Both the position numbers and the translations under genes were made by a program. From Spartobacteria bacterium (lineage in GTDB: Bacteria > Verrucomicrobiota > Verrucomicrobiia > Chthoniobacterales > UBA10450): a stretch of 64,000 bases of DNA. Every line of letters starts with the position of its first letter. Position 1 is the first letter of the stretch. A model generated the notes under the pieces. That model was not told the origin of the DNA, searched no databases, and was given only the letters and a program-made list of their open reading frames with translations. Where the stretch lies: contig PLCN01000019.1 in NCBI GenBank assembly GCA_003134785.1, positions 124,001 to 188,000 of the forward strand, read 5' to 3'. Positions 1 to 64,000 of the stretch are shown piece by piece.

Positions 1-1672
1 GCGTCGTGTGACGGTAACTAAAATTCGTTTCCAGGCGGTTTCCCTCCGGTAGACTGGCGCTCTTAATGGAGTCATCATACCACATGGTGAGGCTCACGGC
101 AAAAACGACGGCATTAGTTTCTTCGGCCCGCGCAAACAGGCCGTTACTCGTGGAAGACGAAAATGTAGCATTAGTATATCGATCAGGTTGCCATTGATCG
201 GATAGGGCCAGAGTGATGCCCTGAACAAACGAACAACGATTACGCGCGTGGAAACCCTTCCATTCAAGCTTACCGAGGAGGTCGTCGCGTTCGAATCGCC
301 CGGTAATTCCTTTTGTTTCGTTCCATTCGTGACCGTATTGACCAGTGAAAGCGAGCAGAGGCGAAAGATCGTCTTTATCTTGGATGAGGGCGACGGTTTG
401 GGCTAATTCCGCGCGATGGGTAAATCCGTCGGGATCAGTCGCCGGAGTCGAAGGATCAAAGCCGTCGATTCGAACAAGATAATAGCTAAGCAGAGTCTTC
501 CATCGGGTATTAAGGGTTAGAACGAGCGCCTCTTGAGCCGAGAATACATTACTGAAAATACTTTGATCAATGTAGAGCAATTGATCCGATATTTTCACAA
601 GGCCGGCGAGTTTTGGAGTGATGGCTCGCTGGTAGCTTCCGGAGATAGTCTGAAGCAGGCGATCGCGGGTTGGGAGCTCCTGAAAGGTGTCAGCTATGAA
701 AATGTATCTTAGCGACAATCTGTCGGTTAGCCAACCGCTGGAACTCGACGCAGGGTGGCTCATGGAAATATCACGGGCCAAGGCAAAGGTGGATTCGTTG
801 TAAAAAGAACTCTTCTGGGCCACACCGTTTGGAAGCGGCAGGCTTCTGCCCAGAGCAATAACATTGTTGTTGTAACCGATTGCACTTGAGATCGAGGCCG
901 TAAATGGCAACTCGGTTTTTCCCGGAATCGGCATGGGACACAAGGCCAAGTTGGGCTCGTCGTCGCTCCTCTTCGCCTCTAGAACCAATTGCTTGGGCTT
1001 CGCTTCCGCCTCCTCTTTTAGACGTTTCGCTATCGCGAGATTAGGATACGCTTGCGGATTCCCGCTTGCCTCGGCTCGACGGATGTAGTCCCCCAAAAGA
1101 TCGATGCCCGTTTTCAACTCTGGCGATCCAACACTCGACGAGTTTACGAGTGCATTCCCCAGGGCAAAAGTGGTCTCGGGATCTGGACCCTTCGCTTTCC
1201 TGACCCATTCGATTTTTCTAATGGCAGAACAATACTCCTTTAATTGCAGGAGCGATAAGCCTTCGCCGAATATTGCCTCGGAATGCTCTGACATGATGGT
1301 TTCTGCATAAGTGAACTCCTTAAGTGCTTTTTCTGCGAATGCCTTCGCCTCTTCCGCGAGTCTCTTGGCTTCGTCGTTTAGCAGCTTAGCACTCGTCTCC
1401 AAGGCATCGTTCTGCTCGGGACACGCCGCCTTGGCCGCGGCCTTCGCATCGCCAGCCTTTCGATCTGCGGCGGCACCAATCACGTAGCTCTTTTCCAGCT
1501 GGGCTTGTCCTCTGAGAACGGCCCTCTTATAGGCGCCCTCATTATCGGATTCGCCGAACGCACGGTGGTAAGAGGCGAAGAACAAAAGGTACAGAAGGCT
1601 CAGATGAACGCATCTGACTGCGAACCAAAACCCGGTTGTTCCCTTTCGATCCGCAGCGCTCCACCTATTCAT
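1..1672 (-). CDS. TPR/coiled-coil protein with predicted outer-membrane barrel (3' end beyond window)
   Basis: An open frame of 557 codons runs from an ATG at 1672 (minus strand) to the left edge without a stop, so the C-terminus is missing. A hydrophobic stretch near residues 24-36 (LSLLYLLFFASY) fits a signal peptide. Residues about 40-220 are helical, Ala/Lys/Glu-rich and TPR-like (for example KALKEFTYAETIMSEHSEAI). From about residue 240 the sequence becomes rich in Ser/Thr/Asn with alternating hydrophobic residues (FTASISSAIGYNNNVIAL), as in outer-membrane beta-barrels. This resembles proteins with a periplasmic TPR part and a C-terminal barrel; I do not recognise a specific family. No good Shine-Dalgarno precedes the ATG and the frame stays open some way upstream, so the start is uncertain. 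Function unknown. Confidence 0.6.
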   Translation of the reverse strand, partial: MNRWSAADRKGTTGFWFAVRCVHLSLLYLLFFASYHRAFGESDNEGAYKRAVLRGQAQLEKSYVIGAAADRKAGDAKAAAKAACPEQNDALETSAKLLNDEAKRLAEEAKAFAEKALKEFTYAETIMSEHSEAIFGEGLSLLQLKEYCSAIRKIEWVRKAKGPDPETTFALGNALVNSSSVGSPELKTGIDLLGDYIRRAEASGNPQAYPNLAIAKRLKEEAEAKPKQLVLEAKRSDDEPNLALCPMPIPGKTELPFTASISSAIGYNNNVIALGRSLPLPNGVAQKSSFYNESTFALARDISMSHPASSSSGWLTDRLSLRYIFIADTFQELPTRDRLLQTISGSYQRAITPKLAGLVKISDQLLYIDQSIFSNVFSAQEALVLTLNTRWKTLLSYYLVRIDGFDPSTPATDPDGFTHRAELAQTVALIQDKDDLSPLLAFTGQYGHEWNETKGITGRFERDDLLGKLEWKGFHARNRCSFVQGITLALSDQWQPDRYTNATFSSSTSNGLFARAEETNAVVFAVSLTMWYDDSIKSASLPEGNRLETNFSYRHTT

Positions 1673-2236
1673 AAAGAGAACTTTCGAAAAGGATTCTCGC
1701 TGTGCCTCGTCAAGTATACCCGAAACCTACCGGCGCTACCCTTTAATAAAGGAAGCAACTCTGGATAAACCAAACAACCAGAGAGAACGGACCACTGACG
1801 AAACGATTTCATTGGCAATATCTCACTTTACTTTTTCTACGGGATCGGCGCGGCGAAGTTCTCGAAAAAGTTTCGAAATGTTCAATGTGGCTTGAAGTGT
1901 CAGCGCCTTATCCGGATCTAGCTTGAGGGACGCGGCGATTGTTTCATGCGCTTGGGCAATCGTCGTTGTACAGTGTCGAAGGGGATGAGAACTGTCTGGC
2001 GCGTTTTTGCTTATTTGAGGCGGTACCCTCTTGATGCCACAAGGATCAGCTGCACCTGCCGGATTCATTAAAATAGGAACTACTCAGGTTCAATACAGGG
2101 ACCTGAACGGCAAACCTCAGAACTTGACGTAGGATGTGTATCAGAAGAACTAAACGCGCAGTCCCCGCGCCAAGCGGAAGATTAACGATTTTTTTCTGGA
2201 ACTTCGACTCTCCTTTCCCGTAAAGCTGTTCGCGGT
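1673..2236. other. 564-bp gap with a stray copy of the msbA-like gene start
   Basis: No convincing intact gene. Positions 1984-2029 nearly repeat the first 15 codons of the ABC exporter gene at 2988-3034: the peptide VWRVFAYLRRYP is kept, with four changed codons, and the frame closes after 28 codons at 2069. A minus-strand frame at 1823-2068 (81 codons, ending LFRELRRADPVEKVK) runs across the copy. Its C-terminal half looks faintly TPR-like and may be a relic, but I cannot assign it. Confidence 0.5.
1984..2029 (+). pseudogene. Relic of the 5' end of an MsbA-type exporter gene
   Basis: Starting at the ATG at 1985, the codons give MRTVWRVFAYLRRYP, against MKIVWRVFAYLRRYP at the start of the intact gene at 2989. 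The differences are AAA to AGA, ATT to ACT, TAT to TAC and CCC to CCT. Homology ends abruptly afterwards. This is best read as the left remnant of a duplicated exporter gene, now separated from the intact copy by the sigma-factor gene. Confidence 0.55.
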
Positions 2237-2914
2237 ATGGCACCTCCCCAGGACAACGCTGGAAGGGGAATTTTTCCACAGACGCCATGGCAACTTCTTT
2301 TGTGGCACGAACGAGCAAGACGTCGCCAGCGAGAAGAGGCCTTGGCCGAGTTCTGCCGCATCTATCGGAGACCTGTCTTGAACGTTCTGCGTTCGCGTCG
2401 AGTCGACCCCGGCGACGCGGAGGATCTCACCCAGGGGTTCCTGCTTCATTTTATCCAGAGCAAAGCCGCGGCGCGCGCACAGCCGGCGAAAGGCCGGTTT
2501 CGCGATTTTCTCGTTGGCGCGCTCAATCACTATTTGAGCGACCTCCAGGCGCGCTCTGGCGCGCTTAAGCGCGGCGGCGGAGCAATGGCGCTGAGCCTGG
2601 ACGAGCGCCCTCTCGCTGAAGTGGAACCGCTCCTCCCTCACCAATCCGCGCTCCCGCGGCACTGCGATCGCGCCTGGGTCGCCAGCCTGATCGAGAGCGT
2701 GCTGGCTGATTTGGAAGCGCAATACACACGCGAAGGCCGTGGCCGGATGTTCCGGCTGCTCAAGCCTCATTTGACCGGCGAAGAGCCGCAGCCTTACTGG
2801 AAACTCGCTCTGCGCCTGCGCTGCTCGCCAGTCGCTTTGCGCAAGAACGTCGAGCGGATGCGCGCGCAATTCCGGGAAAAGCTGCGCGACGATAGCGGGA
2901 AGCGTCCAAATTAG
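2237..2914 (+). CDS. ECF-like RNA polymerase sigma factor
   Basis: 225 residues. Residues about 36-115 match sigma region 2: an acidic DAEDLTQ core at 60-66 followed by FLLHFI, as in ECF factors common in Verrucomicrobia and Planctomycetes, and an NHYLSDLQA helix. Residues about 183-215 form a region-4-like helix-turn-helix (WKLALRLRCSPVALRKNVERM). The N-terminal FPQTPWQLL is a recurrent opening of this subfamily. It should direct core RNA polymerase to a small regulon. No anti-sigma gene lies beside it. It sits between the relic copy and the intact copy of the exporter start, so it may have arrived with that rearrangement. Function as a sigma factor is inferred from family resemblance. Confidence 0.75.
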   Translation: MAPPQDNAGRGIFPQTPWQLLLWHERARRRQREEALAEFCRIYRRPVLNVLRSRRVDPGDAEDLTQGFLLHFIQSKAAARAQPAKGRFRDFLVGALNHYLSDLQARSGALKRGGGAMALSLDERPLAEVEPLLPHQSALPRHCDRAWVASLIESVLADLEAQYTREGRGRMFRLLKPHLTGEEPQPYWKLALRLRCSPVALRKNVERMRAQFREKLRDDSGKRPN

Positions 2915-2988
2915 AAAGTAGAAATTAGAAAGCCGGCGATGCCTCATGCGCGTCGCCGTTGATTGTTCTATATTGCGTGCTTGGAAAG

Positions 2989-4836
2989 ATGAAAATTGTC
3001 TGGCGCGTTTTTGCTTATTTGAGGCGGTATCCCTGGATGGCGGCGGGGACGCTCGGTTGCGCGGTGCTCAGCACCTTGATGGTGATGGTGTTCCCGATTG
3101 TGACCAAGCGCGTCATCGATGAAGTGTTGTATCAGCACCACCCGGAGCGACTGACCCCGCTGGTCCTGTTCGCGGCGGTGGCGTTCGTCATCCAGAATGG
3201 ACTGAATTCGCTCCGGATCATTCTGAACAACACGTTCGAGCAAAGAGTCATCTTCGATCTGCGAAGCGATCTCTATTCGCACATCCAGATGCTGCCGCTG
3301 CGCTGGTTCGATAATCGCGCCACGGGCGATTTGATGACGCGCATTCTCGAGGATGTAACCTCGGTCGAGCGAATGCTGATCGATGGGATCGAACAGGGCG
3401 TCATGGCCGTGCTGCAGCTCGTGGTCGTGCTCGGGATGATGTTTTACTTCAGTGTTTCGCTTTCGTTTGTCGGATTGGCGCCGTTGCCCTTGCTGGCCGG
3501 CGGCGCGCTCTGGTACACCCTCACAGCGCATCGGCGTTATCGCCTCCAAAGGCGCGCGGCGTCGGCGATGAACTCGCTGCTGCACGATAACCTGGCGGGA
3601 ATCCGGCAGATCAAGAGCTTCGTGCGCGAGCGGGAACAACACAGCCGCTTCAATTCCGTGAGCGACCAGCTTCGCCACGCGACGCTCGTGGTGATGCGCG
3701 TGTGGGCGCTGTATCACCCATCGATGATTCTCATCGGCTCGCTCGGGATTGTTTTCACGGTGTGGTTCGGCGCGCGCGTCGTGCTGAGCGGCGGCATGCA
3801 AGTGGGCGACCTGATCGCGTTCCTCATGCTCACCGGATTTTTGTATGAGCCGATCAACAAACTTCATCAACTCAATCAGCTGGTGCAGGCCGGACGGGCC
3901 TCGGGTGAGCGCGTCTTCGAAATTATCGACGAACCGATCGAGCCGGGATGGGATGTGGCGAAAGAAACTGTGCGGGTGAAGGGCGATGTCGAGTTCAACG
4001 ATGTCGGTTTCAACTATGGAAAAGAAGGCGCTCCGGCGCTGCAGCACATCAGTTTTCACGCCCGGCCCGGCGAGACGATCGCGCTCGTCGGCACGACCGG
4101 CGCGGGCAAATCGACTCTCGTGAATTTGTTGACGCGCTTCTACGAGTACGAGACGGGCGAAATCTTGATCGACGGAAGGCCGATCCGCGACTTCGGCATG
4201 CGCCGGCTGCGAGAGATGATCGGCGTGGTGACGCAGGAGAGTTTTCTCTTCAACGGCTCGATCCGCGAAAATCTTCTGATGGGGCGGCCGGATGCGACCG
4301 ACGACGAAATTCTGCGCGCGGCGGAAGCGGCAAATGCGCGGGGATTCATCGATCTGTTGCCGAAAGGTCTGAGCAGCGTGGTGGGAGAGCGCGGGGTGAA
4401 ATTGAGCGTAGGTGAGAAGCAGCGGCTTTCAATCGCACGCGCGCTTCTGAAGGATCCGCCGATTTTGATTCTCGATGAAGCGACGGCAAGCGTGGATATG
4501 GCGACGGAAAGACTGATTCAGGAAGCGCTCGAACATCTGATGTCGCATCGCACTTGTTTCGTGATCGCACATCGGCTTTCCACTATTCTGCGGGCTGACC
4601 AGATTCTGGTCCTGGAACGGGGACGCATCATCGAGCGGGGCACGCATGCATCGCTGCTCGAGCTGGGTGGGAAATACGCGCGCTTGTGGGAGCACAGCTT
4701 TCTGGAGAAGCCGGCTGAGGATCTGGAAGCGATCGCGGCGTCGGAGGAGAGGAGAAGCATTCAAGCTTCCGCCGCCAAACTGGCCGCGGCCGAGGAGTGC
4801 CCAACTGAAGAAGAGACTCTGGACGTTTCAGCCTAA
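2989..4836 (+). CDS. ABC exporter, MsbA/lipid A-type half transporter
   Basis: 615 residues from the ATG at 2989; a TTG 30 bases upstream would add only an unconvincing leader. Residues 1-310 form the six-helix membrane domain with the ABC exporter linker RWFDNRATGDLMTRI. The nucleotide-binding domain carries Walker A GTTGAGKST at 368-376, the Q-loop VTQESFLFNGS, the signature LSVGEKQRLSIARAL (Val where Gly is usual), Walker B ILILDEATASVD and the H-loop FVIAHRLST. A 45-residue Glu/Ala-rich tail follows. It probably dimerises and flips a lipid or lipopolysaccharide precursor, or exports a drug, across the inner membrane. The substrate cannot be read from sequence. Confidence 0.9.
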   Translation: MKIVWRVFAYLRRYPWMAAGTLGCAVLSTLMVMVFPIVTKRVIDEVLYQHHPERLTPLVLFAAVAFVIQNGLNSLRIILNNTFEQRVIFDLRSDLYSHIQMLPLRWFDNRATGDLMTRILEDVTSVERMLIDGIEQGVMAVLQLVVVLGMMFYFSVSLSFVGLAPLPLLAGGALWYTLTAHRRYRLQRRAASAMNSLLHDNLAGIRQIKSFVREREQHSRFNSVSDQLRHATLVVMRVWALYHPSMILIGSLGIVFTVWFGARVVLSGGMQVGDLIAFLMLTGFLYEPINKLHQLNQLVQAGRASGERVFEIIDEPIEPGWDVAKETVRVKGDVEFNDVGFNYGKEGAPALQHISFHARPGETIALVGTTGAGKSTLVNLLTRFYEYETGEILIDGRPIRDFGMRRLREMIGVVTQESFLFNGSIRENLLMGRPDATDDEILRAAEAANARGFIDLLPKGLSSVVGERGVKLSVGEKQRLSIARALLKDPPILILDEATASVDMATERLIQEALEHLMSHRTCFVIAHRLSTILRADQILVLERGRIIERGTHASLLELGGKYARLWEHSFLEKPAEDLEAIAASEERRSIQASAAKLAAAEECPTEEETLDVSA

Positions 4837-4848
4837 CGATCCAGGGCT

Positions 4849-4937
4849 GTAGCCGCTTCCCCCGAGCCGCTTCGTTGTGCGAAGCGTCATTCTTGTTTTC
4901 GCGCGCAAGCCAACGCTTCGCACAGCGAAGCGGCTAC
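4849..4937. repeat. REP-like palindrome with GTAG/CTAC ends
   Basis: The outer arms GTAGCCGCTTC and GAAGCGGCTAC are exact complements. Inside, CGCTTCGTTGTGCGAAGCG and CGCTTCGCACAGCGAAGCG each fold back or pair with each other. It lies between convergent genes (exporter and LysM protein). GTAG before a palindrome is the hallmark of REP elements handled by Y1 (TnpA-REP) transposases. Confidence 0.7.
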
Positions 4938-4959
4938 AGGTGCTGCGCGAATTCTCGAG

Positions 4960-5415
4960 CTATCCGTTAGGCGAAGCGGACGGAGAGGTCGAGGGCGTGG
5001 GAATCATGATCGTCTGACCGATCTGCAATTTACGATCGTTCTCGATGTGATTGAATCGCTGCAATTCTTCCACGCTGACTTTGTGCATCTTCGCGATGGA
5101 AGTAAGCGTCTCGCCTTTCGCGACTACGTGAGTGTTGCCGCTCTGCGGCGTTTTGGGCGCTTCGAGTGTAACGCCGGTCGTGGCCGGAGTGGGGTTTTCC
5201 CCGATCATGACACCCGGCTTGATGGCGGAAACTTGCTGCTCAAGTTTTAGAATCTGCTGCGAGAGCGCATCGATCTTCGCGTTCTGTTCGTCGATTTTCT
5301 TCGTCAAGGCTTCGAGCAACGCGGTGTTCTTGTCCCCCGGCGCCTGGGCGGGAGCGTTCGTGCAAATCGTCGCCGCCAGAAGAAAACAGAAGGAGCAGAG
5401 GGCGAAGCGCTTCAT
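4960..5415 (-). CDS. Secreted LysM-domain protein
   Basis: 151 residues from the ATG at 5415 (MKRFALCSF); an upstream ATG at 5433 would only add six residues before the signal peptide. A signal peptide covers about 1-24. Residues 30-66 form a heptad-rich coiled coil (LLEALTKKIDEQNAKIDALS). A LysM module spans about 95-139 (HVVAKGETLTSIAKMHKVS, ending IGQTIMIP), followed by a Ser/Pro tail. LysM binds N-acetylglucosamine polymers, so the protein is likely a periplasmic peptidoglycan-binding factor, and the coiled coil may make it oligomeric. It is divergent from the UBact-proteasome operon and shares a 97-bp promoter region with it. Confidence 0.85.
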   Translation of the reverse strand: MKRFALCSFCFLLAATICTNAPAQAPGDKNTALLEALTKKIDEQNAKIDALSQQILKLEQQVSAIKPGVMIGENPTPATTGVTLEAPKTPQSGNTHVVAKGETLTSIAKMHKVSVEELQRFNHIENDRKLQIGQTIMIPTPSTSPSASPNG

Positions 5416-5512
5416 GGGGTTCCATCTTGGCATTGAGGCGCGGCGGAGGCAAGCGCGCGTGAGCCCGCGCCGCCAGCTTGCCTTTCGCCGATTTATCTTC
5501 TAGCCTTTTTCC

Positions 5513-5683
5513 ATGCCTGAGCGCATCCAAAAGCCTCCGATGCCGTGGGGACCGAAGCAAGGAGATGGAGACGGCCCGCGATCGCCGGATATCTCGCGAC
5601 CGGACACGAGGGACCTCCTCAAAAAGATGCGCAAGGTCGATCCCAACCAGTCCAAGCGCTATCGCCAGCGCACGGGCCAGTGA
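5513..5683 (+). CDS. UBact/Pup-like protein modifier
   Basis: A 56-codon gene too short for many gene callers. It begins MPERIQKPPMPWG, has a Gly/Asp/Pro-rich disordered middle, and then RPDTRDLLKKMRKVDPN and ends RYRQRTGQ. This matches the UBact family of Pup-like modifiers described in Verrucomicrobia, Nitrospirae and relatives. The RPDT-DLL-MRKVDP helix and the RYRQR-G-Q/E tail are the family's conserved parts. The terminal Gln implies that a Dop-type deamidase would convert it to Glu before ligation to target lysines. The stop codon overlaps the prcB start (TGATG at 5681-5685). This translational coupling and the neighbours confirm the assignment. No deamidase or ligase gene lies in the window. 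Confidence 0.93.
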   Translation: MPERIQKPPMPWGPKQGDGDGPRSPDISRPDTRDLLKKMRKVDPNQSKRYRQRTGQ

Positions 5684-6504
5684 TGGATTCGATCGGCCTG
5701 GCGCTCGACCAGAATCCTTCTGGAGCGAGCGATGATTTTCCCGCGTTGCTGCGCCGGCGCGGTCTTCTTCCCGCGGTGCCGGCGCAAACCGGCATGGCGC
5801 CGACAGCGGATCCCGCCTGGATTCCAACCCAGGCGACGACGATCCTGGCTTTCAAATTTCAAGGTGGGGTGCTCGTGGCGGGCGACCGCCGCGCGACGTC
5901 GGGACATACGGTCGTTTACGATCGCGCGGATAAGGTGCTCGAAATCGATCGGCATTCGATCATGGCGATCGCGGGCGTGCCGGCAACGGCGTGGGAAATG
6001 GCGCGTGTGCTCGAACATTCTTTTCAGTTCTTCCGGCGCACGCAATTGCAGGAGATGAGCGTGGACGGAAAAGTGCGCGCGCTCTCAAAATTGTTGCGGG
6101 ACAACTTCGGCTTCGTTCTGCAAGGCGTCGGCATCGTCGTGCCGATCTTCGCCACTTACGATTCCGGCGCGGACCCCTCGGCGCGCCTTTATTTTTACGA
6201 CGCGATGGGCGCGCAATTTGAGGTGGCAGATTACGCCGCCACCGGTTCCGGATCGCCGGCCGTGCGCGGGATTCTTTATTACGAAAACAACTGGGGGAAA
6301 AAGCCGCTGGTGAAACTGACTGAAGACGAAGCCGTGACGGTGGCCTTGCGCGCGCTCGACACGGCGGCGGAATCAGACACAGCGACGGGCGGGGTGGATC
6401 GAAACGCGAAAATTTTCCCGGTGATCAAGATTGTTTCGCGCGGCGGCATCACGACGCTGCCGGAGAAACGGATTGGCGCGCTCTTCAAACGCACTGTCGC
6501 ATGA
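5683..6504 (+). CDS. prcB: 20S proteasome beta subunit
   Basis: 273 residues starting at the ATG that overlaps the ubact stop. A propeptide of 51 residues ends before TTILAFKFQGG. Taking Thr52 of that motif as Thr1 puts Asp at 17 (AGDRR) and Lys at 33 (RADKVLEI), which is the complete catalytic set of active proteasome beta subunits. The late ATGSGSPAVRG and DSATATGG-like segment (ESDTATGGVDRN) also match actinobacterial PrcB. The mature subunit of about 222 residues should form the proteolytic rings of the 20S core. Proteins tagged by UBact are the presumed substrates. It overlaps prcA by four bases (ATGA). Confidence 0.95.
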   Translation: MDSIGLALDQNPSGASDDFPALLRRRGLLPAVPAQTGMAPTADPAWIPTQATTILAFKFQGGVLVAGDRRATSGHTVVYDRADKVLEIDRHSIMAIAGVPATAWEMARVLEHSFQFFRRTQLQEMSVDGKVRALSKLLRDNFGFVLQGVGIVVPIFATYDSGADPSARLYFYDAMGAQFEVADYAATGSGSPAVRGILYYENNWGKKPLVKLTEDEAVTVALRALDTAAESDTATGGVDRNAKIFPVIKIVSRGGITTLPEKRIGALFKRTVA

Positions 6505-7280
6505 TCGAAGAGCCATACCGTTGGGTCGAAGCGATTGCGAATCGCGCCGAATATATCGAGACGCAGCTGGCGGCGGGGAGTCCGATCGCGGCGGTCGGAT
6601 ATCGCGACGGCATTTTGTTCGTAACCCTTGGCCGAGGCCGGCAAAAAGTTTTTGAGATTTATGATCGAATTGCGATGGGGGCTATCGGACATCCAGGCGA
6701 CATCGAGCGTTTGCGCATGGCGGCGATCGAGCTGGCCAGCGCGGAAGGTTTCACGCGGTCAGCCGCGGATGTGTCGTTGCGACGGCTGGCGCATTACTCA
6801 CTGAGTCCGGTGCTAAAGACTGCGTTCGAGCAAGTGTACGGCGCGCCGTATCTCGCGCGCATACTCTTTGCGGAAATCGGCGCCAAACAGGAATCGGATT
6901 TATTTTTGCGCCTGGAATACGATGGCGCCATTGCGACCAACAGCGCGAACTTCGAACAGACGCGGCAGGATTTTGGCGCCATCAGCGGGACGCGCCAATC
7001 GACCGAATTGATGGAGAAGTTCCTCCAGGCTGAGCATTCCGCGGGCGCCACTTTCGAGCGAGCGATGAAGATCGCGCTCGATGCCTGGACCGTCGGTCAT
7101 CTCGCGCTGGGCGACGGCGGCGTGAAAGAGCTTCCGGCGCGCGATAAGATTCTGAGCGAACGAAAAGACAGATTGCGCACAGCGGGCGTCGAGGCTGCGG
7201 TTCTGGAACGCGACGACAAGATCGCGCTCCGGTATCGCGGGTTGAGCGCAACCGAAATCCGTTCGGCGCTGGGAGACTGA
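6501..7280 (+). CDS. prcA: 20S proteasome alpha subunit
   Basis: 259 residues. It matches bacterial PrcA: an N-terminal gating segment, then an RAEYIE...GSPIAAVGYRDGILFVT strand pair, the FEIYDRIAMGAIGHPGDIERLR core, and RLEYDGAIATN. There is no catalytic Thr, as expected for an alpha subunit. In actinobacterial PrcA the C-terminal tail is removable; here the tail ends EIRSALGD. Alpha rings cap the beta rings and dock an AAA+ activator through HbYX tails; no such ATPase gene is present nearby. The start overlaps the prcB stop, so the two subunits are likely produced stoichiometrically. Only 11 bases separate it from the amidase gene. Confidence 0.92.
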   Translation: MIEEPYRWVEAIANRAEYIETQLAAGSPIAAVGYRDGILFVTLGRGRQKVFEIYDRIAMGAIGHPGDIERLRMAAIELASAEGFTRSAADVSLRRLAHYSLSPVLKTAFEQVYGAPYLARILFAEIGAKQESDLFLRLEYDGAIATNSANFEQTRQDFGAISGTRQSTELMEKFLQAEHSAGATFERAMKIALDAWTVGHLALGDGGVKELPARDKILSERKDRLRTAGVEAAVLERDDKIALRYRGLSATEIRSALGD

Positions 7281-7291
7281 GTTTCGCGGCC

Positions 7292-8095
7292 ATGTTCGGT
7301 AGAGCCGATCGCGATCGAAGGAGTCGGCGTCCGATTCTCGCGTGGCTTGGTTTCGTGCTGATGGTGTTGTCGTTCGTGTGGCTGCAATTTTTGCCGCCGA
7401 TATTAAGACGACAGGCTGTGAACTCGCCCGCGACGGACGAACCATTCGCTCTCGTGGTGCTCGATCCCGGCCACGGCGGTCAGGATTCCGGAACCATGAA
7501 GGCCGGCATTCTGGAGAAGGAACTTGCGCTCGACGTGGCGCATCGAGCGGAACGGTTGCTGCAAGAACGCGGCTTCGCCACTTTACTCACACGCAACGAC
7601 GACACCTACGTCTCGCTGGCCGGTCGCGCCGCGATCGCAAACGAGCAGTCGCATTGCATTTTCATCAGCATTCATTTTGACGACGCGGCGAGGCCGGCGG
7701 CCACGGGCGTTGAGACTTACTACGCCGCTCACCAAACCTCATCGAATCCAATGCGCGTGTTATCGTGGCTGCTGTTCCTGCATCGGACGGCGTTCGAACC
7801 GCCGAATGCGGAGAGCCAGAGCCTGGCTTCAGTGATTCAAGAAGCTCTGGTCACGCACACGCAGGCGATGGATCGCGGGACGACACCGCAACAATTCTTC
7901 GTCATCGCGAATGTGCGTCACCCGGCCGTTCTGGTGGAAGGCGGTTTTCTCACCAACGCGGAGGAGATGAACAAACTCGCGACCGGCGATTACCGCGAAC
8001 AGATCGCCGAGGCGATCAGCGACGGCGTGGTGCGTTATCGAGAGATGTTGCGCGAACAACGGACGCCGCTCGCCATCAATTTGCCTGGTGGGTGA
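7292..8095 (+). CDS. N-acetylmuramoyl-L-alanine amidase (Amidase_3, AmiC type)
   Basis: 267 residues. An N-terminal membrane anchor lies at about 15-34 (ILAWLGFVLMVLSFVWLQFL). The catalytic domain shows the zinc ligands and catalytic Glu of the Amidase_3 family: LDPGHGGQDSG, GILEKELAL, FISIHFDD and LVEGGFLTN. It cleaves the bond between N-acetylmuramic acid and L-alanine in peptidoglycan, acting in the periplasm. It follows prcA by 11 bases and is probably on the same transcript. That makes it the only downstream partner of the proteasome operon here, though a functional link is not shown. Confidence 0.92.
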   Translation: MFGRADRDRRSRRPILAWLGFVLMVLSFVWLQFLPPILRRQAVNSPATDEPFALVVLDPGHGGQDSGTMKAGILEKELALDVAHRAERLLQERGFATLLTRNDDTYVSLAGRAAIANEQSHCIFISIHFDDAARPAATGVETYYAAHQTSSNPMRVLSWLLFLHRTAFEPPNAESQSLASVIQEALVTHTQAMDRGTTPQQFFVIANVRHPAVLVEGGFLTNAEEMNKLATGDYREQIAEAISDGVVRYREMLREQRTPLAINLPGG

Positions 8096-8115
8096 TTGGG
8101 CAAAAACCGAGAGCG

Positions 8116-8982
8116 TCAATCAGCCGGAGGCTTGGTCCGGGAGTTTTCGAATTCGACCGATTGCAATTCGCCGAAGACGGAGCCGACGAAGACTTGCGCT
8201 TCTATTTTCAGCAGGAGCCGATCCGGATCGTCGGACAACCAGACGGTGGCGCGCCGGAATTTCCGGTGCGGCTCGAGCTCGCGATTTTTCCCGATCTTGC
8301 TCAACTGCAAGTCGAGTTTGATTGCGTTGTACGTTCCCGTCGGGACAGAGAGACGCTCGCGGCCCACGACCGTAACGGTCGCCAGATACGCGGAGGTTTG
8401 CGGATAGACGACCACACGCTGGATATTGCGTTCCTGAAGCGGCTGACTGCGCAAGTAGAGCAAGGCCGAGAGCAAATCGAAAAGACGCGGCGAATCGAAG
8501 TGCCGAATTTTTGGCCCGGGGGTTTTGGCCGGCGTCTCGGTTTCTTTCGAAGTCACGCCGTTCGACTCGAAGGACAAATTCGTCATCGTCTTTTTGCTTC
8601 GGACATTTTCGATCTGCCTCACTTCGAGCGGATGCAAGCTGTCGGCATCGACGGTCGAGGTGTAAGTGGCGTCGAACTTCCACAGCGTTCGGACGAGCCC
8701 GATGGTGTGAACACTGCCGTCGAGTTGGAACCGATCGGCCGATGGCTTCGTAAAACGCACGTCGGCCGTGGCGCCGGGAAATCCGCTCCAGCCGAAACCG
8801 TATTTCGCATGCATCGGTCGCGGACCGGGAAACGTCGGCGGCGAGGATGCGGTGACGGTATCCTCCCATTTCGCGCCCAAGACTGTGGACGCAGAGAGCA
8901 GCGCGAGCGCAAATAGGAGCTCCCATCGCCGGCCTGAGAATTCTCTAAAGCGCCGGTCCAATTTCCAAAACGCGGGGGTCAT
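8116..8982 (-). CDS. Secreted DUF3108-like protein
   Basis: 288 residues from the ATG at 8982 (MTPAFWKLDRRF); a longer frame extends to 9180 but would run into skp coding sequence. A signal or anchor helix lies near 20-34 (LLFALALLSASTVLG). The body has the pattern of DUF3108 proteins: KYGFGWSGFPGATADVRF at the start, a VDADSLHPLEVRQ segment, a LLSALLYLRSQPL helix, and a C-terminal ATVWLSDDPDRLLLKIEAQ strand pair. The family is periplasmic and of unknown biochemical role, often linked to cell-envelope genes. It is followed on the same strand upstream by skp and bamA, so it may belong to that envelope group. Confidence 0.75.
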   Translation of the reverse strand: MTPAFWKLDRRFREFSGRRWELLFALALLSASTVLGAKWEDTVTASSPPTFPGPRPMHAKYGFGWSGFPGATADVRFTKPSADRFQLDGSVHTIGLVRTLWKFDATYTSTVDADSLHPLEVRQIENVRSKKTMTNLSFESNGVTSKETETPAKTPGPKIRHFDSPRLFDLLSALLYLRSQPLQERNIQRVVVYPQTSAYLATVTVVGRERLSVPTGTYNAIKLDLQLSKIGKNRELEPHRKFRRATVWLSDDPDRLLLKIEAQVFVGSVFGELQSVEFENSRTKPPAD

Positions 8983-9061
8983 AAAAAAGCAGAGGGACCG
9001 CCGCGGAAAAGCGCGGAGAGGCCGCGCGCACCTTTTACTCCCGAAAAGCAGGCCGGACCCG

Positions 9062-9712
9062 TTAAGGCTTGGGTGTGCTTTTTGGACTCGTCGCAGGCGC
9101 ACCTGCCGCGGGAGGCCCAGGCTTATCAGTCGTCGTTTTGACGCCGCCCGCACCTTTATTGAGAGCGGCGATAACGTCATTCGTAAAATCCGCGCTGTCC
9201 TTCGAATAAATGAGAATGGGCACGCCGCTCATGCTGGCGCCGGATTTATCGAAAACAAATTCCATTCCGTTGGTCTTAACTCGCTCCATTACGATGTCGG
9301 TAATCTCTTTCACCAGGCCTTCGAGCATGCGCTTCATTTGCTCCTGCAATTGCCGCTCGCGCGTTTGACGAAACTCGTTGATCTCGCGCTCCATGTTTTT
9401 GATGTTCGCGATCTTCTCATCCCGCTCCTTCGCCTTGGTCGTTTTCGCGTCCGCGCTCAACGCCGGAGCATCGAGCTGCTGATTGAGCTTGTTGATTTCA
9501 TCGAGCGCTTTTTTGTATGCCTCCGCGCGATCGTCGTATTCTTTCTTGGCCGCGTCTCGCGCATCGTTGATTTTCTTCTCGGCGTCCTTCGTCTTGTTGT
9601 ATTCCTTGAAGGCGCGATTCATATCGACCGTGCCGACTTTGGCGCCCTGAGCGAAGCCTGCGGCGGGAAATGCCAGACTGGCGGCCAAGGCGAGAAGAAG
9701 AAATTTTTTCAT
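9062..9712 (-). CDS. skp: OmpH/Skp family periplasmic chaperone
   Basis: 216 residues. The signal peptide MKKFLLLALAASLAFPAAGFAQ is followed by the OmpH opening KVGTVDMNRAFKEYNKTKD. The middle is a long charged coiled coil (residues about 45-140) and the domain closes with VFDKSGASMSGVPILIYSK, as in family members. A Pro/Ala/Thr-rich tail of about 35 residues is extra compared with E. coli Skp. Skp holds unfolded outer-membrane proteins in the periplasm. The gene lies directly downstream of bamA on the same strand, the classic arrangement. Confidence 0.92.
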   Translation of the reverse strand: MKKFLLLALAASLAFPAAGFAQGAKVGTVDMNRAFKEYNKTKDAEKKINDARDAAKKEYDDRAEAYKKALDEINKLNQQLDAPALSADAKTTKAKERDEKIANIKNMEREINEFRQTRERQLQEQMKRMLEGLVKEITDIVMERVKTNGMEFVFDKSGASMSGVPILIYSKDSADFTNDVIAALNKGAGGVKTTTDKPGPPAAGAPATSPKSTPKP

Positions 9713-9769
9713 AAAGCGAGGTAAAAGAGGTTAGTGGAAAGGGGTTAGACCGCGACGGATGTTATCCGT

Positions 9770-12103
9770 TCAAAATTGATAACCGACGTTGAAATTGAAT
9801 TTTCCGCCGCCTTGGAGCCGATCTTTTTCCAACGGAATTCCGTAATCGATCCGGATCGGCCCGATCGGCAAATCCAGTCGAAGACCGACACCAAAATCGG
9901 AGACGAGGTGACTCGTGCTGAAGTCCCATGGACCCTCATTCACAAAGCCCGTATCGTAAAAAATCGCCGCGCGCGCCTTCTCGATGATCGGCACGGTGTA
10001 TTCGACGGTGAGCTGCGCACTGGACTGTCCGCCTAACGGCTCGCCGTTAATGTCGCGCGGGCTGACGTCGCGAAAATTGAAACCGCGCAAATCGTTCGAG
10101 CCGCCGAGAAAGAGCCGATCGAAAATTCGAACGCGATCGCCGCTGCCCCAGGTATCGACCGTCGCGACGTCACCGCTGATGGCGAGGATTGTGTCCTTCG
10201 GGAGGTGAAAATATTGCCGCGCCTCGAGATTCAACCCGTAAATCTGGGTGTCGCCGCCGAGAAACCCACCGGCAACGAAAGGCGTCAGTGTAACCCTCTG
10301 CCCGCGCCTGCTCAAAAATGGATTATCGCGTGTGTCATAGGTAAGACTCGAGGTGAGCTGGCTCTTCACGACCTTTCCTTCCTCGATCAGGATCGCATTC
10401 GAGGCGTTGTTCGCCACATTGAACAACTCGGAATCCTCGAGTCGATACTGGAGACTCGCCGACATGAAAGCGCCGATCGGCTTACGTGTGTCAATCGAGA
10501 AACCGTAATTTCGCTGCGAGTAAATGGAACTGAGGAAATCCGCTTCCCGGTAATAAACTTCACCGCCGAGCGACAGACGCCGATCGAGGAAATACGGCTC
10601 CGTCAGCGACACCACGATATCCTTCCGTTGCGCGCCGAACTGGACGCGGGCGCGAAATTTTTGCCCCGCCCCAGTGAAGCTCGGCCAGTTCATAATATCG
10701 AAATTGCCTTGGGTCAGTTCGACAAATCCGACGATATTTTCGACCGTGCTGTAGCCGGCGCCGAAGTTCAGCGAGCCGGTGCGCTTTTCCTCCACCTGGA
10801 CGATAAGATCTTTGCGACTCGCCACTCCAGTATCCTCAGGAAAAGTTTCGACCTTCGAGAAGTAGCCCAAATTATCGAGCCGCTTCTTGGTCGTTTCGAC
10901 CCGGACGCTGTTAAAAATATCTCCCGGCGCGATTAGCACTTCACGCCGGATCACTTTGTCTCTCGTTCGGGTGTTTCCGACGATGGTGATTCGCTGAACG
11001 AAAGAAGGAGTCCCCTCCTCGATCGTGTATTTGACGTCGATCCGGGCCGGTCCCGCCGGGACACCCTGCGGCACGACGTTCAGATCGACATAGCCGCCGC
11101 TTCCGTAGGCATCGGCCAGTTTCTTCGCGTCGTCCCGAATCTGTTTCGGCGAGTAGACGTCGCCCTCTTTCATTTTGAGCAGAAGGCGAATCTTCTGTTC
11201 GTTCGCGACTTTGTTTCCGGTGATCGTGAGCTTGCCGACGCGATACTGAATGCCTTCCGAGAGCACGACCACGATGGTCATCTTGCCGTTGTGCCGCTCG
11301 CGGCGCACTTCTTTGACGGCCACATCGATGTATCCGTGATCCTGATACCATTCCCGAATGGAATTGGTGTCCTGCTCCAACTGCGTCTCATCGAGCCGGC
11401 CGGATTTATCGATGAACGAATAAAGCGTCTTGCCTTTCGTTTTCATCTGCTTGCGCAAAATACGGTCGCCGAATTTCGTGTTCCCCTCGAAACGGATGGC
11501 ACTGATCGCTCCCTTGGTTCCCTCGACGATGGTGTAGATGACGCGCGACGTGCCGCGCTCTTCATTGGTGTCGACCCGGAATTTAACGTCGATGTCGGTG
11601 AAACCTTTTCCCTGATACATCTCGATGATTTTTTGCCGGGCGGTCTCGAGTTCCTGCTCACTGAGTGGACCATTGATCTTCAGGGCGATATTTTTGCGGA
11701 TTTTCTTCGCGCTGATTCTTTCAGCGCCTTCGATCTCAATTTCGTGCACCAGCGAGCGGGTCTGAATCACCACCATCACCTTGACGCCTTCACCTTCGGC
11801 TTCGCCAAAGATCCGGACGTTCTGCACCGCACCGGTGCCGTAGAGAGCGCGAATGTCTTGTTCGGCGAGAGCCTCGGAATACGGCTGACCTGGTTTAGTG
11901 CGAAGCTGCGCCAGCACGCGCTCACGCGAAATCGTTTGCGGACCGACGTATTGGATCTCGATGGACTTGACGATGGGCGGTCCCTGCGGCGGAGTGGCCT
12001 CCGGCGTCTGCGCGTAAACGGAACCGCCGCTCAGCAACGCGAAAACCATCGCGAACAGAAGCGTGAAGGCTGGTCGACGAATAAAACCTGCAAAGTGTGT
12101 CAT
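9770..12103 (-). CDS. bamA: Outer-membrane protein assembly factor BamA
   Basis: 777 residues. After a signal peptide (about 1-31), a series of five POTRA domains runs from about 45 to 430, with repeated units such as SIEIQYVGPQTISRERVLAQL, IRFEGNTKFGDRILRKQMK and TIVGNTRTRDKVIRREV. The rest is the 16-stranded barrel; near its end are the FLGGSNDLRGFNFRDVSPRD loop with the conserved RGF and the terminal strand FNFNVGYQF with the aromatic C-terminal residue. It inserts outer-membrane proteins. The downstream skp gene supports the assignment. Confidence 0.96.
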   Translation of the reverse strand: MTHFAGFIRRPAFTLLFAMVFALLSGGSVYAQTPEATPPQGPPIVKSIEIQYVGPQTISRERVLAQLRTKPGQPYSEALAEQDIRALYGTGAVQNVRIFGEAEGEGVKVMVVIQTRSLVHEIEIEGAERISAKKIRKNIALKINGPLSEQELETARQKIIEMYQGKGFTDIDVKFRVDTNEERGTSRVIYTIVEGTKGAISAIRFEGNTKFGDRILRKQMKTKGKTLYSFIDKSGRLDETQLEQDTNSIREWYQDHGYIDVAVKEVRRERHNGKMTIVVVLSEGIQYRVGKLTITGNKVANEQKIRLLLKMKEGDVYSPKQIRDDAKKLADAYGSGGYVDLNVVPQGVPAGPARIDVKYTIEEGTPSFVQRITIVGNTRTRDKVIRREVLIAPGDIFNSVRVETTKKRLDNLGYFSKVETFPEDTGVASRKDLIVQVEEKRTGSLNFGAGYSTVENIVGFVELTQGNFDIMNWPSFTGAGQKFRARVQFGAQRKDIVVSLTEPYFLDRRLSLGGEVYYREADFLSSIYSQRNYGFSIDTRKPIGAFMSASLQYRLEDSELFNVANNASNAILIEEGKVVKSQLTSSLTYDTRDNPFLSRRGQRVTLTPFVAGGFLGGDTQIYGLNLEARQYFHLPKDTILAISGDVATVDTWGSGDRVRIFDRLFLGGSNDLRGFNFRDVSPRDINGEPLGGQSSAQLTVEYTVPIIEKARAAIFYDTGFVNEGPWDFSTSHLVSDFGVGLRLDLPIGPIRIDYGIPLEKDRLQGGGKFNFNVGYQF

Positions 12104-12236
12104 AAGCTAAAATCCCCTGGCGCCATACGTAGCCGACGCGGTGGAGCGGTATTGATGGGTAAGAAGGCGGGCATCGTCAAGACGGGATTTTCCTTGGGCG
12201 CAGGGCGCGGGATGAAGAAGAACGCACCGGTCGGCG

Positions 12237-13328
12237 CTAATTCAAGAGCTGGTACCAATTATTCCTGCGCCGCGGTTCGTAGCCGGCATCGCGAATCAAG
12301 GCCTCGATTTGTGCCGCATCGAGGCGAAACGTCGTCCCGGCGCTGCTCACGACGTTCTCTTCCATCATGACGGAACCGAAGTCGTTCGCGCCGTATTTCA
12401 ACGCTACCTGCCCGATATCCGGCCCCTGCGTCACCCATGAGCTTTGGATGTTCGGAATGTTATCCAGGAAAATGCGGGCCAGCGCCTGCATCCGGAGATA
12501 TTCAGCCACGCCAGTTGGCCGGCCCACTTTCAGGACGGTGTGCTGCGGTTGAAAGGTCCAGCAGATAAACGCCGTGAAGCCGCCGCTCTTGTCCTGTTGA
12601 TCGCGGAGGCGTTGCAGATGTTCGATCCGATCCTCGATCGTCTCCACGTGGCCGAACATCATGGTCGCGCTCGAACTTAGTCCGAGCTCGTGCGCGGTCT
12701 GCATCACTTCGAGCCACGCGTCGGAATTGCATTTCAAAGGCGAGATCCGTTCGCGCACGCGATCAACCAAGATCTCCCCACCACCGCCGGGGATCGATCC
12801 GAGGCCGGCTTCTTTGAATTGCGAGATCACTTCCCGCAGCGGCATGCCGAAGAGATGCGCGAAATGCTGCAGCTCCGGCGGACTGAAACCGTGGATGTTA
12901 ATGTGCGGATATTTTTCGCGAATGTGCCGAAGCCATTCCAGGTACCAATCGAACGACAATGTCGGATGATGTCCGCCTTGCATCAGGATTTGAACACCGC
13001 CCACCGCGGAAAGTTCGTCGAGTTTTTGATCGAGCTGCTCGCGGCTGAGCACGTAGTGGTCTTCGTCTTTCTCGGTCCGATAGAACGCGCAGAACTTGCA
13101 ATACACGTTGCAGACGTTGGTGTAATTGATGTTGCGGTCGACGATGTAGGTCACGATCTCGCGGCCGCGCTCGTCGTAGCTGGCGGCTTTCGCCAACTCG
13201 CGCCGGGCGTTGGCGAGCGCGCCGAGCGCTTCCAGCGGACGCCGATACAATTCGAGCGCTTCCGCCGCGGAAATGCGTTGTCCCGCAAGCACCTTCTCAC
13301 TCAACGCATCTTTCAAAAGCGCGACCAT
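12237..13328 (-). CDS. mqnC: Cyclic dehypoxanthine futalosine synthase (radical SAM)
   Basis: 363 residues. The radical SAM cluster motif CX3CX2C is at Cys73, Cys77 and Cys80 in NYTNVCNVYCKFCAFYR, the arrangement of MqnC rather than MqnE. Further family marks are GGVQILMQGGHHP, FSPPELQHFA, SIPGGGGEILVDRVR, SATMMFGHVET and the C-terminal YGANDFGSVMMEENVVS. The enzyme closes dehypoxanthine futalosine to its cyclic form in the futalosine pathway to menaquinone, using a 4Fe-4S cluster and SAM in the cytoplasm. No other mqn gene is in the window. It is monocistronic here. Confidence 0.95.
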   Translation of the reverse strand: MVALLKDALSEKVLAGQRISAAEALELYRRPLEALGALANARRELAKAASYDERGREIVTYIVDRNINYTNVCNVYCKFCAFYRTEKDEDHYVLSREQLDQKLDELSAVGGVQILMQGGHHPTLSFDWYLEWLRHIREKYPHINIHGFSPPELQHFAHLFGMPLREVISQFKEAGLGSIPGGGGEILVDRVRERISPLKCNSDAWLEVMQTAHELGLSSSATMMFGHVETIEDRIEHLQRLRDQQDKSGGFTAFICWTFQPQHTVLKVGRPTGVAEYLRMQALARIFLDNIPNIQSSWVTQGPDIGQVALKYGANDFGSVMMEENVVSSAGTTFRLDAAQIEALIRDAGYEPRRRNNWYQLLN

Positions 13329-13723
13329 GCCGGATTGTAGCTGAATTCAACCTTCATCGCACGCATATCCTACCATTTCGCACGCACGCGAGGCGTCAGA
13401 CGGCCGGTGATTGCGTGTCATCCCGAGCCGCGCAGACGGCGAGGGACCTCGCAGTTGCAATAGGCGGCGCCGAATAAGGCCACGCCTCAGCCAACGTAAA
13501 CGCGTGATGTAACGCGGTAGCGTTTAGAGCGCTCGGCGGCGTTGAATCGTTAGGCCTTCCATCATGAGGAAGTGACTCACGCCCTCCCGCATTTGATAAT
13601 CTAAATCCGCCCTCGGAGGGACGCGCTGCCGCGCGTCCGCACATGCAGAAGCATTTCCCTCCGGGAATGCGCGCATATCGCTTTATGGTTGGCAGCGGAA
13701 AAAACAGCCTCAAGACTTCCGCC
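13329..13723. other. Intergenic region with dispersed repeats
   Basis: No gene supported. Contains a copy of the GTCATCCCGAG...GAGGGACCTCGCA repeat at 13417-13455 (also at 16579 and inverted at 16733) and a short palindrome GGGACGCGCTGCCGCGCGTCC around 13618-13638. Confidence 0.6.
13417..13455. repeat. Dispersed repeat, 'TCATCCCGAG' family, copy 1
   Basis: The unit runs GTCATCCCGAGCCGCGCAG, then ACGGCGAGGGACCTCGCAG. The same unit occurs at 16579-16615 in the same orientation and at 16733-16772 inverted. All three are intergenic. Confidence 0.7.
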
Positions 13724-14671
13724 ATGCCGCAGGCGGTTGCCATCGTAGGCGCGGGTGTTTCGGGATTGACGTGCGCCGTTGTTTTCGCCGAGCGCGGATA
13801 TCGCACTGCGATCTTCGCGGAGCAAATCGGACCCGGCACCACATCCGCCGCGGCCGCCGCCATTTGGTATCCATACGATGCTGGCCCTTCCAAGCAGACG
13901 ATCGCCTGGGCGCTGGAAACTTACGGCACGCTCGTCGATCTCGCGCGCGATGCACGCAGCGGCATTTCGATGATCGAGCAGCGAATATTTTCGCGCACCG
14001 GTGAAATCGAAATCCCGGGATGGGCACTGCCACTTGGTGCGCGAAGACTGCGCGCCGAAATCCCCGCGGCCTTCGCGTCCGGTTTTGCGCTGAAGGTTCC
14101 TCTCATGGACACCACGATCTACCTCGATTATCTCGCGCGACGCGTCGGCGACGCGGGCGGTGAGATTCACTCAGACACGCGCTTTGCAAAACTGGAAGAC
14201 GTCGACCGGTCATTCGATCTCGTCGTCAATTGCGCCGGCATCGGAGCGCGGACGCTGGTGCACGATCCCGATCTTGAACCGCATCGCGGCCAGGTCGCGA
14301 TCGTGCCAAAAATCGACCTCCCCTACGCGGTCGTTAACGACGAGGCGCCGCTCATGTACGCCATTCCGCGCGGCAACGATTGCGTCTTCGGCGGCACCAA
14401 CCAGATCAGCGATGATTCCGCAGTCGACTCGTCTGCCACTGCACGCATCGTTGCCGAATGCAGCCGCGTTCTCGAGATCAACCAACCTGACGTGCTCGCC
14501 GAACGCGTCGGTCTTCGTCCGTTTCGCCGGTCAGGTGTTCGCGTCGAGCGCGCGCAACTGCGCGACGACCGCGTGCTCATTCACAACTACGGCCACGGCG
14601 GCTCCGGTTTTACTCTATCGTGGGGCTGCGCCGAAGCAGTCGCCCGCGCCGCCGGGTTTACGACAGCTTGA
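13724..14671 (+). CDS. FAD-dependent D-amino-acid oxidase-like protein
   Basis: 315 residues from the ATG at 13724 (MPQAVAIVGAGVSGL). The upstream frame to 13643 has no signal peptide and is unlikely to be translated. The Rossmann FAD-binding motif VGAGVSGLTCAVV lies at about 6-18. AAAIWYPYDAGPS corresponds to the DAAO substrate/FAD region. LVVNCAGIGAR is the second FAD motif, and the C-terminal YGHGGSGFTLSWG is the DAAO signature closing the active site. Family members oxidise D-amino acids to keto acids, ammonia and peroxide. Substrate preference cannot be judged. Its end overlaps the convergent crystallin gene by 14 bases. Confidence 0.85.
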   Translation: MPQAVAIVGAGVSGLTCAVVFAERGYRTAIFAEQIGPGTTSAAAAAIWYPYDAGPSKQTIAWALETYGTLVDLARDARSGISMIEQRIFSRTGEIEIPGWALPLGARRLRAEIPAAFASGFALKVPLMDTTIYLDYLARRVGDAGGEIHSDTRFAKLEDVDRSFDLVVNCAGIGARTLVHDPDLEPHRGQVAIVPKIDLPYAVVNDEAPLMYAIPRGNDCVFGGTNQISDDSAVDSSATARIVAECSRVLEINQPDVLAERVGLRPFRRSGVRVERAQLRDDRVLIHNYGHGGSGFTLSWGCAEAVARAAGFTTA

Positions 14672-15074
14672 TCGCCTGAAAGGAGCTGACGACGTCGTCC
14701 GGCCCCTTGTCCTTGAAGAAGCACTCGTAAAACCCCGGCCCGAGATCCCACGAATCGCCCTTGTAATATTCGTCGCGATAAAATCGCCAGACCCCGCTCA
14801 CGATGATGAGCGAACTGATCCGGTCGTTCCAAAAATCGCCCAGAAAATGGAAGCTCAGGTTCGTGCGTGCGAAGGCACCTTTGAAACCGACGTGATCATA
14901 GACCACGACTTCCGGCATCGGAGCATCGTGCACGGTGTGTTCCTGCCCGATCTCGGTCGCGCAGGCGTGGTAACTCAGCGGACCCACTTTCCATTTCGTA
15001 TCGACTACACAGCCATTGTCTGGCGACAACTCGTAGAGAGAAGCCTTGGAATGAGATTTCTTTTTTAATGTCAT
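14658..15074 (-). CDS. Beta/gamma-crystallin family protein
   Basis: 138 residues without a clear signal peptide. Two crystallin-type Greek key motifs are visible: VVVYDHVGFKGAFARTNLS with FLGDFWNDRISSLIIVSG, then WRFYRDEYYKGDSWDLGPG with GPDDVVSSFQAIKL. The N/D-R/D-ISS segments correspond to the calcium-binding positions of microbial members. Such proteins bind Ca2+ and are stress or surface proteins. The N-terminal 50 residues include two Cys and are not part of the fold. Role unknown. Confidence 0.75.
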   Translation of the reverse strand: MTLKKKSHSKASLYELSPDNGCVVDTKWKVGPLSYHACATEIGQEHTVHDAPMPEVVVYDHVGFKGAFARTNLSFHFLGDFWNDRISSLIIVSGVWRFYRDEYYKGDSWDLGPGFYECFFKDKGPDDVVSSFQAIKLS

Positions 15075-15205
15075 AAGAGCGAAGTTGTTCTGGAATTTGA
15101 CCAGACCCCGCGCGGGATGTCGAGGAGAGATGTTAACCTTGTTCCGCTCGTGCTCCTGCTCCTGCTCGCGCTCGAAGAAAATTTGTAATGCGTGATCGCT
15201 TCTCT

Positions 15206-15328
15206 GGGGAGCGCAGGCTGCCAGCCGGCAGCTTGCCGGCTACATTGAAAATGCATGCCGTCCGGTAAGCGGACCGATTTCATCTCGGCAAGCTGCCGAG
15301 ATGTGCAGGCTGGCAGCCTGCGCTCCCC
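15206..15328. repeat. Cloverleaf-like repeat, copy 1
   Basis: Outer arms of 21 bases pair exactly (GGGGAGCGCAGGCTGCCAGC with GCTGGCAGCCTGCGCTCCCC). Three inner hairpins follow: GCCGGCAGCTTGCCGGC, GTCCGGTAAGCGGAC and ATCTCGGCAAGCTGCCGAGAT, giving a four-way junction. A second copy is at 19206-19337. It lies between a crystallin gene and glpX, both on the minus strand. Confidence 0.8.
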
Positions 15329-15364
15329 TAAAGAACCTCCCACCATGCGGTCCGGAAGCGCGAC

Positions 15365-16429
15365 TCAGATCTTGTGCTCGCGATTATCTGAGCGCAGCCG
15401 GATCGTCTTGTTTTGCAAATCGTGCGAAGCCCGGATGAAGCGCACCGTTCGGCTCTTGGCCCGCATCAGGATTGAATATGTCGTCGCGGTCGGGCCCGTC
15501 GATTTCACGCCACGCAACAGCGCGCTGTCGCTGATTCCCGTCGCGCAAAAGATGATGTTCTTGCCGTTCGCGAGATCGTCGGCAAAAAACACGCGGCCGA
15601 GATCGGCTTCGTGTCCTTCGCCGATGAGACTCTTGCGCTCCTTCTCATCGCGCGGCCACATCATGCATTGCATGTCGCCGCCGAGACATTTGATCCCCGC
15701 CGCGGCCAGCACCGCTTCCGGCGATCCACCTATCCCGAAATAAAGGTCGATCCCGCTGTCGGCAATGGACGGCGCCATGGCCGCCGCGATATCTCCATCA
15801 CTGATCATTCGCAACGACGCCCCGACTTTCCGAATTTCGGCCACGATCTCTTTGTGCCGCGGCCGATCGAGCATCGTTACGACCACATCCTGCACGCGCT
15901 TATTGAGCGCTTGCCCGACCAGAAGGAGTATCTCCTCGATCGGGCTCTCGAGCTTGATCGTATCGATGCCAGTGATCTGCATGTGCTGGACCACGCGCGG
16001 GCCGTACGACAGCTTCATCATATAGAATGAGGGAATGTCCCGCAGCGCGACCTTCACTCCTTCCTCCGGGCTCGCGGCCGCGATACAGCTGATCGAATTC
16101 GGCGCACCCTTCGAGATATTGGTCGTGCCGTCGATTGGATCGAGCGCGATATCGAACTGCGGCGAACCCGGCACCCATGTCCCGAGTTGTTCGCCTTTGA
16201 AAATCCCGGGCGCGTCATCCTTGATCCCCTCGCCGATCACGACCTCGCCGCAGATGTTCATGAGATCGAACATTCCGCGCAACGCATCGCACGCCGCCGC
16301 ATCGGCTTTTTCCTTTTCGCCGCGCCCGAGCCACGGCAACGAGTTCAGCGCTGCAACCTCAGTCGCGCGCACGAAATCGAACTCAATAATCCGCTCGATG
16401 TCGTGGTAGTCTTGCCGCCGAATTCTCAT
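15365..16429 (-). CDS. glpX: Class II fructose-1,6-bisphosphatase
   Basis: 354 residues, matching the GlpX family along its length. The opening FDFVRATEVAALNSLPWLG, the metal-binding VIGEGIKDDAPGIF, the core FDIALDPIDGTTNISKG (Asp-Pro-Ile-Asp-Gly-Thr-Thr), SDGDIAAAM and GIGGSPEAVLAAAGIKCLGG are all present. It hydrolyses fructose-1,6-bisphosphate to fructose-6-phosphate in gluconeogenesis; in some lineages it also acts on sedoheptulose bisphosphate. It stands alone, with repeat-rich DNA on both sides. Confidence 0.95.
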   Translation of the reverse strand: MRIRRQDYHDIERIIEFDFVRATEVAALNSLPWLGRGEKEKADAAACDALRGMFDLMNICGEVVIGEGIKDDAPGIFKGEQLGTWVPGSPQFDIALDPIDGTTNISKGAPNSISCIAAASPEEGVKVALRDIPSFYMMKLSYGPRVVQHMQITGIDTIKLESPIEEILLLVGQALNKRVQDVVVTMLDRPRHKEIVAEIRKVGASLRMISDGDIAAAMAPSIADSGIDLYFGIGGSPEAVLAAAGIKCLGGDMQCMMWPRDEKERKSLIGEGHEADLGRVFFADDLANGKNIIFCATGISDSALLRGVKSTGPTATTYSILMRAKSRTVRFIRASHDLQNKTIRLRSDNREHKI

Positions 16430-16815
16430 CGCGGTTTATTCTGCATCGCCGGAAGACTTCGACAAGATAACTCTGGGAGATTGAGCAAAGCGAAGGCGCT
16501 GTCATGGCCAAGCCGCTATGATAGGAGCGCGCTGTCATAGCGAGGACACTGGCATAGACCCTGTCAAAGCAAGGACGCTGTCATCCCGAGGCGCGCAGAC
16601 GGCGAGGGACCTCACAATCGCGGAATCCGCCTTCTCTTAAGCTGTCGCGTTCCACGCTGCTTCGCATCGATCTTCGCGAGAGCGCTTCAACCTTGGTCAC
16701 CGCTCAACATCTTCAGAAAAGCAGTATTGCAGTTGCGAGGTCCCTCGCCGTCTGCGCGGCTCGGGATGACAGCGGCAGAGTTCCTCTCTAATTCCGCGAA
16801 CGCGTTGCCTCCAGC
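16430..16815. other. Intergenic region with an inverted pair of dispersed repeats
   Basis: No gene supported. Shorter repeated phrases (AGGACGCTGTCAT, GCGCGCTGTCATAGCGAG) lie at 16480-16580. Two copies of the TCATCCCGAG repeat face each other at 16579-16615 and 16733-16772 across 117 bases. Confidence 0.6.
16579..16772. repeat. Inverted pair of 'TCATCCCGAG' repeats
   Basis: Left arm 16579-16615 begins CTGTCATCCCGAGGCGCGCA; right arm 16733-16772 ends CGCGGCTCGGGATGACAG. The arms are near-perfect complements over about 36 bases with the loop holding 117 bases. The composite has the shape of a short non-autonomous element between glpX and the S9 peptidase gene. Confidence 0.65.
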
Positions 16816-19140
16816 TCACGGCTTCGGCTTTGGTGCGGCGCTTGGCTTCGCCGGCACGTCGCTCTCCGGCGCAACGTCATACTCCGGCTTCGCCATTCCC
16901 ATCAGCCACTTGTCGAACCAACCCATAATGTGCTGCAGCCTCTCCACGCGATGCCACGGCCCGCCCGATCGCGACAACTCGTGGCCCTCGTTCGGGAACC
17001 TCACCATTACCGTCGGAATTTTCCGGAACTTGAGCGCGCGAAACATTTGTTCGCCCCCGGCGCCGGGAGGCGTGCGATAATCGTTCTCGCCTAGGACGAA
17101 CATCGACGGCGTCTTCACTTCATTAATGTAGGTGATCGGCGAGCGTGCCTTAAAGTCTTCCGGATCCTGGAACGGCGGCGCCTTGAACCAAGTCGATTGG
17201 AAGAGCGTGAAGTCGGCCGAATACCACCAATCGCTCCAGCTCGCGATATCGCGCTGTGAAACCGCCGCGGCGAAACGGTCAGTGTGGCCAACCACCCAGT
17301 TCGTCAAAAGCCCGCCGCCGCTGCCGCCGGTCACGCCGAGTTTTTTCGCGTCAACGTATCCCCGCTTGATCGCTTCATCCACCCCGAGCATCAGATCCTT
17401 GAAATCGTCGCCCGGATAATGGAACTGGATCACGTTGCCAAATTCCTGGCCGTAGCTTGTGCTCCCGCGCGGATTCGGATAGAGCACCACATAACCCTTG
17501 GCCGCCATCCACTGGAACTCGTGCTCGAAAATATATCCGTAAGCCGCGTGCGGCCCGCCATGGATATTTAGAATCAGCGGATATTTTTTCGCCGGATCGA
17601 ATCCGGGCGGCTTTTGGAGCCAGGCTTGAATGCTCTTTCCATCGAAGCTCTTGTAACGAATTTCTTCCGGCTCGGTCAGGTTGAGGTGGCTGAACAATTC
17701 GTCGTTGCTGTGCGTGAGTTGACGCGCTTCGCCGCTAACGCGATCGAGCCAAAACAGATCGCCAATCTTCGTGGTGGTGGAGAGAAAATAAACCAGCTTC
17801 GAAGTGTCGGGCGCGGCGCGAAACCGCACGACAGCTTGATTCCCTTTCGTGATTTCTGTGGCGGCGCCGGTCGCGACATCGAACGAAGCGAGATTGGTTT
17901 GCCCTTCCTTCGCGAAATTCTCGACGATGCTCTTCCCGTCCGGCGCCCAGATCGGAGGATTGCCGCCGCCCGCTCGAGGCGCACCCTGATCTCCAAATAC
18001 GCTCGCACCAACATCCCAATCGAAGGCGGCGGTGAGATTTCTCGGCTTCGCGTCTTTGACCAGATCGATCACCCACAAGTCTGGTTGCGTGTAGGAATTC
18101 ACCGGCTCCGACGCCGACGCGATGAACGCGATCTGTTTTCCATCCGGACTGAGCGCGAAGCCACCCGTGTCCATCTCGATCGTCGTCAGCTTCGTGGCCT
18201 CACCCCCGTTCGCCGGGATGGAATAAAGTTCCGTCTTCGGCCGGTCGTAATACGGCTCGTCGTTATGAAGCGACGAAAAATAAATCTGCGCCCCGTCCTT
18301 CGACCAGATCGCGCTGCCTTCATCAAAACGGCCGCTCGTCAGTTGCTTCGGTTGCACTTTCTCATCGGAGTTGTGCGGCGCTTGCACGACCCAAATGTGA
18401 TCGGGGCGCTTGAAATCGGAATAACCTTCGTTATCGCCTCGATAAACCGCGCGGGTCACGACATGGACGTCGCTTTCGTGCTCGGCCTCCGTCTCCGCTT
18501 GCTTCACCGCTGCGTCCGCGGACTTCTGTTTTTCCTTCCCGCCATCTTTGCCCGGCGAAGATGAGGACGACGGCGAGGGCGACGCTTCAGCCGAAACCGC
18601 CTGCTTCAATTCTTCTTCTTTGCGCTTCTTCTTTTCCTGCTTCGCCAAATCTTCCGGATTGGTCGAGCTGGTGAACGCGATTGTCTTTCCATCCGGCGAC
18701 CATCTCGGATCGCCCGCGCCCTTGGGCAAACTGGTAAAAGAAAATGCATCGCCGCCCCCCATCGAGAGCATGAAAAGCTGCGGCGGCTCCGGCTTCCCGT
18801 CCTTTTCAGTCGCGCGGGTGAAGACCAGATACTTTCCATCGGGCGACCAGCGCGGCGAGGAATCGCGTTCACCACTCGTTAGGCGGTGCGGTTCTTCCTT
18901 TCCGACGGTGGGCACAGTCCAGATGGAAGTGCCGTAACCTTCCTTCTTCTCGTTCACCGTCACGCGCACGAACGCGACGCGCGAGCCATCCGGCGAAACC
19001 TGCGTATCGCCGATCCAGACGAAATTGAACAGGTCCTTCTCGGTGATGTTGCGCTTTTCGGCGGCGTCGCTGGCCGTAACGCCGGCCGCGATGATCGATA
19101 ACACAAAGAGAAAACGGCGCAGTGGAGATTGGTCGTTCAT
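16816..19140 (-). CDS. S9 family serine peptidase (acylaminoacyl-peptidase/DPP type)
   Basis: 774 residues. A signal peptide covers about 1-26. Residues 40-480 form a WD40/TolB-like beta-propeller (repeats such as SPDGSRVAFVR, WSPDGKYLVFTR, WSPDGKTIAFTS). A low-complexity Lys/Glu/Ser insert lies at about 165-215. The alpha/beta-hydrolase domain follows: HGGP (oxyanion region), the nucleophile Ser607 in GVTGGSGGGLLTN, Asp in LGENDYRTP and His in FPNEGHELSR. The family removes N-terminal di- or tripeptides or acyl amino acids, here probably in the periplasm. Confidence 0.93.
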   Translation of the reverse strand: MNDQSPLRRFLFVLSIIAAGVTASDAAEKRNITEKDLFNFVWIGDTQVSPDGSRVAFVRVTVNEKKEGYGTSIWTVPTVGKEEPHRLTSGERDSSPRWSPDGKYLVFTRATEKDGKPEPPQLFMLSMGGGDAFSFTSLPKGAGDPRWSPDGKTIAFTSSTNPEDLAKQEKKKRKEEELKQAVSAEASPSPSSSSSPGKDGGKEKQKSADAAVKQAETEAEHESDVHVVTRAVYRGDNEGYSDFKRPDHIWVVQAPHNSDEKVQPKQLTSGRFDEGSAIWSKDGAQIYFSSLHNDEPYYDRPKTELYSIPANGGEATKLTTIEMDTGGFALSPDGKQIAFIASASEPVNSYTQPDLWVIDLVKDAKPRNLTAAFDWDVGASVFGDQGAPRAGGGNPPIWAPDGKSIVENFAKEGQTNLASFDVATGAATEITKGNQAVVRFRAAPDTSKLVYFLSTTTKIGDLFWLDRVSGEARQLTHSNDELFSHLNLTEPEEIRYKSFDGKSIQAWLQKPPGFDPAKKYPLILNIHGGPHAAYGYIFEHEFQWMAAKGYVVLYPNPRGSTSYGQEFGNVIQFHYPGDDFKDLMLGVDEAIKRGYVDAKKLGVTGGSGGGLLTNWVVGHTDRFAAAVSQRDIASWSDWWYSADFTLFQSTWFKAPPFQDPEDFKARSPITYINEVKTPSMFVLGENDYRTPPGAGGEQMFRALKFRKIPTVMVRFPNEGHELSRSGGPWHRVERLQHIMGWFDKWLMGMAKPEYDVAPESDVPAKPSAAPKPKP

Positions 19141-19205
19141 GCGCGGTCAATCTGCGCGGGAGCGAGAAGCTCACAAGCTTTGGTTGAGCGCGTGCGGCCT
19201 TCTCT

Positions 19206-19337
19206 GGGGAGCGCAGGCTGCCAGCCTGCAGTAGCCGGCAGTTTGCCGGCTACATTGAAACGCATGTCGTACGGTATTCGGACCGATTTCATCTCGGCAA
19301 GCTGCCGAGATGTGCAGGCTGGCAGCCTGCGCTCCCC
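19206..19337. repeat. Cloverleaf-like repeat, copy 2
   Basis: Same architecture as 15206-15328, with outer arms GGGGAGCGCAGGCTGCCAGC and GCTGGCAGCCTGCGCTCCCC and the shared right half GGACCGATTTCATCTCGGCA. It differs by an insertion near the left inner hairpin (CTGCAGTAGCCGGCAGTTTGCC). Intergenic between the S9 peptidase gene and the outer-membrane protein gene. Confidence 0.8.
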
Positions 19338-19370
19338 GGAACGGAAAAAAGCACCTTCCTCTACTTCTCG

Positions 19371-20639
19371 TTAGGGCATTCGGTGATCGCTCATGAGCGA
19401 TGGCCGGATGCGCAGAAAAACTTGGAACGAATACGGCAAATCGCTCCCATAATATCGATCCAGCCCTTCGGGCACATCATTGATCGTGATCTGTCCTCCG
19501 AGGCCAATATCGATCCCCCGCCCGTGCGTCAAGTCGCGGACATATCCCACAGTAAAAGCATTAACCGGAAAAATCCGCTCCTGGTCGACCTCATCAAGCA
19601 CTAACTCGTGTCCCGATTTTTCAACGTGCTCGTAACGGGCGTAGACTGTATCTCTCCCGCGCTGATAATTCGTCTCCACCAAGAATGACTGTGTCTTGCC
19701 GCTGCCACCGTCGTGATTCTGTCCCCAGACAAACGAGTTCGACCAGTTCGTATCGCGGCCGAGCGGCATATTATATATGAGCGATGCCGTCGTGCGGTGC
19801 CGGTTCGAGTCCGGCTCCAGCTCTTCGGGACTCCTGATGTAGCCGTGCGAAACTTGCAGCGCCAGGTTGCTGGTTGGATTCCAGGAAATCCGTCCACTAA
19901 ACGAATCGAGCTTCGGTCGATCGAAATCGTAGCGCGTCTCATCCGGTTCCCGTCCCTTGAACGTGCTCCCTTCAAACTTCAGATCGCGCCAGACCGCGCC
20001 GAGCGTGACGACCCCGAAAGTCACGTGCGTCGAATCCTGCCAATGATGGCTGAGCGGCGCGTCCGGATTATCCATCGCGGAAAGCCGATGCATGAACGCA
20101 GGTGGCCCCAGCGCCGGCTCACCCGGATAACCGGCGTAGAGGTACGCGGAAAAATCGTGGCCGAACTTTTGCGAATAGCTCACCGACATTTCGTCGAACA
20201 AATCGTGCGGATGCTGTCGATCGTGGAGCGCATCGCCGTTCCACGTCTCGCCCGTTTGAAATAAGAGCGGATAACCGCGGCCGCCTTCCGTGAGCAGATC
20301 CAGGCTCATCATTCCGCGAAATCCGATTTGCGCGCTCTCCCCAAGCGGATGCGAATACATGGCCATGAACCAGTTCGGTCCATCAATCCGATCGTCACCG
20401 CGCCGCGTGTTTGCATTCACGTAGCGCGGAAAAATCCCGCCATGCAGCATGAGCATGTCGTCGCCGAGCATGAGCATCTTTCCATACATCGGTGTCGAAT
20501 CCGGCACCCAGCTCGAGCCGGAACTCTCGCGGCTCATCGGCTCGGCCACGTTCAAGGATGACGCCATCGCCATTTGGGCGATGACCTCCGGCGCTGTGAA
20601 AATTACGATCGCAAAGAGAATCAGAAAAATTGGATTCAT
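19371..20639 (-). CDS. Outer-membrane beta-barrel protein, possibly metal-related
   Basis: 422 residues from the ATG at 20639, chosen because MNPIFLILFAIVIFTAPEVI is a good signal peptide; the longer frame reads through a palindromic repeat. The mature part begins with Met-rich MYGKMLMLGDDMLMLHGGIF. It then shows alternating strands with periplasmic turns (QIGFRGMMSLDLL, FSAYLYAGYPGEPALGPPAFMHR, LALQVSHGYIRSP, DTVYARYEHVEKSG) and ends with YSFQVFLRIRP. Such Met/His-bearing barrels often sit in copper or heavy-metal operons, and the upstream neighbour has a Cys/His cluster, which is suggestive only. No metal pump is in the window. Confidence 0.65.
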   Translation of the reverse strand: MNPIFLILFAIVIFTAPEVIAQMAMASSLNVAEPMSRESSGSSWVPDSTPMYGKMLMLGDDMLMLHGGIFPRYVNANTRRGDDRIDGPNWFMAMYSHPLGESAQIGFRGMMSLDLLTEGGRGYPLLFQTGETWNGDALHDRQHPHDLFDEMSVSYSQKFGHDFSAYLYAGYPGEPALGPPAFMHRLSAMDNPDAPLSHHWQDSTHVTFGVVTLGAVWRDLKFEGSTFKGREPDETRYDFDRPKLDSFSGRISWNPTSNLALQVSHGYIRSPEELEPDSNRHRTTASLIYNMPLGRDTNWSNSFVWGQNHDGGSGKTQSFLVETNYQRGRDTVYARYEHVEKSGHELVLDEVDQERIFPVNAFTVGYVRDLTHGRGIDIGLGGQITINDVPEGLDRYYGSDLPYSFQVFLRIRPSLMSDHRMP

Positions 20640-20721
20640 GTTGTAGCTGTGGAAAATGAGTTGAGTTTTGATGGCAGACCTTGCCGCCGCGCGGCACGGC
20701 GACTGAGTTGTCGCTGCAGGG

Positions 20722-20774
20722 CGTGGCATCGGCATCTCGCCGATGAACGACATCGGCTGGAAGCCGATGTCACG
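20722..20774. repeat. Three-way-junction palindrome ('GFQPM' family), intergenic copy
   Basis: Outer arms CGTGGCAT and ATGTCACG enclose two hairpins, CGGCATCTCGCCG and CGGCTGGAAGCCG. If translated on the minus strand it gives GFQPM. The same plan, with outer arms GTGGCAT and ATGCCAC, is found inside leuS at 46240-46288. Confidence 0.75.
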
Positions 20775-20785
20775 CGTTCGGGCCA

Positions 20786-21232
20786 CTACAGCCGAGGGAA
20801 ACCCGCGGGAGGCGCGTGAGCGAGAATGCTCCGCTGAAGAATCGATTCAGCGAAACTAAGCCAGGGCGGCGGCCCTGTTTCCAAGGCAAGCAACTGCGTC
20901 GTTAACCGTGAGGGCACGAAAAAAATCGCCGCCGCATAGTTCTGCACACCCACCAATTGGCTTGCTACCGCCGTGAGATTCTTGACGGCGTGAGGAGCGA
21001 TCGCGTGCAAGTCTTTGCAGCACGGAAGATTTGCGGCCGGCTTTTCTTTCGACGGCGAGGAATGCATCGGACATCCGCCTGATTTCGAACCAGGCTTCGC
21101 CGCGGTATCACCGAGCCCGAGGACGCAGTGATTCGAAATAAGCAGCCAGGCCCCAATCGTGAGAAGGACGATCGCCCATTGCCTGGTCATGCTCATGACA
21201 CGGTGTCTCAGCATATTTTTTTGATCGTCCAT
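20786..21232 (-). CDS. Small membrane-anchored protein with Cys/His cluster
   Basis: 148 residues; internal Met codons at 21196 and 21190 are equally plausible starts just before the hydrophobic segment WAIVLLTIGAWLLISNHCVLG. The mature part has GGCPMHSS followed 12 residues later by LPCCKDLH, a candidate metal-binding cluster (Cys, His, Cys-Cys, His). The rest is Ala/Leu-rich without a recognised domain. It lies upstream of the Met-rich barrel gene on the same strand, so both may serve metal handling. Function not known. Confidence 0.5.
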   Translation of the reverse strand: MDDQKNMLRHRVMSMTRQWAIVLLTIGAWLLISNHCVLGLGDTAAKPGSKSGGCPMHSSPSKEKPAANLPCCKDLHAIAPHAVKNLTAVASQLVGVQNYAAAIFFVPSRLTTQLLALETGPPPWLSFAESILQRSILAHAPPAGFPRL

Positions 21233-21312
21233 CCGCGCGAATGTTCCAACGGTTTTTTAACGCCTTGGTTGGCCGCGACGACTTTCTGTTGCTTTGACCT
21301 AACGAAGTTCCA

Positions 21313-23070
21313 ATGATCCTGGCCGTGAACCAGCAGCGTCTTATGAGAATACTCATCGTCGCGCTCTGGTCTCTCCCGGCCGTGTGTGCGTTCTACATAA
21401 TGTGCACGCATTGGGTGGCAGTCCCATTTTGGGACGAGTGGGATACGCCGGGCGGACAACTCGCGTCGTTTTATCGCGGCACGCTCAACTTCGCCGAACT
21501 CTTCAGCCAGCATAACGAACATCGTCTTCTCTTTCCCCGTTTAGTTTGGTTACCGATGGCGATCCTGGCTGGGTGGGATGTGCGGCATGAGATGGTGCTG
21601 ACGTTTTGCTTCGTCTGTCTCGGCTCCGTTGGCCTCTACAAATTGCTTCGCTTCTCAGGCGGATCGCCGGCGGGCCGCGCCCTTGTTTTCGGACTGATGA
21701 ATCTTCTGCTCTTTTCACCGCGCCAATACGAGACCTTTCTCGTGGGCGCGCAGGGCCAGACTTTCGTGCCGACCTTCGCGCTCGTTCTCGCGCTGTTGAT
21801 GAATCTCTCTCAGAGTTCGTTGCCGGCGAAAACAATCGTGAACGCGGCGCTGGCGCTCACCAGCACCTACTCATTTGGAAACGGCATGCTGGTTTGGCTG
21901 CTGGCGTTTCCGGTGGACACGCAGACGACCACTGATCTTCCGGCAAACCCTTCGAGGGGCCGCATTTTCTGGCGCGCTTTCTACCTCCTGATCGCGGCAG
22001 TATCCGTCGCCGCTTACTTCATTTCGTATCGGCATCCACCGCTCTCGCCGCCGGTCGTTTCGCCAATCGCGCAGTCATCCGCGCTTCTGCGCTTCGTCGT
22101 CGTCTGGACCGGATCGCTCTTCAACGTGAGCGCGCCCGCCACTTGCGGCGCGGTCCTCCTCCTTCTTTTCGCCGGCCTAACGACTGCGGCGGTCCGTCAG
22201 ATGCGGCGCACCGGCGCGTGGCAGCCATATTATCCGTGGCTGGTCCTCGCCGGCTTCGCCCTCATTTCCGCGGCCATCGCCGCGATCGCCCGTCTGGGAT
22301 TCGATCACTCGATGGCGGGCGACTCGCGCTACACGGCCTTCTCTGCCTTCTTCTACATCGCCCTGCTGGGACTGGGGTGGAGCGTTTACGCCCATACAAA
22401 TGAGTCACGCCTCAAGACGCGAATTATCTTTCCCGCCACCGTTGTCCTTTTCCTGCTCGTTCTCGCGCTCTGGGCCGTCACCTTCAAAACCGAGCGGCGC
22501 TTATTGCGAAGCGACCACGAGGCTCGAAAACATACGCAGCTCATGGTGCAATGGATCGACGCGATCCCGCAAAATCCGGAGATCGCGTTTTCCTCGCCGT
22601 ACTCACCGCTCGAAACGGTCGATACAATTCGCACAGTCGCCGCTTATGATGGACTGCGGCCCCGTCTCGTGACTCACGCTCTGGCCAGCGCTGTGAACGA
22701 ACCGCCGAACGCGATCAATGCATTGTCCGGCGCGTTGGAACAGGCGACATTCGATGGAAGCGGTCACCTTTTCTGCAAAGGCTGGGCCCGAGTCCCGGAT
22801 CAAAATCGCCCCGCTGATTGCGTGGTTCTCGGATTCGAAACCGACGACGGCCTTTGGCAACCGTTTTGCGTGACGGAGACAGGCGAAAAACGGCCGGACG
22901 TCGCGGAGAAAACAGGCAGCGCACCGCTCGCTCGCGCGGGATTTTCCCGAACCATTAATGCGAGAAATCTTCCGCGAAGTGGAGCAACGGTGCGCGCGTG
23001 GGCGATCGATCTTCAAAACGAACGCGCGTTTCCGATGGCGGGCGCGATCAGGCTGCAAGCCCAGCCCTGA
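21313..23070 (+). CDS. Large polytopic membrane protein
   Basis: 585 residues. About nine to ten hydrophobic helices lie between residues 11 and 400 (LIVALWSLPAVCAFYIM, MLVWLLAFPV, AFYLLIAAVSVAAYFI, VVLFLLVLALWAVTF). A first extracytoplasmic loop VPFWDEWDTPGGQ carries acidic residues as in GT-C glycosyltransferases (WDEWD). A soluble C-terminal domain of about 150 residues reads as a beta-sandwich (FDGSGHLFCKGWARVPDQ, VVLGFETDDGLWQPF). It may be a lipid-linked sugar transferase or a related envelope protein. I do not recognise a named family. Confidence 0.6.
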   Translation: MILAVNQQRLMRILIVALWSLPAVCAFYIMCTHWVAVPFWDEWDTPGGQLASFYRGTLNFAELFSQHNEHRLLFPRLVWLPMAILAGWDVRHEMVLTFCFVCLGSVGLYKLLRFSGGSPAGRALVFGLMNLLLFSPRQYETFLVGAQGQTFVPTFALVLALLMNLSQSSLPAKTIVNAALALTSTYSFGNGMLVWLLAFPVDTQTTTDLPANPSRGRIFWRAFYLLIAAVSVAAYFISYRHPPLSPPVVSPIAQSSALLRFVVVWTGSLFNVSAPATCGAVLLLLFAGLTTAAVRQMRRTGAWQPYYPWLVLAGFALISAAIAAIARLGFDHSMAGDSRYTAFSAFFYIALLGLGWSVYAHTNESRLKTRIIFPATVVLFLLVLALWAVTFKTERRLLRSDHEARKHTQLMVQWIDAIPQNPEIAFSSPYSPLETVDTIRTVAAYDGLRPRLVTHALASAVNEPPNAINALSGALEQATFDGSGHLFCKGWARVPDQNRPADCVVLGFETDDGLWQPFCVTETGEKRPDVAEKTGSAPLARAGFSRTINARNLPRSGATVRAWAIDLQNERAFPMAGAIRLQAQP

Positions 23071-23080
23071 AAGTTGCCGG

Positions 23081-24325
23081 CTATAACTGCGCCTGGCTGA
23101 CCGATGTCGCCGGCGCAGGATTCGCCGCCAGGCGTGGAATGCGCGTCGCCATCGCCATCGCAATGAAAAGTAGAAATCCGCCGAGATACCAAGGCGCTCC
23201 GGGAAGATTCCATCCGCGCGTTTGATCGATGAAAAACGCGAAGGTAAACGTGAACACCCCCGGCCCGAAAATCCACGCGAGGCTGGCCAGACTGCTGATC
23301 GCGCCTTGCAGTTCGCCCTGCTCCGATTCGCTCACCCGCCGAGTCATCATCCCCTGCGCGGCCGGGCTCGAGATCGTCCAAAGCATCATCACCGGAATCG
23401 AAAGGAAGAAAAACAAACTCGTTCGCGCGAGACCCGCGAAAACCATCCCGATCGCGCCAAAAAATTGTCCGATGTAGAGCGTCCGCCGTTCACCGAGGCG
23501 CGCCACGATCGCTGGCACCATGCCGGCGGAAATCACGACGGAACAAATTCCCACGAGCGCAAGCGAAAACCCGATCGTGCCTTCTTTCCAACCATAACGA
23601 AAGATGGTGTAGAGCACCCAGACGTTGAAGACCTCGTGCGCGAGGTAGCCGACGAACTGGATCGTTGCGAGCTGAAACAATTCCGGATGCGAGCGCAGGA
23701 GCGTGAGTGAGCCTACCGGATTTGCGCGGCGCAAGGTGAACGACTGGCGTTTCTCCGGCGGCAACGACTCCGGCAAAACAAAATATCCGTAAAGCGCATT
23801 GGCCAGACTCAACCCGCCCGCGACCCAGAATGGCAGACGCGGATCGGCGTTGCCGAGGAGGCCGCCGAGCGCCGGCCCGAGAACGAATCCGACGCCAAAC
23901 GCCGCGCCGATCATGCCGAACGCGCCGGCGCGCTTTTCCGGCGGCACGACGTCCGCCACATATGCGGTTCCCGTGGTGATACTCGCCGCCGTGATCCCCG
24001 AAATGACCCGGCCGAGAAAGAGCCAACCGAGCGTCGGCGCGAGGGCCATGACGACGTAATCGAGGCCGAGGCCGAAATTCGAGAGCAGGATGACCGGCCG
24101 GCGTCCGAACCGATCCGACAACACGCCGAGCACCGGCGAGAAGACGAACTGCATCAGCGCGAAGACCGTGTTGAAAATGCCGAACATCTTGGCCGCGCCC
24201 GGCGCATCGCCGCCAAGAAAATTCAAAACGAGCCTCGGTAAGACCGGCGCGATTAATCCCAGCGCCAGCATGTCCAGCATCACCGTGATGAAAATAAAAA
24301 CGACGGCGGCTTTGCGTGGTTTCAT
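23081..24325 (-). CDS. MFS transporter, TetA-like drug:H+ antiporter family
   Basis: 414 residues with twelve predicted helices. Family marks are [15 protein letters not shown] in helix 1, the motif [16 protein letters not shown] in loop 2-3 (MFS motif A), [11 protein letters not shown] in helix 4 and [13 protein letters not shown] in helix 5 (motif C, typical of DHA1 antiporters). It likely exports a small hydrophobic compound or drug using the proton gradient. The gene converges with the preceding membrane-protein gene (11-bp gap) and diverges from the toxin-antitoxin pair. Confidence 0.88.
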
Positions 24326-24413
24326 AGAGCGTTGTTCAGATCAAGCCGCGAGGCTGTCGCTCTGACAAGTTCCGAAGAATAAAGATTTGCCGTGCTGAAG
24401 AGCCGCGACCGTG

Positions 24414-24450
24414 TTCTTTACTTTCTTAGTTTTACCAATAAAGTAAAGAA
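24414..24450 (+). promoter_or_regulatory. Inverted-repeat operator of the toxin-antitoxin operon
   Basis: TTCTTTACTTT at 24414-24424 and AAAGTAAAGAA at 24440-24450 are perfect 11-base inverted arms 15 bases apart, ending on the first base of the antitoxin ATG. The position fits autorepression by the AbrB-type antitoxin. The AT-rich composition contrasts with the surrounding DNA. Confidence 0.75.
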
Positions 24451-24704
24451 TGACGACGAGCATTAGTTCGAAAGGTCAAATCACGGTGCCAGTCGAAATC
24501 CGAAAAGCACTCGCTTTGCATCCGGGCGTGAAGTTGCAGGTTCGGCTGGGCAAGAAAGCGGAATTCATCGTTTCAAAGGCGCCGCGGGAAAGTGTCTTTG
24601 CGCAATTCCGAGGGGTGGCGCGAAAGCGAGCCCCGTGGAAATCCGGCGACGCCGCGCGAGAGGCGCTGCGTAGTCCCATCCCGAAGGGCGAGAATAAACG
24701 CTGA
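24450..24704 (+). CDS. AbrB/MazE-type antitoxin (VapB-like)
   Basis: 84 residues. The N-terminal SpoVT/AbrB swapped-hairpin fold is clear: MTTSISSKGQITVPVEIRKA, then LHPGVKLQVRLGKKAEFIVSK. The basic C-terminal tail (residues about 50-84) would wrap around the toxin. The gene overlaps the toxin start by one base. The DNA-binding fold and the inverted repeat at its start suggest that it represses its own operon. Confidence 0.88.
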   Translation: MTTSISSKGQITVPVEIRKALALHPGVKLQVRLGKKAEFIVSKAPRESVFAQFRGVARKRAPWKSGDAAREALRSPIPKGENKR

Positions 24705-25108
24705 TGAAAACGGCGGTCGATTCCAATGTCTTAATCGATGTTATTGGACAACCAAACGAATTTACGGAAGCCGGCGTTGCGGCGCTCGATGCGGCCCTAC
24801 AGAGGGGAGCGCTTCTCGTCTCTCCCATTGTTGCGGCAGAAACCGCGGGTCATTTTTCCTCCGGAGAAGTTTTGCGCGCCACCTTTCAGGCAATGCATCT
24901 GGAAATGCGCTCTTTCGATTGGCTCGATCTTCATAGCGCCGGCGAGGTTTACCTAAACTATCGTCGCCGCAACCGCGCCCCCAAGGTGAGAATGCTCGCC
25001 GACTTTCTGGTCGCGGCGCACGCTTTCGCCCACGCGGACGCGCTTCTCACGCGCGACCGCGGTTATTATCGAATGTATTTCCCGAAGCTGGTCCTGATCG
25101 AGCCGTAG
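24704..25108 (+). CDS. PIN-domain toxin (VapC family)
   Basis: 134 residues. The PIN nuclease acidic residues are at the expected places: MKTAVDSNVLIDVIG (first Asp), LLVSPIVAAETAG (Glu), RMLADFLVAAHAFAHADALLTRDRGYYR (two Asp). VapC toxins cleave tRNA or rRNA and are held in check by the co-translated antitoxin. The start codon overlaps the antitoxin stop (TGATG). Its stop codon falls within a GTAG that begins a 23-base hairpin at 25108-25130, so the hairpin may act as terminator or be a REP element. Confidence 0.9.
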   Translation: MKTAVDSNVLIDVIGQPNEFTEAGVAALDAALQRGALLVSPIVAAETAGHFSSGEVLRATFQAMHLEMRSFDWLDLHSAGEVYLNYRRRNRAPKVRMLADFLVAAHAFAHADALLTRDRGYYRMYFPKLVLIEP

Positions 25109-25130
25109 GAGCGCGATTCTATCGCGCTCC
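25108..25130. terminator. Hairpin at the end of the toxin gene
   Basis: GGAGCGCGAT and ATCGCGCTCC are exact 10-base arms around TCT. No T tract follows, so it may be a REP-like palindrome (GTAG precedes at 25105) rather than a Rho-independent terminator. Confidence 0.45.
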
Positions 25131-25220
25131 CTCCAATTCAACGCCCGAAATCTGTCGATGCGCGGTGTAAGTTTGGCGCCGAGTTGTTTTCCATCGCCGA
25201 CAGATTCAAAATCAAGAGCT

Positions 25221-25703
25221 ATGCGCAAAGTTAATCTCTCTGATGTAACGGACTACGAACTCAAGTCGCCTAAGGGCAAGTACCACGAGCGGGGTAAAGA
25301 GATTTCGCTCGCGCTGGGACGGGATCGCGATTCACTCGATCTCGCAAAACGCCATCCGTTTGATCTGGCGCTTCAACACATTCCCGCAGGTGGCACTCTC
25401 TGCCCCTATCACGCACACTCCGCTCAATCGGAGCTCTACCTTGTCATCTCGGGCCGCGGCCAAGTACGGGACGAAGGAGGCACAACTGAAGTAGTCGAAG
25501 GCGACGCGTTTTTCTTCGGCCCAGGCGAAGCGCACCAGATTTCCAATCCCGGACCACACGAGTTGAGCTACTACGTGATCGCTGACAATCCAATCGGCGA
25601 GTCGTGTTATTATCCCGACAGCAAGAAATGGGCGGTTTCGCGGCCGCCAGATAACATCATGATGAAAGGCAGCGAAACCCATTACTTCGACGGCGAAGAG
25701 TAG
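25221..25703 (+). CDS. Cupin-domain protein
   Basis: 160 residues from the ATG at 25221 (MRKVNLSDVTDYE); a start at 25158 would add 21 residues of unlikely sequence. The two cupin motifs are present: GGTLCPYHAHSAQSELYLVISGRG (HxH...E) and PGEAHQISNPGPHELSYYVIADN (H). These ligands normally hold a metal ion in a small beta-barrel. No catalytic partner identifies a reaction. It may be a sugar isomerase, dioxygenase-like or regulatory cupin. Confidence 0.82.
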   Translation: MRKVNLSDVTDYELKSPKGKYHERGKEISLALGRDRDSLDLAKRHPFDLALQHIPAGGTLCPYHAHSAQSELYLVISGRGQVRDEGGTTEVVEGDAFFFGPGEAHQISNPGPHELSYYVIADNPIGESCYYPDSKKWAVSRPPDNIMMKGSETHYFDGEE

Positions 25704-25748
25704 CGTGAGGGAGCGGATTCATGCGCGTAGCCCCATCCCTTCAGATCG

Positions 25749-26594
25749 ATGATTCAATCAGGCGAAAGCGTCGTGACAGCTAAGAAAGAAGCCGACTACG
25801 TCCTGGGGACGAACGATGAGGAGCTGGACCGGCTCGGTTTACAGCATCGCGTCTGGCGGCCAACGGTGCTGGAATGCTGGCGGCGAGCGGGAATTACTTT
25901 TGGCTCGCGTGTGATCGATGTCGGCGCCGGACCGGGCTACGCGACGGTGGATCTCGCCGAACTGGTCGGTCCTACGGGTGAGGTTTTCGCCATGGAACGT
26001 TCGGCGCGGTTTCTGGAATTCGCGAAGAAGGCATGCGCCGCGCGCGGCCTAACGAACGTTCGTTTTCGCGAGGCGGACCTCATGAAGGAATCGCTCGGGG
26101 AGCTCGAATACGACGCGGCGTGGTGCCGATGGGTGGCATCGTTCGTTTCGTCGCCGGAAAAGCTCATTGATGAAATCGTCGGCGCACTTCGCCTTGGCGG
26201 CGTCGCGATCTTCCACGAATACATCGACTACCGGACGTGGCGACTGGCGCCGCGCCGTCCAGCGGTGGAGAGTTTCGTGGAGGAAGTGATGGCGAGCTGG
26301 CGCGCCACCGGCGGCGAACCAGATGCGGCGTTAAATTTTCCGATGCTCTTTCGCGCCGCCGGACTTCGCATCGTCGAGGCAAATCCGCGCGTCCTCACGG
26401 TTTCGCCCCGCGATTACGCCTGGCAATGGCCGGCGAGTTTCATTGAGATCAATCTCGTGCGACTCCAAGAGCTTGGCCGCGTGGACGCCGATTGGGCGGA
26501 AGCGGTCCGCCGGGAATTTCGGGAAGCGGAATCCGACCCGATGACACTGTTGAACACGCCGATGTTTCTCGAAATCATCGCGCGCCGCGAGTAG
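25749..26594 (+). CDS. SAM-dependent class I methyltransferase
   Basis: 281 residues. Motif I VIDVGAGPGYATVDLAE lies at about 56-72, followed by FAMERSARFLEFAKKA (post-I) and VRFREADLMKES. The GLQHRVWRPTVLEC opening and the C-terminal FIEINLVRLQELGRV resemble the ubiE-like/Methyltransf_25 group. Substrate unknown. It is followed after 10 bases by the frameshifted GNAT gene on the same strand. Confidence 0.82.
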   Translation: MIQSGESVVTAKKEADYVLGTNDEELDRLGLQHRVWRPTVLECWRRAGITFGSRVIDVGAGPGYATVDLAELVGPTGEVFAMERSARFLEFAKKACAARGLTNVRFREADLMKESLGELEYDAAWCRWVASFVSSPEKLIDEIVGALRLGGVAIFHEYIDYRTWRLAPRRPAVESFVEEVMASWRATGGEPDAALNFPMLFRAAGLRIVEANPRVLTVSPRDYAWQWPASFIEINLVRLQELGRVDADWAEAVRREFREAESDPMTLLNTPMFLEIIARRE

Positions 26595-26604
26595 ACAGCG
26601 CGCG

Positions 26605-27149
26605 ATGAATTGGTCCCCGCGTCTGGCGTGCGATGGCGACATCCCAGCGCTCGAGGAATTGATCGGACGCTTCGCGAGCTGCAATCGGCTTATTACTCGA
26701 CTGCGCAAATGTCTGGCGCGCTCGGTTCGGTCTTCGGCGTCGATCGGCAATTGATTCGGGACCAGACTTACTTCGTGATCGAACAAAGTCAGCAGGTCTT
26801 CGCCTGCGGCGGCTGGAGCAAACGGGAATCGCTTTTCGGAAGCGATACCGCGCGCTTGAAGAACGATGCCCTGCTCGATCCGCTCCATCATGCCGCACGC
26901 ATCCGCGCCTTTTTCGTTCATCCGGCTTGGGCTCGTCGCGGGATGGCGCGCGCCATCCTCCACGCTTGTGAAGAAGCTATTCGGGCGGCGCGCTTTAGCA
27001 GGATCGAACTGGTCGCGACGCTTCCCGGCGTTCCGTTCTATCGCGCCTTCGATTACAAGAGCCACGAGACGTACGAAGTCCCGCTCGTGAACGGGTTGAG
27101 CTTGCCAGTCGTGCGGATGACCAAGAATCTCGGGAACGCGAATGAATAA
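26605..27149 (+). pseudogene. GNAT acetyltransferase gene with an apparent frameshift
   Basis: The first 20 codons from the ATG at 26605 give MNWSPRLACDGDIPALEELI, the usual first strand and helix of this GNAT group, but that frame stops at codon 49. The conserved continuation (LRELQSAYYSTAQMSGALGSVFGVDRQLIRDQTYF) is in another frame, which stays open to 27149 and carries the acetyl-CoA loop HPAWARRGMARAIL and VPFYRAFDY. The switch lies near 26662-26672. Either the gene carries a one-base indel or the assembly does. The frame from 26610 alone encodes a 179-residue protein with an aberrant first 20 residues. Confidence 0.65.
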
Positions 27150-27330
27150 GCGACTGATCACTTACAGCCTGCTCATCATCCCCCTTTCATCTCCGTCGCC
27201 CGCGGCGGGCGTTAACGATCACTGGGGCAGCGACGTGATGCCTCGATCGCGATCTCCGCTGCCATCACGCTCCTTTTCATCTGGTTTTTCCGAATGAAAC
27301 CAGCGCTCAGGAGAAACGATAATCGCGCCG
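27142..27330 (+). pseudogene. Possible decayed small membrane protein gene
   Basis: Overlapping the end of the GNAT gene, an ATG at 27142 opens MNKRLITYSLLIIPLSSPSP and stops after 51 codons. A second frame over 27235-27320 encodes a better transmembrane segment (ASIAISAAITLLFIWFFRM). The split over two frames suggests a small membrane protein with a frameshift. Weak evidence. Confidence 0.3.
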
Positions 27331-28632
27331 GTGGCCAGCGATCCTAAGCTTGGGGCAAAACGCGCCGCGCCGAAGGTATCGGTGATAATGGCGACCTACA
27401 ATTACAGTGCGGTCCTTCGTTATGCCATCGCCACCGTCTTGTGGCAGACGTTTCGAGACTTAGAGCTCATCGTAATCGGCGACGCTTGCACGGATGATTC
27501 CGAAGAGGTCGTGCGTTCCTTCGGCGATGAACGCATCCAGTGGTTCAACCTGGCCGAAAACTCCGGCGCCAAATACCTTCCGCAAAATGCCGGCATCAGG
27601 ATGGCGCGAAGCGATTACATCGCTTATCTCGCGCATGACGATCTCTGGCATCCATTGCATCTCGAAATGCTCGTTAATGCGCTCGAGCGTGAGCAGGCGG
27701 ATGTGGCTTACAGTGTTACTGTATACGTTCCGCCGCCCGGCGAATCGCAGCGTCATGTCTCAGGAATCTTCCCCGAACCCGTCATTAGCCCGGGATACTG
27801 CCTGATTCACTCCAGCACGATTCATCGCAAAACACTGATCGCGGAGGTCGGTGAATGGGACGACCACAGAAAAACACAGCTCCCGCCCGATCACATCTTC
27901 TGGAGCCGCATCGCCGAAGCGGGGAAGCGGTTCGCCTTTGTTCCGAGAGTCACGGTTTGGAAATTTAATTCCAGCAGCAGGCCAAATTCCTATCGCGAAA
28001 AGCGATCCGACGAACAGGCGCGGTACTTCAGACTGATCCGCGACGACCCGGCGCTCGGAGAAAAAGAACTGATCGACGTGGCCCGTTCGGCCATGCGCTA
28101 CGGGCTGAAGCCGCAGCGAATGCGGAAAGTTAGTCGCGACGTCCCGCCCGGAACATACGTCCATTTTCTTCGGCAAGTCCGCGGGCTGGAGCCAGCTGAA
28201 TCGATGCAACCGCTGTCGTTTACCGCCGACGATGCGCCGTTTCGCGTTCATTTTGCCGAGCCCGTGCCTCGGCGGCTGGAGACCGGTCAGGAAATTGAAG
28301 TTGAGGTCCGTATTCAAAACGACAGTGCCTTCCGCCTGAGCAGCGCCCCTCCGCACCCCGTCCATTTTTCCTACCATTGGCTCAACGCCGACAATTCGCA
28401 GGCCTTGTTCGACGGTCTTCGTTCATTGTTGATCCCTCCCCTGCCGCCCCAGAGCAGTCTGCATTATTTCGTCACGATCGCAGCGCCACGAGTGCCGGGC
28501 ACTTATCGAATCCAGCCCGTGTTGGTTCAGGAAGAGGTGCAATGGTTCGATCAGTTGCCGCAGGAAGAACTCCCGGTCGTTGAAGTCACGCCGGAAAAGC
28601 TTCCGATGGCCGGGATGCCGCCCGAGAGATAA
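27331..28632 (+). CDS. Glycosyltransferase family 2 protein
   Basis: 433 residues from a GTG. Residues about 15-240 form a GT-A fold: VSVIMATYNYSAVLRYAI, LELIVIGDACTDDSEEVV, NAGIRMARSDYIAYLAHDDLWHP. The last contains the DxD-like Asp-Asp metal site. Residues about 290-425 form a separate immunoglobulin-like domain (IEVEVRIQNDSAFRLSS, PGTYRIQPVLVQEEVQWF), similar to the Wzt C-terminal sugar-binding fold. It likely adds a sugar to a surface polysaccharide. The neighbouring RmlC-like gene fits a sugar-metabolism setting. Confidence 0.87.
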   Translation: MASDPKLGAKRAAPKVSVIMATYNYSAVLRYAIATVLWQTFRDLELIVIGDACTDDSEEVVRSFGDERIQWFNLAENSGAKYLPQNAGIRMARSDYIAYLAHDDLWHPLHLEMLVNALEREQADVAYSVTVYVPPPGESQRHVSGIFPEPVISPGYCLIHSSTIHRKTLIAEVGEWDDHRKTQLPPDHIFWSRIAEAGKRFAFVPRVTVWKFNSSSRPNSYREKRSDEQARYFRLIRDDPALGEKELIDVARSAMRYGLKPQRMRKVSRDVPPGTYVHFLRQVRGLEPAESMQPLSFTADDAPFRVHFAEPVPRRLETGQEIEVEVRIQNDSAFRLSSAPPHPVHFSYHWLNADNSQALFDGLRSLLIPPLPPQSSLHYFVTIAAPRVPGTYRIQPVLVQEEVQWFDQLPQEELPVVEVTPEKLPMAGMPPER

Positions 28633-28683
28633 GCTTACCACTACTGCACTTGCTTGAGCCTGTTGTTTGTTTTATCGAGAAGA

Positions 28684-29208
28684 ATGCCAGATCTGCCAAT
28701 CAAGGACTCTCCACTGGTCACTCCCGCGGGCGAGCCTGTCGGCGCCTTGCCGCACGGCGTGACCTTTCGCAGAGCCATCACCCATATCGACGGGCGCGGC
28801 AGTGTGTGCGAAATGTTCGATTCCCGCTGGCCGTGGCATCCCGACCCGCTGGTTTTTGTTTACATGTTTACGATCAGACCGGGAGCGGTGAAGGGATGGG
28901 GCCTGCACAAACTTCACGAAGACCGTTACTTCGTGCTCCTGGGCGAGATGGAAATCGTCTTTTACGATGCGCGGCCTGACTCGCCGACCTGCGGCCAGCT
29001 CTCCCGCGTAGTTCTTTCTCAATACGATCGCCGGCTGATGAATATTCCTGTCGGCATCTGGCACGCCAATCACAACCTCGGCACCCAGGATGCCGTGGTC
29101 GTAAACTTTCCCACGGCCCCGTACGATCATAACAATCCGGACAAGTATCGACTGCCGTTGGATACTGATCAAATTCCCTACAAGTTTGAAAACGCTCAGG
29201 GCTGGTAA
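28684..29208 (+). CDS. RmlC-like cupin, sugar epimerase family
   Basis: 174 residues from the ATG at 28684 (MPDLPIKDSPL). The sequence follows the dTDP-4-dehydrorhamnose 3,5-epimerase fold: ITHIDGRGSVCEMFDSRWPW, FTIRPGAVKGWGLHKLHEDRYFVLLGEMEIVFYDAR, and RLMNIPVGIWHANHNLG. The usual catalytic His region is represented by GLHKLHEDRY. True RmlC has about 180 residues. It may act in nucleotide-sugar metabolism, but the exact substrate is not certain. Confidence 0.75.
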   Translation: MPDLPIKDSPLVTPAGEPVGALPHGVTFRRAITHIDGRGSVCEMFDSRWPWHPDPLVFVYMFTIRPGAVKGWGLHKLHEDRYFVLLGEMEIVFYDARPDSPTCGQLSRVVLSQYDRRLMNIPVGIWHANHNLGTQDAVVVNFPTAPYDHNNPDKYRLPLDTDQIPYKFENAQGW

Positions 29209-29293
29209 AGGTGGACGACGGTAACTTCCAAAGGCCGCCGAACCGTTGTTCGAGATTGCCAGAAATCTCCGGTCGAAAAATGGAACTGAAAAA

Positions 29294-29932
29294 GTGACGA
29301 AGGCCCGCGCGATTCCGACAATCGCGTTTGCGATATTCCTGGCGACGATCACCGCGACGGGCGCGCAGAAATCCAAGCGTAACGCCGCCGCCGACTATTT
29401 TCCGCTGCACGTGGATGACTTCTGGACCTATCGCAACACAAGCGGCGACGGCGAATACAGCCTGAAGGTTCTCAGCGAGGAGAAGCAGACTGACGGATCA
29501 ACCCGTTACCTGGTGGAAATGCTTTCGGGAGTAAAGATCGATTCGTTGTTTTCCAAGACGAACGGGTGGGTGCTGATGCATGGAGAGCGCTACCCGGAAC
29601 ATGAGGGCATGGAATCTAAATACGAACCGGCGAAGCAGCATCTGCCCAACCCTCTTGTCGCCGGAACGAAATGGGAATGGAAAGGCAAGGACGTCACCCA
29701 AACAGACCTACAAGAGATGAACAAGGTAATTGGATTCGAGAAGGTAACTGTTCCAGCCGGCAAGTTCCGCGCGATGAAGGTTGTAAGTCAGGTCACCGGC
29801 GCATCGCCTTTCACCAAGACCTATTGGTATGCTGACGGCGTCGGTCTGGTAAAGTCCAAGACCGAAGGCGGGAAGATTAGTTACAATTGGGAGCTGGTGG
29901 ATTACAGCTTCAAGAAGAAGGCTGAAAAATGA
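29294..29932 (+). CDS. Secreted protein of unknown function
   Basis: 212 residues from a GTG at 29294, chosen because a signal peptide (IPTIAFAIFLATITATGAQ) starts shortly after. The mature part is beta-rich with a repeated pattern: DYFPLHVDDFWTYRNTSGDG, LVAGTKWEWKGKDVTQ, VTVPAGKFRAMKVVSQ, TKTYWYADGVGLVKSK. This resembles lipoprotein-like DUFs that measure about 200 residues and are frequent in Verrucomicrobia and Acidobacteria. No catalytic motif visible. Confidence 0.65.
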   Translation: MTKARAIPTIAFAIFLATITATGAQKSKRNAAADYFPLHVDDFWTYRNTSGDGEYSLKVLSEEKQTDGSTRYLVEMLSGVKIDSLFSKTNGWVLMHGERYPEHEGMESKYEPAKQHLPNPLVAGTKWEWKGKDVTQTDLQEMNKVIGFEKVTVPAGKFRAMKVVSQVTGASPFTKTYWYADGVGLVKSKTEGGKISYNWELVDYSFKKKAEK

Positions 29933-30198
29933 GCGAGCGCTCCCGAAGGCCCTCACTCCGCCTTCCCCTTAGCGAGAGGGAGTGCCTCCTTGTCTTGGCA
30001 GGAGACTAGGATGCTTTGGACTGGGTTGCGCAGCTTCTAACAAACATTAATGCTAGTGCCGATGGTAGGCACGCCCCGTTGCGGCGTCCGAAGTGCGCCC
30101 AAGCCGTCAGGTGTTGTATAGCCAGAGACCACGCGTTCGGACAGCGCGGCGCGCTGTCCCTACTATAATGGGCATGGCGCCGCGAAGCCAGCTCAGGA
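29933..30198. other. Intergenic region with REP-like palindrome
   Basis: A GTAG-to-CTAC bounded element at 30065-30163 pairs imperfectly: GTAGGCACGCCCCGTTGCGG at the left, CGGCGCGCTGTCCCTAC at the right. A partial hairpin CCCTCACTCCGCC/GCGAGAGGGAG lies at 29950-29985. No gene seen. Confidence 0.5.
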
Positions 30199-31632
30199 CT
30201 AGTAACGGTAGTGCTCGGACTTATACGGGCCTTCGATCGGCACGCCGAGATACTCCGCTTGCTTGTCGGTTAGCGTAGTCAGTTTCACGCCGATCTTTTG
30301 CAGGTGCAGGCGCGCCACTTCTTCGTCGAGTTGCTTGGAAAGAACGTAGACACCGATCTTGTAGGTGTCCTTGTTCTTCCAAAGGTCGAGCTGAGCCAGG
30401 ACCTGGTTCGAGAACGAGTTCGACATGACAAAGCTCGGATGGCCCGTAGCGCAACCGAGATTCACGAGCCGGCCTTCGGCGAGCATGAAAATTTCGTGGC
30501 CGTCGGGGAAGCTATACTTATCGACTTGCGGCTTGATGTTCGTGCGCTTGACGTCCTTGCGCGCGTTCAGCGGATCGACCTGAATCTCGTTATCGAAATG
30601 GCCGATGTTACAAATGATGGCCTGGTCTTTCATCCGCTCCATGTGCGCCAGCGTGATGATATCCACATTGCCGGTCGTGCTCACGTAGATGTCGCCGCGG
30701 CCAAGCGTGTCCTCGATCGTGGTGACTTCGTAACCTTCCATCGCCGCCTGAAGGGCATTGATCGGATCGATCTCGGTGATGACGACGCGCGCGCCCTGGC
30801 CGCGCAATGATTGCGCACAACCCTTGCCCACATCGCCGTAGCCGCAGATGACCGCGACTTTGCCGGCGATCATGACATCGAGTGCGCGATTGAGGCCATC
30901 GACGAGCGAATGCCGGCAGCCGTAAAGATTATCGAACTTCGATTTCGTGACGGAGTCGTTCACGTTGATCGCGGGAACGAGCAGCGTGTTATTTTGCTGC
31001 ATTTTGTAGAGACGATGCACGCCGGTCGTCGTCTCTTCGGAAACGCCGCGCCATTCCTTCACCATTTCGTGCCAGCGATAAGGATTGTCGCGCTGCACTT
31101 CCTGCAGGAGATCCTTGATAACTTGCTCCTCCTTGTTCGAGGAAGGCGATTTCACCCACTCAGCTCCTTCTTCAAGCTCGTAGCCCTTGTGAATGAAAAG
31201 CGTCACGTCGCCACCGTCATCAACCACGAGCTGCGGACCTTTGCCATCCGGAAACGAGATGGCCTGGTTGGTGCACCACCAATATTCCTCGAGGCTCTCG
31301 CCCTTCCACGCGAAAACCGGCACGCCCGCCTTCGCGATGGCGGCTGCGGCATGGTCTTGCGTTGAGAAAATGTTGCAGCTGGCCCAGCGCACGGTTGCGC
31401 CAAGAGCGACGAGCGTCTCAATCAATACCGCGGTCTGAATCGTCATGTGCAACGACCCGGTCACGCGCACGCCGGCCAGCGGTTTGCCGACGGCATACTT
31501 CTCGCGAATCGCCATCAGCCCCGGCATTTCCTTTTCGGCGATCGAAATCTCCTTGCGGCCCCAATCAGCGAGACTGAGGTCGGCTATTTTGTAGTCGTTA
31601 GGCTTGGTTTTTGTCGTGATTTGGGTGCTCAT
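30199..31632 (-). CDS. ahcY: S-adenosylhomocysteine hydrolase
   Basis: 477 residues from the ATG at 31632 (MSTQITTK). Conserved segments include [56 protein letters not shown] (catalytic Lys and Asp) and the NAD-binding [17 protein letters not shown]. The C-terminus KSEHYRY carries the Lys/Tyr that caps the NAD site. It splits S-adenosylhomocysteine into homocysteine and adenosine, relieving methyltransferase inhibition. metK lies just upstream on the same strand, so the two likely form a SAM-cycle operon. Confidence 0.97.
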
Positions 31633-31646
31633 AAAATGTTGTTTCC

Positions 31647-32846
31647 TTATCGCGCCGCTTTTTTTAGCGCCGCAGCTTTGTCGGTTTTTTCCCAAGTAAT
31701 GTCGGGATCGTCTTTGCCGAAATGGCCATAGTTCGTGGTCTTGCTGTAGATAGGTCGCAGCAGGTCGAGCTGCTGGATAATTTCCGCGGGTTTGAAAGAG
31801 AAGGTGCGGTTAACGGCGCGCTCGATGGATTCTTCGTCCACGGTGTTCGTGCCGAAAGTGTTAATGTTCATGCTCACGGGATCGGGATAACCAATGGCGT
31901 AAGCGAATTGGATTTCGCAACGGGTCGCGAGTCCCGCGGCGACGACGTTCTTCGCCACCCAGCGTCCCATGTAGGCGGCGCTGCGATCGACTTTGCTCGG
32001 ATCCTTGCCGGAAAAAGCGCCGCCACCGTGCCGGCCCCAGCCGCCATAGCTGTCGACGATGATCTTGCGGCCGGTCAGTCCGGTATCGCCCTGCGGTCCG
32101 CCGATAACGAAGCGGCCCGTTGGATTGATCAGAAATTGCGTGGTGCCGTTAACCATCGATTTCGGCAGCACTTTGCGAATGATTTTTTCGATGCAGAATT
32201 TTTCGATCTCGGCGTGCCTGACGTCTTCGGTGTGCTGCGTCGAGATGACGACATTGGAAATGCCGACCGGTTTGCCGTTGTCATAAATGACGGAGACCTG
32301 CGATTTCGCGTCGGGGCGAAGCCATTCGGCTTTGCCGCTCTTGCGGATGCGAGTCAGCTCGCGACCGAGCCGATGCGCAAACATGATCGGCGCCGGCATC
32401 AATTCCGGCGTGTCATCGCAAGCGAAACCGAACATGAGGCCCTGATCGCCGGCTCCCTGCTCGGCACCTTCTTTACCCTTAGCTTTCTTCGCGTCGACGC
32501 CTTGCGAGATATCGTGCGACTGATCGGTGATGACGGTGTTGACGAAAATCTTCCTCGCGTGAAACACGTCGTCGTCATGGACGTATCCGATATCGCGGAC
32601 GGTTTCGCGCACAATCTGATTGATCGGGATGACGTCTTCCAGATGCTTGCCTTTGGGCAAATTCGGAATGGTGATTTCGCCGCCAACGACCACGACGTTG
32701 CTCTTGGCGTAGGTTTCGCAGGCAACACGGCTCTTGCGATCCTGCCGGAGACAAGCGTCGAGCACGGCGTCGGAAATGGTGTCGCAAACTTTATCCGGAT
32801 GGCCTTCGCCCACGGATTCGGAAGCAAAAATGAAACGTCGGAGCAT
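31647..32846 (-). CDS. metK: S-adenosylmethionine synthetase
   Basis: 399 residues. MetK signatures are [20 protein letters not shown] at the start, [16 protein letters not shown] and [20 protein letters not shown] with the glycine-rich P-loop-like GGGAFSGKD. It makes SAM from methionine and ATP. It is 14 bases upstream of ahcY and divergent from an ArsR-methyltransferase regulator. The shared 102-bp gap contains palindromic candidate operators. Confidence 0.97.
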
Positions 32847-32901
32847 GAAAGAAGCGGATTAAAGGTGAGAGCGTGGTGGAGCGGCGACCGCATCACGACT
32901 G

Positions 32902-32936
32902 ATCATATTGACCAATCATGATACGTCGATATATCG
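32902..32936. promoter_or_regulatory. Palindromic candidate operators between metK and the ArsR regulator
   Basis: ATCAT at 32902-32906 and ATGAT at 32918-32922 are inverted around ATTGACCAATC, and CGATATATCG at 32927-32936 is a perfect 10-base palindrome. The stretch is AT-rich for this genome. A strong Shine-Dalgarno GGAGGTG at 32938-32944 for the regulator follows. Autoregulation and control of metK-ahcY is inferred from position. Confidence 0.55.
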
Positions 32937-32948
32937 TGGAGGTGCAAA

Positions 32949-33884
32949 ATGGCGTCAACTATTAATTTTCTCCGTCTCCTGGCCGATCCGACCCGGCTCC
33001 GAATGCTACTCTTGCTCGAAGAGGAGGAACTTTCCGTGGCGGAGCTGCAGGAAATTCTCGGGATGGGGCAATCGCGCATTTCCAGTCACCTCGCGCAATT
33101 GAAGCGCGCGGGTGTGGTGGAAGATCGCCGCGCCGGCAAGAATGTTTACTACGGCCTAACGGAGAAGGAGGAACGCAATCCGGCGCGCGCGAAGGTGAAT
33201 GAGCTTACCCGCGTGCTCGCGCGCGAGATGCCGGAGACGGCGCGCGATCGCACGGCGTTGCAGCTTGCGCTGCGGAAACGCCGCGATAAGGCGCGCGAGT
33301 ATTTCGATGAGCTGGCGGGAAAATTCGGCCGCAGTTATGTCCCCGGCCGTTCCTGGCAGGCCCTCGCCCACACGGTCATTACTCTGCTGCCCGCGTTGAA
33401 CGTGGCCGATCTCGGCGCTGGCGAAGGAACGCTCTCGCAACTCCTCGCCAAGACCGCGCGCAAAGTGATTGCGATCGATAATTCGCCGAAGATGGTCGAG
33501 TTCGGATCGAGGCTGGCGAAGCAGCATGGCTTCGCGAATCTGGAATATCGCCTGGGCGATATCGAAGATCCACCGATCACCAAAGGCACGATCGATCTCG
33601 CGATCCTGAGCCAGGCGTTACATCACGCCATCCATCCGGAGCGCGCGATCACCAGCGCTTATCGCGTGTTGCGCAAAGGCGGGCGGATCGTGATTCTGGA
33701 TTTGCTCAGCCACCGGTTCGAACGCGCCCGCGAACTTTACGCGGACCACTGGCTCGGCTTCAGCGAAGTGCAACTGCACCAATTTCTGCAAACCGCCGGA
33801 TTCACGAACATCGAAGTGACGGTGGTCTCGCGCGAGAAACAGAGCCCGCATTTCCAGACGGTTTTTGCTACTGGTGTGAAATAA
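32949..33884 (+). CDS. ArsR-family regulator fused to SAM methyltransferase domain (SahR-like)
   Basis: 311 residues. Residues about 1-85 form an ArsR winged helix: LRLLADPTRLRMLLLLEEEE, LSVAELQEILGMGQSRISSHL, VVEDRRAGKNVYYGL. Residues about 140-300 form a class I methyltransferase fold: LNVADLGAGEGTLSQLLAK (motif I), KVIAIDNSPKMVEFGS and GGRIVILDLLSH. This layout is that of SahR, which senses S-adenosylhomocysteine and represses SAM-cycle genes in some Proteobacteria and related groups. It is divergent from metK-ahcY, which supports the same role here. Direct sensing is an inference; the fold could also be catalytic. Confidence 0.85.
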   Translation: MASTINFLRLLADPTRLRMLLLLEEEELSVAELQEILGMGQSRISSHLAQLKRAGVVEDRRAGKNVYYGLTEKEERNPARAKVNELTRVLAREMPETARDRTALQLALRKRRDKAREYFDELAGKFGRSYVPGRSWQALAHTVITLLPALNVADLGAGEGTLSQLLAKTARKVIAIDNSPKMVEFGSRLAKQHGFANLEYRLGDIEDPPITKGTIDLAILSQALHHAIHPERAITSAYRVLRKGGRIVILDLLSHRFERARELYADHWLGFSEVQLHQFLQTAGFTNIEVTVVSREKQSPHFQTVFATGVK

Positions 33885-34001
33885 CAGCGCTGCGAGCTGG
33901 CGGAATCTCGGCGTTCGAGACTCCTCTGGCCCGGTTGATTTCGCTCGTCAGCCGAAGAGAGCGCTGGTAGGACTCAATTTCGTCAGTCGCGGGAAGATAC
34001 C

Positions 34002-35753
34002 GTGAATCCAAAAAAGTTCTTCGCCGAGCTGCAACGGCGGAATGTTTACAGGGTTGCGGTCACTTACGGGGTGGTGAGCTGGTTGCTCATCCAGATTGCA
34101 ACGCAGGTTTTTCCATTCTTCGAGATTCCGAATTGGGTCACGCGTATGGTGGTCATATTGCTGTTGATCGGTTTTCCAATCGCGCTTGTTCTCGCTTGGG
34201 CATACGAGTTGACGCCGGAGGGATTGAAGCTCACGGAGGAAGTTGAGCCGAGCAAATCGATTGCGCGCAGCACCGGGCGCCAGCTCAACTTTGTCATCAT
34301 CGGCGTGCTCCTGGCGGTGATCGCAATCATGGCGTTCACCTATTATCACCCGTCCAAGCCGCCAGTGGCAGAGACACCGGCCAAGAGCATTGCAATCCTT
34401 CCTTTTGTCGATATGAGCCAGTCGAGAGACCAGGAATACCTGAGCGACGGGATCACCGAACAGATCATCGACTCGCTCGCCTACATCCACGGCCTCTTCG
34501 TCGTGGCGCGGACGACGGCTTTTTCTTTTAAGAACAAGAGCGGCGACATTCGCGACATCGGCCGCCAGCTTCAGGTGACTCATGTCCTGGAAGGCAGTGT
34601 CCGGCGCGGGAACGGAAAGGTGCGGGTCGCGGCCCAGTTGATCGATGTGGTGACCGGCTTTCACATTTGGTCCGAGACCTACGATTCCACCGAGCAGGAT
34701 TTTCTTTCCCTCCAGAGCGACGTAGCGAAGAAAGTCGCCGCCGCGTTGCAAATCGAATTGCACCTGGCCGAGAACACGCAATTGGCCAAGCTGCCCACCC
34801 AGAATCCGGAGGCCTACGATTTATATTTGCGCGGCCGTTATCTTTTGAATAAACGAAACGTTGATTCCATGCAGAGGGGCCTGGGGCTCTTCGAACAGGC
34901 GGTGGCGAAAGATCCACGCTTCGCTGTTGGATATGCTGGAATTGCAGACGCGTATATTTTCCTCGGCAAAGCAGGCGCAATCTTGCCCGACGAAGCATCC
35001 GGCTACGCGTGGTCGGCGGTTTCAACGGCGCTCGCGCTCGATGATAAACTGGCCGAAGGCTATATTTCGCGGGGAATGCTGCTGAACCAGTTCGAATGGA
35101 ATTGGAAGACGGCCGAAGCTGATTACCGGCGCGCGTTGGAGATCAATCCGAATAGTGCTGCGGCGCACCATTGGTATTCGCGCCATCTCGCCCAGCTTGG
35201 CCGTCAGGAGGAGGCCTTGCGAGAGATCGATGCCGCTGAGAAGCTCGACCCCTTAGCATCGTTCATTCGCGCTACGAAAGCGAAGATTCTTTTGACGGCG
35301 CGCCGCAACAATGAAGCGATTGATGAATGCCAGCGCGCTTTGGAGCTCGAAAATAATTATGCAGCATCGTATTCGGTGCTTGCGCAAGCGCAGCTCCATA
35401 ATCGGCAGTGCCAGGAAGGGATTGAATCAGCAAAGAAGTTCGTAGAACTCTCGGGAGAAACCGGCTGGGCGAAGTTAGAACTGGCGTATGCATATGCGGT
35501 GGCGGGAAACAAGATTGAATGCGAACGGATCACCAATGAAGTAATAACCGGATCGGGGCCATATTCGCCATATGACATGGCGACGATTTGCGCAGCGTCC
35601 CGCGATTCGGCTGCAGCTTTTGGCTGGCTAGAAAAAGCGTTAACGCAACGCTCTGTGGATATAATCTGGGTGCGCGTCGATCCGCGATTGGACAACATCC
35701 GCAGCGAAGCACGCTTTCGAGAGATTCTTGCGCGCCTTGTTCCTCGGCGTTGA
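34002..35753 (+). CDS. Membrane-anchored TolB-like/TPR protein, paralog 1
   Basis: 583 residues from a GTG. The N-terminal FFAELQRRNVYRVAVTYGVV is followed by two hydrophobic segments (about 20-37 and 44-68) and a third at about 105-122. Residues about 128-240 form a TolB-N/FlgO-like domain: SIAILPFVDMSQ, YLSDGITEQIIDSLAYI, VTHVLEGSVRRGNGKVRV. Residues 265-560 are TPR repeats (AIDECQRALELENNYAASYS). The end VDPRLDNIRSEARFREIL is a signature of this class. It resembles CadC/adenylate-cyclase-associated proteins without the DNA-binding or cyclase domain. Likely a signalling scaffold at the inner membrane. Confidence 0.8.
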   Translation: MNPKKFFAELQRRNVYRVAVTYGVVSWLLIQIATQVFPFFEIPNWVTRMVVILLLIGFPIALVLAWAYELTPEGLKLTEEVEPSKSIARSTGRQLNFVIIGVLLAVIAIMAFTYYHPSKPPVAETPAKSIAILPFVDMSQSRDQEYLSDGITEQIIDSLAYIHGLFVVARTTAFSFKNKSGDIRDIGRQLQVTHVLEGSVRRGNGKVRVAAQLIDVVTGFHIWSETYDSTEQDFLSLQSDVAKKVAAALQIELHLAENTQLAKLPTQNPEAYDLYLRGRYLLNKRNVDSMQRGLGLFEQAVAKDPRFAVGYAGIADAYIFLGKAGAILPDEASGYAWSAVSTALALDDKLAEGYISRGMLLNQFEWNWKTAEADYRRALEINPNSAAAHHWYSRHLAQLGRQEEALREIDAAEKLDPLASFIRATKAKILLTARRNNEAIDECQRALELENNYAASYSVLAQAQLHNRQCQEGIESAKKFVELSGETGWAKLELAYAYAVAGNKIECERITNEVITGSGPYSPYDMATICAASRDSAAAFGWLEKALTQRSVDIIWVRVDPRLDNIRSEARFREILARLVPRR

Positions 35754-36135
35754 ATTCACATGGAAAGGGTCACTCCGTTCTGATCGCTTCGAGCGGATCC
35801 ACGCGGCAGAGCCCGTCGCGCGCGGTAAGGAGACAGGCGATTAACGCCACGCCTGCGACAACTACGATAGACAGCAACGAAGGATGGATCGTACGGCGAA
35901 ACTTCGTACAGCTGAGTCTTAAGTAAGCCGCTTAATGCCAGTGTCTCTAAGATTCCAATCGCGAGTCCAAAGAATACGGGTGCCCTCCCCTGTCGAACGC
36001 AGTGTGAGTCTCGCGTGGGCGCTCTAACGCGGATGGTTCCGCAACGTTGATTGGCGCTAGGAAAAAAGCTTGTGCCTTAAGTGGCCTAACGATTAAATAG
36101 CCGTTGCAAGCAACGCCGCAAAAGGAAAAAATCAT
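35754..36135. other. Intergenic region with decayed permease end and candidate promoter
   Basis: The left half holds a broken permease tail on the minus strand (see 35770-36015). The right half is AT-rich (GATTAAATAGCC, CTAGGAAAAAAGC) and leads to a strong Shine-Dalgarno AAAGGA nine bases before the small peptide gene at 36136. Confidence 0.6.
35770..36015 (-). pseudogene. C-terminal remnant of a MacB/FtsX-type ABC permease
   Basis: On the minus strand from about 36015, one frame reads VRQGRAPVFFGLAIGILETL, then LSGLLKTQLYEVSPYDPS. The next frame continues SLLSIVVVAGVALIACLLTA and finishes RVDPLEAIRTE at a TGA (35770-35772). This is the last helix pair and C-terminus of the acidobacterial-type duplicated permease (MacB_PCD/FtsX) family, which ends RVDPM-AL-E. 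A one-base frameshift near 35875 and the absence of everything upstream mark it as a relic. Confidence 0.7.
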
Positions 36136-36456
36136 ATGCCCGAAAAACCTCATAGCTATCCCGCCCCGAAAGCACCGCTGTCATTCAGACAAGTAGTAAC
36201 GAAAATCCTCGCTGACACTGGCTATGCGAAGTTTATCCATAGTGAAGTGGTCAAGGCTCGCAAAGGAGATGCGACCGCCACCAAGACCGTCGCTGCGCAT
36301 TTTAAAATGTTGCCTGAAGAATTGAAGGAACTCAGCTTGCCCGCGAATTTCGGCTCGTGCATCAACTGTACCGAGTCGAAGACGAATACCACACTTTTTG
36401 TGCTTGAGTTTGCGACGCCAGCGCGCATCTGGCCGGAAAAACGAAAGAAAGATTAA
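36136..36456 (+). CDS. Small peptide, candidate RiPP precursor
   Basis: 106 residues, ATG preceded by AAAGGA at a good distance. Residues 1-68 look leader-like and helical: LSFRQVVTKILADTGYAKF, then TVAAHFKMLPEELKELSLP. Residues 69-90 hold a Cys/Ser/Thr-rich stretch, ANFGSCINCTESKTNTTLF (Cys75, Cys78, Ser74, Thr79, Ser81, Thr83, Thr85, Thr86), followed by VLEFATP and a basic tail. It has no signal peptide. The next gene on the same strand, overlapping it by up to 59 bases, encodes a lanthipeptide-synthetase-like lyase-kinase. Those residues are suitable for phosphorylation and elimination. Precursor status is inference; it could also be an unrelated small protein. Confidence 0.6.
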   Translation: MPEKPHSYPAPKAPLSFRQVVTKILADTGYAKFIHSEVVKARKGDATATKTVAAHFKMLPEELKELSLPANFGSCINCTESKTNTTLFVLEFATPARIWPEKRKKD

Positions 36457-37783
36457 GACCGCCAGGATCGCTCACAGCCTCCAACAGCAGTGGCTTAACC
36501 GCGTGAAGAAGCTGCCCGTCTCGGACGGAAGCTGGTGCTATTCGCGGCCGGGGCTTAGAAACGATCCGGCGCAAGGCTGGAAAATTCATGTTTCCGCTAC
36601 TCAGCTGTCGGCGAACGAAGTTTTTTCCCGGGTGCGACCCATCCTGCGAGTACGCGACATCTTATTCAAAGTCCCGGTTCGCCTCCATGCGCTCGGAGCG
36701 CTCAACTCCGGGATCGGACAATTTTCGCAGGTCGGAAAATTCCTGACGGTCTACCCGTCCTCAACCGCCGAGGCCATCGAGCTCGCGCGCGAACTCCACA
36801 CCGCCACGCGCGGATTGCGCGGTCCGGAAATTCCGTTCGATGTCCGGTATCGGAAAAACAGCCTGGTCTATTATCGCTACGGCGTCTTTCGAAGACCGCG
36901 CAAGAGCGCCGGGATTGTATATGACGCCGCCGGGCATCCTCATCCGGACCGGCGAGCGGCTGGCCACGCCATTCCGCGCTGGCTCAAGGATCCTTTCCGC
37001 AGATCGTGCGCGAAGCCTCAAAAGATGCGATCGCGGGGGCCGATTGGCGCCGATTATCTTCCCTATAAAGCAATCGCGCAGCGAGGGAAAGGTGGCATTT
37101 ACGAAGCGGTCGATTTATCAGTGTCGCCCGCGCGTCTCGTGATCATCAAAGAAGGACGGCGAGACGGGGAGACCGCCTGGAACGGTGCAGACGGCTATGC
37201 CCGCGTCCAACAGGAAACGCGCGTTCTCCGTTTGTTGCGCAAGGCCGGTGTTCCCGTCCCAGAGGTTCTCAGGCAGTTCAGTCAGAATGGAACCTGCTAT
37301 CTCGTCCTCGAAAAGATCGGCGGCCGGCAATTATTTCCGCGCGGCGCGATGCAACTACGGAACATTTCCTGGCGCCGTGCGGCGAAGTTTCTGGAGCGAC
37401 TCGAGCCAGTGTTAAGCGATATTCATGCAGCCGGATGGGTCTGGCGCGACTGCAAGCCGTCTCACATTTTCCTCGATCACGGCCTGGTGCGGTTGCTCGA
37501 TTTTGAAGGAGCGTGCCCAGTCCACGAAACGGAAATCTTGACCTGGGGTTCGCCCAATTATCTACCGCGGATTTATTACGATAGCTTCACCCGACGCCCC
37601 GGTGTCTTTGAGGACCGCCACGCACTGGGCGTGATCGCATTCCAATTCGGGACGGGAAAATTCCCGCCGGATAAGAAGCAGCTCAGAGCCATACTTTACC
37701 GGCGCACCCAGTGTCCGGATCTTCTGCGGGAGAAAATTGAGCGATTGCTGAGTTCCAAGATTTCCGAGTGCTCTGTAAAGTGA
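36398..37783 (+). CDS. Lanthipeptide synthetase-like lyase-kinase lacking a cyclase domain
   Basis: 461 residues from a TTG that overlaps the upstream peptide gene; a GTG at 36503 would shorten it by 35 residues and cut QQQWLNRVKKLP, which looks like part of the domain. Residues about 45-190 match the N-terminal lyase part of class III synthetases: WCYSRPG, QGWKIHVSATQLSANEVF, LNSGIGQFSQVGKFLTVYPS, GPEIPFDVRY and YYRYGVF. Residues about 225-455 form the kinase: GKGGIYEAVDL loop, LVIIKEGR (Lys251), WRDCKPSHIFL (Asp351) and LDFEGA (Asp368). The protein stops after the kinase, without the LanC-like cyclase. It would phosphorylate and eliminate Ser/Thr to dehydroamino acids; the adjacent peptide is the obvious substrate candidate. 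Confidence 0.75.
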   Translation: MCLSLRRQRASGRKNERKIKTARIAHSLQQQWLNRVKKLPVSDGSWCYSRPGLRNDPAQGWKIHVSATQLSANEVFSRVRPILRVRDILFKVPVRLHALGALNSGIGQFSQVGKFLTVYPSSTAEAIELARELHTATRGLRGPEIPFDVRYRKNSLVYYRYGVFRRPRKSAGIVYDAAGHPHPDRRAAGHAIPRWLKDPFRRSCAKPQKMRSRGPIGADYLPYKAIAQRGKGGIYEAVDLSVSPARLVIIKEGRRDGETAWNGADGYARVQQETRVLRLLRKAGVPVPEVLRQFSQNGTCYLVLEKIGGRQLFPRGAMQLRNISWRRAAKFLERLEPVLSDIHAAGWVWRDCKPSHIFLDHGLVRLLDFEGACPVHETEILTWGSPNYLPRIYYDSFTRRPGVFEDRHALGVIAFQFGTGKFPPDKKQLRAILYRRTQCPDLLREKIERLLSSKISECSVK

Positions 37784-37790
37784 ATCCTCT

Positions 37791-38249
37791 TTGGGAAACT
37801 CGCTGTCCTTGGCAAACTCATTTCAATCCTCTCGGCTTTACGGATTTTTTTGCGAGCTGCGCCGGCGAAAAGTGTATCGCGTCGCCGCCGGTTACGGCGT
37901 CGTCGGATGGCTGCTCATCCAATTCGCGACCACAGTATTTCCGGCCCTGACGCTGCCAGCCTGGACCGCGCGCCTCGTCATTATCCTGGTTCTCGGCGGG
38001 TTTCCCATCGCGCTGGTTCTGGCGTGGGCCTTCGATCTCAGCACGGCTGGCGTGGAAAAAACGCCGGAAATTTCACCCGCTGATTGCCCTCCTACCTTTT
38101 CGGCCCGGCGGAAAAATGTCTTCGGCCTCGCTGCGTTCGGGCTCGCGGTCGCGATCGTGGCCGGCTATTTCCTCGATCCGGTCTGGCACCCGTTGCGTAA
38201 TGACGCGCGTTTTCAGCAGATGCTCGCGAAGTTTGGCGGCAAGCCGTAG
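37791..38249 (+). CDS. Collapsed TolB-like/TPR paralog (membrane anchor fused to the terminal motif)
   Basis: 152 residues from a TTG, eight bases after the kinase gene. The N-terminal half matches both neighbours: FFCELRRRKVYRVAAGYGVV, two hydrophobic segments and ALVLAWAFDLSTAGVEKTPE. A third helix (VFGLAAFGLAVAIVAGYFL) runs directly into DPVWHPLRNDARFQQMLAKF, which is the last 20 residues of the family (compare LDPIWDSLRNDPRFMELLKK in the next gene). The TolB-like domain and all TPRs are gone, yet the frame is kept. This looks like an in-frame internal deletion near 38170-38180. Whether it is functional is unknown. Confidence 0.7.
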   Translation: MGNSLSLANSFQSSRLYGFFCELRRRKVYRVAAGYGVVGWLLIQFATTVFPALTLPAWTARLVIILVLGGFPIALVLAWAFDLSTAGVEKTPEISPADCPPTFSARRKNVFGLAAFGLAVAIVAGYFLDPVWHPLRNDARFQQMLAKFGGKP

Positions 38250-38320
38250 CTCCTGAAATCGCGGCGACGCCGGGCAAAGAATCTTGTTTCAGATTGAGTG
38301 GACGGTTGTAATGAACGGGT

Positions 38321-40315
38321 ATGGCCGGCTTCTTCGAAGAGATTAAGCGACGCAAGGTTTATCGCGTTGCCGCGGCTTATGTCGTCGTAGGCGGCGGTGT
38401 GATCCAGCTCGCGTCGGCGGTTTTTCCGGCCTGGGAATTGCCGGCCTGGGCGCTGCGTCTGGTCATCGTTCTCTTGCTAACCGGGTTTCCGATTTCGTTG
38501 ATCCTCGCCTGGGCGCTCGAAGTAACTCCGGAAGGCATTCGCACCACGCCAACGCTGCCTTCCACGCCACGTCGAAGGCGAAATGTGATCGCACTGCTGG
38601 CCGTTGGCGTCATCGTCTCTGCCGCCGCCGGATTTTTTCTTCTGCCGCGCGCTTCTGCCCGCAAGCTCGACAAATCGATCGCGGTCCTGCCGTTCGAAAA
38701 CTTCAGCGATGACAAAGAGAACGCTTATTTTGCCGACGGGATTCAAGACGATCTGCTGACCACGCTGTCGAAAATCGGCGACCTCAAAGTGATTTCGCGC
38801 ACCTCGGTGATGCAATATCGCGGCCGCGCAAACAATGTGCGAGAAATCGGCAAGGCTCTCGGGGTGAGCGCGGTGCTGGAGGGCAGTGTCAGGCGCGCTG
38901 GCAATCGTGTGCGCGTGAACGTGCAATTGATCGATGCGACCAACGACGAGCATCTTTGGGCGGACGAGTACGATCGGGAGTTGACCGACGTTTTTGCGAT
39001 CCAAAGCGATCTCGCCGACAAGATCGCGACTGCGCTTCGGGCCAAGCTTTCGCCCGAGGAAAAAGCCCAGATCGAGCGCAAGCCGACGGAAAATGCAGAC
39101 GCCTACCTCGCCTTCATCCAAGCGCATGGTTATGTGACGAAACCGGACAGGCTCCCCGCCGATTTACGCACGGCGGAGGAATTATACCAACGCGCGGTCC
39201 AACTCGACCCGAACTTCGCGCTGGCCCATGCGAATCTCTCGCGCCTCGAGAGCACAATTTATCATTTCTCCGATCCAACACCGGCGCGCCTGGAGAAAGC
39301 GCGGGCCGCCTTCAAAACCGCGAGCAGTCTTCAACCCGACCTGCCTGAAACCCATGTCGCGCTCGGCTACATTTATTACTACGGCGATCGTGATTACGAG
39401 CGTGCGCTGGCCGAATTTGAAATCGCGCAACGAGGACTGCCTAACGATAGCGCCACGTATTTGGCGATCGCGGCCATCCACCGCCGGCAGGGCAAATGGG
39501 CCGATTCAACCGCCGGCTTCGAGAAGGCGGCGTCGTTGGATCCAAAAGATGGCTTCATCTGGGAAAACCTCGCGATCAATTACATGGCGATGCGAAATTA
39601 TTCGGCTGCGGAAAAAACTCTCGACCGGGGATTGGCGGTGGCACCGGAATCGATGAACCTGCACGCGATGCGAGCCGAGTTGCAGATCCATTGGAAAGGG
39701 GACGTCGGCGCAGTGGAAAAAGCGTTGGCGAAAGTGCGGCCAGATTTCGATCCCGGAGGCACGGTCACCTGCGCACGCTACGGAATTTACATTCTCACCC
39801 ACCGATATGAAGAGGCGCTCCATCTCATGCAACAATCTCCGCAGCAAAGCTTCCACATGGAGATTCCGGTTGATCAACCGAAAGCCCTCCTCATCGGGCA
39901 GGCTTTACGACTGCTGCACAAAGACGCGGAAGCCCGCGCCGCCTACGAAGAAGCGCGCGGCATTTTGGAAGCCAGCGTGCGCGAAGTTCCCGACGACGCC
40001 ATGCGCCATGCTTTGCTCGGACAAATTTACGCGGCGCTTGGCCGCAGGGAGGACGCCATCCGCGAAGGGAAACGCGCGGTGGAAATTCTGCCCGAATCAA
40101 AGGATGCGCTCGAAGGCCCGATGACGACAATCGGCTTGGCCCAGATTTACGCCGTCGTGGGCGATCGTGACGGCGCTCTTTCCTTGCTTGAGCACTTGCT
40201 GGAGATTCCTTCGAGTCTCTCGGTGCAGATGCTGCGACTCGACCCGATCTGGGATTCGCTGCGAAACGATCCGCGTTTCATGGAGCTCCTAAAAAAACAC
40301 GGTGGCTCGTCTTAG
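38321..40315 (+). CDS. Membrane-anchored TolB-like/TPR protein, paralog 3
   Basis: 664 residues. The opening MAGFFEEIKRRKVYRVAAAY and two hydrophobic segments match the paralogs at 34002 and 37791; a third helix lies near 88-105. The TolB-N/FlgO-like domain reads SIAVLPFENFSDDKENAYFA, GIQDDLLTTLSKIGDLKVIS and VSAVLEGSVRRAGNRVRVNV. Residues about 265-640 hold TPRs (ELYQRAVQLDPNFALAHANL, AIREGKRAVEILPESKDALE). It closes LDPIWDSLRNDPRFMELLKK. The role is probably scaffold or sensor in the inner membrane; no enzymatic domain is visible. The next gene overlaps its end by 14 bases. Confidence 0.82.
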   Translation: MAGFFEEIKRRKVYRVAAAYVVVGGGVIQLASAVFPAWELPAWALRLVIVLLLTGFPISLILAWALEVTPEGIRTTPTLPSTPRRRRNVIALLAVGVIVSAAAGFFLLPRASARKLDKSIAVLPFENFSDDKENAYFADGIQDDLLTTLSKIGDLKVISRTSVMQYRGRANNVREIGKALGVSAVLEGSVRRAGNRVRVNVQLIDATNDEHLWADEYDRELTDVFAIQSDLADKIATALRAKLSPEEKAQIERKPTENADAYLAFIQAHGYVTKPDRLPADLRTAEELYQRAVQLDPNFALAHANLSRLESTIYHFSDPTPARLEKARAAFKTASSLQPDLPETHVALGYIYYYGDRDYERALAEFEIAQRGLPNDSATYLAIAAIHRRQGKWADSTAGFEKAASLDPKDGFIWENLAINYMAMRNYSAAEKTLDRGLAVAPESMNLHAMRAELQIHWKGDVGAVEKALAKVRPDFDPGGTVTCARYGIYILTHRYEEALHLMQQSPQQSFHMEIPVDQPKALLIGQALRLLHKDAEARAAYEEARGILEASVREVPDDAMRHALLGQIYAALGRREDAIREGKRAVEILPESKDALEGPMTTIGLAQIYAVVGDRDGALSLLEHLLEIPSSLSVQMLRLDPIWDSLRNDPRFMELLKKHGGSS

Positions 40316-41069
40316 CGCATCATTTGCAATCGCTGTTTTGGTGGCGGGGACGGCGCGGGCCGATTGGTCCGTTACGTCGTCGCAAACCGATCGAGCCGCG
40401 GTGGCTGGCATCGAACATCGCCGGGTGGTTCTCGCGGAAAGCGGAACCGAAGAGCGAGCAACGCTGGACTTCGCGTTTTTCTCCACGAAGACCGCGACGT
40501 TGCGCGTAATCGATAACCACACGGGTGAAGACGATCTTGCCGCGGTCATGCAGCGTGAGCATTACGTTGCCGGTGTGAATGGCGGGTATTTCGATCCGGC
40601 AAATGCGCCGGTGGGATTGCTGATCAGCGACGGGAAATTGATCGCGCCGCTGCGCAAGGCTCGGCTGTTGAGCGGCGTGATGATCGTCTCGAATGGCCGG
40701 GTTCAATTGCTTCGGTTCGCTGAATACTCTTCGCGAAGAAACGCAGTCACCGCGCTGCAATGCGGACCGTTCCTGGCCGATCGTGGCCAGCCGGTTGCTG
40801 GACTCGATGACACGCGCTCGGTGCGCCGAACCTTCATCATCACCGGCGGATCGGATCGCGCCGGGATTGGTTATTGTTCCGACGCGACCTTGGCGCAGTT
40901 GGGAAAAATTCTGGCGACGCCCGGTCTCGCGCCCGACCTGAAAGTGCAGCGCGCGCTCAATCTCGATGGCGGATCATCCAGCGCCTTTTGGTTCGCGGGC
41001 GAACGAAATCTGTTCTCGATTCCCGAGCAAAAGACCGTGCGCGATTTCGTCGCGGTGGTCTCGAAGTGA
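40302..41069 (+). CDS. Phosphodiester glycosidase family protein
   Basis: 255 residues from a GTG that overlaps the previous gene by 14 bases. The signal peptide (LSASFAIAVLVAGTARAD) precedes a NAGPA/phosphodiester glycosidase domain: AGVNGGYFDPANAPVGLLISDGKL, ALQCGPFLADRG, RRTFIITGG and the signature ALNLDGGSSSAFWF. Family members in mammals uncover mannose-6-phosphate; bacterial ones (YngK/BppA-like) act on extracellular sugar phosphodiesters. The substrate here is unknown. Confidence 0.88.
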   Translation: MARLSASFAIAVLVAGTARADWSVTSSQTDRAAVAGIEHRRVVLAESGTEERATLDFAFFSTKTATLRVIDNHTGEDDLAAVMQREHYVAGVNGGYFDPANAPVGLLISDGKLIAPLRKARLLSGVMIVSNGRVQLLRFAEYSSRRNAVTALQCGPFLADRGQPVAGLDDTRSVRRTFIITGGSDRAGIGYCSDATLAQLGKILATPGLAPDLKVQRALNLDGGSSSAFWFAGERNLFSIPEQKTVRDFVAVVSK

Positions 41070-41074
41070 TTTTG

Positions 41075-41133
41075 GTAGGGCGACGCTCCGCGGAGCCGTG
41101 ACGTTTTGTCGGCTCGACAGAGTCTCGCCCTAC
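41075..41133. repeat. REP-like palindrome with GTAG/CTAC ends
   Basis: GTAGGGCGA at the left pairs with TCGCCCTAC at the right; CTCCGCGGAG and CGGCTC/GAGCCG form inner pairings. It lies six bases after the phosphodiester glycosidase stop and 15 before the FAH gene. Confidence 0.65.
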
Positions 41134-41148
41134 CGCTCTTTATTGGAC

Positions 41149-41925
41149 ATGCGCACATTCGGTGGTTTTCGTTTCAAGGACCGGCAATTCTACGGCGAGC
41201 TGCGCGATGATGCGGTCCACGTCCTGACGAAACCGTATTGGCTCGGTCTCGAATTTAACGGCGAGGTCGTTCCGTTGCCTGAACTACAAATCGACGTGCC
41301 GGTTGCTCCCGGAAAGCTCATCGCGGTCGGCCTCAACTACGCCGATCATATTAAAGAGATGCAGCGCACGCCACTCGGCACGCCGCTGATCTGGTTCAAA
41401 GCGCCCACTTCTCTCCTGCCGCACGGCGGCACGATCGAGATCGCGTTCCCCAAACACCAAACTGATTTCGAAGCGGAGTTGGGAATCGTGGTCGGCGCGC
41501 GCGCCAAAAATGTAAGCGTCGAGCGCGCGCTCGAACACGTTTTCGGTTACACGACGGCCGAAGACATCAGCGATCGCGACCTTCAGAAATCCGAGAAACA
41601 ATTCTCGCGCTGCAAATCGTTCGACACTTACACGCCGGTGGGACCTTTCGTTTACACGGAAGTCGATGTGCGCGATCTGCCTATCACCTTGCGCCAAAAC
41701 GGCGAGATCAAACAGCAGGCGCGCACGAGCCAGATGATTTATTCCGTGGCGGAGATCGTCGCATTCGCCAGTCAATCGCTCACGCTTTTGCCGGGCGATT
41801 TGATCCTGACCGGCACACCATCGGGCGTGGGTCCGATTCACGAAGGCGATGAGATCGAGGCCCGTATTGGCGACTGGCCGCCGCTGAAAAATTCCGTCGC
41901 TTTGGCGAGCCGCGCCGGAAAATAA
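41149..41925 (+). CDS. Fumarylacetoacetate hydrolase family protein
   Basis: 258 residues from the ATG at 41149, which follows the palindrome. FAH signatures: PGKLIAVGLNYADHIKEM, IWFKAPTSLLPHGGTIEI, TDFEAELGIVVGARAKNV (metal-binding Glu residues), YTTAEDISDRDLQ and LLPGDLILTGTPSGVGPIHEGD. Members hydrolyse or decarboxylate acyl-pyruvates and related beta-keto acids; many are oxaloacetate or acylpyruvate hydrolases in the cytoplasm. The precise substrate is not predictable. Confidence 0.9.
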   Translation: MRTFGGFRFKDRQFYGELRDDAVHVLTKPYWLGLEFNGEVVPLPELQIDVPVAPGKLIAVGLNYADHIKEMQRTPLGTPLIWFKAPTSLLPHGGTIEIAFPKHQTDFEAELGIVVGARAKNVSVERALEHVFGYTTAEDISDRDLQKSEKQFSRCKSFDTYTPVGPFVYTEVDVRDLPITLRQNGEIKQQARTSQMIYSVAEIVAFASQSLTLLPGDLILTGTPSGVGPIHEGDEIEARIGDWPPLKNSVALASRAGK

Positions 41926-42066
41926 TTCTTCCCTCGCACAATTTCCTGACCCTAAGCTACATCCCAACGAGGCGGATGATCCGAAATAACAAAGTGGCTC
42001 CGCCAGGATCCGAAAATGCCGAAAAAGATAAACGCGAAAGTTTTGCTCGACTCGCCCTTGCTTCAT

Positions 42067-42092
42067 TGAGGATAAACAAAGTGGAATCCTCA
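42067..42092. promoter_or_regulatory. Inverted repeat upstream of exbB
   Basis: TGAGGAT at 42067-42073 and ATCCTCA at 42086-42092 are exact 7-base inverted arms, 42 bases before the exbB ATG in an AT-rich leader. Could be an operator or a short hairpin. Confidence 0.35.
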
Positions 42093-42133
42093 TCGGAACT
42101 CGAGACGGGAAAAAAAACTTTCCAATCAACCCT

Positions 42134-43132
42134 ATGAAAACACTGCTAATCGCCAGCCTCTGCTCCGTCACAATCGCGTTGACCTCATTCGGCCAAGCGC
42201 CGCCACCGCCCGCTGCCTCCGTGCCGCCCAGGGCTCCAGTCGTGCCGCCGTCTTCGAATCCGGTCACGAGTCCCGCGACCAATCCCGCGATCACCGCGCC
42301 CGCGGCCGTGACGAGTCCCGCCTCCACCGCGCCTGGACTTTCACCAGTCGCCGGCACCACGCCCGCGACTGCCGCGATGTCTCCGCCGACCACGACGTCC
42401 GTCGCAACCGCCACGCCCAGCGCTTCTCCCGTGGCAACTCCAGCGGACACCGGGATGTTCGATAAGAATTTCTTCGTCGATAATTTTCACAAGGGCGGCC
42501 CGATCATGTGGCCGATCCTTATTGTGTCGTTGACCGCGCTGGCCGTGGTGATCGAGCGCGTCTTCTGGTGGCTCGGCCGCTGGATGCGCCGGGATCCCAA
42601 ACGGATTGAGAAAGTTTTCACGGCGATCGAAGTGGGCGATGTGGCTGAAGCTTCCCGCTTGTCGCGCGACTCACGCGATCCCGTGCTGCGTATGATGTGG
42701 AACGGATTGAATCATCAGCACGCGTCGCTTCAAGGCGCGCTGCAGGTCGCCGCTGGCATCGAGATCAAACGCGCCGGGCGGTTCCTCGTCGTCATGGATA
42801 CGCTGGTTACTCTGGCGCCGCTGCTTGGTTTGTTGGGAACGATCACCGGTCTGATGAAATCGTTCAGCTTCCTCGGCAACGAAGAACTCGCCGTGCAGGC
42901 GGTGACCGGCGGTATCGCGGAAGCGCTCATCGCCACGGCTTGCGGTCTGGGCATCGCCATCTTCTCGTTGATTCCCTTTAACTTTTTCACTTCTCGCGTG
43001 TCTAACTTGGAGTTCGAACTACAGACAGCTGCGACGAACCTCGAAGTTATGTTGGAAGCTCAAAGCAAAGCCCGAGAAGGGGTCGAGATACCCGGCACGA
43101 CGCCGACGTCCGCCACCCGTTCATCGATCTAA
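42134..43132 (+). CDS. exbB: MotA/TolQ/ExbB proton channel protein with long Pro/Thr-rich leader
   Basis: 332 residues. Unlike ordinary ExbB (about 230), it begins with a signal-like segment (LIASLCSVTIALTSFGQ) and about 85 residues rich in Pro, Ala, Thr and Ser. The conserved body begins FHKGGPIMWPILIVSLTALA and shows the ExbB hallmark LVTLAPLLGLLGTITGLMKSF followed by GGIAEALIATACGLGIAIF. It uses the proton gradient to energise TonB. It starts the operon exbB-exbD-tonB-exbD at 42134-44728. Confidence 0.9.
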   Translation: MKTLLIASLCSVTIALTSFGQAPPPPAASVPPRAPVVPPSSNPVTSPATNPAITAPAAVTSPASTAPGLSPVAGTTPATAAMSPPTTTSVATATPSASPVATPADTGMFDKNFFVDNFHKGGPIMWPILIVSLTALAVVIERVFWWLGRWMRRDPKRIEKVFTAIEVGDVAEASRLSRDSRDPVLRMMWNGLNHQHASLQGALQVAAGIEIKRAGRFLVVMDTLVTLAPLLGLLGTITGLMKSFSFLGNEELAVQAVTGGIAEALIATACGLGIAIFSLIPFNFFTSRVSNLEFELQTAATNLEVMLEAQSKAREGVEIPGTTPTSATRSSI

Positions 43133-43141
43133 AGGCCGGCT

Positions 43142-43579
43142 ATGAACGTCGCCTCACCCATCCCGCATAAGAAGGCGCGAATCGAGATCATTCCGTTGAT
43201 CGATATCATGTTCTTTCTTCTTGCGAGTTTCATGATGGTGAGCCTAAGCCAGACGACCATGAAGGGAATGAAAGTCGCCTTACCTGTGGGAGCGTCCGGA
43301 AAAACCCAGTCGAAAAAGGATTACGTGAGTCTTTCTGTTGATAAGGACGGTTACTATTATTTCGATAAAAACAAAATCGCGCTCGAGGAGATCCTGCCAA
43401 GGTTGCAGCAGATTTATAAAACCAACCCCGAGGCGAAGATTTTTATTCGCGGCGACCAGGAAGCTGTCCACGGAAACGTGATTCGCATGCTCGACCAAAT
43501 CCGCTCGTCGGGATTTACTAAGCTATCGTTTGAAATCAAGAGCCAGGCGTCGGCGGGTGTTCCTGGAGCCACCAGGTAA
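43142..43579 (+). CDS. exbD: Biopolymer transport protein ExbD, copy 1
   Basis: 145 residues. The N-terminal KKARIEIIPLIDIMFFLLASFMMVSLS contains the catalytic Asp in the single membrane helix. The periplasmic domain ends FTKLSFEIKSQ. It works with ExbB in the proton channel. It differs from the second ExbD in this operon (44249) mainly in the periplasmic part. Confidence 0.9.
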   Translation: MNVASPIPHKKARIEIIPLIDIMFFLLASFMMVSLSQTTMKGMKVALPVGASGKTQSKKDYVSLSVDKDGYYYFDKNKIALEEILPRLQQIYKTNPEAKIFIRGDQEAVHGNVIRMLDQIRSSGFTKLSFEIKSQASAGVPGATR

Positions 43580-43584
43580 GCGAT

Positions 43585-44226
43585 ATGCCTGGACCACTTC
43601 TCTATCGGCCCCCACCCAGGTGGCAGGTGTGGGCAGCTCTCGGTGGCGCGGTTGCGATTCATTTTGCAGCGGTGGCCATCGCTTCCATTCATCCGAAGGA
43701 GCAGGTGATGGATTTGACGGACATTCCCGAAGCCACGGTGGAGATGTCGATCGAGCAGCAACCCGAGCCGCCTCAACCCACTCCGCCACCGGAAGAAGAA
43801 CCCCCACCGCCGCCGCCGCCGGAAGCCGTTCCAGAAGAGAAGCCCGAATTTGTGGAGGAAAAGCCTACTCCGCCGCCAAAACGACCGCCGACGAATAAAC
43901 CCGTCGCGCCGATCGCAAAACCGAAGCCCGTCGGACCCGTCGGGCCCATGTCGATGTCTTCCGCGAAAGCGGTGGCCGTCAGCGCTCCTCGCCCGGAATA
44001 TCCGTACGAAGCGCGTCGTTCCAAAATCACTGGCAGCGGTGTCTGTGTCATGACGGTGGATGCAAGCAGCGGGAGCGTGACCAGTGCGGAGATGGCGCAG
44101 AGCACGGGCAACGCCATCCTCGATAACGCGGCCACCAGCGCCTTTCGCAGATGGCGTTTCAAACCTGGCACGGTCTCGAGAGTTCGTACTCCCATCACCT
44201 TCACCATGAGCGGCGCGCAGTATTAG
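43585..44226 (+). CDS. tonB: TonB energy transducer
   Basis: 213 residues. The N-terminal helix VWAALGGAVAIHFAAVAIA carries the conserved His used by TonB/TolA. Residues about 45-110 are a Pro/Glu/Lys spacer (PEEEPPPPPPPEAVPEEKPE). The C-terminal domain follows: VSAPRPEYPYEARRSKITGS, then VTSAEMAQSTGNAILDNAA and FRRWRFKPG. It spans the periplasm and passes proton-motive energy to outer-membrane receptors. It is between two exbD genes in a four-gene operon. Confidence 0.92.
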   Translation: MPGPLLYRPPPRWQVWAALGGAVAIHFAAVAIASIHPKEQVMDLTDIPEATVEMSIEQQPEPPQPTPPPEEEPPPPPPPEAVPEEKPEFVEEKPTPPPKRPPTNKPVAPIAKPKPVGPVGPMSMSSAKAVAVSAPRPEYPYEARRSKITGSGVCVMTVDASSGSVTSAEMAQSTGNAILDNAATSAFRRWRFKPGTVSRVRTPITFTMSGAQY

Positions 44227-44248
44227 CCTCGGTGCGGAAAACTATTTT

Positions 44249-44728
44249 ATGAGAATGCGATCGCCCATCCCTAAGAAGCATGCGCGAATTGAGATCATCC
44301 CCTTGATCGACATCATGTTCTTCCTGCTGGCCAGTTTCATGATGGTTAGTTTGAGCCAGACCCACATGAAGGGCATTCCGGTGAATTTGCCGAGCGCGAA
44401 TTCGCCGCCAACACCGCCCAACGAAAAAAAGGATTACGTCTCCATTCGAGTGACCGAAGGGAATCTCGTTTATATGGACAACGTAGGAGTGAACGATTCC
44501 GATATCCTGCCGAAACTTTTTGCGCTGCATGAAGCCAACAAGGATGTGAAGGTCTCCCTTAGTGCCGAAATGCTCGCCACTCACGGCGCCGTGATCGCCG
44601 TGCTCGATAAGATCCGCCTCGCTGGCATCACGAAGATCGGTTACCAAATCAAGGCGGCTGGCGTTACCGGTTCGGCCGGGACAGTTCCCGCGCCTGCTCC
44701 AGGCCCTCCGCCGCCTACGAAGCCCTGA
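44249..44728 (+). CDS. exbD: Biopolymer transport protein ExbD, copy 2
   Basis: 159 residues. KKHARIEIIPLIDIMFFLLA is nearly identical to copy 1 and keeps the membrane Asp; the periplasmic domain (NKDVKVSLSAEMLATHG, IRLAGITKIGYQIK) has diverged. A Pro-rich tail closes the protein (PAPAPGPPPPTKP). Two ExbD paralogs in one operon are also seen in some Proteobacteria. The end overlaps the convergent rdgB by 14 bases. Confidence 0.9.
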   Translation: MRMRSPIPKKHARIEIIPLIDIMFFLLASFMMVSLSQTHMKGIPVNLPSANSPPTPPNEKKDYVSIRVTEGNLVYMDNVGVNDSDILPKLFALHEANKDVKVSLSAEMLATHGAVIAVLDKIRLAGITKIGYQIKAAGVTGSAGTVPAPAPGPPPPTKP

Positions 44729-45335
44729 GCCTTCCCGGCTCGATCAGGCCCGGCGAACCCAAGGCGGCTCGCAACAATCGAATCGCCCGCGCGCGGTGGC
44801 TGATGCGATTTTTCTCGGCCGCGGGAAGTTCGCCAAACGTTTGGTCGAATCCGCGCGGCTGAAAGACAGGATCGTAGCCGAATCCGGCCGACCCTCGAGG
44901 CGGATTCACAATTGTCCCTTCGACCGTGCCCTCAAATGTTCCCAGAACCTTGCCTCTTTGGGCGAGCGCGAGCGCGCAGCGAAAACGTGCGGAATGCGGA
45001 CCGGGATCGCATCTTGCCAGTTCAGCAAAGAGTTTCGCGATGTTGGCTGCACCAGTGGCGTGCACACCGGCGTAACGGGCCGAATAAATTCCCGGCGCAC
45101 CGGCCAGAGCATCCACTTCGAGGCCCGAGTCGTCCGCGACGATCAGCTCGTCGAAATGCTCCGACGCCTCGACCGCTTTCAGGATTGCGTTCGCCTCAAA
45201 GGTCAGACCGGTTTCCTCTACCACCGATAAACGCGCCGCCTCAGAGAGGTCGTGAACGCTAAAGCCTTCCCCCAGAATTTGGGCGAACTCCCGGGTCTTG
45301 TGAGAATTTCGCGTGGCAAGAAGAAGACGATGCAC
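44715..45335 (-). CDS. rdgB: Non-canonical purine NTP pyrophosphatase (RdgB/HAM1)
   Basis: 206 residues from a GTG at 45335 (VHRLLLATRNSHK); upstream codons lie in an inverted repeat and are unlikely coding. Motifs: LLATRNSHKTREFAQIL at the start, LTFEANAILKA, VADDSGLEVDALAGAPGIYSARYAG (catalytic Asp) and FGYDPVFQPRG. It hydrolyses dITP, XTP and similar to monophosphates, keeping them out of nucleic acids. Confidence 0.95.
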   Translation of the reverse strand: MHRLLLATRNSHKTREFAQILGEGFSVHDLSEAARLSVVEETGLTFEANAILKAVEASEHFDELIVADDSGLEVDALAGAPGIYSARYAGVHATGAANIAKLFAELARCDPGPHSARFRCALALAQRGKVLGTFEGTVEGTIVNPPRGSAGFGYDPVFQPRGFDQTFGELPAAEKNRISHRARAIRLLRAALGSPGLIEPGRLRAS

Positions 45336-45338
45336 GTT

Positions 45339-45423
45339 GACAGGATTAACTGGATTAACTGGATTAGAATCTAGAGCCGCCGCTTTACAGAATCTCAATC
45401 CTTTTAATCCTGTAAATCCTGTC
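45339..45423. repeat. Inverted repeat between rdgB and leuS
   Basis: GACAGGATTAACTGGATTAA at the left and TTAATCCTGTAAATCCTGTC at the right are imperfect complements over about 26 bases, with 30 bases between. It fills the divergent gap and may contain the leuS promoter region or be a dispersed element. Confidence 0.6.
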
Positions 45424-45431
45424 TAATTCTC

Positions 45432-48032
45432 ATGAACGAGCGCCGCAAACCTTACCCCTTCGATCGGATCGAGCCGAAGTGGCAGACGCTCTGGGATGAG
45501 CGTCGCGCCTTCCACGCGCTGAATCCCGGCGAAGAAAATTTCGATCCGGCCAAGCCGAAATATTACGTGCTCGATATGTTTCCCTATCCGAGCGGCGCCG
45601 GTTTGCACGTCGGGCATCCCGAGGGTTACACCGCCACCGACATCATCGCCCGCTACAAACGGTTGCGCGGTTTCAACGTTCTCCATCCGATGGGTTGGGA
45701 CGCGTTCGGTCTTCCGGCCGAGCAGTACGCGATCAAGACCGGGCAGCATCCGGTCATTACCACGCGCGAGAACGTGGCGAAGTTCAAAACGCAGCTCAAG
45801 CGCATCGGCTTTTCCTACGATTGGGAACGCGAAGTAAACACGACCGATCCCAACTACTACAAATGGACCCAGTGGATTTTTCTTCAGATCTATAATTCGT
45901 GGGTCAATCCGGAGACAAAAAAAGCGGAACCCATTTCCACTTATCGCGGGAATGATCCCGACAACGTGCGTCTCGCCTACGTGGCGGAAGTCCCGGTGAA
46001 TTGGTGCCAGGAATTGGGGACGGTCCTGGCGAACGAGGAAGTTATCGATGGGAAAAGCGAAGTCGGCGGTTTCCCGGTAGTGCGCCGGCCGATGCGCCAG
46101 TGGATGCTGCGCATAACCGCGTTCGCGGATCGGTTGCTCGACGAACTGAAAGGGTTGGATTGGCCGGATTCGATCAAGGCGCTTCAGCGAAATTGGATCG
46201 GACGTAGTAAGGGCGCCGAGATTGATTTCCCGATCGACCGTGGCATGGGCTTCCAGCCCATGTCCCATCGGCAAGATGCCGATGCCACGATTCGCGTCTT
46301 CACCACGCGGCCCGACACGCTTTACGGCGCCACTTACATGGTGCTCGCTCCGGAAAATCCCCTGGTCGATCAGATCACGACGGAAGAGCACCGCGGTTCG
46401 ATCTCGCAATATCGCACGACGATCGCAGCGAAATCCGATCTCGAACGCACCGATCTCGCCAAAGAAAAAACGGGCGCATTCACCGGCGCGTTCGCGATTA
46501 ATCCCGCCAACCACGAACGTATTCCAATCTGGATCGCCGATTACGTTCTGATGGGTTACGGCACCGGCGCGATCATGGGTGTGCCGGCGCACGACGAGCG
46601 CGATCTCGAATTCGCGCGGAAGTTTGATCTACAAATCATCCCTGTCGTTCAAGCGCCGGGGAAAACGCCGGAAGAATCGATCGGATATCTCGAAGTGGGG
46701 ATCGCAATCAATTCGCCGCTGCTGAACGGACTTTCGCACGTCGAGGCGACGACAAAAATCATCGACTGGCTCGAACAAAATGGACATGGCCGGCGTGACA
46801 TTCGTTACAAACTGCGCGACTGGCTTTTCTCCCGCCAGCGTTATTGGGGCGAACCGTTTCCCGTCATCTGGCGCAATGGAAAGCATGAAGCGCTCGCGGA
46901 ATCGGAGCTGCCGTTGGAACCGCCCGCTCTCGAGGATTTCAAACCGACCGGCACCGGCGAACCGCCGCTGGCCAAGGCGAAAGATTGGATCCGCTATTCA
47001 GAAGACGCCGTGCGTGAGACAAACACGATGCCGCAATGGGCCGGCTCGTGTTGGTACTACCTTCGGTTCTGCGATCCGCAGAATGACCGGAGATTTGTCG
47101 GCGAAGAGCCGGAGCGATACTGGATGGGCGATTCAATTGCGGATCGCCCCGGCGGGGTCGATCTCTACATCGGTGGGGTCGAGCACGCGGTGCTCCACCT
47201 CCTCTACGCGCGCTTCTGGCACAAAGTGCTTTTCGATTTTGGCTACCTTTCGAAACCAGAGCCGTTTCAGCGTCTCGTCAATCAAGGCATGATCCTAGGC
47301 GAGGACGGCCGCAAAATGTCCAAACGGTGGGGCAACGTGATCGATCCGCTCGACGTGATCGAGATCTACGGAGCGGACGCTTTTCGCTGTTACGAGATGT
47401 TCATGGGTCCGCTCGAGCAAATGAAGCCCTGGAGCATGAAAGGAGTCGAAGGCGTGTCGCGATTCCTCGCACGCGTCTGGCGGCTGATCATGGAGGAAAA
47501 CCAAGCCGGCGAATGGATTCTTTCCGGCGAAGTGGAGGAAGTCGTTCCGGACAAATCTCCGCTCAAAATCCTGCACGCCACGATCAAGAAAGTCACCGGC
47601 GATATCGAGACGCTTTCCTTTAACACGGCGATCTCGCAGATGATGATCCTGGTCAACGCGCTCACCAACGCGCCGAAGAAATCTGTGCCCGCGTTCCGCA
47701 CCCTATTGCTTTTGCTCAATCCGTTCGCGCCCCATCTCACTTCCGAGCTTTGGCAAACCCTGGCGGAAAAATTTCCCGGCGGCGCCGACGATATCATGGC
47801 CCAACGCTGGCCGGAATACGACGAGACCCTACTGGTCGAAGACGAAATCGAGATCGTCTTGCAGGTGAACGGAAAGTTACGCGACAAGATTACCGTCGCG
47901 CTCGATGCCACCAATGCCGAGACCGAAGCGGCTGCGCTCGCCAATAAGAAAGTTCAAAACGCAGTTGGCGGTCAGGCTATTCGCAAGGTCGTCGTCGTTC
48001 CCAAAAAGCTTGTCAACGTTGTGACCGGCTGA
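45432..48032 (+). CDS. leuS: Leucyl-tRNA synthetase with repeat-derived insertion
   Basis: 866 residues. The class I motif HVGH is at 59-62 ([20 protein letters not shown]) and KMSKR at 628-632. The CP1 editing domain carries [20 protein letters not shown]. Just before it, residues about 270-286 ([17 protein letters not shown]) are encoded by a palindromic repeat element (46240-46288); ordinary LeuS has only a short loop there. The frame is kept through the insertion. It charges tRNA-Leu in the cytoplasm. The insertion lies at a surface linker between the catalytic core and the editing domain, which may explain why it is tolerated. Confidence 0.97.
46240..46288. repeat. Three-way-junction palindrome inside leuS
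   Basis: Outer arms GTGGCAT and ATGCCAC enclose hairpins GGGCTTCCAGCCC and CGGCAAGATGCCG. It shares plan and the GFQPM translation with the intergenic copy at 20722-20774, though here translated on the plus strand. Confidence 0.8.
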
Positions 48033-48045
48033 GTACAGGTGCGAA

Positions 48046-48507
48046 ATGCTGAAAGAGTTCAAGGAATTCGCGATCAACGGGAACGCGGTCGACATGGCGG
48101 TCGGAGTCATCATCGGCGCGGCCTTCGGCGGGATCGTGGCGTCGTTGGTAAAAGACATCATCATGCCGCCGCTCAGTCTGCTCACCGGCGGCTTGGATTT
48201 CTCGAACAAGTTCGTGGTGCTGCGCGATGCACCTGGAGGAGGCGCGTTCAAGACCGCCGCCGATGCAGTGAAAGCCGGCGCCGTCACTTGGAACTACGGA
48301 ATCTTTATCACGCTCATCGTTAATTTCTTGATCGTGGCCTTTTGTATTTTTCTGCTCCTTCGTGCGTTCAACAAGTTGAAACGGTCTAAGCCTGGCGCCG
48401 CCGCTCCGGTGTCGAAAGAGTGCCAGTTTTGCGCCATGACCATTCCGATCAAAGCCACGCGCTGCCCGCATTGCACCTCGGAGATGGCCGGGACGGCCCG
48501 AGCCTAG
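48046..48507 (+). CDS. mscL: Large-conductance mechanosensitive channel with zinc-ribbon tail
   Basis: 153 residues. The MscL core is clear: [39 protein letters not shown], then the periplasmic loop and the second helix [20 protein letters not shown]. After a short linker, a C-terminal extension has [18 protein letters not shown] (two CXXC), a zinc-ribbon knuckle. The tail is cytoplasmic. The channel opens under membrane tension to release solutes on osmotic downshock. It starts 13 bases after leuS and overlaps the convergent PdeM-like gene by four bases. Confidence 0.93.
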
Positions 48508-49160
48508 ATCTCGGCGGGTTCGCTCGCCGGCAATCGCAAAATCCGCTCGGGCGAGCAAAGCCAGACCCGGCTCGGTTCGTCTTGCGTCCACTTGGTGCCG
48601 CTCGCCCAGGGAGAAAAGGCCGGCATGATCCAACAGCGCGACTGCTGGACGAACGCGGGACATTTCAAACGGAGACCCGCGCCATCGGAGATCGTTCCGG
48701 CGGGATGATGATGGCCAATGATCTGGATTCGGTCGGATCGTTCTGTTGCGCAATGTCCATGGTGAAAATGAAAGTCCTCAGTTTCCCAGGACTGGAACAA
48801 TTCGATCTGACCGCGCAGTTGGCGGTCGTGATTTCCCGCGACCACAATCGGCTCGCAAAATTTCCGGACCTGCTTCAGCAGCTCTCGAGCTTCCACAGCC
48901 GCCGCGCTATCGTGCACAAGATCGCCGAGAATGATCAGACGGCTCGGCCGATATTCATCCACGAGTTGCAACAACCGCTCTGTGATCGACGCCATTCCCC
49001 ACATCGGCACCAGACGGCCAGCCGCGCGCTGGCTCAGTTCGTAACCAAAATGCAAGTCGGCCACAGCCAGCCAGCGTTCGCGTTGATGGAAAAGCGCGAG
49101 GCGGCCATCGAGCAGGATTTCCTCGGCCACGAGCGCCTGGTTGGGACGGAGCGAAGACAT
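48504..49160 (-). CDS. PdeM-like metallophosphoesterase
   Basis: 218 residues from the ATG at 49160 ([14 protein letters not shown]). The calcineurin-type motifs are in order: [35 protein letters not shown] and IGHHHPA, giving the two-metal site. This size and the opening [20 protein letters not shown] fit the ligase-associated endonuclease PdeM family. In many bacteria pdeM lies with an Lhr-like helicase and ligase; here it stands alone. Its role in DNA repair is inferred from the family. Confidence 0.85.
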
Positions 49161-49233
49161 TTGCGGTGATGAGCCGCGCAAATTATCGCTTGCCACTCCC
49201 CGCTTCAATCGGTATTGAGCGGGCTTCGCGCCC

Positions 49234-49728
49234 ATGTCGACCTTTCGGAAATTTGCCGGTCTCGGCGCGCTCGCCTGCCTGCTCGCGAGTTGCGAGACGC
49301 CAACGACCACGCGGACCGCGCAAATTCCCACCGCTCACGGACGCCGCATCACAGACGTTCGCACGACAGCCTATACGCATACGGAAAGAGGTGGCCGGCA
49401 TAACGCCATCGGCCGCTCCTTATCCGGCGCAAATGTTATGAGTGCCGCCGCCGATTGGTCGCGTTTCCCGATGGGGACGCGCTTTCAGGTCGTGGGGACG
49501 CAGGACAATTACATCATCGATGATTACGGGGGCGCGCTGGTCGGGACCAACACGATCGACCTCTATAAATCGAGCCGCCAAGCGATGCGTTCCTGGGGTG
49601 TCCGGCGGGTCGACATTGACATTCTGGAATGGGGCTCGAAGCAGCTTAGTCTGCAAGTCCTGGCGCCTCGCAAAAAAAACGGCCTGGTCCGGCGCATGAT
49701 CGCCGGAATCGAAGCGAACAAAAGTTAA
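49234..49728 (+). CDS. Lipoprotein with 3D domain
   Basis: 164 residues. The lipobox LLASC (Cys20) follows the signal segment FAGLGALACLLASC. The RlpA/3D-like fold appears as DVRTTAYTHTERGGRHNAIG, FPMGTRFQVVGTQDNYIIDDYG and DLYKSSRQAMRSWGVRRVDI, with the acidic pair IDDYGG and DIDI. 3D domains resemble lytic transglycosylases acting on peptidoglycan. Probably an outer- or inner-membrane-anchored murein-active protein. Confidence 0.85.
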   Translation: MSTFRKFAGLGALACLLASCETPTTTRTAQIPTAHGRRITDVRTTAYTHTERGGRHNAIGRSLSGANVMSAAADWSRFPMGTRFQVVGTQDNYIIDDYGGALVGTNTIDLYKSSRQAMRSWGVRRVDIDILEWGSKQLSLQVLAPRKKNGLVRRMIAGIEANKS

Positions 49729-49785
49729 CGGCCCGCGCGCGCGGTTTGCTTTGACAGGGCGCGCGGGAGCATCACAACTTCCCCG

Positions 49786-50757
49786 ATGAAAGTTCTTGTC
49801 GCCGGCGGAGCGGGCTACATCGGCAGCGTCTGTGCCGAGCTGTTGCTCGATGAAGGCCACGCCGTCGGCATCTTCGATAATCTCAGCGAGGGACATCGTC
49901 GCGCCGTCGATTCCCGGGCGCAGTTTATCGAAGGTGATTTGGCGAACCGCGATCGCATTCAATCGACCCTCGCCGCGCTTCAACCGGACGCCGTCATGCA
50001 TTTTGCCGCCAGCGCTCTGGTCGGCGAATCAATGGAGAATCCGTCAAAATATTTCCGCAATAATATCGGGAACGGCTTGAACCTGCTCGACGCCATGGTC
50101 GATACGGGTGTGAGGCGCATCGTCTTTTCTTCGACGTGCGCCACTTTCGGTCCGCCGGAACGAGTGCCGATCGACGAGACACTGCCGCAATGCCCGATCA
50201 ATCCCTACGGAGAATCGAAACTGGCCTTCGAAAAAATCTTGCGTTGGTACGATGAGATCCATGGGTTGCGCTTTGTGGCGCTTCGGTATTTCAACGCCGC
50301 GGGCGCCTCGGAAAATTTCGGTGAAGAACATCGCCTCGAGACGCATCTCGTTCCGAATGTCTTGAAAGTCGCGCTGGGACTAAAGCTTGGTGTCGATATC
50401 TACGGCACCGACTACGACACCCCGGACGGCACCTGCATCCGCGATTACATCCACATCCTGGATTTGGCCCGCGCGCACATTCTCGCGTTGGAGACGCCGA
50501 AAAGTGAGTTTTATAATCTCGGCACCGGCGGCGGCTCGAGCGTCCGGGATGTGATCGCCGCCTGCCGGAAAATTACCGGCCACAAAATCCCGGTGGTGGA
50601 AAAGCCTCGCCGGCCGGGCGATCCGCCGCGTCTCATCGCGGCCTCGGAAAAGATCCAAAAGGAACTCGGATGGCGGCCCCAGTTCCAAAATCTCGAAGCC
50701 ATCATCGAAAGTGCCTGGAAATGGCACCAAAAATTTCCTCGCGGATACGGTGATTGA
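49786..50757 (+). CDS. galE: UDP-glucose 4-epimerase
   Basis: 323 residues. The NAD motif VAGGAGYIGS opens the protein; SSTCATFGPPER holds the catalytic Ser/Thr region and YGESKLAFEKIL the Tyr-x3-Lys pair. Further GalE marks: ALRYFNAAGASE, ETHLVPNVLKVALG, YDTPDGTCIRDYIHILDLA and YNLGTGGGSSV. It interconverts UDP-glucose and UDP-galactose for surface polysaccharides. A perfect palindrome begins three bases after its stop. Confidence 0.95.
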   Translation: MKVLVAGGAGYIGSVCAELLLDEGHAVGIFDNLSEGHRRAVDSRAQFIEGDLANRDRIQSTLAALQPDAVMHFAASALVGESMENPSKYFRNNIGNGLNLLDAMVDTGVRRIVFSSTCATFGPPERVPIDETLPQCPINPYGESKLAFEKILRWYDEIHGLRFVALRYFNAAGASENFGEEHRLETHLVPNVLKVALGLKLGVDIYGTDYDTPDGTCIRDYIHILDLARAHILALETPKSEFYNLGTGGGSSVRDVIAACRKITGHKIPVVEKPRRPGDPPRLIAASEKIQKELGWRPQFQNLEAIIESAWKWHQKFPRGYGD

Positions 50758-50760
50758 ACT

Positions 50761-50837
50761 GTAGCGGCGGTCTATGACCGCCGTCTTTGCGCGCGGTTGG
50801 ACGGCTGGCGGATTCGCCGGTCATAGACCGCCGCTAC
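50761..50837. repeat. REP-like palindrome, perfect 20-base arms
   Basis: GTAGCGGCGGTCTATGACCG at 50761-50780 is exactly complementary to CGGTCATAGACCGCCGCTAC at 50818-50837. It follows galE and may also end its transcript. Confidence 0.8.
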
Positions 50838-50838
50838 A

Positions 50839-50875
50839 GAAAAAAACACCCGCGGAAACACGTTCCGCGGGTGTT
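50839..50875 (-). terminator. Rho-independent terminator of the Ser/Thr-rich protein gene
   Basis: On the minus strand, AACACCCGCGGAA pairs with TTCCGCGGGTGTT around a five-base loop, followed by a run of seven T. It lies 32 bases after the stop of the minus-strand gene. Confidence 0.85.
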
Positions 50876-50907
50876 CTGAATTTCGGCTCGAATCTACAGA
50901 CTCGCCC

Positions 50908-51348
50908 TTAGGGCTTGGTCGTAGTCGTCGTGGTGGTCGTCTTTTCGTAGTAAGACACCGGTTTCTCCAGCGTGATCTTGCTGATCACCATGCGATCGCC
51001 ATCTTTCACGTAGGTGTATCGCACCGGCATGTCAGGCTTGAGCATGGACCACTCAACGGTCTTTCCTTCCGGATCAACGATGGTCGTGCTCTTGGTGTAG
51101 TAATACTTCACCGGCGCGGAGCTGGTCTCCGTGCGGAATGAGATGTAATCCGAGCCCGGCGTGTAAGTCGTGATCGTGCCCGATCCGTCCACTGTGCTCG
51201 TCGAGGTCGATGAGCTGCTGCTGGTCACAGCCGTGGTTGGATTGGTGGTGGTGGTCGTCGTCGATGAGGTCTGAGCGAAAGCTGTGGTGAGCGCGATGGC
51301 GCTGACGGCTCCGGCTGCCAATAATTTAATCATTCTGTTTTGTTTCAT
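50908..51348 (-). CDS. Secreted Ser/Thr-rich protein
   Basis: 146 residues. Signal peptide MIKLLAAGAVSAIALTTAFA, then about 35 residues of Ser/Thr (TSSTTTTTTNPTTAVTSSSS). The folded part (GSDYISFRTETSSAPVKYYY, MPVRYTYVKDGDRMVISKIT) reads as a small beta-domain. It ends in a Thr run. Similar proteins are common secreted DUFs in this phylum. Function unknown. The strong terminator downstream suggests a well-expressed monocistronic gene. Confidence 0.75.
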   Translation of the reverse strand: MKQNRMIKLLAAGAVSAIALTTAFAQTSSTTTTTTNPTTAVTSSSSSTSTSTVDGSGTITTYTPGSDYISFRTETSSAPVKYYYTKSTTIVDPEGKTVEWSMLKPDMPVRYTYVKDGDRMVISKITLEKPVSYYEKTTTTTTTTKP

Positions 51349-51504
51349 ATTTGTCCTTTGCTTTGGTTAAACGGATGCTCTCCGTCGTGCATTTATCCGA
51401 CTGCCCGAAGCTGGAGTTTATTCAACCGCACTGTTGTTTCGTAATCAGCGTCGAGCGCGGTCGCCCCGGCGCGGCGAGCTTTTACCCGTCCAAAAAATAA
51501 TCCC

Positions 51505-52755
51505 ATGCAATCGCTCCCCGGCTTCCGTGATTTCGTCCCAAAGGAATGCGCCGCGCGCAATTACATTTTCCATCGCTGGCGGGAAGTCGCGCGCCGCTAT
51601 GGCTTCGTGGAATGGGACGGACCCGTGCTGGAGCCGACAGATCTCTACACAAAAAAAAGCGGTCCGGAGATTGTCACGCAGCTTTTTAATTTCACTGACA
51701 AAGGCGAACGCGAAGTAGCGATGCGTCCCGAGCTTACGCCTACTCTGGCGCGCGTGGTCGCCGCGCATGAACGCGAATTCAAGAAACCGCTCAAGTGGTT
51801 TTCCATTCCACAATGTTTCCGCTACGAGAAACAACAGCGTGGCCGGCTCCGCGAGCATTACCAATTCAACGCGGACATCATCGGCGAATCAGCTCTGGAA
51901 GCGGATGTCGAACTGATCGCGCTCTGCGTCGATCTCCTGCGCGCGTTCGGTTTTACCGCAGAGGATGTCGTCGTCCGCATCAGCGACCGTGAGTTCTGGA
52001 TCGATTTTCTTCGGGCCCAAAACGTGCCGGAAGAAAAGTGGGAGGAAGTCCTGCAAGCCATCGACAAAAGCGAGCGCGAGCCTCGGGAAAAAACGGCGGC
52101 GCGCCTTGGTTCTCTGGCCGAGCCCACGTTCAAGATTCTCGATGGAACAGGCACAAGCGAAAAGCTGGAACAGGTGGTGGCCGCGCTAAGAAATCGCGGC
52201 CTGACCGAGTTCGTGAAGATCGATCTCGGGATTGTGCGCGGACTGGCCTACTATTCCGGCGTCGTCTTCGAAGCGTTCGATCGCGGCGGCAAGTTGCGCG
52301 CGCTCGCTGGCGGCGGCCGTTACGACAACCTGATCCAGCAGCTCAGTGACGGGGCCGTCTCGCTCCCCGCGATCGGTTTTGCCATGGGAGATGTCGTCCT
52401 CGGTGAATTGATCGCCGAGCAACCTGCCGCGAAAGCGAAGATGGAAGAAGCCATCGCGGCACAACAGAACCTCGACATCTACGTCGTGATCGCGAAGGAA
52501 GAGCGCCGCGCCGATGCGCTCGCGCAGATTCAAGCGCTGCGGGATCGCGGATATCGCGTCGATTTTCCACTTACTCCCGCGAAAGTTGGCAAACAGTTTC
52601 AAACCGCCGAGCAACTTGGCGCGCGCATCGCGATCCTGTTCGGCGACGAATGGCCGCAAGTGAAGCTGAAGGATCTGCGCACGGGAGAGCAGAGTTTGTT
52701 GCCGCACGAAGGACTGTCCGCGCGCTTCGCCGCACTTCTGTCATCCCCCGCGTAG
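51505..52755 (+). CDS. hisS: Histidyl-tRNA synthetase
   Basis: 416 residues. The class II motifs are clear: PGFRDFVPKECAARNYIFHR at the start, YTKKSGPEIVTQLFNF with RPELTPTLARVVA (motif 2 with FRYEKQQRGRLREHYQFNAD), the His-binding LAYYSGVVFEAF and ALAGGGRYDNLI (motif 3 region). The C-terminal anticodon-binding domain starts IYVVIAKEER. It charges tRNA-His. The next gene is aspS, a common pairing. Confidence 0.97.
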   Translation: MQSLPGFRDFVPKECAARNYIFHRWREVARRYGFVEWDGPVLEPTDLYTKKSGPEIVTQLFNFTDKGEREVAMRPELTPTLARVVAAHEREFKKPLKWFSIPQCFRYEKQQRGRLREHYQFNADIIGESALEADVELIALCVDLLRAFGFTAEDVVVRISDREFWIDFLRAQNVPEEKWEEVLQAIDKSEREPREKTAARLGSLAEPTFKILDGTGTSEKLEQVVAALRNRGLTEFVKIDLGIVRGLAYYSGVVFEAFDRGGKLRALAGGGRYDNLIQQLSDGAVSLPAIGFAMGDVVLGELIAEQPAAKAKMEEAIAAQQNLDIYVVIAKEERRADALAQIQALRDRGYRVDFPLTPAKVGKQFQTAEQLGARIAILFGDEWPQVKLKDLRTGEQSLLPHEGLSARFAALLSSPA

Positions 52756-52831
52756 CGAGGCGTTGGCGAATTTGCTGACATCGCTTGCGAGATTCTTTGC
52801 TTCGCTCAGAATGACAGGCTAATCGCGCATT

Positions 52832-54613
52832 ATGTACCGGACCCACCATTGCAACGAACTTCGCAAAAGCGACATCGGCCGAACGGCAATGCTCGCTGGA
52901 TGGGTCCACGTTCGGCGCGATCACGGCGGCGTTATCTTCATCGATCTGCGCGATCGTGAAGGCTTGACCCAGGTTGTCTTCCGCCCGGAGGAAAATGCTG
53001 ACCTCGCCACTCAGGCGCATCATCTGCGGCACGAAGACGTGATTGAAGTGGAAGGCAAAGTGTCCGCCCGCGTGCCGGGAACGGAAAACGCGAAGCTCCC
53101 CACCGGCGACATCGAACTCGTCCCCAACCAGTTGCGGATCCTGAATCGCGCGGACGTTCTTCCGTTCCCGCTCGATGCCGAAGGAACCAACGAAGATCTG
53201 CGCTTGAGCTATCGCTACTTCGATCTGCGCCGGCCACAGATGACGCGCAATCTGCGATTACGGCATAAGGTCACGAAAGCCACCCGCGATTTTCTCGATG
53301 AAAAAGGATTCCTTGAGATCGAGACGCCGATCCTGTCCAAAAGCACGCCGGAAGGCGCCCGCGATTTCCTGGTTCCGAGCCGCCTGATCAAAGGAAAATT
53401 CTACGCGCTGCCCCAAGCGCCCCAGCAATACAAGCAGTTGCTCATGGTGGGCGGGATCGAAAAATATTTTCAGATCGCGAAATGTTTCCGCGATGAAGAT
53501 CTGCGCGCCGACCGTCAACCCGAGTTTACCCAGATCGACATCGAAGCATCGTTCGTTGTCCCTGATGACATTTTCCTCCTGACCGAGGGATTACTGGCGG
53601 CGGTTTTTCGCGCATCGCGGAACGTGGAAATCCCCACGCCGTTTCCGCGCCTGACCTACGCGCAAGCGATGGATGAATTCGGAAGCGACAAACCCGACCG
53701 GCGCTTCGGCATGCATCTGACGGATCTCGCGGATACTTTCCGCTCGAGTTCTTTCAAGATGTTTCGCGGTGCGCTGGATGCCGGCGGCGCGGTCAAAGCG
53801 ATCAACGCGAAAAATTTCGCGAGCCTCACCATTGGACAAAGTGACGAGCTGACCGCGATGGCAAAACAGTACGGCGCCAAGGGACTCGCCTTCATCAAAG
53901 TGGAAAGCGGCGAGTGGAAATCGCCCATCGTAAAATTCTTTAGCGAAGCGGAGACGGAAGCGCTGCGCTCGAAACTGCATGTCGAAGAGGGCGACCTCAT
54001 TTTGTTCGCGGCCGATAAATGGGAGGTCGTTTGCGAAGTGCTGGGTCGGATTCGATGCCGCATTGCCGAAATGCAGCAGCTGACTGTTGGCTCCGACCAG
54101 CTCGACTTTCTCTGGGTCACCGATTTTCCGCTCATGGCTTTCAGCGCCGAGGAAAACAAATGGAACGCGGTGCATCACCCGTTTACCCGGCCAAAGGATG
54201 AAGACATCGCGAAACTCGAAGCGCAGGAATTCCGCGAGGTGCGCGCGCAAGCGTACGATGTCGTCTTGAACGGCGTGGAGCTGGGCGGAGGCAGCATTCG
54301 GATTCACGAACCGGATTTGCAGGCGAAAATTTTCGCCGCGCTGGGCGTGAGCGAGGAAGACCAGCAGGCCATGTTCGGACATATGTTGCGCGCCTTCCGC
54401 CTGGGCGCTCCGCCGCACGGCGGCATCGCACTCGGTCTCGATCGAATCGTGATGTTGATCTGTGGCGAAGAGAGCATCCGCGAAGTGATGGCCTTCCCGA
54501 AAAATAACCGCGGCATCGATTTGATGTCGCATTCGCCAAGCGACGTCGATCAACGCCAGCTTCGAGATTTGGGAATCAAGCTGACGGGGGAGCAGCCGCC
54601 TTCGGCAAATTGA
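52832..54613 (+). CDS. aspS: Aspartyl-tRNA synthetase
   Basis: 593 residues, full length for bacterial AspRS. An OB-fold (MLAGWVHVRRDHGGVIFIDL) precedes the class II core: FLEIETPILSKSTPEGARDF, FALPQAPQQYKQL-like segment YALPQAPQQYKQLLM, CFRDEDLRADRQPEFTQID (motif 2) and GIALGLDRIVMLICG (motif 3). The bacterial GAD insertion occurs at about 290-420. It charges tRNA-Asp; some lineages also charge tRNA-Asn, which cannot be told here. Confidence 0.97.
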   Translation: MYRTHHCNELRKSDIGRTAMLAGWVHVRRDHGGVIFIDLRDREGLTQVVFRPEENADLATQAHHLRHEDVIEVEGKVSARVPGTENAKLPTGDIELVPNQLRILNRADVLPFPLDAEGTNEDLRLSYRYFDLRRPQMTRNLRLRHKVTKATRDFLDEKGFLEIETPILSKSTPEGARDFLVPSRLIKGKFYALPQAPQQYKQLLMVGGIEKYFQIAKCFRDEDLRADRQPEFTQIDIEASFVVPDDIFLLTEGLLAAVFRASRNVEIPTPFPRLTYAQAMDEFGSDKPDRRFGMHLTDLADTFRSSSFKMFRGALDAGGAVKAINAKNFASLTIGQSDELTAMAKQYGAKGLAFIKVESGEWKSPIVKFFSEAETEALRSKLHVEEGDLILFAADKWEVVCEVLGRIRCRIAEMQQLTVGSDQLDFLWVTDFPLMAFSAEENKWNAVHHPFTRPKDEDIAKLEAQEFREVRAQAYDVVLNGVELGGGSIRIHEPDLQAKIFAALGVSEEDQQAMFGHMLRAFRLGAPPHGGIALGLDRIVMLICGEESIREVMAFPKNNRGIDLMSHSPSDVDQRQLRDLGIKLTGEQPPSAN

Positions 54614-54616
54614 CCG

Positions 54617-56290
54617 CTAACTTTGCGGAGTAACCGATCTAACGTGAGCCTCTGCGGCAGCGATCTGGCTCTGCGGCGTGCGGAAGAGGATGCTGATGGC
54701 AAGGGTGACGACGCAGCCTACGAAGACGAACCAGGGCCACGCGATTTTCGGCCACCACTCGGGCATGAACCAGCCGAAATTCCATTCGGCGGGCACGATC
54801 TTCCCGGTGAAGAGAGCAAGGAAATCAAAAGCGGGAATGGTGACTTTGCACAAGACGAGGACTGAGCTGATGCCGACGATCATGGCCACCACATTGACGC
54901 CGTCGCGACCGCGGCCGCGGGTCAGCATTCCCAAAAGGAAAACTGCGAGCAATGCTCCGTAGGTGTAGCCCAGGATCCCGATCGCGATGGGAATGATGGT
55001 GAGCTTTGCGTCGTGCAGGACCGCGTTGGCCGCCACAGTCGCGACGATGATCATGAGAATTCCGAAAACGCCCGTCGATATCCTGGCGGCGCGAATGGAC
55101 TGACGATCGGTCGCCCCGGGAAGAATATACGGAAGGTAAAAATCTTTCGTGAAACTGGTCGCCAGCGCATTCAGGGCGGCGGATGTGGAACCCATCATGG
55201 TGGCAAAGACACCGGCAATGATCAGGCCGCGAAAGACTACCGGCATTTCGTGCACGATGTAGTGGCCGAAGATTTCGTTATCCGAGGCGGGCATCGTCGC
55301 GCCTGGAACGACTGAGTAGTAAACCGAAAGGAGAATGCCCACGGTCAGGAACGCCATCGCGATCGGCAAATCCATCACGCCGCTCAGAATTAGCGAGAGT
55401 TGAGACTTCCGGTAATTGGGCGCGGTCAGCATCCGTTGAACGCTATCCTGATCGGTGCCGTGAGTTGCCATTGTTACCAAGGTGGAACCGATGAACGCGG
55501 CAAACAGAGTGTAAGGTTCTTCTAACATCGCTTTCATGGCCGCGCCAAAGGGCAGCTCGGAATTCCAACCGGTTTGGAGAAATTTGACGTTACTCAGCCC
55601 GCCAAGGTTCTCCTTTACCGTATCGAAACCTCCGGGAATGTGCCGAAGCAGCAGGAAAATCGCGAAGATCACGGCGCTGAACATCAGCACGACCTGGATC
55701 AGGTCCGTCCACACGACCGCTTTGATTCCGCCGACCGCGGTATAAACCGTAGTGATAATGGTGACGAAAATGATGCCCCAGACATAGGTATTCAAACTCA
55801 CCGGCAGTGACGGGAAAAGATAACGCCAGATAACCACCATGATCGCGCCGCCGAGGTAGAGCCGGACGCCGATTCCCAGCACGCGGGTGAAAAGGAAAAT
55901 CCCGCTGGCCATGTTCTTAGTCTTGGTGCCGAAGCGGACGGTGAGAAATTCGTAAACGCTTTGAACCCGATAATCGTAGTACGGTTTGATGAAGGTGAAG
56001 GCGACTACGATGCGCGCCAGGATCGTGCCGATAACGAGCTGGCCGTAGAAGTAACCCCGCGTCTTGAAACCTTCGGCGGGCGTGCCCAGAAAAGTCGCGG
56101 CGCTGGTTTCCGCCGCGATGATCGAGCCCAGAACGGCCCACCACGGAATCGACCGGCCGCCGAGCGCGAAATCCTGGAGGTTCTTATTTCGCCGGCCGGC
56201 CCACAGACCCAGCGCAACAATGCCAAAGAAATAGGCGAGCAGAACTACCGTGTCGATCAGCAGCCGCGAGTTGAAAACGGTGTCGGGCAT
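54617..56290 (-). CDS. Sodium:solute symporter family protein
   Basis: 557 residues from the ATG at 56290 (MPDTVFNSRLLID); a longer frame reads back into repeat DNA. About 14 hydrophobic helices, beginning VVLLAYFFGIVALGLWAG. SSS marks: FALGGRSIPWWAVLGSIIAAETSAATFLGTPAEG, SGIFLFTRVLGIGVRLYLGG, VYTAVGGIKAVVWTDLIQ and GTDQDSVQRMLTAPNYRKSQ. It couples sodium entry to uptake of a sugar, amino acid or organic acid. The substrate is not readable. It converges with aspS (3-bp gap). Confidence 0.88.
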   Translation of the reverse strand: MPDTVFNSRLLIDTVVLLAYFFGIVALGLWAGRRNKNLQDFALGGRSIPWWAVLGSIIAAETSAATFLGTPAEGFKTRGYFYGQLVIGTILARIVVAFTFIKPYYDYRVQSVYEFLTVRFGTKTKNMASGIFLFTRVLGIGVRLYLGGAIMVVIWRYLFPSLPVSLNTYVWGIIFVTIITTVYTAVGGIKAVVWTDLIQVVLMFSAVIFAIFLLLRHIPGGFDTVKENLGGLSNVKFLQTGWNSELPFGAAMKAMLEEPYTLFAAFIGSTLVTMATHGTDQDSVQRMLTAPNYRKSQLSLILSGVMDLPIAMAFLTVGILLSVYYSVVPGATMPASDNEIFGHYIVHEMPVVFRGLIIAGVFATMMGSTSAALNALATSFTKDFYLPYILPGATDRQSIRAARISTGVFGILMIIVATVAANAVLHDAKLTIIPIAIGILGYTYGALLAVFLLGMLTRGRGRDGVNVVAMIVGISSVLVLCKVTIPAFDFLALFTGKIVPAEWNFGWFMPEWWPKIAWPWFVFVGCVVTLAISILFRTPQSQIAAAEAHVRSVTPQS

Positions 56291-56330
56291 TACGTCGTTT
56301 AGCTTCCAGAAATTGGCCGGAGCGCAAAGC

Positions 56331-56648
56331 GGTTTTTCTGAGCCACGGATAAACACGGATTTACACAGATAAGGCCTGGGCCACCGCGCTTGTTGTTGCG
56401 CCAACTACATCCGTGTTTCATCCGTGTTAATCTGTGGCTCAATCCGATGAACCTTCAGCAAACGACAGCGATCGATTTCGATCTCGCGCGGTTTTTCTGA
56501 GCCACGGATAAACACGGATTTACACAGATAAGGCCTGGGCCGCCGCGCTTGTTGTTGCGCCAACTACATCCGTGTTTCATCCGTGTTAATCTGTGGCTCA
56601 ATCCGATGAACCTTCAGCAAACGACAGCGATCGATTTCGATCTCGCGC
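56331..56648. repeat. 159-bp tandem duplication spanning the glycosylase start
   Basis: The unit 56331-56489 repeats at 56490-56648 with one change seen (GCCACCGCGC to GCCGCCGCGC). Each unit holds an inverted repeat (TGAGCCACGGATAAACACGGA ... TCCGTGTTAATCTGTGGCTCA type arms) and the beginning of the glycosylase gene (MNLQQTTAIDFDLAR). The first copy stops after 17 codons (RFF*); the second continues into the full gene. Confidence 0.9.
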
Positions 56649-57484
56649 GGACGCTTGATTCGGGCCAGGTCTTCCATTGGGAAATCTGTGGCGATGGTTT
56701 TGCGGGAGCGATCGGCGAGCAGAGCGTTTATGTGAAACAGCGGGACGACCAGCTCCTTTATGCCGGCGCGACCGCAGGAGTAATACAAGACTATTTCGCG
56801 CTCGATCATCCGCTCCGGGAGATTTGCCGATCGTTCCCCGACGATCCGGCAATGGGCGCGGCGCGGGATTTTTGCGCGGGTCTGCGAATCATGCGGCAGC
56901 CGCGCTGGGAATGCCTGGCCACGTTCATTACCTCATCGATGAAACAGGTGGCGCACATTCGTCAGATCTCGCGAACCTTGCGCACCCGGTATGGCGAGCG
57001 CCGACGCATTCGCGATTGCGAAGTGCATTCGTTTCCCACTGCGTGCCGGATCGCGAAACTCACCGAGCAAAATTTGCGTGCATGCGCCCTCGGCTATCGC
57101 GCGAAAAATCTGCTGGCGACGGCGCGCCTCGTTGCCTCCGGCGATGCCGATATCGAAGAATGGAGCGAGCTTTCCGACGAATCATTGCGAGTGCGCCTGT
57201 GCGAGCTGCCTGGCGTGGGCGCAAAGGTTGCTAATTGTGTGATGCTGTTTGCTTATGAGCGGTTGAGGGCGTTTCCGATCGATGTCTGGATCGAGCGCGT
57301 CCTGAAGCAAAAATACTTTCCTCGGAAACGAAAAGTGACCGCGGCGCAATTACGCGCCTTCTGCGAGACCTACTTCGGAGAACACGGTGGTTATGCGCAG
57401 CAATATTTGTTTCATCATGCTCGAAAGGGCGGAGCCGCTTCCCGCGTCGCCGCGAAACGGAAGCCGGGGGGCGCCGGTTGTTAG
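56606..57484 (+). CDS. OGG1-type 8-oxoguanine/HhH-GPD DNA glycosylase
   Basis: 292 residues from the ATG at 56606 (MNLQQTTAIDFDLARTLDSG), which lies in the second copy of a 159-bp tandem duplication. A TTG start at 56549 would add 19 unlikely residues. The N-terminal half (GQVFHWEICGDGFAGAIGEQ) matches the OGG_N domain. The HhH-GPD motif is ELPGVGAKVANCVML with catalytic Lys207 and FPIDVWIERVL with Asp226. It removes oxidised purines and nicks the DNA. The upstream truncated copy could produce a 17-residue peptide. Confidence 0.88.
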   Translation: MNLQQTTAIDFDLARTLDSGQVFHWEICGDGFAGAIGEQSVYVKQRDDQLLYAGATAGVIQDYFALDHPLREICRSFPDDPAMGAARDFCAGLRIMRQPRWECLATFITSSMKQVAHIRQISRTLRTRYGERRRIRDCEVHSFPTACRIAKLTEQNLRACALGYRAKNLLATARLVASGDADIEEWSELSDESLRVRLCELPGVGAKVANCVMLFAYERLRAFPIDVWIERVLKQKYFPRKRKVTAAQLRAFCETYFGEHGGYAQQYLFHHARKGGAASRVAAKRKPGGAGC

Positions 57485-57581
57485 GCCGTTTGATGTGCGA
57501 TATGATCCGGCCAATTGGAGAGTTCTTAATTGCAGGCCAAAGTATCGTTGAGCAACCGTCGACCCTGAGCGGTCTCACTGA

Positions 57582-58637
57582 ATGATGGAACAAACAAAAG
57601 AGCGCCGGAAGATCGGGTTGGCGATTCTGATTTCGCTCTTTCTGCATCTGGCAGTCGGATTCTCGCTCGCGGCTTTCGGCAGTGCCTTCACCCCCGCCCT
57701 TCCGCTTGAGGACAAACCGGTCGAGCTGACCTTTGTCGATTTGTCCACACAGGCGCCACCGTCCACGCCGAAGGACCCGCCGTTCATGGAAACCGCGCCG
57801 GACAAGGAATCGGTGGAGAAGCCAAAAGACCAGACCTTCGAATCGAACGCCAACTCCATCGCCGCGAGCAAACTTCCGGCAACGGGCGACGCTCCGTTGC
57901 CAACCCAGGATGGCAAGGATCGTCCCGTCGTTAATCTCGAGACGCAGCAATTTTCCCTGCCGACCGATGGTTCGAAGCCGCAGCCAGAAACGCAACCAAG
58001 TGTCGCGCCAGAATCAAAGCCCACTCCAGCGTTGACCCCCGCGCCAAGCGCCAGACCTTTGGAAACGCCAAAGGCGAAACCGAGCGTGCCACCCATCTCC
58101 ACGCCGGAGCCCGAGCAGTTCGCGATGTTAACGTCAACACCGCCCCCCCCAATCAAGGCGCCGGATGATGTCGAGCCTTCTGCGCCGCCCGTGGTCAGCG
58201 CTTCCGCGCCGCCACCTGCGCCGAGACCGAAACCGGAAGTGGCGGCTTCCAATTATCAGGCGCAAAAACAGGAAACCCGGATTAGCGGGCGCCTAACCAC
58301 GCGCGGCCCCTCCTCAGTGAACGCAGTGGGAACGCCGCTCGGCCGCTACCAGAAAGCGGTCTCGGACGCGATCGGTTCGCGGTGGTATTATTATATGAAT
58401 TCGAAAATGGACCTGATCAGCATCGGCACGGCGCACATCGAGGCGGAAGTGGACGCTAAAGGGCACGTGCAAAAGTTGCGGGTGGTCTCGAATAATGCGA
58501 ACGAAGCTTTCGCCAACATCTGCTTGCAATCATTTCAGGAAGCGCACATTCCTCCCATTCCGCCTGACCTGATCGCGACCTTGCCCGACGGCAGAATGCC
58601 CGTGGATTTTTCCTTTACCGCCTACGCCAATCAATGA
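57582..58637 (+). CDS. TonB/TolA-like periplasmic spanning protein
   Basis: 351 residues. A short cytoplasmic part leads into the helix IGLAILISLFLHLAVGFSLA with a His typical of TonB/TolA. Residues about 45-240 are Pro/Lys/Glu/Ser-rich and disordered. The C-terminal domain (RYQKAVSDAIGSRWYYYMNS, AHIEAEVDAKGHVQKLRVVS, IPPIPPDLIATLPDGRMPVD) fits TonB/TolA. It starts a four-gene group with ExbB/TolQ, ExbD/TolR and peptide deformylase. It may be the TolA/TonB of a Tol-Pal or second Ton system; no pal or tolB is nearby. Confidence 0.78.
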   Translation: MMEQTKERRKIGLAILISLFLHLAVGFSLAAFGSAFTPALPLEDKPVELTFVDLSTQAPPSTPKDPPFMETAPDKESVEKPKDQTFESNANSIAASKLPATGDAPLPTQDGKDRPVVNLETQQFSLPTDGSKPQPETQPSVAPESKPTPALTPAPSARPLETPKAKPSVPPISTPEPEQFAMLTSTPPPPIKAPDDVEPSAPPVVSASAPPPAPRPKPEVAASNYQAQKQETRISGRLTTRGPSSVNAVGTPLGRYQKAVSDAIGSRWYYYMNSKMDLISIGTAHIEAEVDAKGHVQKLRVVSNNANEAFANICLQSFQEAHIPPIPPDLIATLPDGRMPVDFSFTAYANQ

Positions 58638-58659
58638 TTTCCGAATCCTCCCGCTGACC

Positions 58660-59349
58660 ATGACCGAAACACTCCAGACCATGGTGAACTTTTTCACCAG
58701 AGGCGGCCTCTTTATGTGGCCGCTGCTGGCCTGCTCCATCGTCACCGTCACGGCAATCGTTTTGAGCGTGCTGACTTTGCGCGAGAAAAAAGTTTTGCCG
58801 CTGGTGATTGAGAGCGAAATCGAGCGGCTGGTTCCCGGCGGGAGCGCGGAACGGTTGATGCGGATCGTGAACGACGACAATTCCTCGCTCGCCCGGATCA
58901 CGCGCGTGGCGTTGCAGCATATGCGCTGGCCGCGTTCCGAGAACATCGAGTTCGCGCAAACGAAAGCGCGCGCGGAATTGGTGCGGCTCGAGCGGGGGCT
59001 GATCGTGCTCGAAGTGGTCACCGGCATCGCGCCGCTCATCGGTTTGATCGGCACCGTTTCGGGACTGGTGCAGGTTTTTTCTGGACTGGGCCTGAGCAGC
59101 GGAGCGGCGGATACCAAAGCCGTGGCGCTGGGCATCTCGATGGCGCTGAATTGCACGATCTTCGGGCTCTCGATCGCCGTGCCGAGCCTGATCGGTTTCA
59201 GTTATTTTTCGAAAAAGGTCGAAGTGCTGTCAGTCCAGATGGAATCGACCGTCTCGGATTTGATCGCCAAGTGTTATTACGGCCGCACCGGCAACGAGGA
59301 GGCTCGGCCATTGCGCTCCACGATGCCGGCGAGCGCCCCAGTCGCGTGA
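58660..59349 (+). CDS. MotA/TolQ/ExbB proton channel protein
   Basis: 229 residues with three helices. MVNFFTRGGLFMWPLLACSI opens it; the hallmark LEVVTGIAPLIGLIGTVSGLVQVF is present, then SMALNCTIFGLSIAVPSLI. It is shorter than the ExbB at 42134 and lacks the Pro-rich leader. It forms a pentameric stator with the ExbD/TolR downstream. Confidence 0.9.
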   Translation: MTETLQTMVNFFTRGGLFMWPLLACSIVTVTAIVLSVLTLREKKVLPLVIESEIERLVPGGSAERLMRIVNDDNSSLARITRVALQHMRWPRSENIEFAQTKARAELVRLERGLIVLEVVTGIAPLIGLIGTVSGLVQVFSGLGLSSGAADTKAVALGISMALNCTIFGLSIAVPSLIGFSYFSKKVEVLSVQMESTVSDLIAKCYYGRTGNEEARPLRSTMPASAPVA

Positions 59350-59371
59350 CGCGCCCGCCGGTTTTGTCCCG

Positions 59372-59779
59372 ATGAAGATCGCAGTGCGGAAAAGGCGGGC
59401 GCCCTCCATCATCATCGTCTCGCTGGTCGATATCCTGACGATCCTGCTCATTTTTTTCGTCGTCTCGACCACCTTCAAAAAGGATCAGCCAGAAGTTCAG
59501 ATTAATCTTCCGGAATCAAAGACCGCGGCGAATGCGGCGGCTGAGCTCGAGCACGCGATCGTGAGCGTGAACGAAAACGATGAGATCCGGCTCGACGGCC
59601 AGGTGATCAACGTGGAAGAGCTGGAAACTTCCGTGAAGAATCTGCCGCCGGCGCGAAAATCAGCGCTCGCCTTGCAGGCCGACAAGAAAGCTTCGTTCGG
59701 CACGATTATTAGAGTGATGGATGCGTTGAAGTTGGCGGGGGTGAAGAATCTTCCAGCGTTCACGCGCGGCGAGAAATGA
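59372..59779 (+). CDS. ExbD/TolR family protein
   Basis: 135 residues. The single helix IIIVSLVDILTILLIFFVVSTTF contains the conserved Asp. The periplasmic domain DQPEVQINLPESKTA ... RVMDALKLAGVKNLP is typical. It pairs with the upstream TolQ/ExbB. Its stop overlaps the def start by four bases (ATGA), so peptide deformylase is co-translated with the system. Confidence 0.9.
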   Translation: MKIAVRKRRAPSIIIVSLVDILTILLIFFVVSTTFKKDQPEVQINLPESKTAANAAAELEHAIVSVNENDEIRLDGQVINVEELETSVKNLPPARKSALALQADKKASFGTIIRVMDALKLAGVKNLPAFTRGEK

Positions 59780-60336
59780 GATTGCCGATTAAGAAATACG
59801 GCGACCCGATTCTGCGCGCGAAAGGGAAACGCATCGAGGAAGTGGACGAACGCATTCGGTCGCTCGCCGCCGACATGTTGGAGACGATGCACGCCGCCAA
59901 TGGCGTCGGCCTCGCCGCCCAACAGGTGGGCGCCGCGCTGCAACTCACCGTGCTGGATGTTTCGCAGGTCGAAGATCGACCGAGCACGCTGAAGTTGAAT
60001 GGAAAGAAAGTTGATCCCGCCACCGCGATGCCGCTCGTCCTGCTCAATCCGAAAGTGCGTCTGCACGAAGAGATGGACTCGGGGAACGAAGGCTGCCTCA
60101 GTTTTCCCGACATCAATGCCGAGATCGATCGCGCCATTTCGGTCGAAGTCGAAGCCGAGACGCTCGAGGGCGAAAAGGTCCGGATCGAAGCCGCGGGATT
60201 ACTCTCACGTGCGCTGCAACATGAAGTCGATCATCTCAACGGCATTCTGTTCATTGATCGGATGAGTTCCGTCGCGAAGGCGAGTCTCGCGAGCAGGCTG
60301 AAGCGCTTGCAGCGAGAGACCGGGGAGCAGATGTAG
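59776..60336 (+). CDS. def: Peptide deformylase
   Basis: 186 residues. The three active-site motifs are present: NGVGLAAQQVG (motif 1), NEGCLSFP (motif 2 with the metal Cys) and HEVDHLNGILFIDR (motif 3, HExxH). The enzyme removes the formyl group from initiator Met. The start overlaps the exbD/tolR gene by four bases. A convergent hairpin follows the stop. Confidence 0.96.
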   Translation: MRLPIKKYGDPILRAKGKRIEEVDERIRSLAADMLETMHAANGVGLAAQQVGAALQLTVLDVSQVEDRPSTLKLNGKKVDPATAMPLVLLNPKVRLHEEMDSGNEGCLSFPDINAEIDRAISVEVEAETLEGEKVRIEAAGLLSRALQHEVDHLNGILFIDRMSSVAKASLASRLKRLQRETGEQM

Positions 60337-60361
60337 AGGCGCTTGGCACAAGCGCCTCTAC
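60333..60361. terminator. Convergent hairpin between def and the minus-strand gene
   Basis: GTAGAGGCGCTTG and CAAGCGCCTCTAC are exact 13-base arms around GCA, between two converging genes. It could end both transcripts. The GTAG/CTAC ends make a REP element equally likely. Confidence 0.6.
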
Positions 60362-60362
60362 A

Positions 60363-60926
60363 TTAGATCGCCTTGTAGGTCACCGTGATGCTGCGGAACA
60401 CCATCGGATCCCGTTGGGCGGAAAAATAGAACAGCTCCAGCATCGTGCCGCCGACGATCCATTGATAGCCCACCAAGGTCTGGATCACATCGGAGTCCGT
60501 ATCACGCGAGCGCGAGACCAATTTCCCGGTGCCGAACTTCGCGTCGAAATAACGGCGGATCTCTCCCATCCGATCGTTGAAACGCTCGATGCTCCAATCC
60601 GGATATTCGTACTGCAGCTCCACCTCGACGAGATATCCTTCCTTGAAGGTGAAGAGCGTCCGCTTGAGGCCTGGTTGCACCAGTCCCTCGACGGTCCAAA
60701 CATCGCGTTTTTCTTTGCGTTCCTTCGAGACGATCTTAGCCTTCGCTCCCAAAAGAACTGTTTCGACCTTCGTCATCGAATCGTTCCAATGGAACCCGAA
60801 CGGCGGCGGGATGTCGTCCACCGCCAGCGCGGGGATGACAGAAGCAAATAATGCGAGCGCAACCGCTAGAAAAATCCGCACCTGGCCCGCTCTGTTCCTG
60901 ATGTTGCGGGAAAAATTGGAAGGCAT
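60363..60926 (-). CDS. Secreted protein of unknown function
   Basis: 187 residues from the ATG at 60926 (MPSNFSRNIRNRAG). A signal peptide RIFLAVALALFASVIPALA is followed by PPPFGFHWNDSMTKVETVLLGA, a pattern seen in small periplasmic proteins. The rest is beta-rich: RTLFTFKEGYLVEVELQYEY, then RRYFDAKFGTGKLVSRSRDT and FRSITVTYKAI. No named family recognised. Confidence 0.65.
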   Translation of the reverse strand: MPSNFSRNIRNRAGQVRIFLAVALALFASVIPALAVDDIPPPFGFHWNDSMTKVETVLLGAKAKIVSKERKEKRDVWTVEGLVQPGLKRTLFTFKEGYLVEVELQYEYPDWSIERFNDRMGEIRRYFDAKFGTGKLVSRSRDTDSDVIQTLVGYQWIVGGTMLELFYFSAQRDPMVFRSITVTYKAI

Positions 60927-61453
60927 TTCACGAGTCGCGATGAACCAGACGATCGCGAATTCGGCAGCAACGTTGCGCGTGCGAGAGGGTTGGGTCAACT
61001 CCGCGCGCAGGTCGTCCAAGTGTGCATCCGCGAGAACGCGCGTTGCGATTTTTCGTCAAGAATTTTTTGAATCGCGGATGAAAATAAAGTTCAGCTTTTT
61101 GCTTGTCGCATCTTTTTGCTGTTTCTAATCTCAAGCCGCTGGCAAAGAGCAAACCGAGCTGGTGTTAATAAGATGTGAACAGTTTTGCCCCGTTGCCAAG
61201 AACTAGAATGAGTATAACACCCGCCAGAGCGACCGCCTCGAAACGCGCTCGTTTGCTTGTCTCTGCTTCGCGCTCTCCGCACTCAGGCGCGGATCCCGTT
61301 TTTCCCTCGTATTTTGCAAATTCGGTGCGGATTTGCCCCGGAAGCTTCACCGCACGCATCCTGAGAGAAGGCCTCCCCGAATTATCTTTTACCTCGCAAT
61401 TTTCGCTCCCGCCCCTCGCGCGGGAGGTTGTTTAACGCTGTTAACAAGTCGGT
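60927..61453. other. Origin-proximal intergenic region upstream of dnaA
   Basis: 527 bases without a supported gene, the longest gene-free stretch apart from 1673-2236. AT-rich tracts occur at 61075-61180 (AAAATAAAGTTCAGCTTTTT, TGTTAATAAGATGTGAACAG) and just before the start codon (GTTTAACGCTGTTAACAAG). TGTGAACA at 61174 resembles a DnaA box (TGTTCACA on the other strand). Placement next to dnaA makes it an origin candidate. Confidence 0.45.
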
Positions 61454-62824
61454 ATGGAAGAGAACTACGCTCAGCTATGGCAGAAACTGTCGGCAGCGCT
61501 CAAACCGCAGGTTAGTCCGGACACTTTCAAACGCTGGTTCTCCGCGGTGAATCTCGTCCATGCGACGGACGACGCCTTCACCTTCCGCGTTCCCAACAAC
61601 ATCTACCAATTCTGGATCGAAAGTAATCACATGGCGGCGTTGCAGGCGGCGATCGTGACCGCGTTTGGCGAACCGCGCGCCGTGAAATTTTCTTCGGCGT
61701 CGGATGGTCCCGTCGAACTGGAGGAAGAGGATCTCGCCGAGAAGCCGGGGAAAGAATCCGCGCGAGAAAATTCCCGGGACGCGAAGCAATCCAGCACCGC
61801 GCTCGGGCTGAATCCGCGGAACAGCTTCGAATCGTTCGTCGTCGGCCCGAACAATGAGATCGCGCACGCGGCCAGCCTCGCGGTGGCGCAGTCACCGGCC
61901 CGAACGTATAACCCGCTCTTCATTTATGGCGGCGTCGGATTAGGCAAGACGCATTTGATGCAATCGATCGGGCAATACGTCGGGATGAAAAAGAAAAACG
62001 CGAAGGTGATGTACCTTTCCAGCGAACTTTTCATCAACGAATTCATCGACGCCATCCAGCACAACAATCTGGTCAAGTTTCGCAAACGTTACCGGCAGGC
62101 GGATCTGCTTCTGATCGACGACATCCAATTCCTCGGCGGCAAAGAGCGATCGCAGGAGGAATTTTTCCACACCTTCAATACGCTCTTCGACGGGCATAAA
62201 CAGATTGTCCTCTCGAGCGACCGGCCGCCTTCGGAAATTGCGAATCTCGAGCACCGGCTCGTCTCGCGTTTTGAATGGGGGCTCACGGCGGAGTTGCAGC
62301 CGCCCGACGTGGAAACGCGCATGGCGATCCTGCGCAAGAAAGCGCACACGCTCGACATCAAGCTTCGCGACGAGACTTTCGAGTTTCTGGCCACGCGCAT
62401 TCGCACGAACGTCCGCCGCCTCGAAGGCGCGCTCATGCGCGTCGCGTCGTTCGCTTCCCTCAGCGCCGGCAAAGAGCTGACCAACGAGGTGGTCGAGCAT
62501 CTGTTGAAGGATATTCTTCAGGAAGAGGCGCGGCACGCGATCACGATCGAGCAGATTCAGCGGCGTGTGGCGGAACATTACGATGTGCGTCTCGCCGATA
62601 TGACGAGCAAGCGCCGGCCGGCCAACATCGCGTTCCCGCGGCAAATCGCGATGTATCTGGCGCGCGAATTGACCAAGGCGTCGCTCAACGAAATCGGCGA
62701 CGCTTTCGGCGGACGCGATCACGGCACCGTGCTCCACGCGTGCAAACTCGTGAAGCGCCGCATGCAGGAGCAGGACAACCTTCGGCAAACGATCTCATTC
62801 ATCGACAGCGCGCTGAAGCGTTGA
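61454..62824 (+). CDS. dnaA: Chromosomal replication initiator protein DnaA
   Basis: 456 residues. Domain I opens WQKLSAALKPQVSPDTFKRW. A Glu/Lys/Ser-rich linker lies at about 88-115. The AAA+ domain holds Walker A GGVGLGKTH at 159-167 and Walker B LLLIDDIQFLGG. Domain IV ends with the box-binding helix-turn-helix: ELTKASLNEIGDAFGGRDHGTVLHA. It melts the origin and loads the helicase. dnaN follows on the same strand after 83 bases, as at most bacterial origins. Confidence 0.98.
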   Translation: MEENYAQLWQKLSAALKPQVSPDTFKRWFSAVNLVHATDDAFTFRVPNNIYQFWIESNHMAALQAAIVTAFGEPRAVKFSSASDGPVELEEEDLAEKPGKESARENSRDAKQSSTALGLNPRNSFESFVVGPNNEIAHAASLAVAQSPARTYNPLFIYGGVGLGKTHLMQSIGQYVGMKKKNAKVMYLSSELFINEFIDAIQHNNLVKFRKRYRQADLLLIDDIQFLGGKERSQEEFFHTFNTLFDGHKQIVLSSDRPPSEIANLEHRLVSRFEWGLTAELQPPDVETRMAILRKKAHTLDIKLRDETFEFLATRIRTNVRRLEGALMRVASFASLSAGKELTNEVVEHLLKDILQEEARHAITIEQIQRRVAEHYDVRLADMTSKRRPANIAFPRQIAMYLARELTKASLNEIGDAFGGRDHGTVLHACKLVKRRMQEQDNLRQTISFIDSALKR

Positions 62825-62907
62825 TGATGAATTTCGGCGACGCAGGAAACGAGATTGCGGTTGCCGAATAAAATCGTAAGCCTTACATCTTAGCTTTCCG
62901 TACCCGC

Positions 62908-64000
62908 ATGAAATTCAGCGTCACGAAAGAAAAATTACTCGAAGGTTTAGCGCAGGTGCAGAACGTCGTCAGCACGCGCACGACACTTCCGATTCTTTCC
63001 AACGTTCTATTGCAGGCCAAGGGAAACGAGGTTCATCTAACCACGACCGATCTCGATGTCGGCGTCCGCGGAAGTTTCGAAGCAAGCGTCGAGAAAGAAG
63101 GCGCGACCACGCTGCCGGCGCGACGGCTCTTCACCATTATCCGCGAGCTGCCCTCGAGCGAAGTTCAAGTCGAAGTCGACGGGAAAAACGCCGCGTCGAT
63201 TCGAAGCGGCCAGAGCTTTTTCAAAATCCTCGGTCTGCCCGAAGAAGAGTTTCCGCCCCTGCCGAAGTTCGACAGCGCGAAAGTGATCACGATTCGGCAA
63301 AAGGATTTGCGCGACGGATTGCGGAAAACTTCCTACGCGATTTCGACGGACGAAACGCGCTACGTTTTGAACGGCCTGCTTTTCAGCCTGAAGGAAAACA
63401 AGCTCACGCTCGTGGCCACGGACGGGCGGCGTCTGGCGATGGTGGACATCGAGCTGGAATTTCCGCGCAGCCACGAGGCCGATATCATCGTGCCGACGAA
63501 AGCGGTGACGGAATTGCAGCGGCTGCTGACGGACGATGGCGAAGTGAAAGTCAGTGTCGGCAGCGGCCAGATCGCTTTCGATCTGAACAACACGCTGCTG
63601 GTTTCAAAGCTGATCGAAGGGAATTATCCGAATTATAAGCAGGTCATTCCTTCGGAGACGAAGGAGCGCGTCACGCTCGAGCGCGAGACGTTCCTAAATT
63701 CGTTGCGGCGCGTTTCGTTGCTCGCGAGCGACAAATCGAATTCGATCAAGCTGAATTTCACCAAGAACAATATCGACATCACGGCCAACACGCCAGAAGT
63801 CGGCGAAGCGAAAGAGTCGCTCGCGGTCGTTTACAAGGGCCGGGATTTTTCCATTGCATTCAATCCGGAATTTTTCATGGCACCGCTGCGAGCGCTAACT
63901 GAGGACGAAGTCTTTCTCGATTTGATCGATGAGATGAGTCCCGGCGTGCTGAAAATTCAGACGCCGTTTCTCTACGTGCTGATGCCGATGCGCATTAGCT
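62908..64000 (+). CDS. dnaN: DNA polymerase III beta subunit (sliding clamp), end cut by the window
   Basis: 364 codons are present. It begins MKFSVTKEKLLEGLAQVQNV and shows the clamp pattern PILSNVLLQAKGNEVHLTTTDLDVGV, the ATDGRRLAMVDIE segment and the final LMPMRIS. Family members end at about this point (LMPMRL), so the stop is probably the very next codon. The clamp tethers the polymerase and other factors. The dnaA-dnaN order is the usual origin arrangement. Confidence 0.97.
   Translation, partial: MKFSVTKEKLLEGLAQVQNVVSTRTTLPILSNVLLQAKGNEVHLTTTDLDVGVRGSFEASVEKEGATTLPARRLFTIIRELPSSEVQVEVDGKNAASIRSGQSFFKILGLPEEEFPPLPKFDSAKVITIRQKDLRDGLRKTSYAISTDETRYVLNGLLFSLKENKLTLVATDGRRLAMVDIELEFPRSHEADIIVPTKAVTELQRLLTDDGEVKVSVGSGQIAFDLNNTLLVSKLIEGNYPNYKQVIPSETKERVTLERETFLNSLRRVSLLASDKSNSIKLNFTKNNIDITANTPEVGEAKESLAVVYKGRDFSIAFNPEFFMAPLRALTEDEVFLDLIDEMSPGVLKIQTPFLYVLMPMRIS

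Follow-up and report, generated by a model that had tools for sequence, protein, structure and literature searches.

The three overlapping genes at positions 5513 to 7280 of the analyzed window very probably supply the tag and the core of a complete UBact-proteasome pathway in a Chthoniobacterales-like verrucomicrobion, which would work as a route of the mycobacterial type. The window is a stretch of 64,000 nucleotides from contig PLCN01000019.1 (assembly GCA_003134785.1, Spartobacteria bacterium), positions 124,001 to 188,000 of the forward strand. The host is a soil bacterium of the Verrucomicrobiota, with a genome of 4.39 Mb in 25 contigs (completeness 97%) whose closest relatives are Spartobacteria/Chthoniobacterales genomes of this phylum. 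We established the genes of the pathway, their families, the catalytic residues, the selection acting on the tag and the co-occurrence of the components. The locus contains the following features:

4960..5433, minus strand: LysM-domain protein, conserved divergent upstream neighbor (PF01476, synteny)
5513..5683, plus strand: UBact, 56-aa ubiquitin-like modifier with C-terminal RTGQ (PF20513, NF033388)
5683..6504, plus strand: prcB, proteasome beta subunit, 273 aa (PF00227, E=4.1e-29)
5683..5835, plus strand: predicted PrcB propeptide, 51 residues (solved mature chains start at query residue 52)
5836..5838, plus strand: codon of the catalytic Thr1 (T52) of PrcB (Thr in 81/82 relatives, alignment)
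6501..7280, plus strand: prcA, highly divergent proteasome alpha subunit of 259 aa (TIGR03691 at 88.7 bits against a cut-off of 139)
7292..8095, plus strand: N-acetylmuramoyl-L-alanine amidase, conserved downstream neighbor (PF01520, E=1.4e-50)
9770-12103: BamA

The order ABC transporter, divergent LysM protein, UBact, prcB, prcA and amidase is widely kept. The cell-wall amidase starts after a gap of 11 bp on the same strand as prcA and directly follows prcA in 61 of 65 relatives; it has no known link to proteasomes. A promoter scan at the locus gave no match, and terminator matches there were close to shuffle level. The first-pass annotation had placed the operon in a diderm bacterium, which fits both the assignment to Verrucomicrobiota and the presence of BamA.

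The UBact frame comprises 56 codons and a stop, and its product ends in RYRQRTGQ, with the terminal Gln encoded at 5678-5680; the RTGQ end is of the Gly-Gln or Gly-Glu type. Its TGA (5681-5683) shares a base with the ATG of prcB (5683-5685), giving TGATG, while the stop of prcB (6502-6504) overlaps the ATG of prcA (6501-6503) as ATGA. The first-pass coordinates of all three genes and both overlaps hold. A match of the tail to UBact profiles had been set in advance as a test and was obtained at E values near 1e-22 in both Pfam (PF20513: E=2.4e-22, 78.9 bits, cut-off 27.8) and NCBIfam (equivalog NF033388: E=9.2e-23, 80.2 bits, cut-off 35), the two entries in which UBact, as claimed, is annotated as a published family. 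The modifier gene had also been described as hidden; with 56 codons it is certainly short, but both models recover it well above cut-off. UBact is present in a single copy, since a search of the genome for a second one found none, and it had no match in PDB. A weak PF20513 match in another genome (G125, 22.3 bits, below cut-off) fell within a long open frame of unrelated sequence and was dismissed.

One scan gave 80 related genome loci, and in 76 of these UBact immediately precedes prcB; the other four begin within prcB or are truncated or chimeric at the place of UBact. A PrcB scan of genome contigs returned Verrucomicrobiota only. Of 79 cases, 42 have TAATG and 15 have TGATG as the stop-start overlap between UBact and prcB, 57 together. 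Over the last 43 codons pN/pS equals 0.13 (all pairs, 79 sequences), and the tag is under purifying selection. In one metagenome-assembled genome (L076:726-899) the UBact frame continues into the prcB sequence and both the UBact tail and the PrcB propeptide are gone; this fusion is probably an assembly error.

PrcB aligns with the solved beta subunits of Rhodococcus and Mycobacterium tuberculosis. Residue 52, the first Thr of TTILAFKF, falls on residue 1 of the mature chains, and Asp68 and Lys84 fall on mature Asp17 and Lys33. The catalytic residues and the mature N-terminus proposed earlier from the sequence, the latter being the second test set in advance, agree with this alignment. Conservation of the three residues (T52 in 81/82, D68 in 82/82 and K84 in 82/82 relatives) is far above chance, and the preceding 51 residues are likely removed on maturation. 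The best NCBIfam match of PrcB is TIGR03690 with 168 bits, below the actinobacterial cut-off of 191.9. For the more divergent PrcA, a profile built from 29 relatives finds its M. tuberculosis counterpart at E=2e-18, and an AlphaFold model (pLDDT 80.7) compares with the same protein at Z 24 and rmsd 2.5-2.7 over 216-219 residues; judged by profile and model, PrcA is a distinct alpha subunit with a proteasome fold. The earlier description of the locus as a complete tag and protease core is thereby borne out by the UBact models and the PrcB/PrcA homology. A search for a second prcBA copy in the genome found none, leaving the copy number at one. The third Pfam Proteasome match of the genome, on contig 9 (L008:1492-2262), was rejected as a second prcBA; it is an ORF of its own, 256 aa long and resembling Anbu, the ancestral beta subunit, a family assigned by eye.

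The window contains the tag and the core only, and the remaining components are encoded on two other contigs:

Contig 3, C3:48790 (L009:6626-8317): ARC ATPase (TIGR03689, 457.7 bits)
Contig 3, C3:54882 (L009 12877-14391), plus strand: Dop deamidase/depupylase (TIGR03688, 488.9 bits)
Contig 23, C23:101110 (L010 7967-9475), minus strand: PafA ligase (TIGR03686, 319 bits)

ARC scores below the TIGR03689 cut-off of 504.75, and its best PDB match is Mpa (E=2e-103, residues 55-545). The assignment of Dop is clear from its scores, with 382.6 bits for the PafA model against 488.9 for its own, and 421 bits to solved Dop against 262 to solved PafA. PafA is separated from Dop only weakly by score, the Dop model giving 309 bits. 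Its assignment combines this narrow margin with an alignment to the solved ligase from the N-terminus (residues 20-480), whereas the alignment with Dop starts only at residue 77, and with the grouping of PafA sequences apart from Dop sequences among relatives. PrcB, PrcA, ARC, Dop and PafA all fall below the NCBIfam equivalog cut-offs, indicating that they have truly diverged from their actinobacterial counterparts.

The dispersed arrangement is not general. Two class-level relatives carry a single operon ARC-Dop-UBact-prcB-prcA-PafA, so that the three-locus layout looks like a fragmented version of it; in Chthoniobacter flavus PafA still lies ~1.6 kb 5' of UBact. ARC, Dop and PafA accompany UBact-prcBA in nearly all genomes that carry it. 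Of 145 evenly drawn Verrucomicrobiota genomes, only 6 had UBact above cut-off and the same 6 had ARC, which argues that tag and ATPase travel together. ARC and Dop are adjacent in other relatives; here and in near relatives several unrelated genes lie between them (L009:8444-12315), including, with names given by eye, a 599-aa ORF, a flavoprotein-like ORF and a possible LuxR-type regulator. A search for BPA/PafE had no match in this genome and none in the control genomes either, and a search for the PAC2 chaperone had no match here and did give matches in control genomes.

We infer each biochemical step from the mycobacterial pathway. Most likely, Dop would convert the C-terminal Gln of UBact into Glu by deamidation, and PafA would then join this Glu through its side chain to lysines on target proteins, from which Dop may also detach the tag. 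ARC would bind tagged proteins, unfold them and thread them into a PrcA7-PrcB7-PrcB7-PrcA7 barrel, where Thr52 of PrcB, exposed after loss of the propeptide, would cut them.

In the mycobacterial pathway the terminal Gln is deamidated by Dop prior to ligation (PMC7947786). The first-pass annotation took the terminal Gln to imply the same; this is plausible and, with Dop present in the genome, stands. However, Gln is not fixed: among 79 UBacts, 67 end in Gln and 12 in Glu. We used a tree of 69 PrcB+PrcA sequences, nine of them accompanied by a Glu-tailed UBact. These nine tips need nine changes, eight of which are forced by well-supported branches, and their scatter matches that of shuffled labels (mean 8.6). 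L012, which is the closest sister to this genome (support 100/97), itself has a Glu-ended UBact. The two tails thus interchange by repeated independent changes. Dop was found in 10 of 11 Glu-tailed genomes searched, the exception (G003) being a partial assembly of 1.4 Mb. Dop is therefore retained where deamidation is unneeded, as expected if it is a tag remover too. On these grounds, the chance is about even that the terminal Gln is functionally unimportant, with Gln and Glu nearly neutral and Dop kept for UBact removal rather than deamidation. The predominance of Gln speaks against such neutrality, as does the fact that all sampled Glu-tailed UBacts are tips of the tree, a hint that the Glu form may not last. 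Near neutrality is compatible with the tag-and-degrade pathway proposed above and conflicts only with the weight given to deamidation. Sister pairs with Gln and Glu tails, such as this genome and L012, are natural pairs in which the part played by terminal deamidation can be tested directly.

The ATPase tail and the alpha pocket depart from the mycobacterial model. M. tuberculosis Mpa activates the core via a C-terminal GQYL, in which Tyr608 bonds PrcA Arg26 or Glu119, while Lys52 contacts the carboxylate and Asp144 and Ser146 contact Gly606; Arg26 and Lys52 are reported to be essential for PafE-driven degradation (PMC9599533). The ARC of this genome ends in ARGGVI. Among 30 distinct verrucomicrobial ARC sequences the last two residues are VI in 23, VV in 5, and II and IV in one each, with a penultimate Tyr, as in GQYL or HbYX, in none. 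The conserved NVVK is followed by 15-20 residues that consist of a variable linker and a terminal [V/I][V/I]-COOH; entropy is 0.35 and 0.72 bits at the last two positions and ~1.8-3.4 bits at the preceding 15 linker positions. The corresponding pocket of PrcA is altered as follows:

6573..6575, plus strand: PrcA Ala25, at the place of M. tuberculosis Arg26 (Tyr contact); Arg in 0/29 relatives
6645..6647, plus strand: PrcA Lys49, at the place of M. tuberculosis Lys52 (activator carboxylate binding); invariant in 29
6852..6854, plus strand: PrcA Leu118, at the place of M. tuberculosis Glu119 (second Tyr contact); invariant Leu in 29

In addition, D141 (M. tuberculosis Asp144) is invariant in the 29 aligned sequences, so the actinobacterial Arg26 plus Lys52 pair is represented by its lysine alone, Arg26 being absent in 29/29. 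The tyrosine and both its partners are missing together, with the carboxylate partner still in place, and docking by a tyrosine-free hydrophobic end would explain this most simply. We consider it somewhat probable, from these alignments, that verrucomicrobial ARC docks on the 20S core through [V/I][V/I]-COOH, with its carboxylate meeting the conserved Lys49 of a pocket that has lost Arg26 and Glu119. The tail was seen in Verrucomicrobiota, and other UBact phyla may share it. No description of this tail and pocket was found in the searched literature, a body that takes in few subscription journals, and HbYX together with Verrucomicrobia gave a reference-list match only. C-terminal hydrophobic residues also serve as PDZ ligands and degrons, and the -VI end might be such a protein ligand or stability signal rather than a docking motif. 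We regard this as unlikely, since the tail sits where Mpa has its GQYL, behind a flexible linker, and the PrcA pocket is altered at the Tyr contacts yet retains the equivalents of Lys52 and Asp144. If true, tyrosine-free docking would couple activator and proteasome unlike the HbYX/GQYL rule and provide a clear bacterial exception to it.

The same departures could be taken to mean that UBact is conjugated but mainly is not a degradation signal, that PrcBA acts separately and that the -VI end of ARC does not enter the alpha pocket. The absence of GQYL/HbYX from all 30 ARCs, the loss of the Tyr contacts in PrcA and the separation of ARC and PafA from prcBA in this genome are in line with that account, and ligases of planctomycetes and Plesiocystis are encoded with no linked proteasome genes (PMC2588565). 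We nevertheless find it improbable, given the overlap of UBact with prcB in most relatives, the presence of ARC, Dop and PafA in nearly all UBact-prcBA genomes, the conservation of the last two ARC residues relative to the variable linker, and the retained carboxylate-binding Lys of PrcA. That UBact is a spurious short ORF before an ordinary proteasome operon has nothing but the short length in its favor and a negligible probability, being refuted by the model scores, the conserved synteny and the pN/pS value.

UBact is reported to have been named, by Lehmann and colleagues in 2017, as a ubiquitin-like protein of Gram-negative bacteria. Earlier, Iyer et al. 2008 described Pup homologues ending in G[EQ] in Verrucomicrobia (Methylacidiphilum) and included Chthoniobacter flavus among the organisms of a figure legend (PMC2588565). 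With such tags described in 2008 and UBact an annotated family, the locus belongs to a known type. It resembles other UBacts and verrucomicrobial Pup homologues in the length of the tag, in its C-terminus MRKVDPxQ(S/A)xRYRQRTG[QE], in its place before prcB and in the presence of PafA, Dop and ARC in the genome, and differs from the six-gene operon of class relatives in being split over three loci. Fuchs et al. 2017 placed the Gram-negative proteasomes of Verrucomicrobia in a cluster of their own (PMC5666114); our alpha and beta subunits likewise stand apart from the actinobacterial ones, and a search of that study's main text found no description of the tag or of the ATPase tail. Anbu shares membership in the proteasome-family Ntn-hydrolases but is a separate gene without an alpha partner or tag. 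The mycobacterial Pup-proteasome system (Pup, Mpa, PafA, Dop and PrcBA) uses the same enzyme families, a propeptide-bearing Thr protease core and a Gln-ended tag together with Dop. In contrast to it, the ARC described here ends in [V/I][V/I] instead of GQYL, PrcA lacks Arg26 and Glu119, and no PAC2 chaperone was matched. UBact represents a protein-tagging route far less studied than Pup, found in diderm bacteria including common soil lineages, and this genome offers a complete set of its parts with a tag under purifying selection. As a UBact-proteasome locus it is ordinary, but correct and complete; worth following are the ARC tail with its PrcA pocket and the switching between Gln and Glu tails with Dop retained.

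Follow-up and report, generated by a model that had tools for sequence, protein, structure and literature searches.

A gene cassette in a soil bacterium encodes a putative peptide-modifying system that would operate without a dedicated cyclase. The window analyzed here is a 64,000-nucleotide stretch of a Spartobacteria bacterium genome (GCA_003134785.1, contig PLCN01000019.1, positions 124,001 to 188,000). We read its cassette, with a probability of roughly 0.7, as a RiPP-type system in which a leader-guided kinase-lyase converts a conserved threonine to dehydrobutyrine. Enzymes of lanthipeptide classes III and IV turn Ser/Thr into dehydroamino acids by the successive action of a kinase and a lyase. 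The cassette would consist of a precursor peptide, a two-domain kinase-lyase and a TolB/TPR partner (Table 1). In the proposed pathway, the enzyme would bind the long helical leader of the precursor and its kinase would phosphorylate a Thr (or Ser) in the C-terminal core, chiefly the Thr of an invariant Cys-Thr pair, after which the lyase would eliminate the phosphate to yield dehydrobutyrine. With no dedicated cyclase step, the direct product would be a dehydroamino-acid peptide with a neighboring Cys, and any thioether would arise spontaneously or via an unrelated enzyme.

Table 1. Features of the three-gene cassette, in positions of the window.
Feature	Position	Strand	Basis
TolB/TPR protein, 583 aa, N-terminal membrane-like stretch	34002..35753	+	Pfam TPR, weak FlgO/TolB_N
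Precursor peptide gene, 106 aa	36136..36456	+	Relatives in 13/13 loci, purifying selection, enzyme-positive genomes only
Leader part, ~residues 1-70, helical	36136..36345	+	AF2 helices, profile similarity to leaders of other phyla
Conserved Cys78-Thr79, putative modification site	36367..36372	+	Invariant in 15 precursors, Cys-Ser in the 16th
Two-domain lyase-kinase, 461 aa from TTG	36398..37783	+	RamC_N and Pkinase, without LanC
Predicted phospho-Ser/Thr lyase domain (RamC_N), residues 42-203	36521..37006	+	PF25816, 1.2e-40
Protein kinase domain, residues 246-443	37133..37726	+	PF00069, 1.3e-10

The enzyme carries a near-complete set of lyase and kinase active-site residues and terminates where a cyclase would follow. 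The first-pass annotation, made from the sequence alone, had recognized lyase and kinase parts by QGWKIHVSA, GKFLTVYP, YYRYG, K251, D351 and D368, all of which lie where it placed them, and had described a protein ending before any LanC domain. Indeed, the enzyme's ORF, like that of its relatives, stops directly at the end of the kinase, and the protein gives no LANC_like (PF05147) match in Pfam. The possibility that the short ORF is an artefact was discarded, since relatives in several phyla stop at the same point. Alignment to ThurKC (8sao) shows that K62, H64, K91, K114, D148, R160 and R186 correspond to ThurKC K65, H67, K94, K117, D152, R163 and R191. Seven of the eight ThurKC lyase residues are therefore identical, while the eighth, K108, is replaced by Gly105, a glycine shared by 18/18 aligned family members. 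The lyase residues, whose absence on alignment had been named as one of two threats to the original reading, recur across the 18 members, the sole deviation being Glu for Asp at D148 in L028. ThurKC mutants of these residues are impaired to differing degrees (PMC10604976), and its K108 Ala variant installs no dehydration. In the kinase domain, the ATP-binding lysine K251, the helix-C glutamate E273, the catalytic aspartate D351 and the D368-F369-E370 (DFE) motif are kept. H356 occupies the place of the metal-loop (catalytic-loop) Asn; His is also found in close relatives of the window enzyme, and Asn in distant ones. Both the Gly at the position of ThurKC K108 and the His in the catalytic loop count against the proposed pathway.

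An AlphaFold2 model of the enzyme, built from 17 rows (mean pLDDT 83), has the class IV synthetase CuvL as its best fold match (8cav: Z 28.3, 416 residues, rmsd 5.7), covering both lyase and kinase. The next matches are kinase domains and ThurKC (Z ~20, ~400 residues). The model, a check already proposed at first annotation, stops at the point where the cyclase would start and agrees with an intact lyase-kinase module, which may be active. NCBIfam models for LanL (283.6 bits, cut-off 650) and LanKC (221 bits, cut-off 575) match over their first half only, and the LanL score falls far below its cut-off because the LanC half is absent. By analogy, the window enzyme probably works like the dehydratase half of class III/IV synthetases.

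Two-domain relatives are found in several phyla and fall on a common branch. They were identified in 16 of the 98 family relatives searched, some as partial sequences, as well as in Acidobacteriota, Bacillota (Fictibacillus gelatini), Opitutaceae and on a Salipiger plasmid; viral contigs yielded a single distant relative. In even draws of genomes, RamC_N is rare, occurring in 2/288 Verrucomicrobiota and 4/297 Acidobacteriota. The order of Fictibacillus has RamC_N in 17/397 genomes, all save Fictibacillus with frames of at least 800 aa. An unrooted tree of the lyase-kinase region separates, at one branch (100/99), 21 two-domain rows belonging to Verrucomicrobiota, Acidobacteriota, Bacillota and Pseudomonadota from 23 full-length LanKC/LanL proteins. 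Judged from this topology, LanC may have been lost in the two-domain branch or gained elsewhere, loss being the simpler reading given that the closest neighbors of this branch (L048, L076) are full-length proteins. In Planococcus lenghuensis, the lyase-kinase gene (L040, 3959-6387) is broken by an IS630 transposase.

The 106-residue peptide is encoded by a genuine gene under selection. Its AF2 model contains helices at residues 17-26, 28-42, 46-55 and 60-65 (pLDDT ~80), in line with the leader-like helix originally noticed, followed by a low-confidence core. A tblastn search with the window peptide found relatives (53% to 29%) ahead of several enzymes, and further ones were found by reading ORFs upstream of enzymes. 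Each of the 13 loci of the window's subgroup for which upstream sequence is available has a precursor relative immediately ahead of the enzyme (16 peptides in total), and three of these loci encode two in tandem. The 16 precursors share a mean pairwise identity of 25%, and Met1, Cys78 and Thr79 are the sole invariant residues in an alignment of 15, the 16th (L026) having Cys-Ser instead of Cys-Thr. Relative to L024, the closest relative, the peptide has a pN/pS of 0.344/0.73, with a ratio of ~0.17 that is rough, dS being near saturation. A peptide profile matches 13 of 83 family genomes, all of them enzyme-positive, and across the 61 family genomes searched for both, peptide and enzyme co-occur with a Fisher P of 8.5e-11, a value that overstates independence as the genes are linked. 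Three enzyme-bearing genomes lack a profile match: G041, which belongs to the other sub-branch; G052, whose fused peptide was spotted by eye; and G054, which has an enzyme fragment. Selection, alignment and co-occurrence with the enzyme together rule out a chance ORF. The first-pass annotation had made its case depend on conservation of the peptide beside enzyme homologs and had proposed looking for such pairs in Verrucomicrobia; the pairs exist, in 13/13 subgroup loci. A conserved leader, a variable C-terminal core and an adjacent modifying enzyme conform to the pattern of RiPP precursors. Among nine chains compared, the peptide model had no fold match with Z ≥ 2, and nitrile-hydratase-like leader models matched neither the window precursor nor the other Verrucomicrobiota precursors. 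At L026 (172-981), a TPR protein lacking its last residues continues at its C-terminus in frame into the peptide, reflecting either a genuine fusion or an assembly error.

The core following the Cys-Thr pair is short, and in the L023b precursor the Thr of the pair is the sole Ser/Thr of the core. Several cores contain additional Ser/Thr, which counts against the proposed pathway and makes Thr79 the presumed target of elimination. A Cys directly before a Thr cannot form an ordinary lanthionine with that Thr, which leads us to favor a ring-free dehydrated peptide. An unlikely alternative is a split-system lanthipeptide, in which the dehydrated peptide is subsequently closed to a thioether, spontaneously or by a cyclase encoded elsewhere. 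The invariance of the Cys adjoining the Thr would suit such a system, as would the ability of the ThurKC lyase-kinase and cyclase to function in trans (PMC10604976). LanC (PF05147) is encoded in 6 of the 20 enzyme-bearing genomes, which speaks for a separate cyclase and counts against the proposed pathway, but each copy lies on a different contig than the enzyme. The window's own genome contains no LanC, which fits a cyclase-free pathway, nor do 13 of the 19 other enzyme-bearing genomes (14/20 including its own). Several cores possess one Cys, directly before the Thr, and would form no ordinary ring with it, the L023b core offers no other Ser/Thr, and the Fictibacillus core lacks Cys, so rings cannot be the point in that locus. 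These observations weaken the separate-cyclase alternative and favor dehydration without ring closure.

The enzyme gene has no ATG start at its junction with the peptide gene. Both ORFs are present as first annotated and the peptide lies directly upstream of the enzyme, but the start at 36398, and with it the extent of the overlap, is doubtful. In L024, the enzyme frame contains no ATG, GTG or TTG in the mere 38 nt between its opening and the peptide stop. Two other candidate starts are common to the window and L024, namely a GTG at 36503 and an ATT that overlaps the stop of the peptide (ATTAA; window 36452). Either may be the true enzyme start, leaving an overlap of ~5 nt or none. When the junction (36398-36505) is compared with that of 12 relatives, 0/13 loci have an enzyme starting with ATG. 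Rare or weak starts placed over the peptide stop are seen as ATTAA (window, L024), TTGA (L027) and CTGA (L021, L014). Such start-stop overlaps hint at translational coupling and low enzyme output.

The upstream TolB/TPR gene (TPR1) is, by its conservation and distribution, the third member of the cassette. With 19 matching TolB/TPR stretches in the genome, a TPR neighbor by itself would mean little. TPR1 orthologues are however found upstream of the peptide in 13/13 loci with 48-72% identity, compared to 32% to the window's other TPR gene (TPR2). TPR1, peptide and enzyme are all missing from four same-genus genomes without the enzyme, while the flanking genes remain: SAM synthetase and ArsR-methyltransferase on one side, and TPR2, phosphodiester glycosidase, FAH and MotA-like genes on the other. 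TPR1 is tied to the peptide-enzyme pair by this joint absence and by the orthology of its counterparts across loci, which rules out a chance neighbor and gives weight to the TolB/TPR neighbors first remarked upon. One of the related genomes (G002) retains ~30 residues of the TPR1 start; loss of the cassette likely occurred by recombination between TPR paralogues. The TPR orthologues contain no invariant Cys as a possible thiol partner. A 152-aa TolB/TPR remnant (37791-38249), in which the N-terminus is joined to the last ~20 residues, separates the enzyme from the following full TPR gene, and similar remnants are also present in genomes without the cassette. The gap between TPR1 and peptide (35754-36135) measures 382 nt in the window and ~50-75 nt in most relatives, so that ~310 nt were seemingly inserted in the window or lost in the relatives. 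This gap yielded neither an RNA family nor an inverted repeat, positions 33800-38400 contain no known RNA elements, and a promoter/terminator scan did not rise above chance. At L021 (3440-5539), an N-terminal Guanylate_cyc domain is present in the upstream TPR protein, which scores 38 bits against TIGR04510 ('putative peptide modification system cyclase'), far below the 400-bit cut-off.

The joint presence and absence of TPR gene and peptide-enzyme pair, together with the Guanylate_cyc domain at L021, could also point to a signaling switch, in which a small helical protein is phosphorylated, perhaps undergoes elimination, and acts intracellularly with the TolB/TPR protein. Neither a dedicated protease nor an exporter was noticed, and the own genome has no C39 peptidase; the missing exporter and C39 peptidase would agree with an intracellular role, and the lack of a dedicated protease and exporter is a point against the proposed pathway. 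We consider a switch quite improbable: the lyase residues, which a plain kinase would not need, are kept save one, cores vary in length and sequence with tandem precursors at some loci, as is typical of RiPP precursors, and a heme peroxidase or methyltransferase replaces the TPR gene in other phyla. The evidence is better accommodated by a peptide-modifying cassette with a TPR partner.

Loci in other phyla combine related enzymes and leaders with different accessory genes. Precursor-like peptides of ~90-135 aa precede the enzymes of Acidobacteriota, Fictibacillus and Salipiger, and comparison of their leader profile with that of Verrucomicrobiota gives a score of 36.1 (probability 85%); of 60 column shuffles, the highest-scoring one reached 14.3. 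Cores are C-x3-T-like in Acidobacteriota, ACTCHSRTVITTSTPLCTTTTTTTSA in Salipiger and Thr-rich and Cys-free in Fictibacillus. The latter precursor (L037, 5594-5959) lies beside a two-domain lyase-kinase in a cultured strain of Fictibacillus gelatini and weakly matches the nitrile-hydratase-like leader model NF038399 (E 0.018). Accessory genes encode an animal-type heme peroxidase in Acidobacteriota, a methyltransferase in Salipiger and the TolB/TPR protein in Verrucomicrobiota. The heme peroxidase gene directly precedes precursor and lyase-kinase at L030, L031, L032, L035 and L079 (Pfam was run on L031 alone) and is a possible tailoring enzyme. The Opitutaceae enzyme lies on the same branch and is preceded by a precursor of another type, a 48-aa peptide (L034, 5807-5953) with a LKDLKPKRNPKGG leader and the end SISPTNTCSTTPTCRT. 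At L082, of the same sub-branch as L034, no recognizable precursor was found upstream of the enzyme.

We also considered whether the enzyme might be a decayed LanKC/LanL in a locus that is being lost. Its lack of LanC, the His at the metal-loop Asn, the absence of the cassette from related genomes and the interrupted Planococcus gene could all be seen as signs of degeneration. Conservation of the catalytic residues over a deep branch, an enzyme pN/pS of 0.106/0.399 versus L024 and retention of the precursor with the enzyme make decay very improbable.

The window system resembles several known pathways and coincides with none. It has two hallmarks of class III LanKC enzymes (ThurKC, CurKC), namely a lyase domain with its catalytic residues and a central Ser/Thr kinase, and shares their fold over ~400 residues. 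In contrast, it lacks the C-terminal LanC domain, groups on a separate branch from the full-length members and is paired with a precursor whose helical leader is long, whereas LanKC precursors have short leaders. Class IV LanL enzymes (CuvL, SgbL) provide the best family score and the best fold match and lie nearer in the tree than most LanKC, but possess a zinc-dependent LanC domain as ring-forming part. As the defining LanC feature fails, we do not assign the system to class III or IV. In class V lanthipeptides, thioamitides and kintamdin (KinD kinase, KinC HopA1-like lyase), kinase and lyase likewise give dehydroamino acids without LanC (PMC9415263, PMC10880069), as predicted for the window enzyme; there, they are separate proteins with little sequence similarity, whereas lyase and kinase are fused in the window enzyme. 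AviCys-type products (linaridins, thioamitides) require a flavoprotein decarboxylase and a Cys at the C-terminus that undergoes oxidative decarboxylation, and this route was ruled out by the conserved Cys, which lies well before the C-terminus, and by the fact that no aligned precursor ends in Cys. Dehydrazoles (carnazolamide, CcaM) contain several dehydroamino acids and, as predicted for the window product, no lanthionine, and their leader is long and nitrile-hydratase-like (PMC10676384); CcaM, however, is a LanM-type dehydratase fused to a required cyclase domain and acts only after YcaO azole formation. The open-access literature searched yielded no description of a cyclase-less LanKC, nor of this enzyme make-up, branch, precursor family or Cys-Thr signature, in agreement with the initial remark that no described pathway is known to have exactly this layout. 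The chemistry, if confirmed, would be of a known kind, that is, leader-guided phosphorylation and elimination.

The cassette lets one ask with a natural enzyme whether class III/IV dehydration needs a cyclase domain, a question on which published excision experiments conflict. The excised lyase-kinase of ThurKC was inactive without its cyclase domain (PMC10604976); lacking LanC, the window enzyme could be inactive as well, which counts against the proposed pathway. For CurKC and SgbL, by contrast, the dehydration portions reportedly work without a cyclase once excised, as cited in PMC10676384. We tentatively suggest, with some reserve, that the loci make up an undescribed cyclase-free RiPP class spanning at least four phyla, in which a distinct branch of fused lyase-kinases acts on long-leader precursors and the Verrucomicrobiota product carries a single Cys-dehydrobutyrine pair and no lanthionine ring. 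If true, such a defined Cys-dehydrobutyrine pair would be structurally novel, and a compact enzyme placing dehydrobutyrine at one Thr beside a Cys would be a useful tool for peptide chemistry. Because genome mining keyed to LanC would be expected to miss such loci, uncultured soil bacteria may harbor a family of modified peptides that has gone unnoticed. The recurrence in several phyla of a peptide-enzyme pair first seen in a soil bacterium suggests an undescribed modified-peptide family built around a conserved Cys-Thr.
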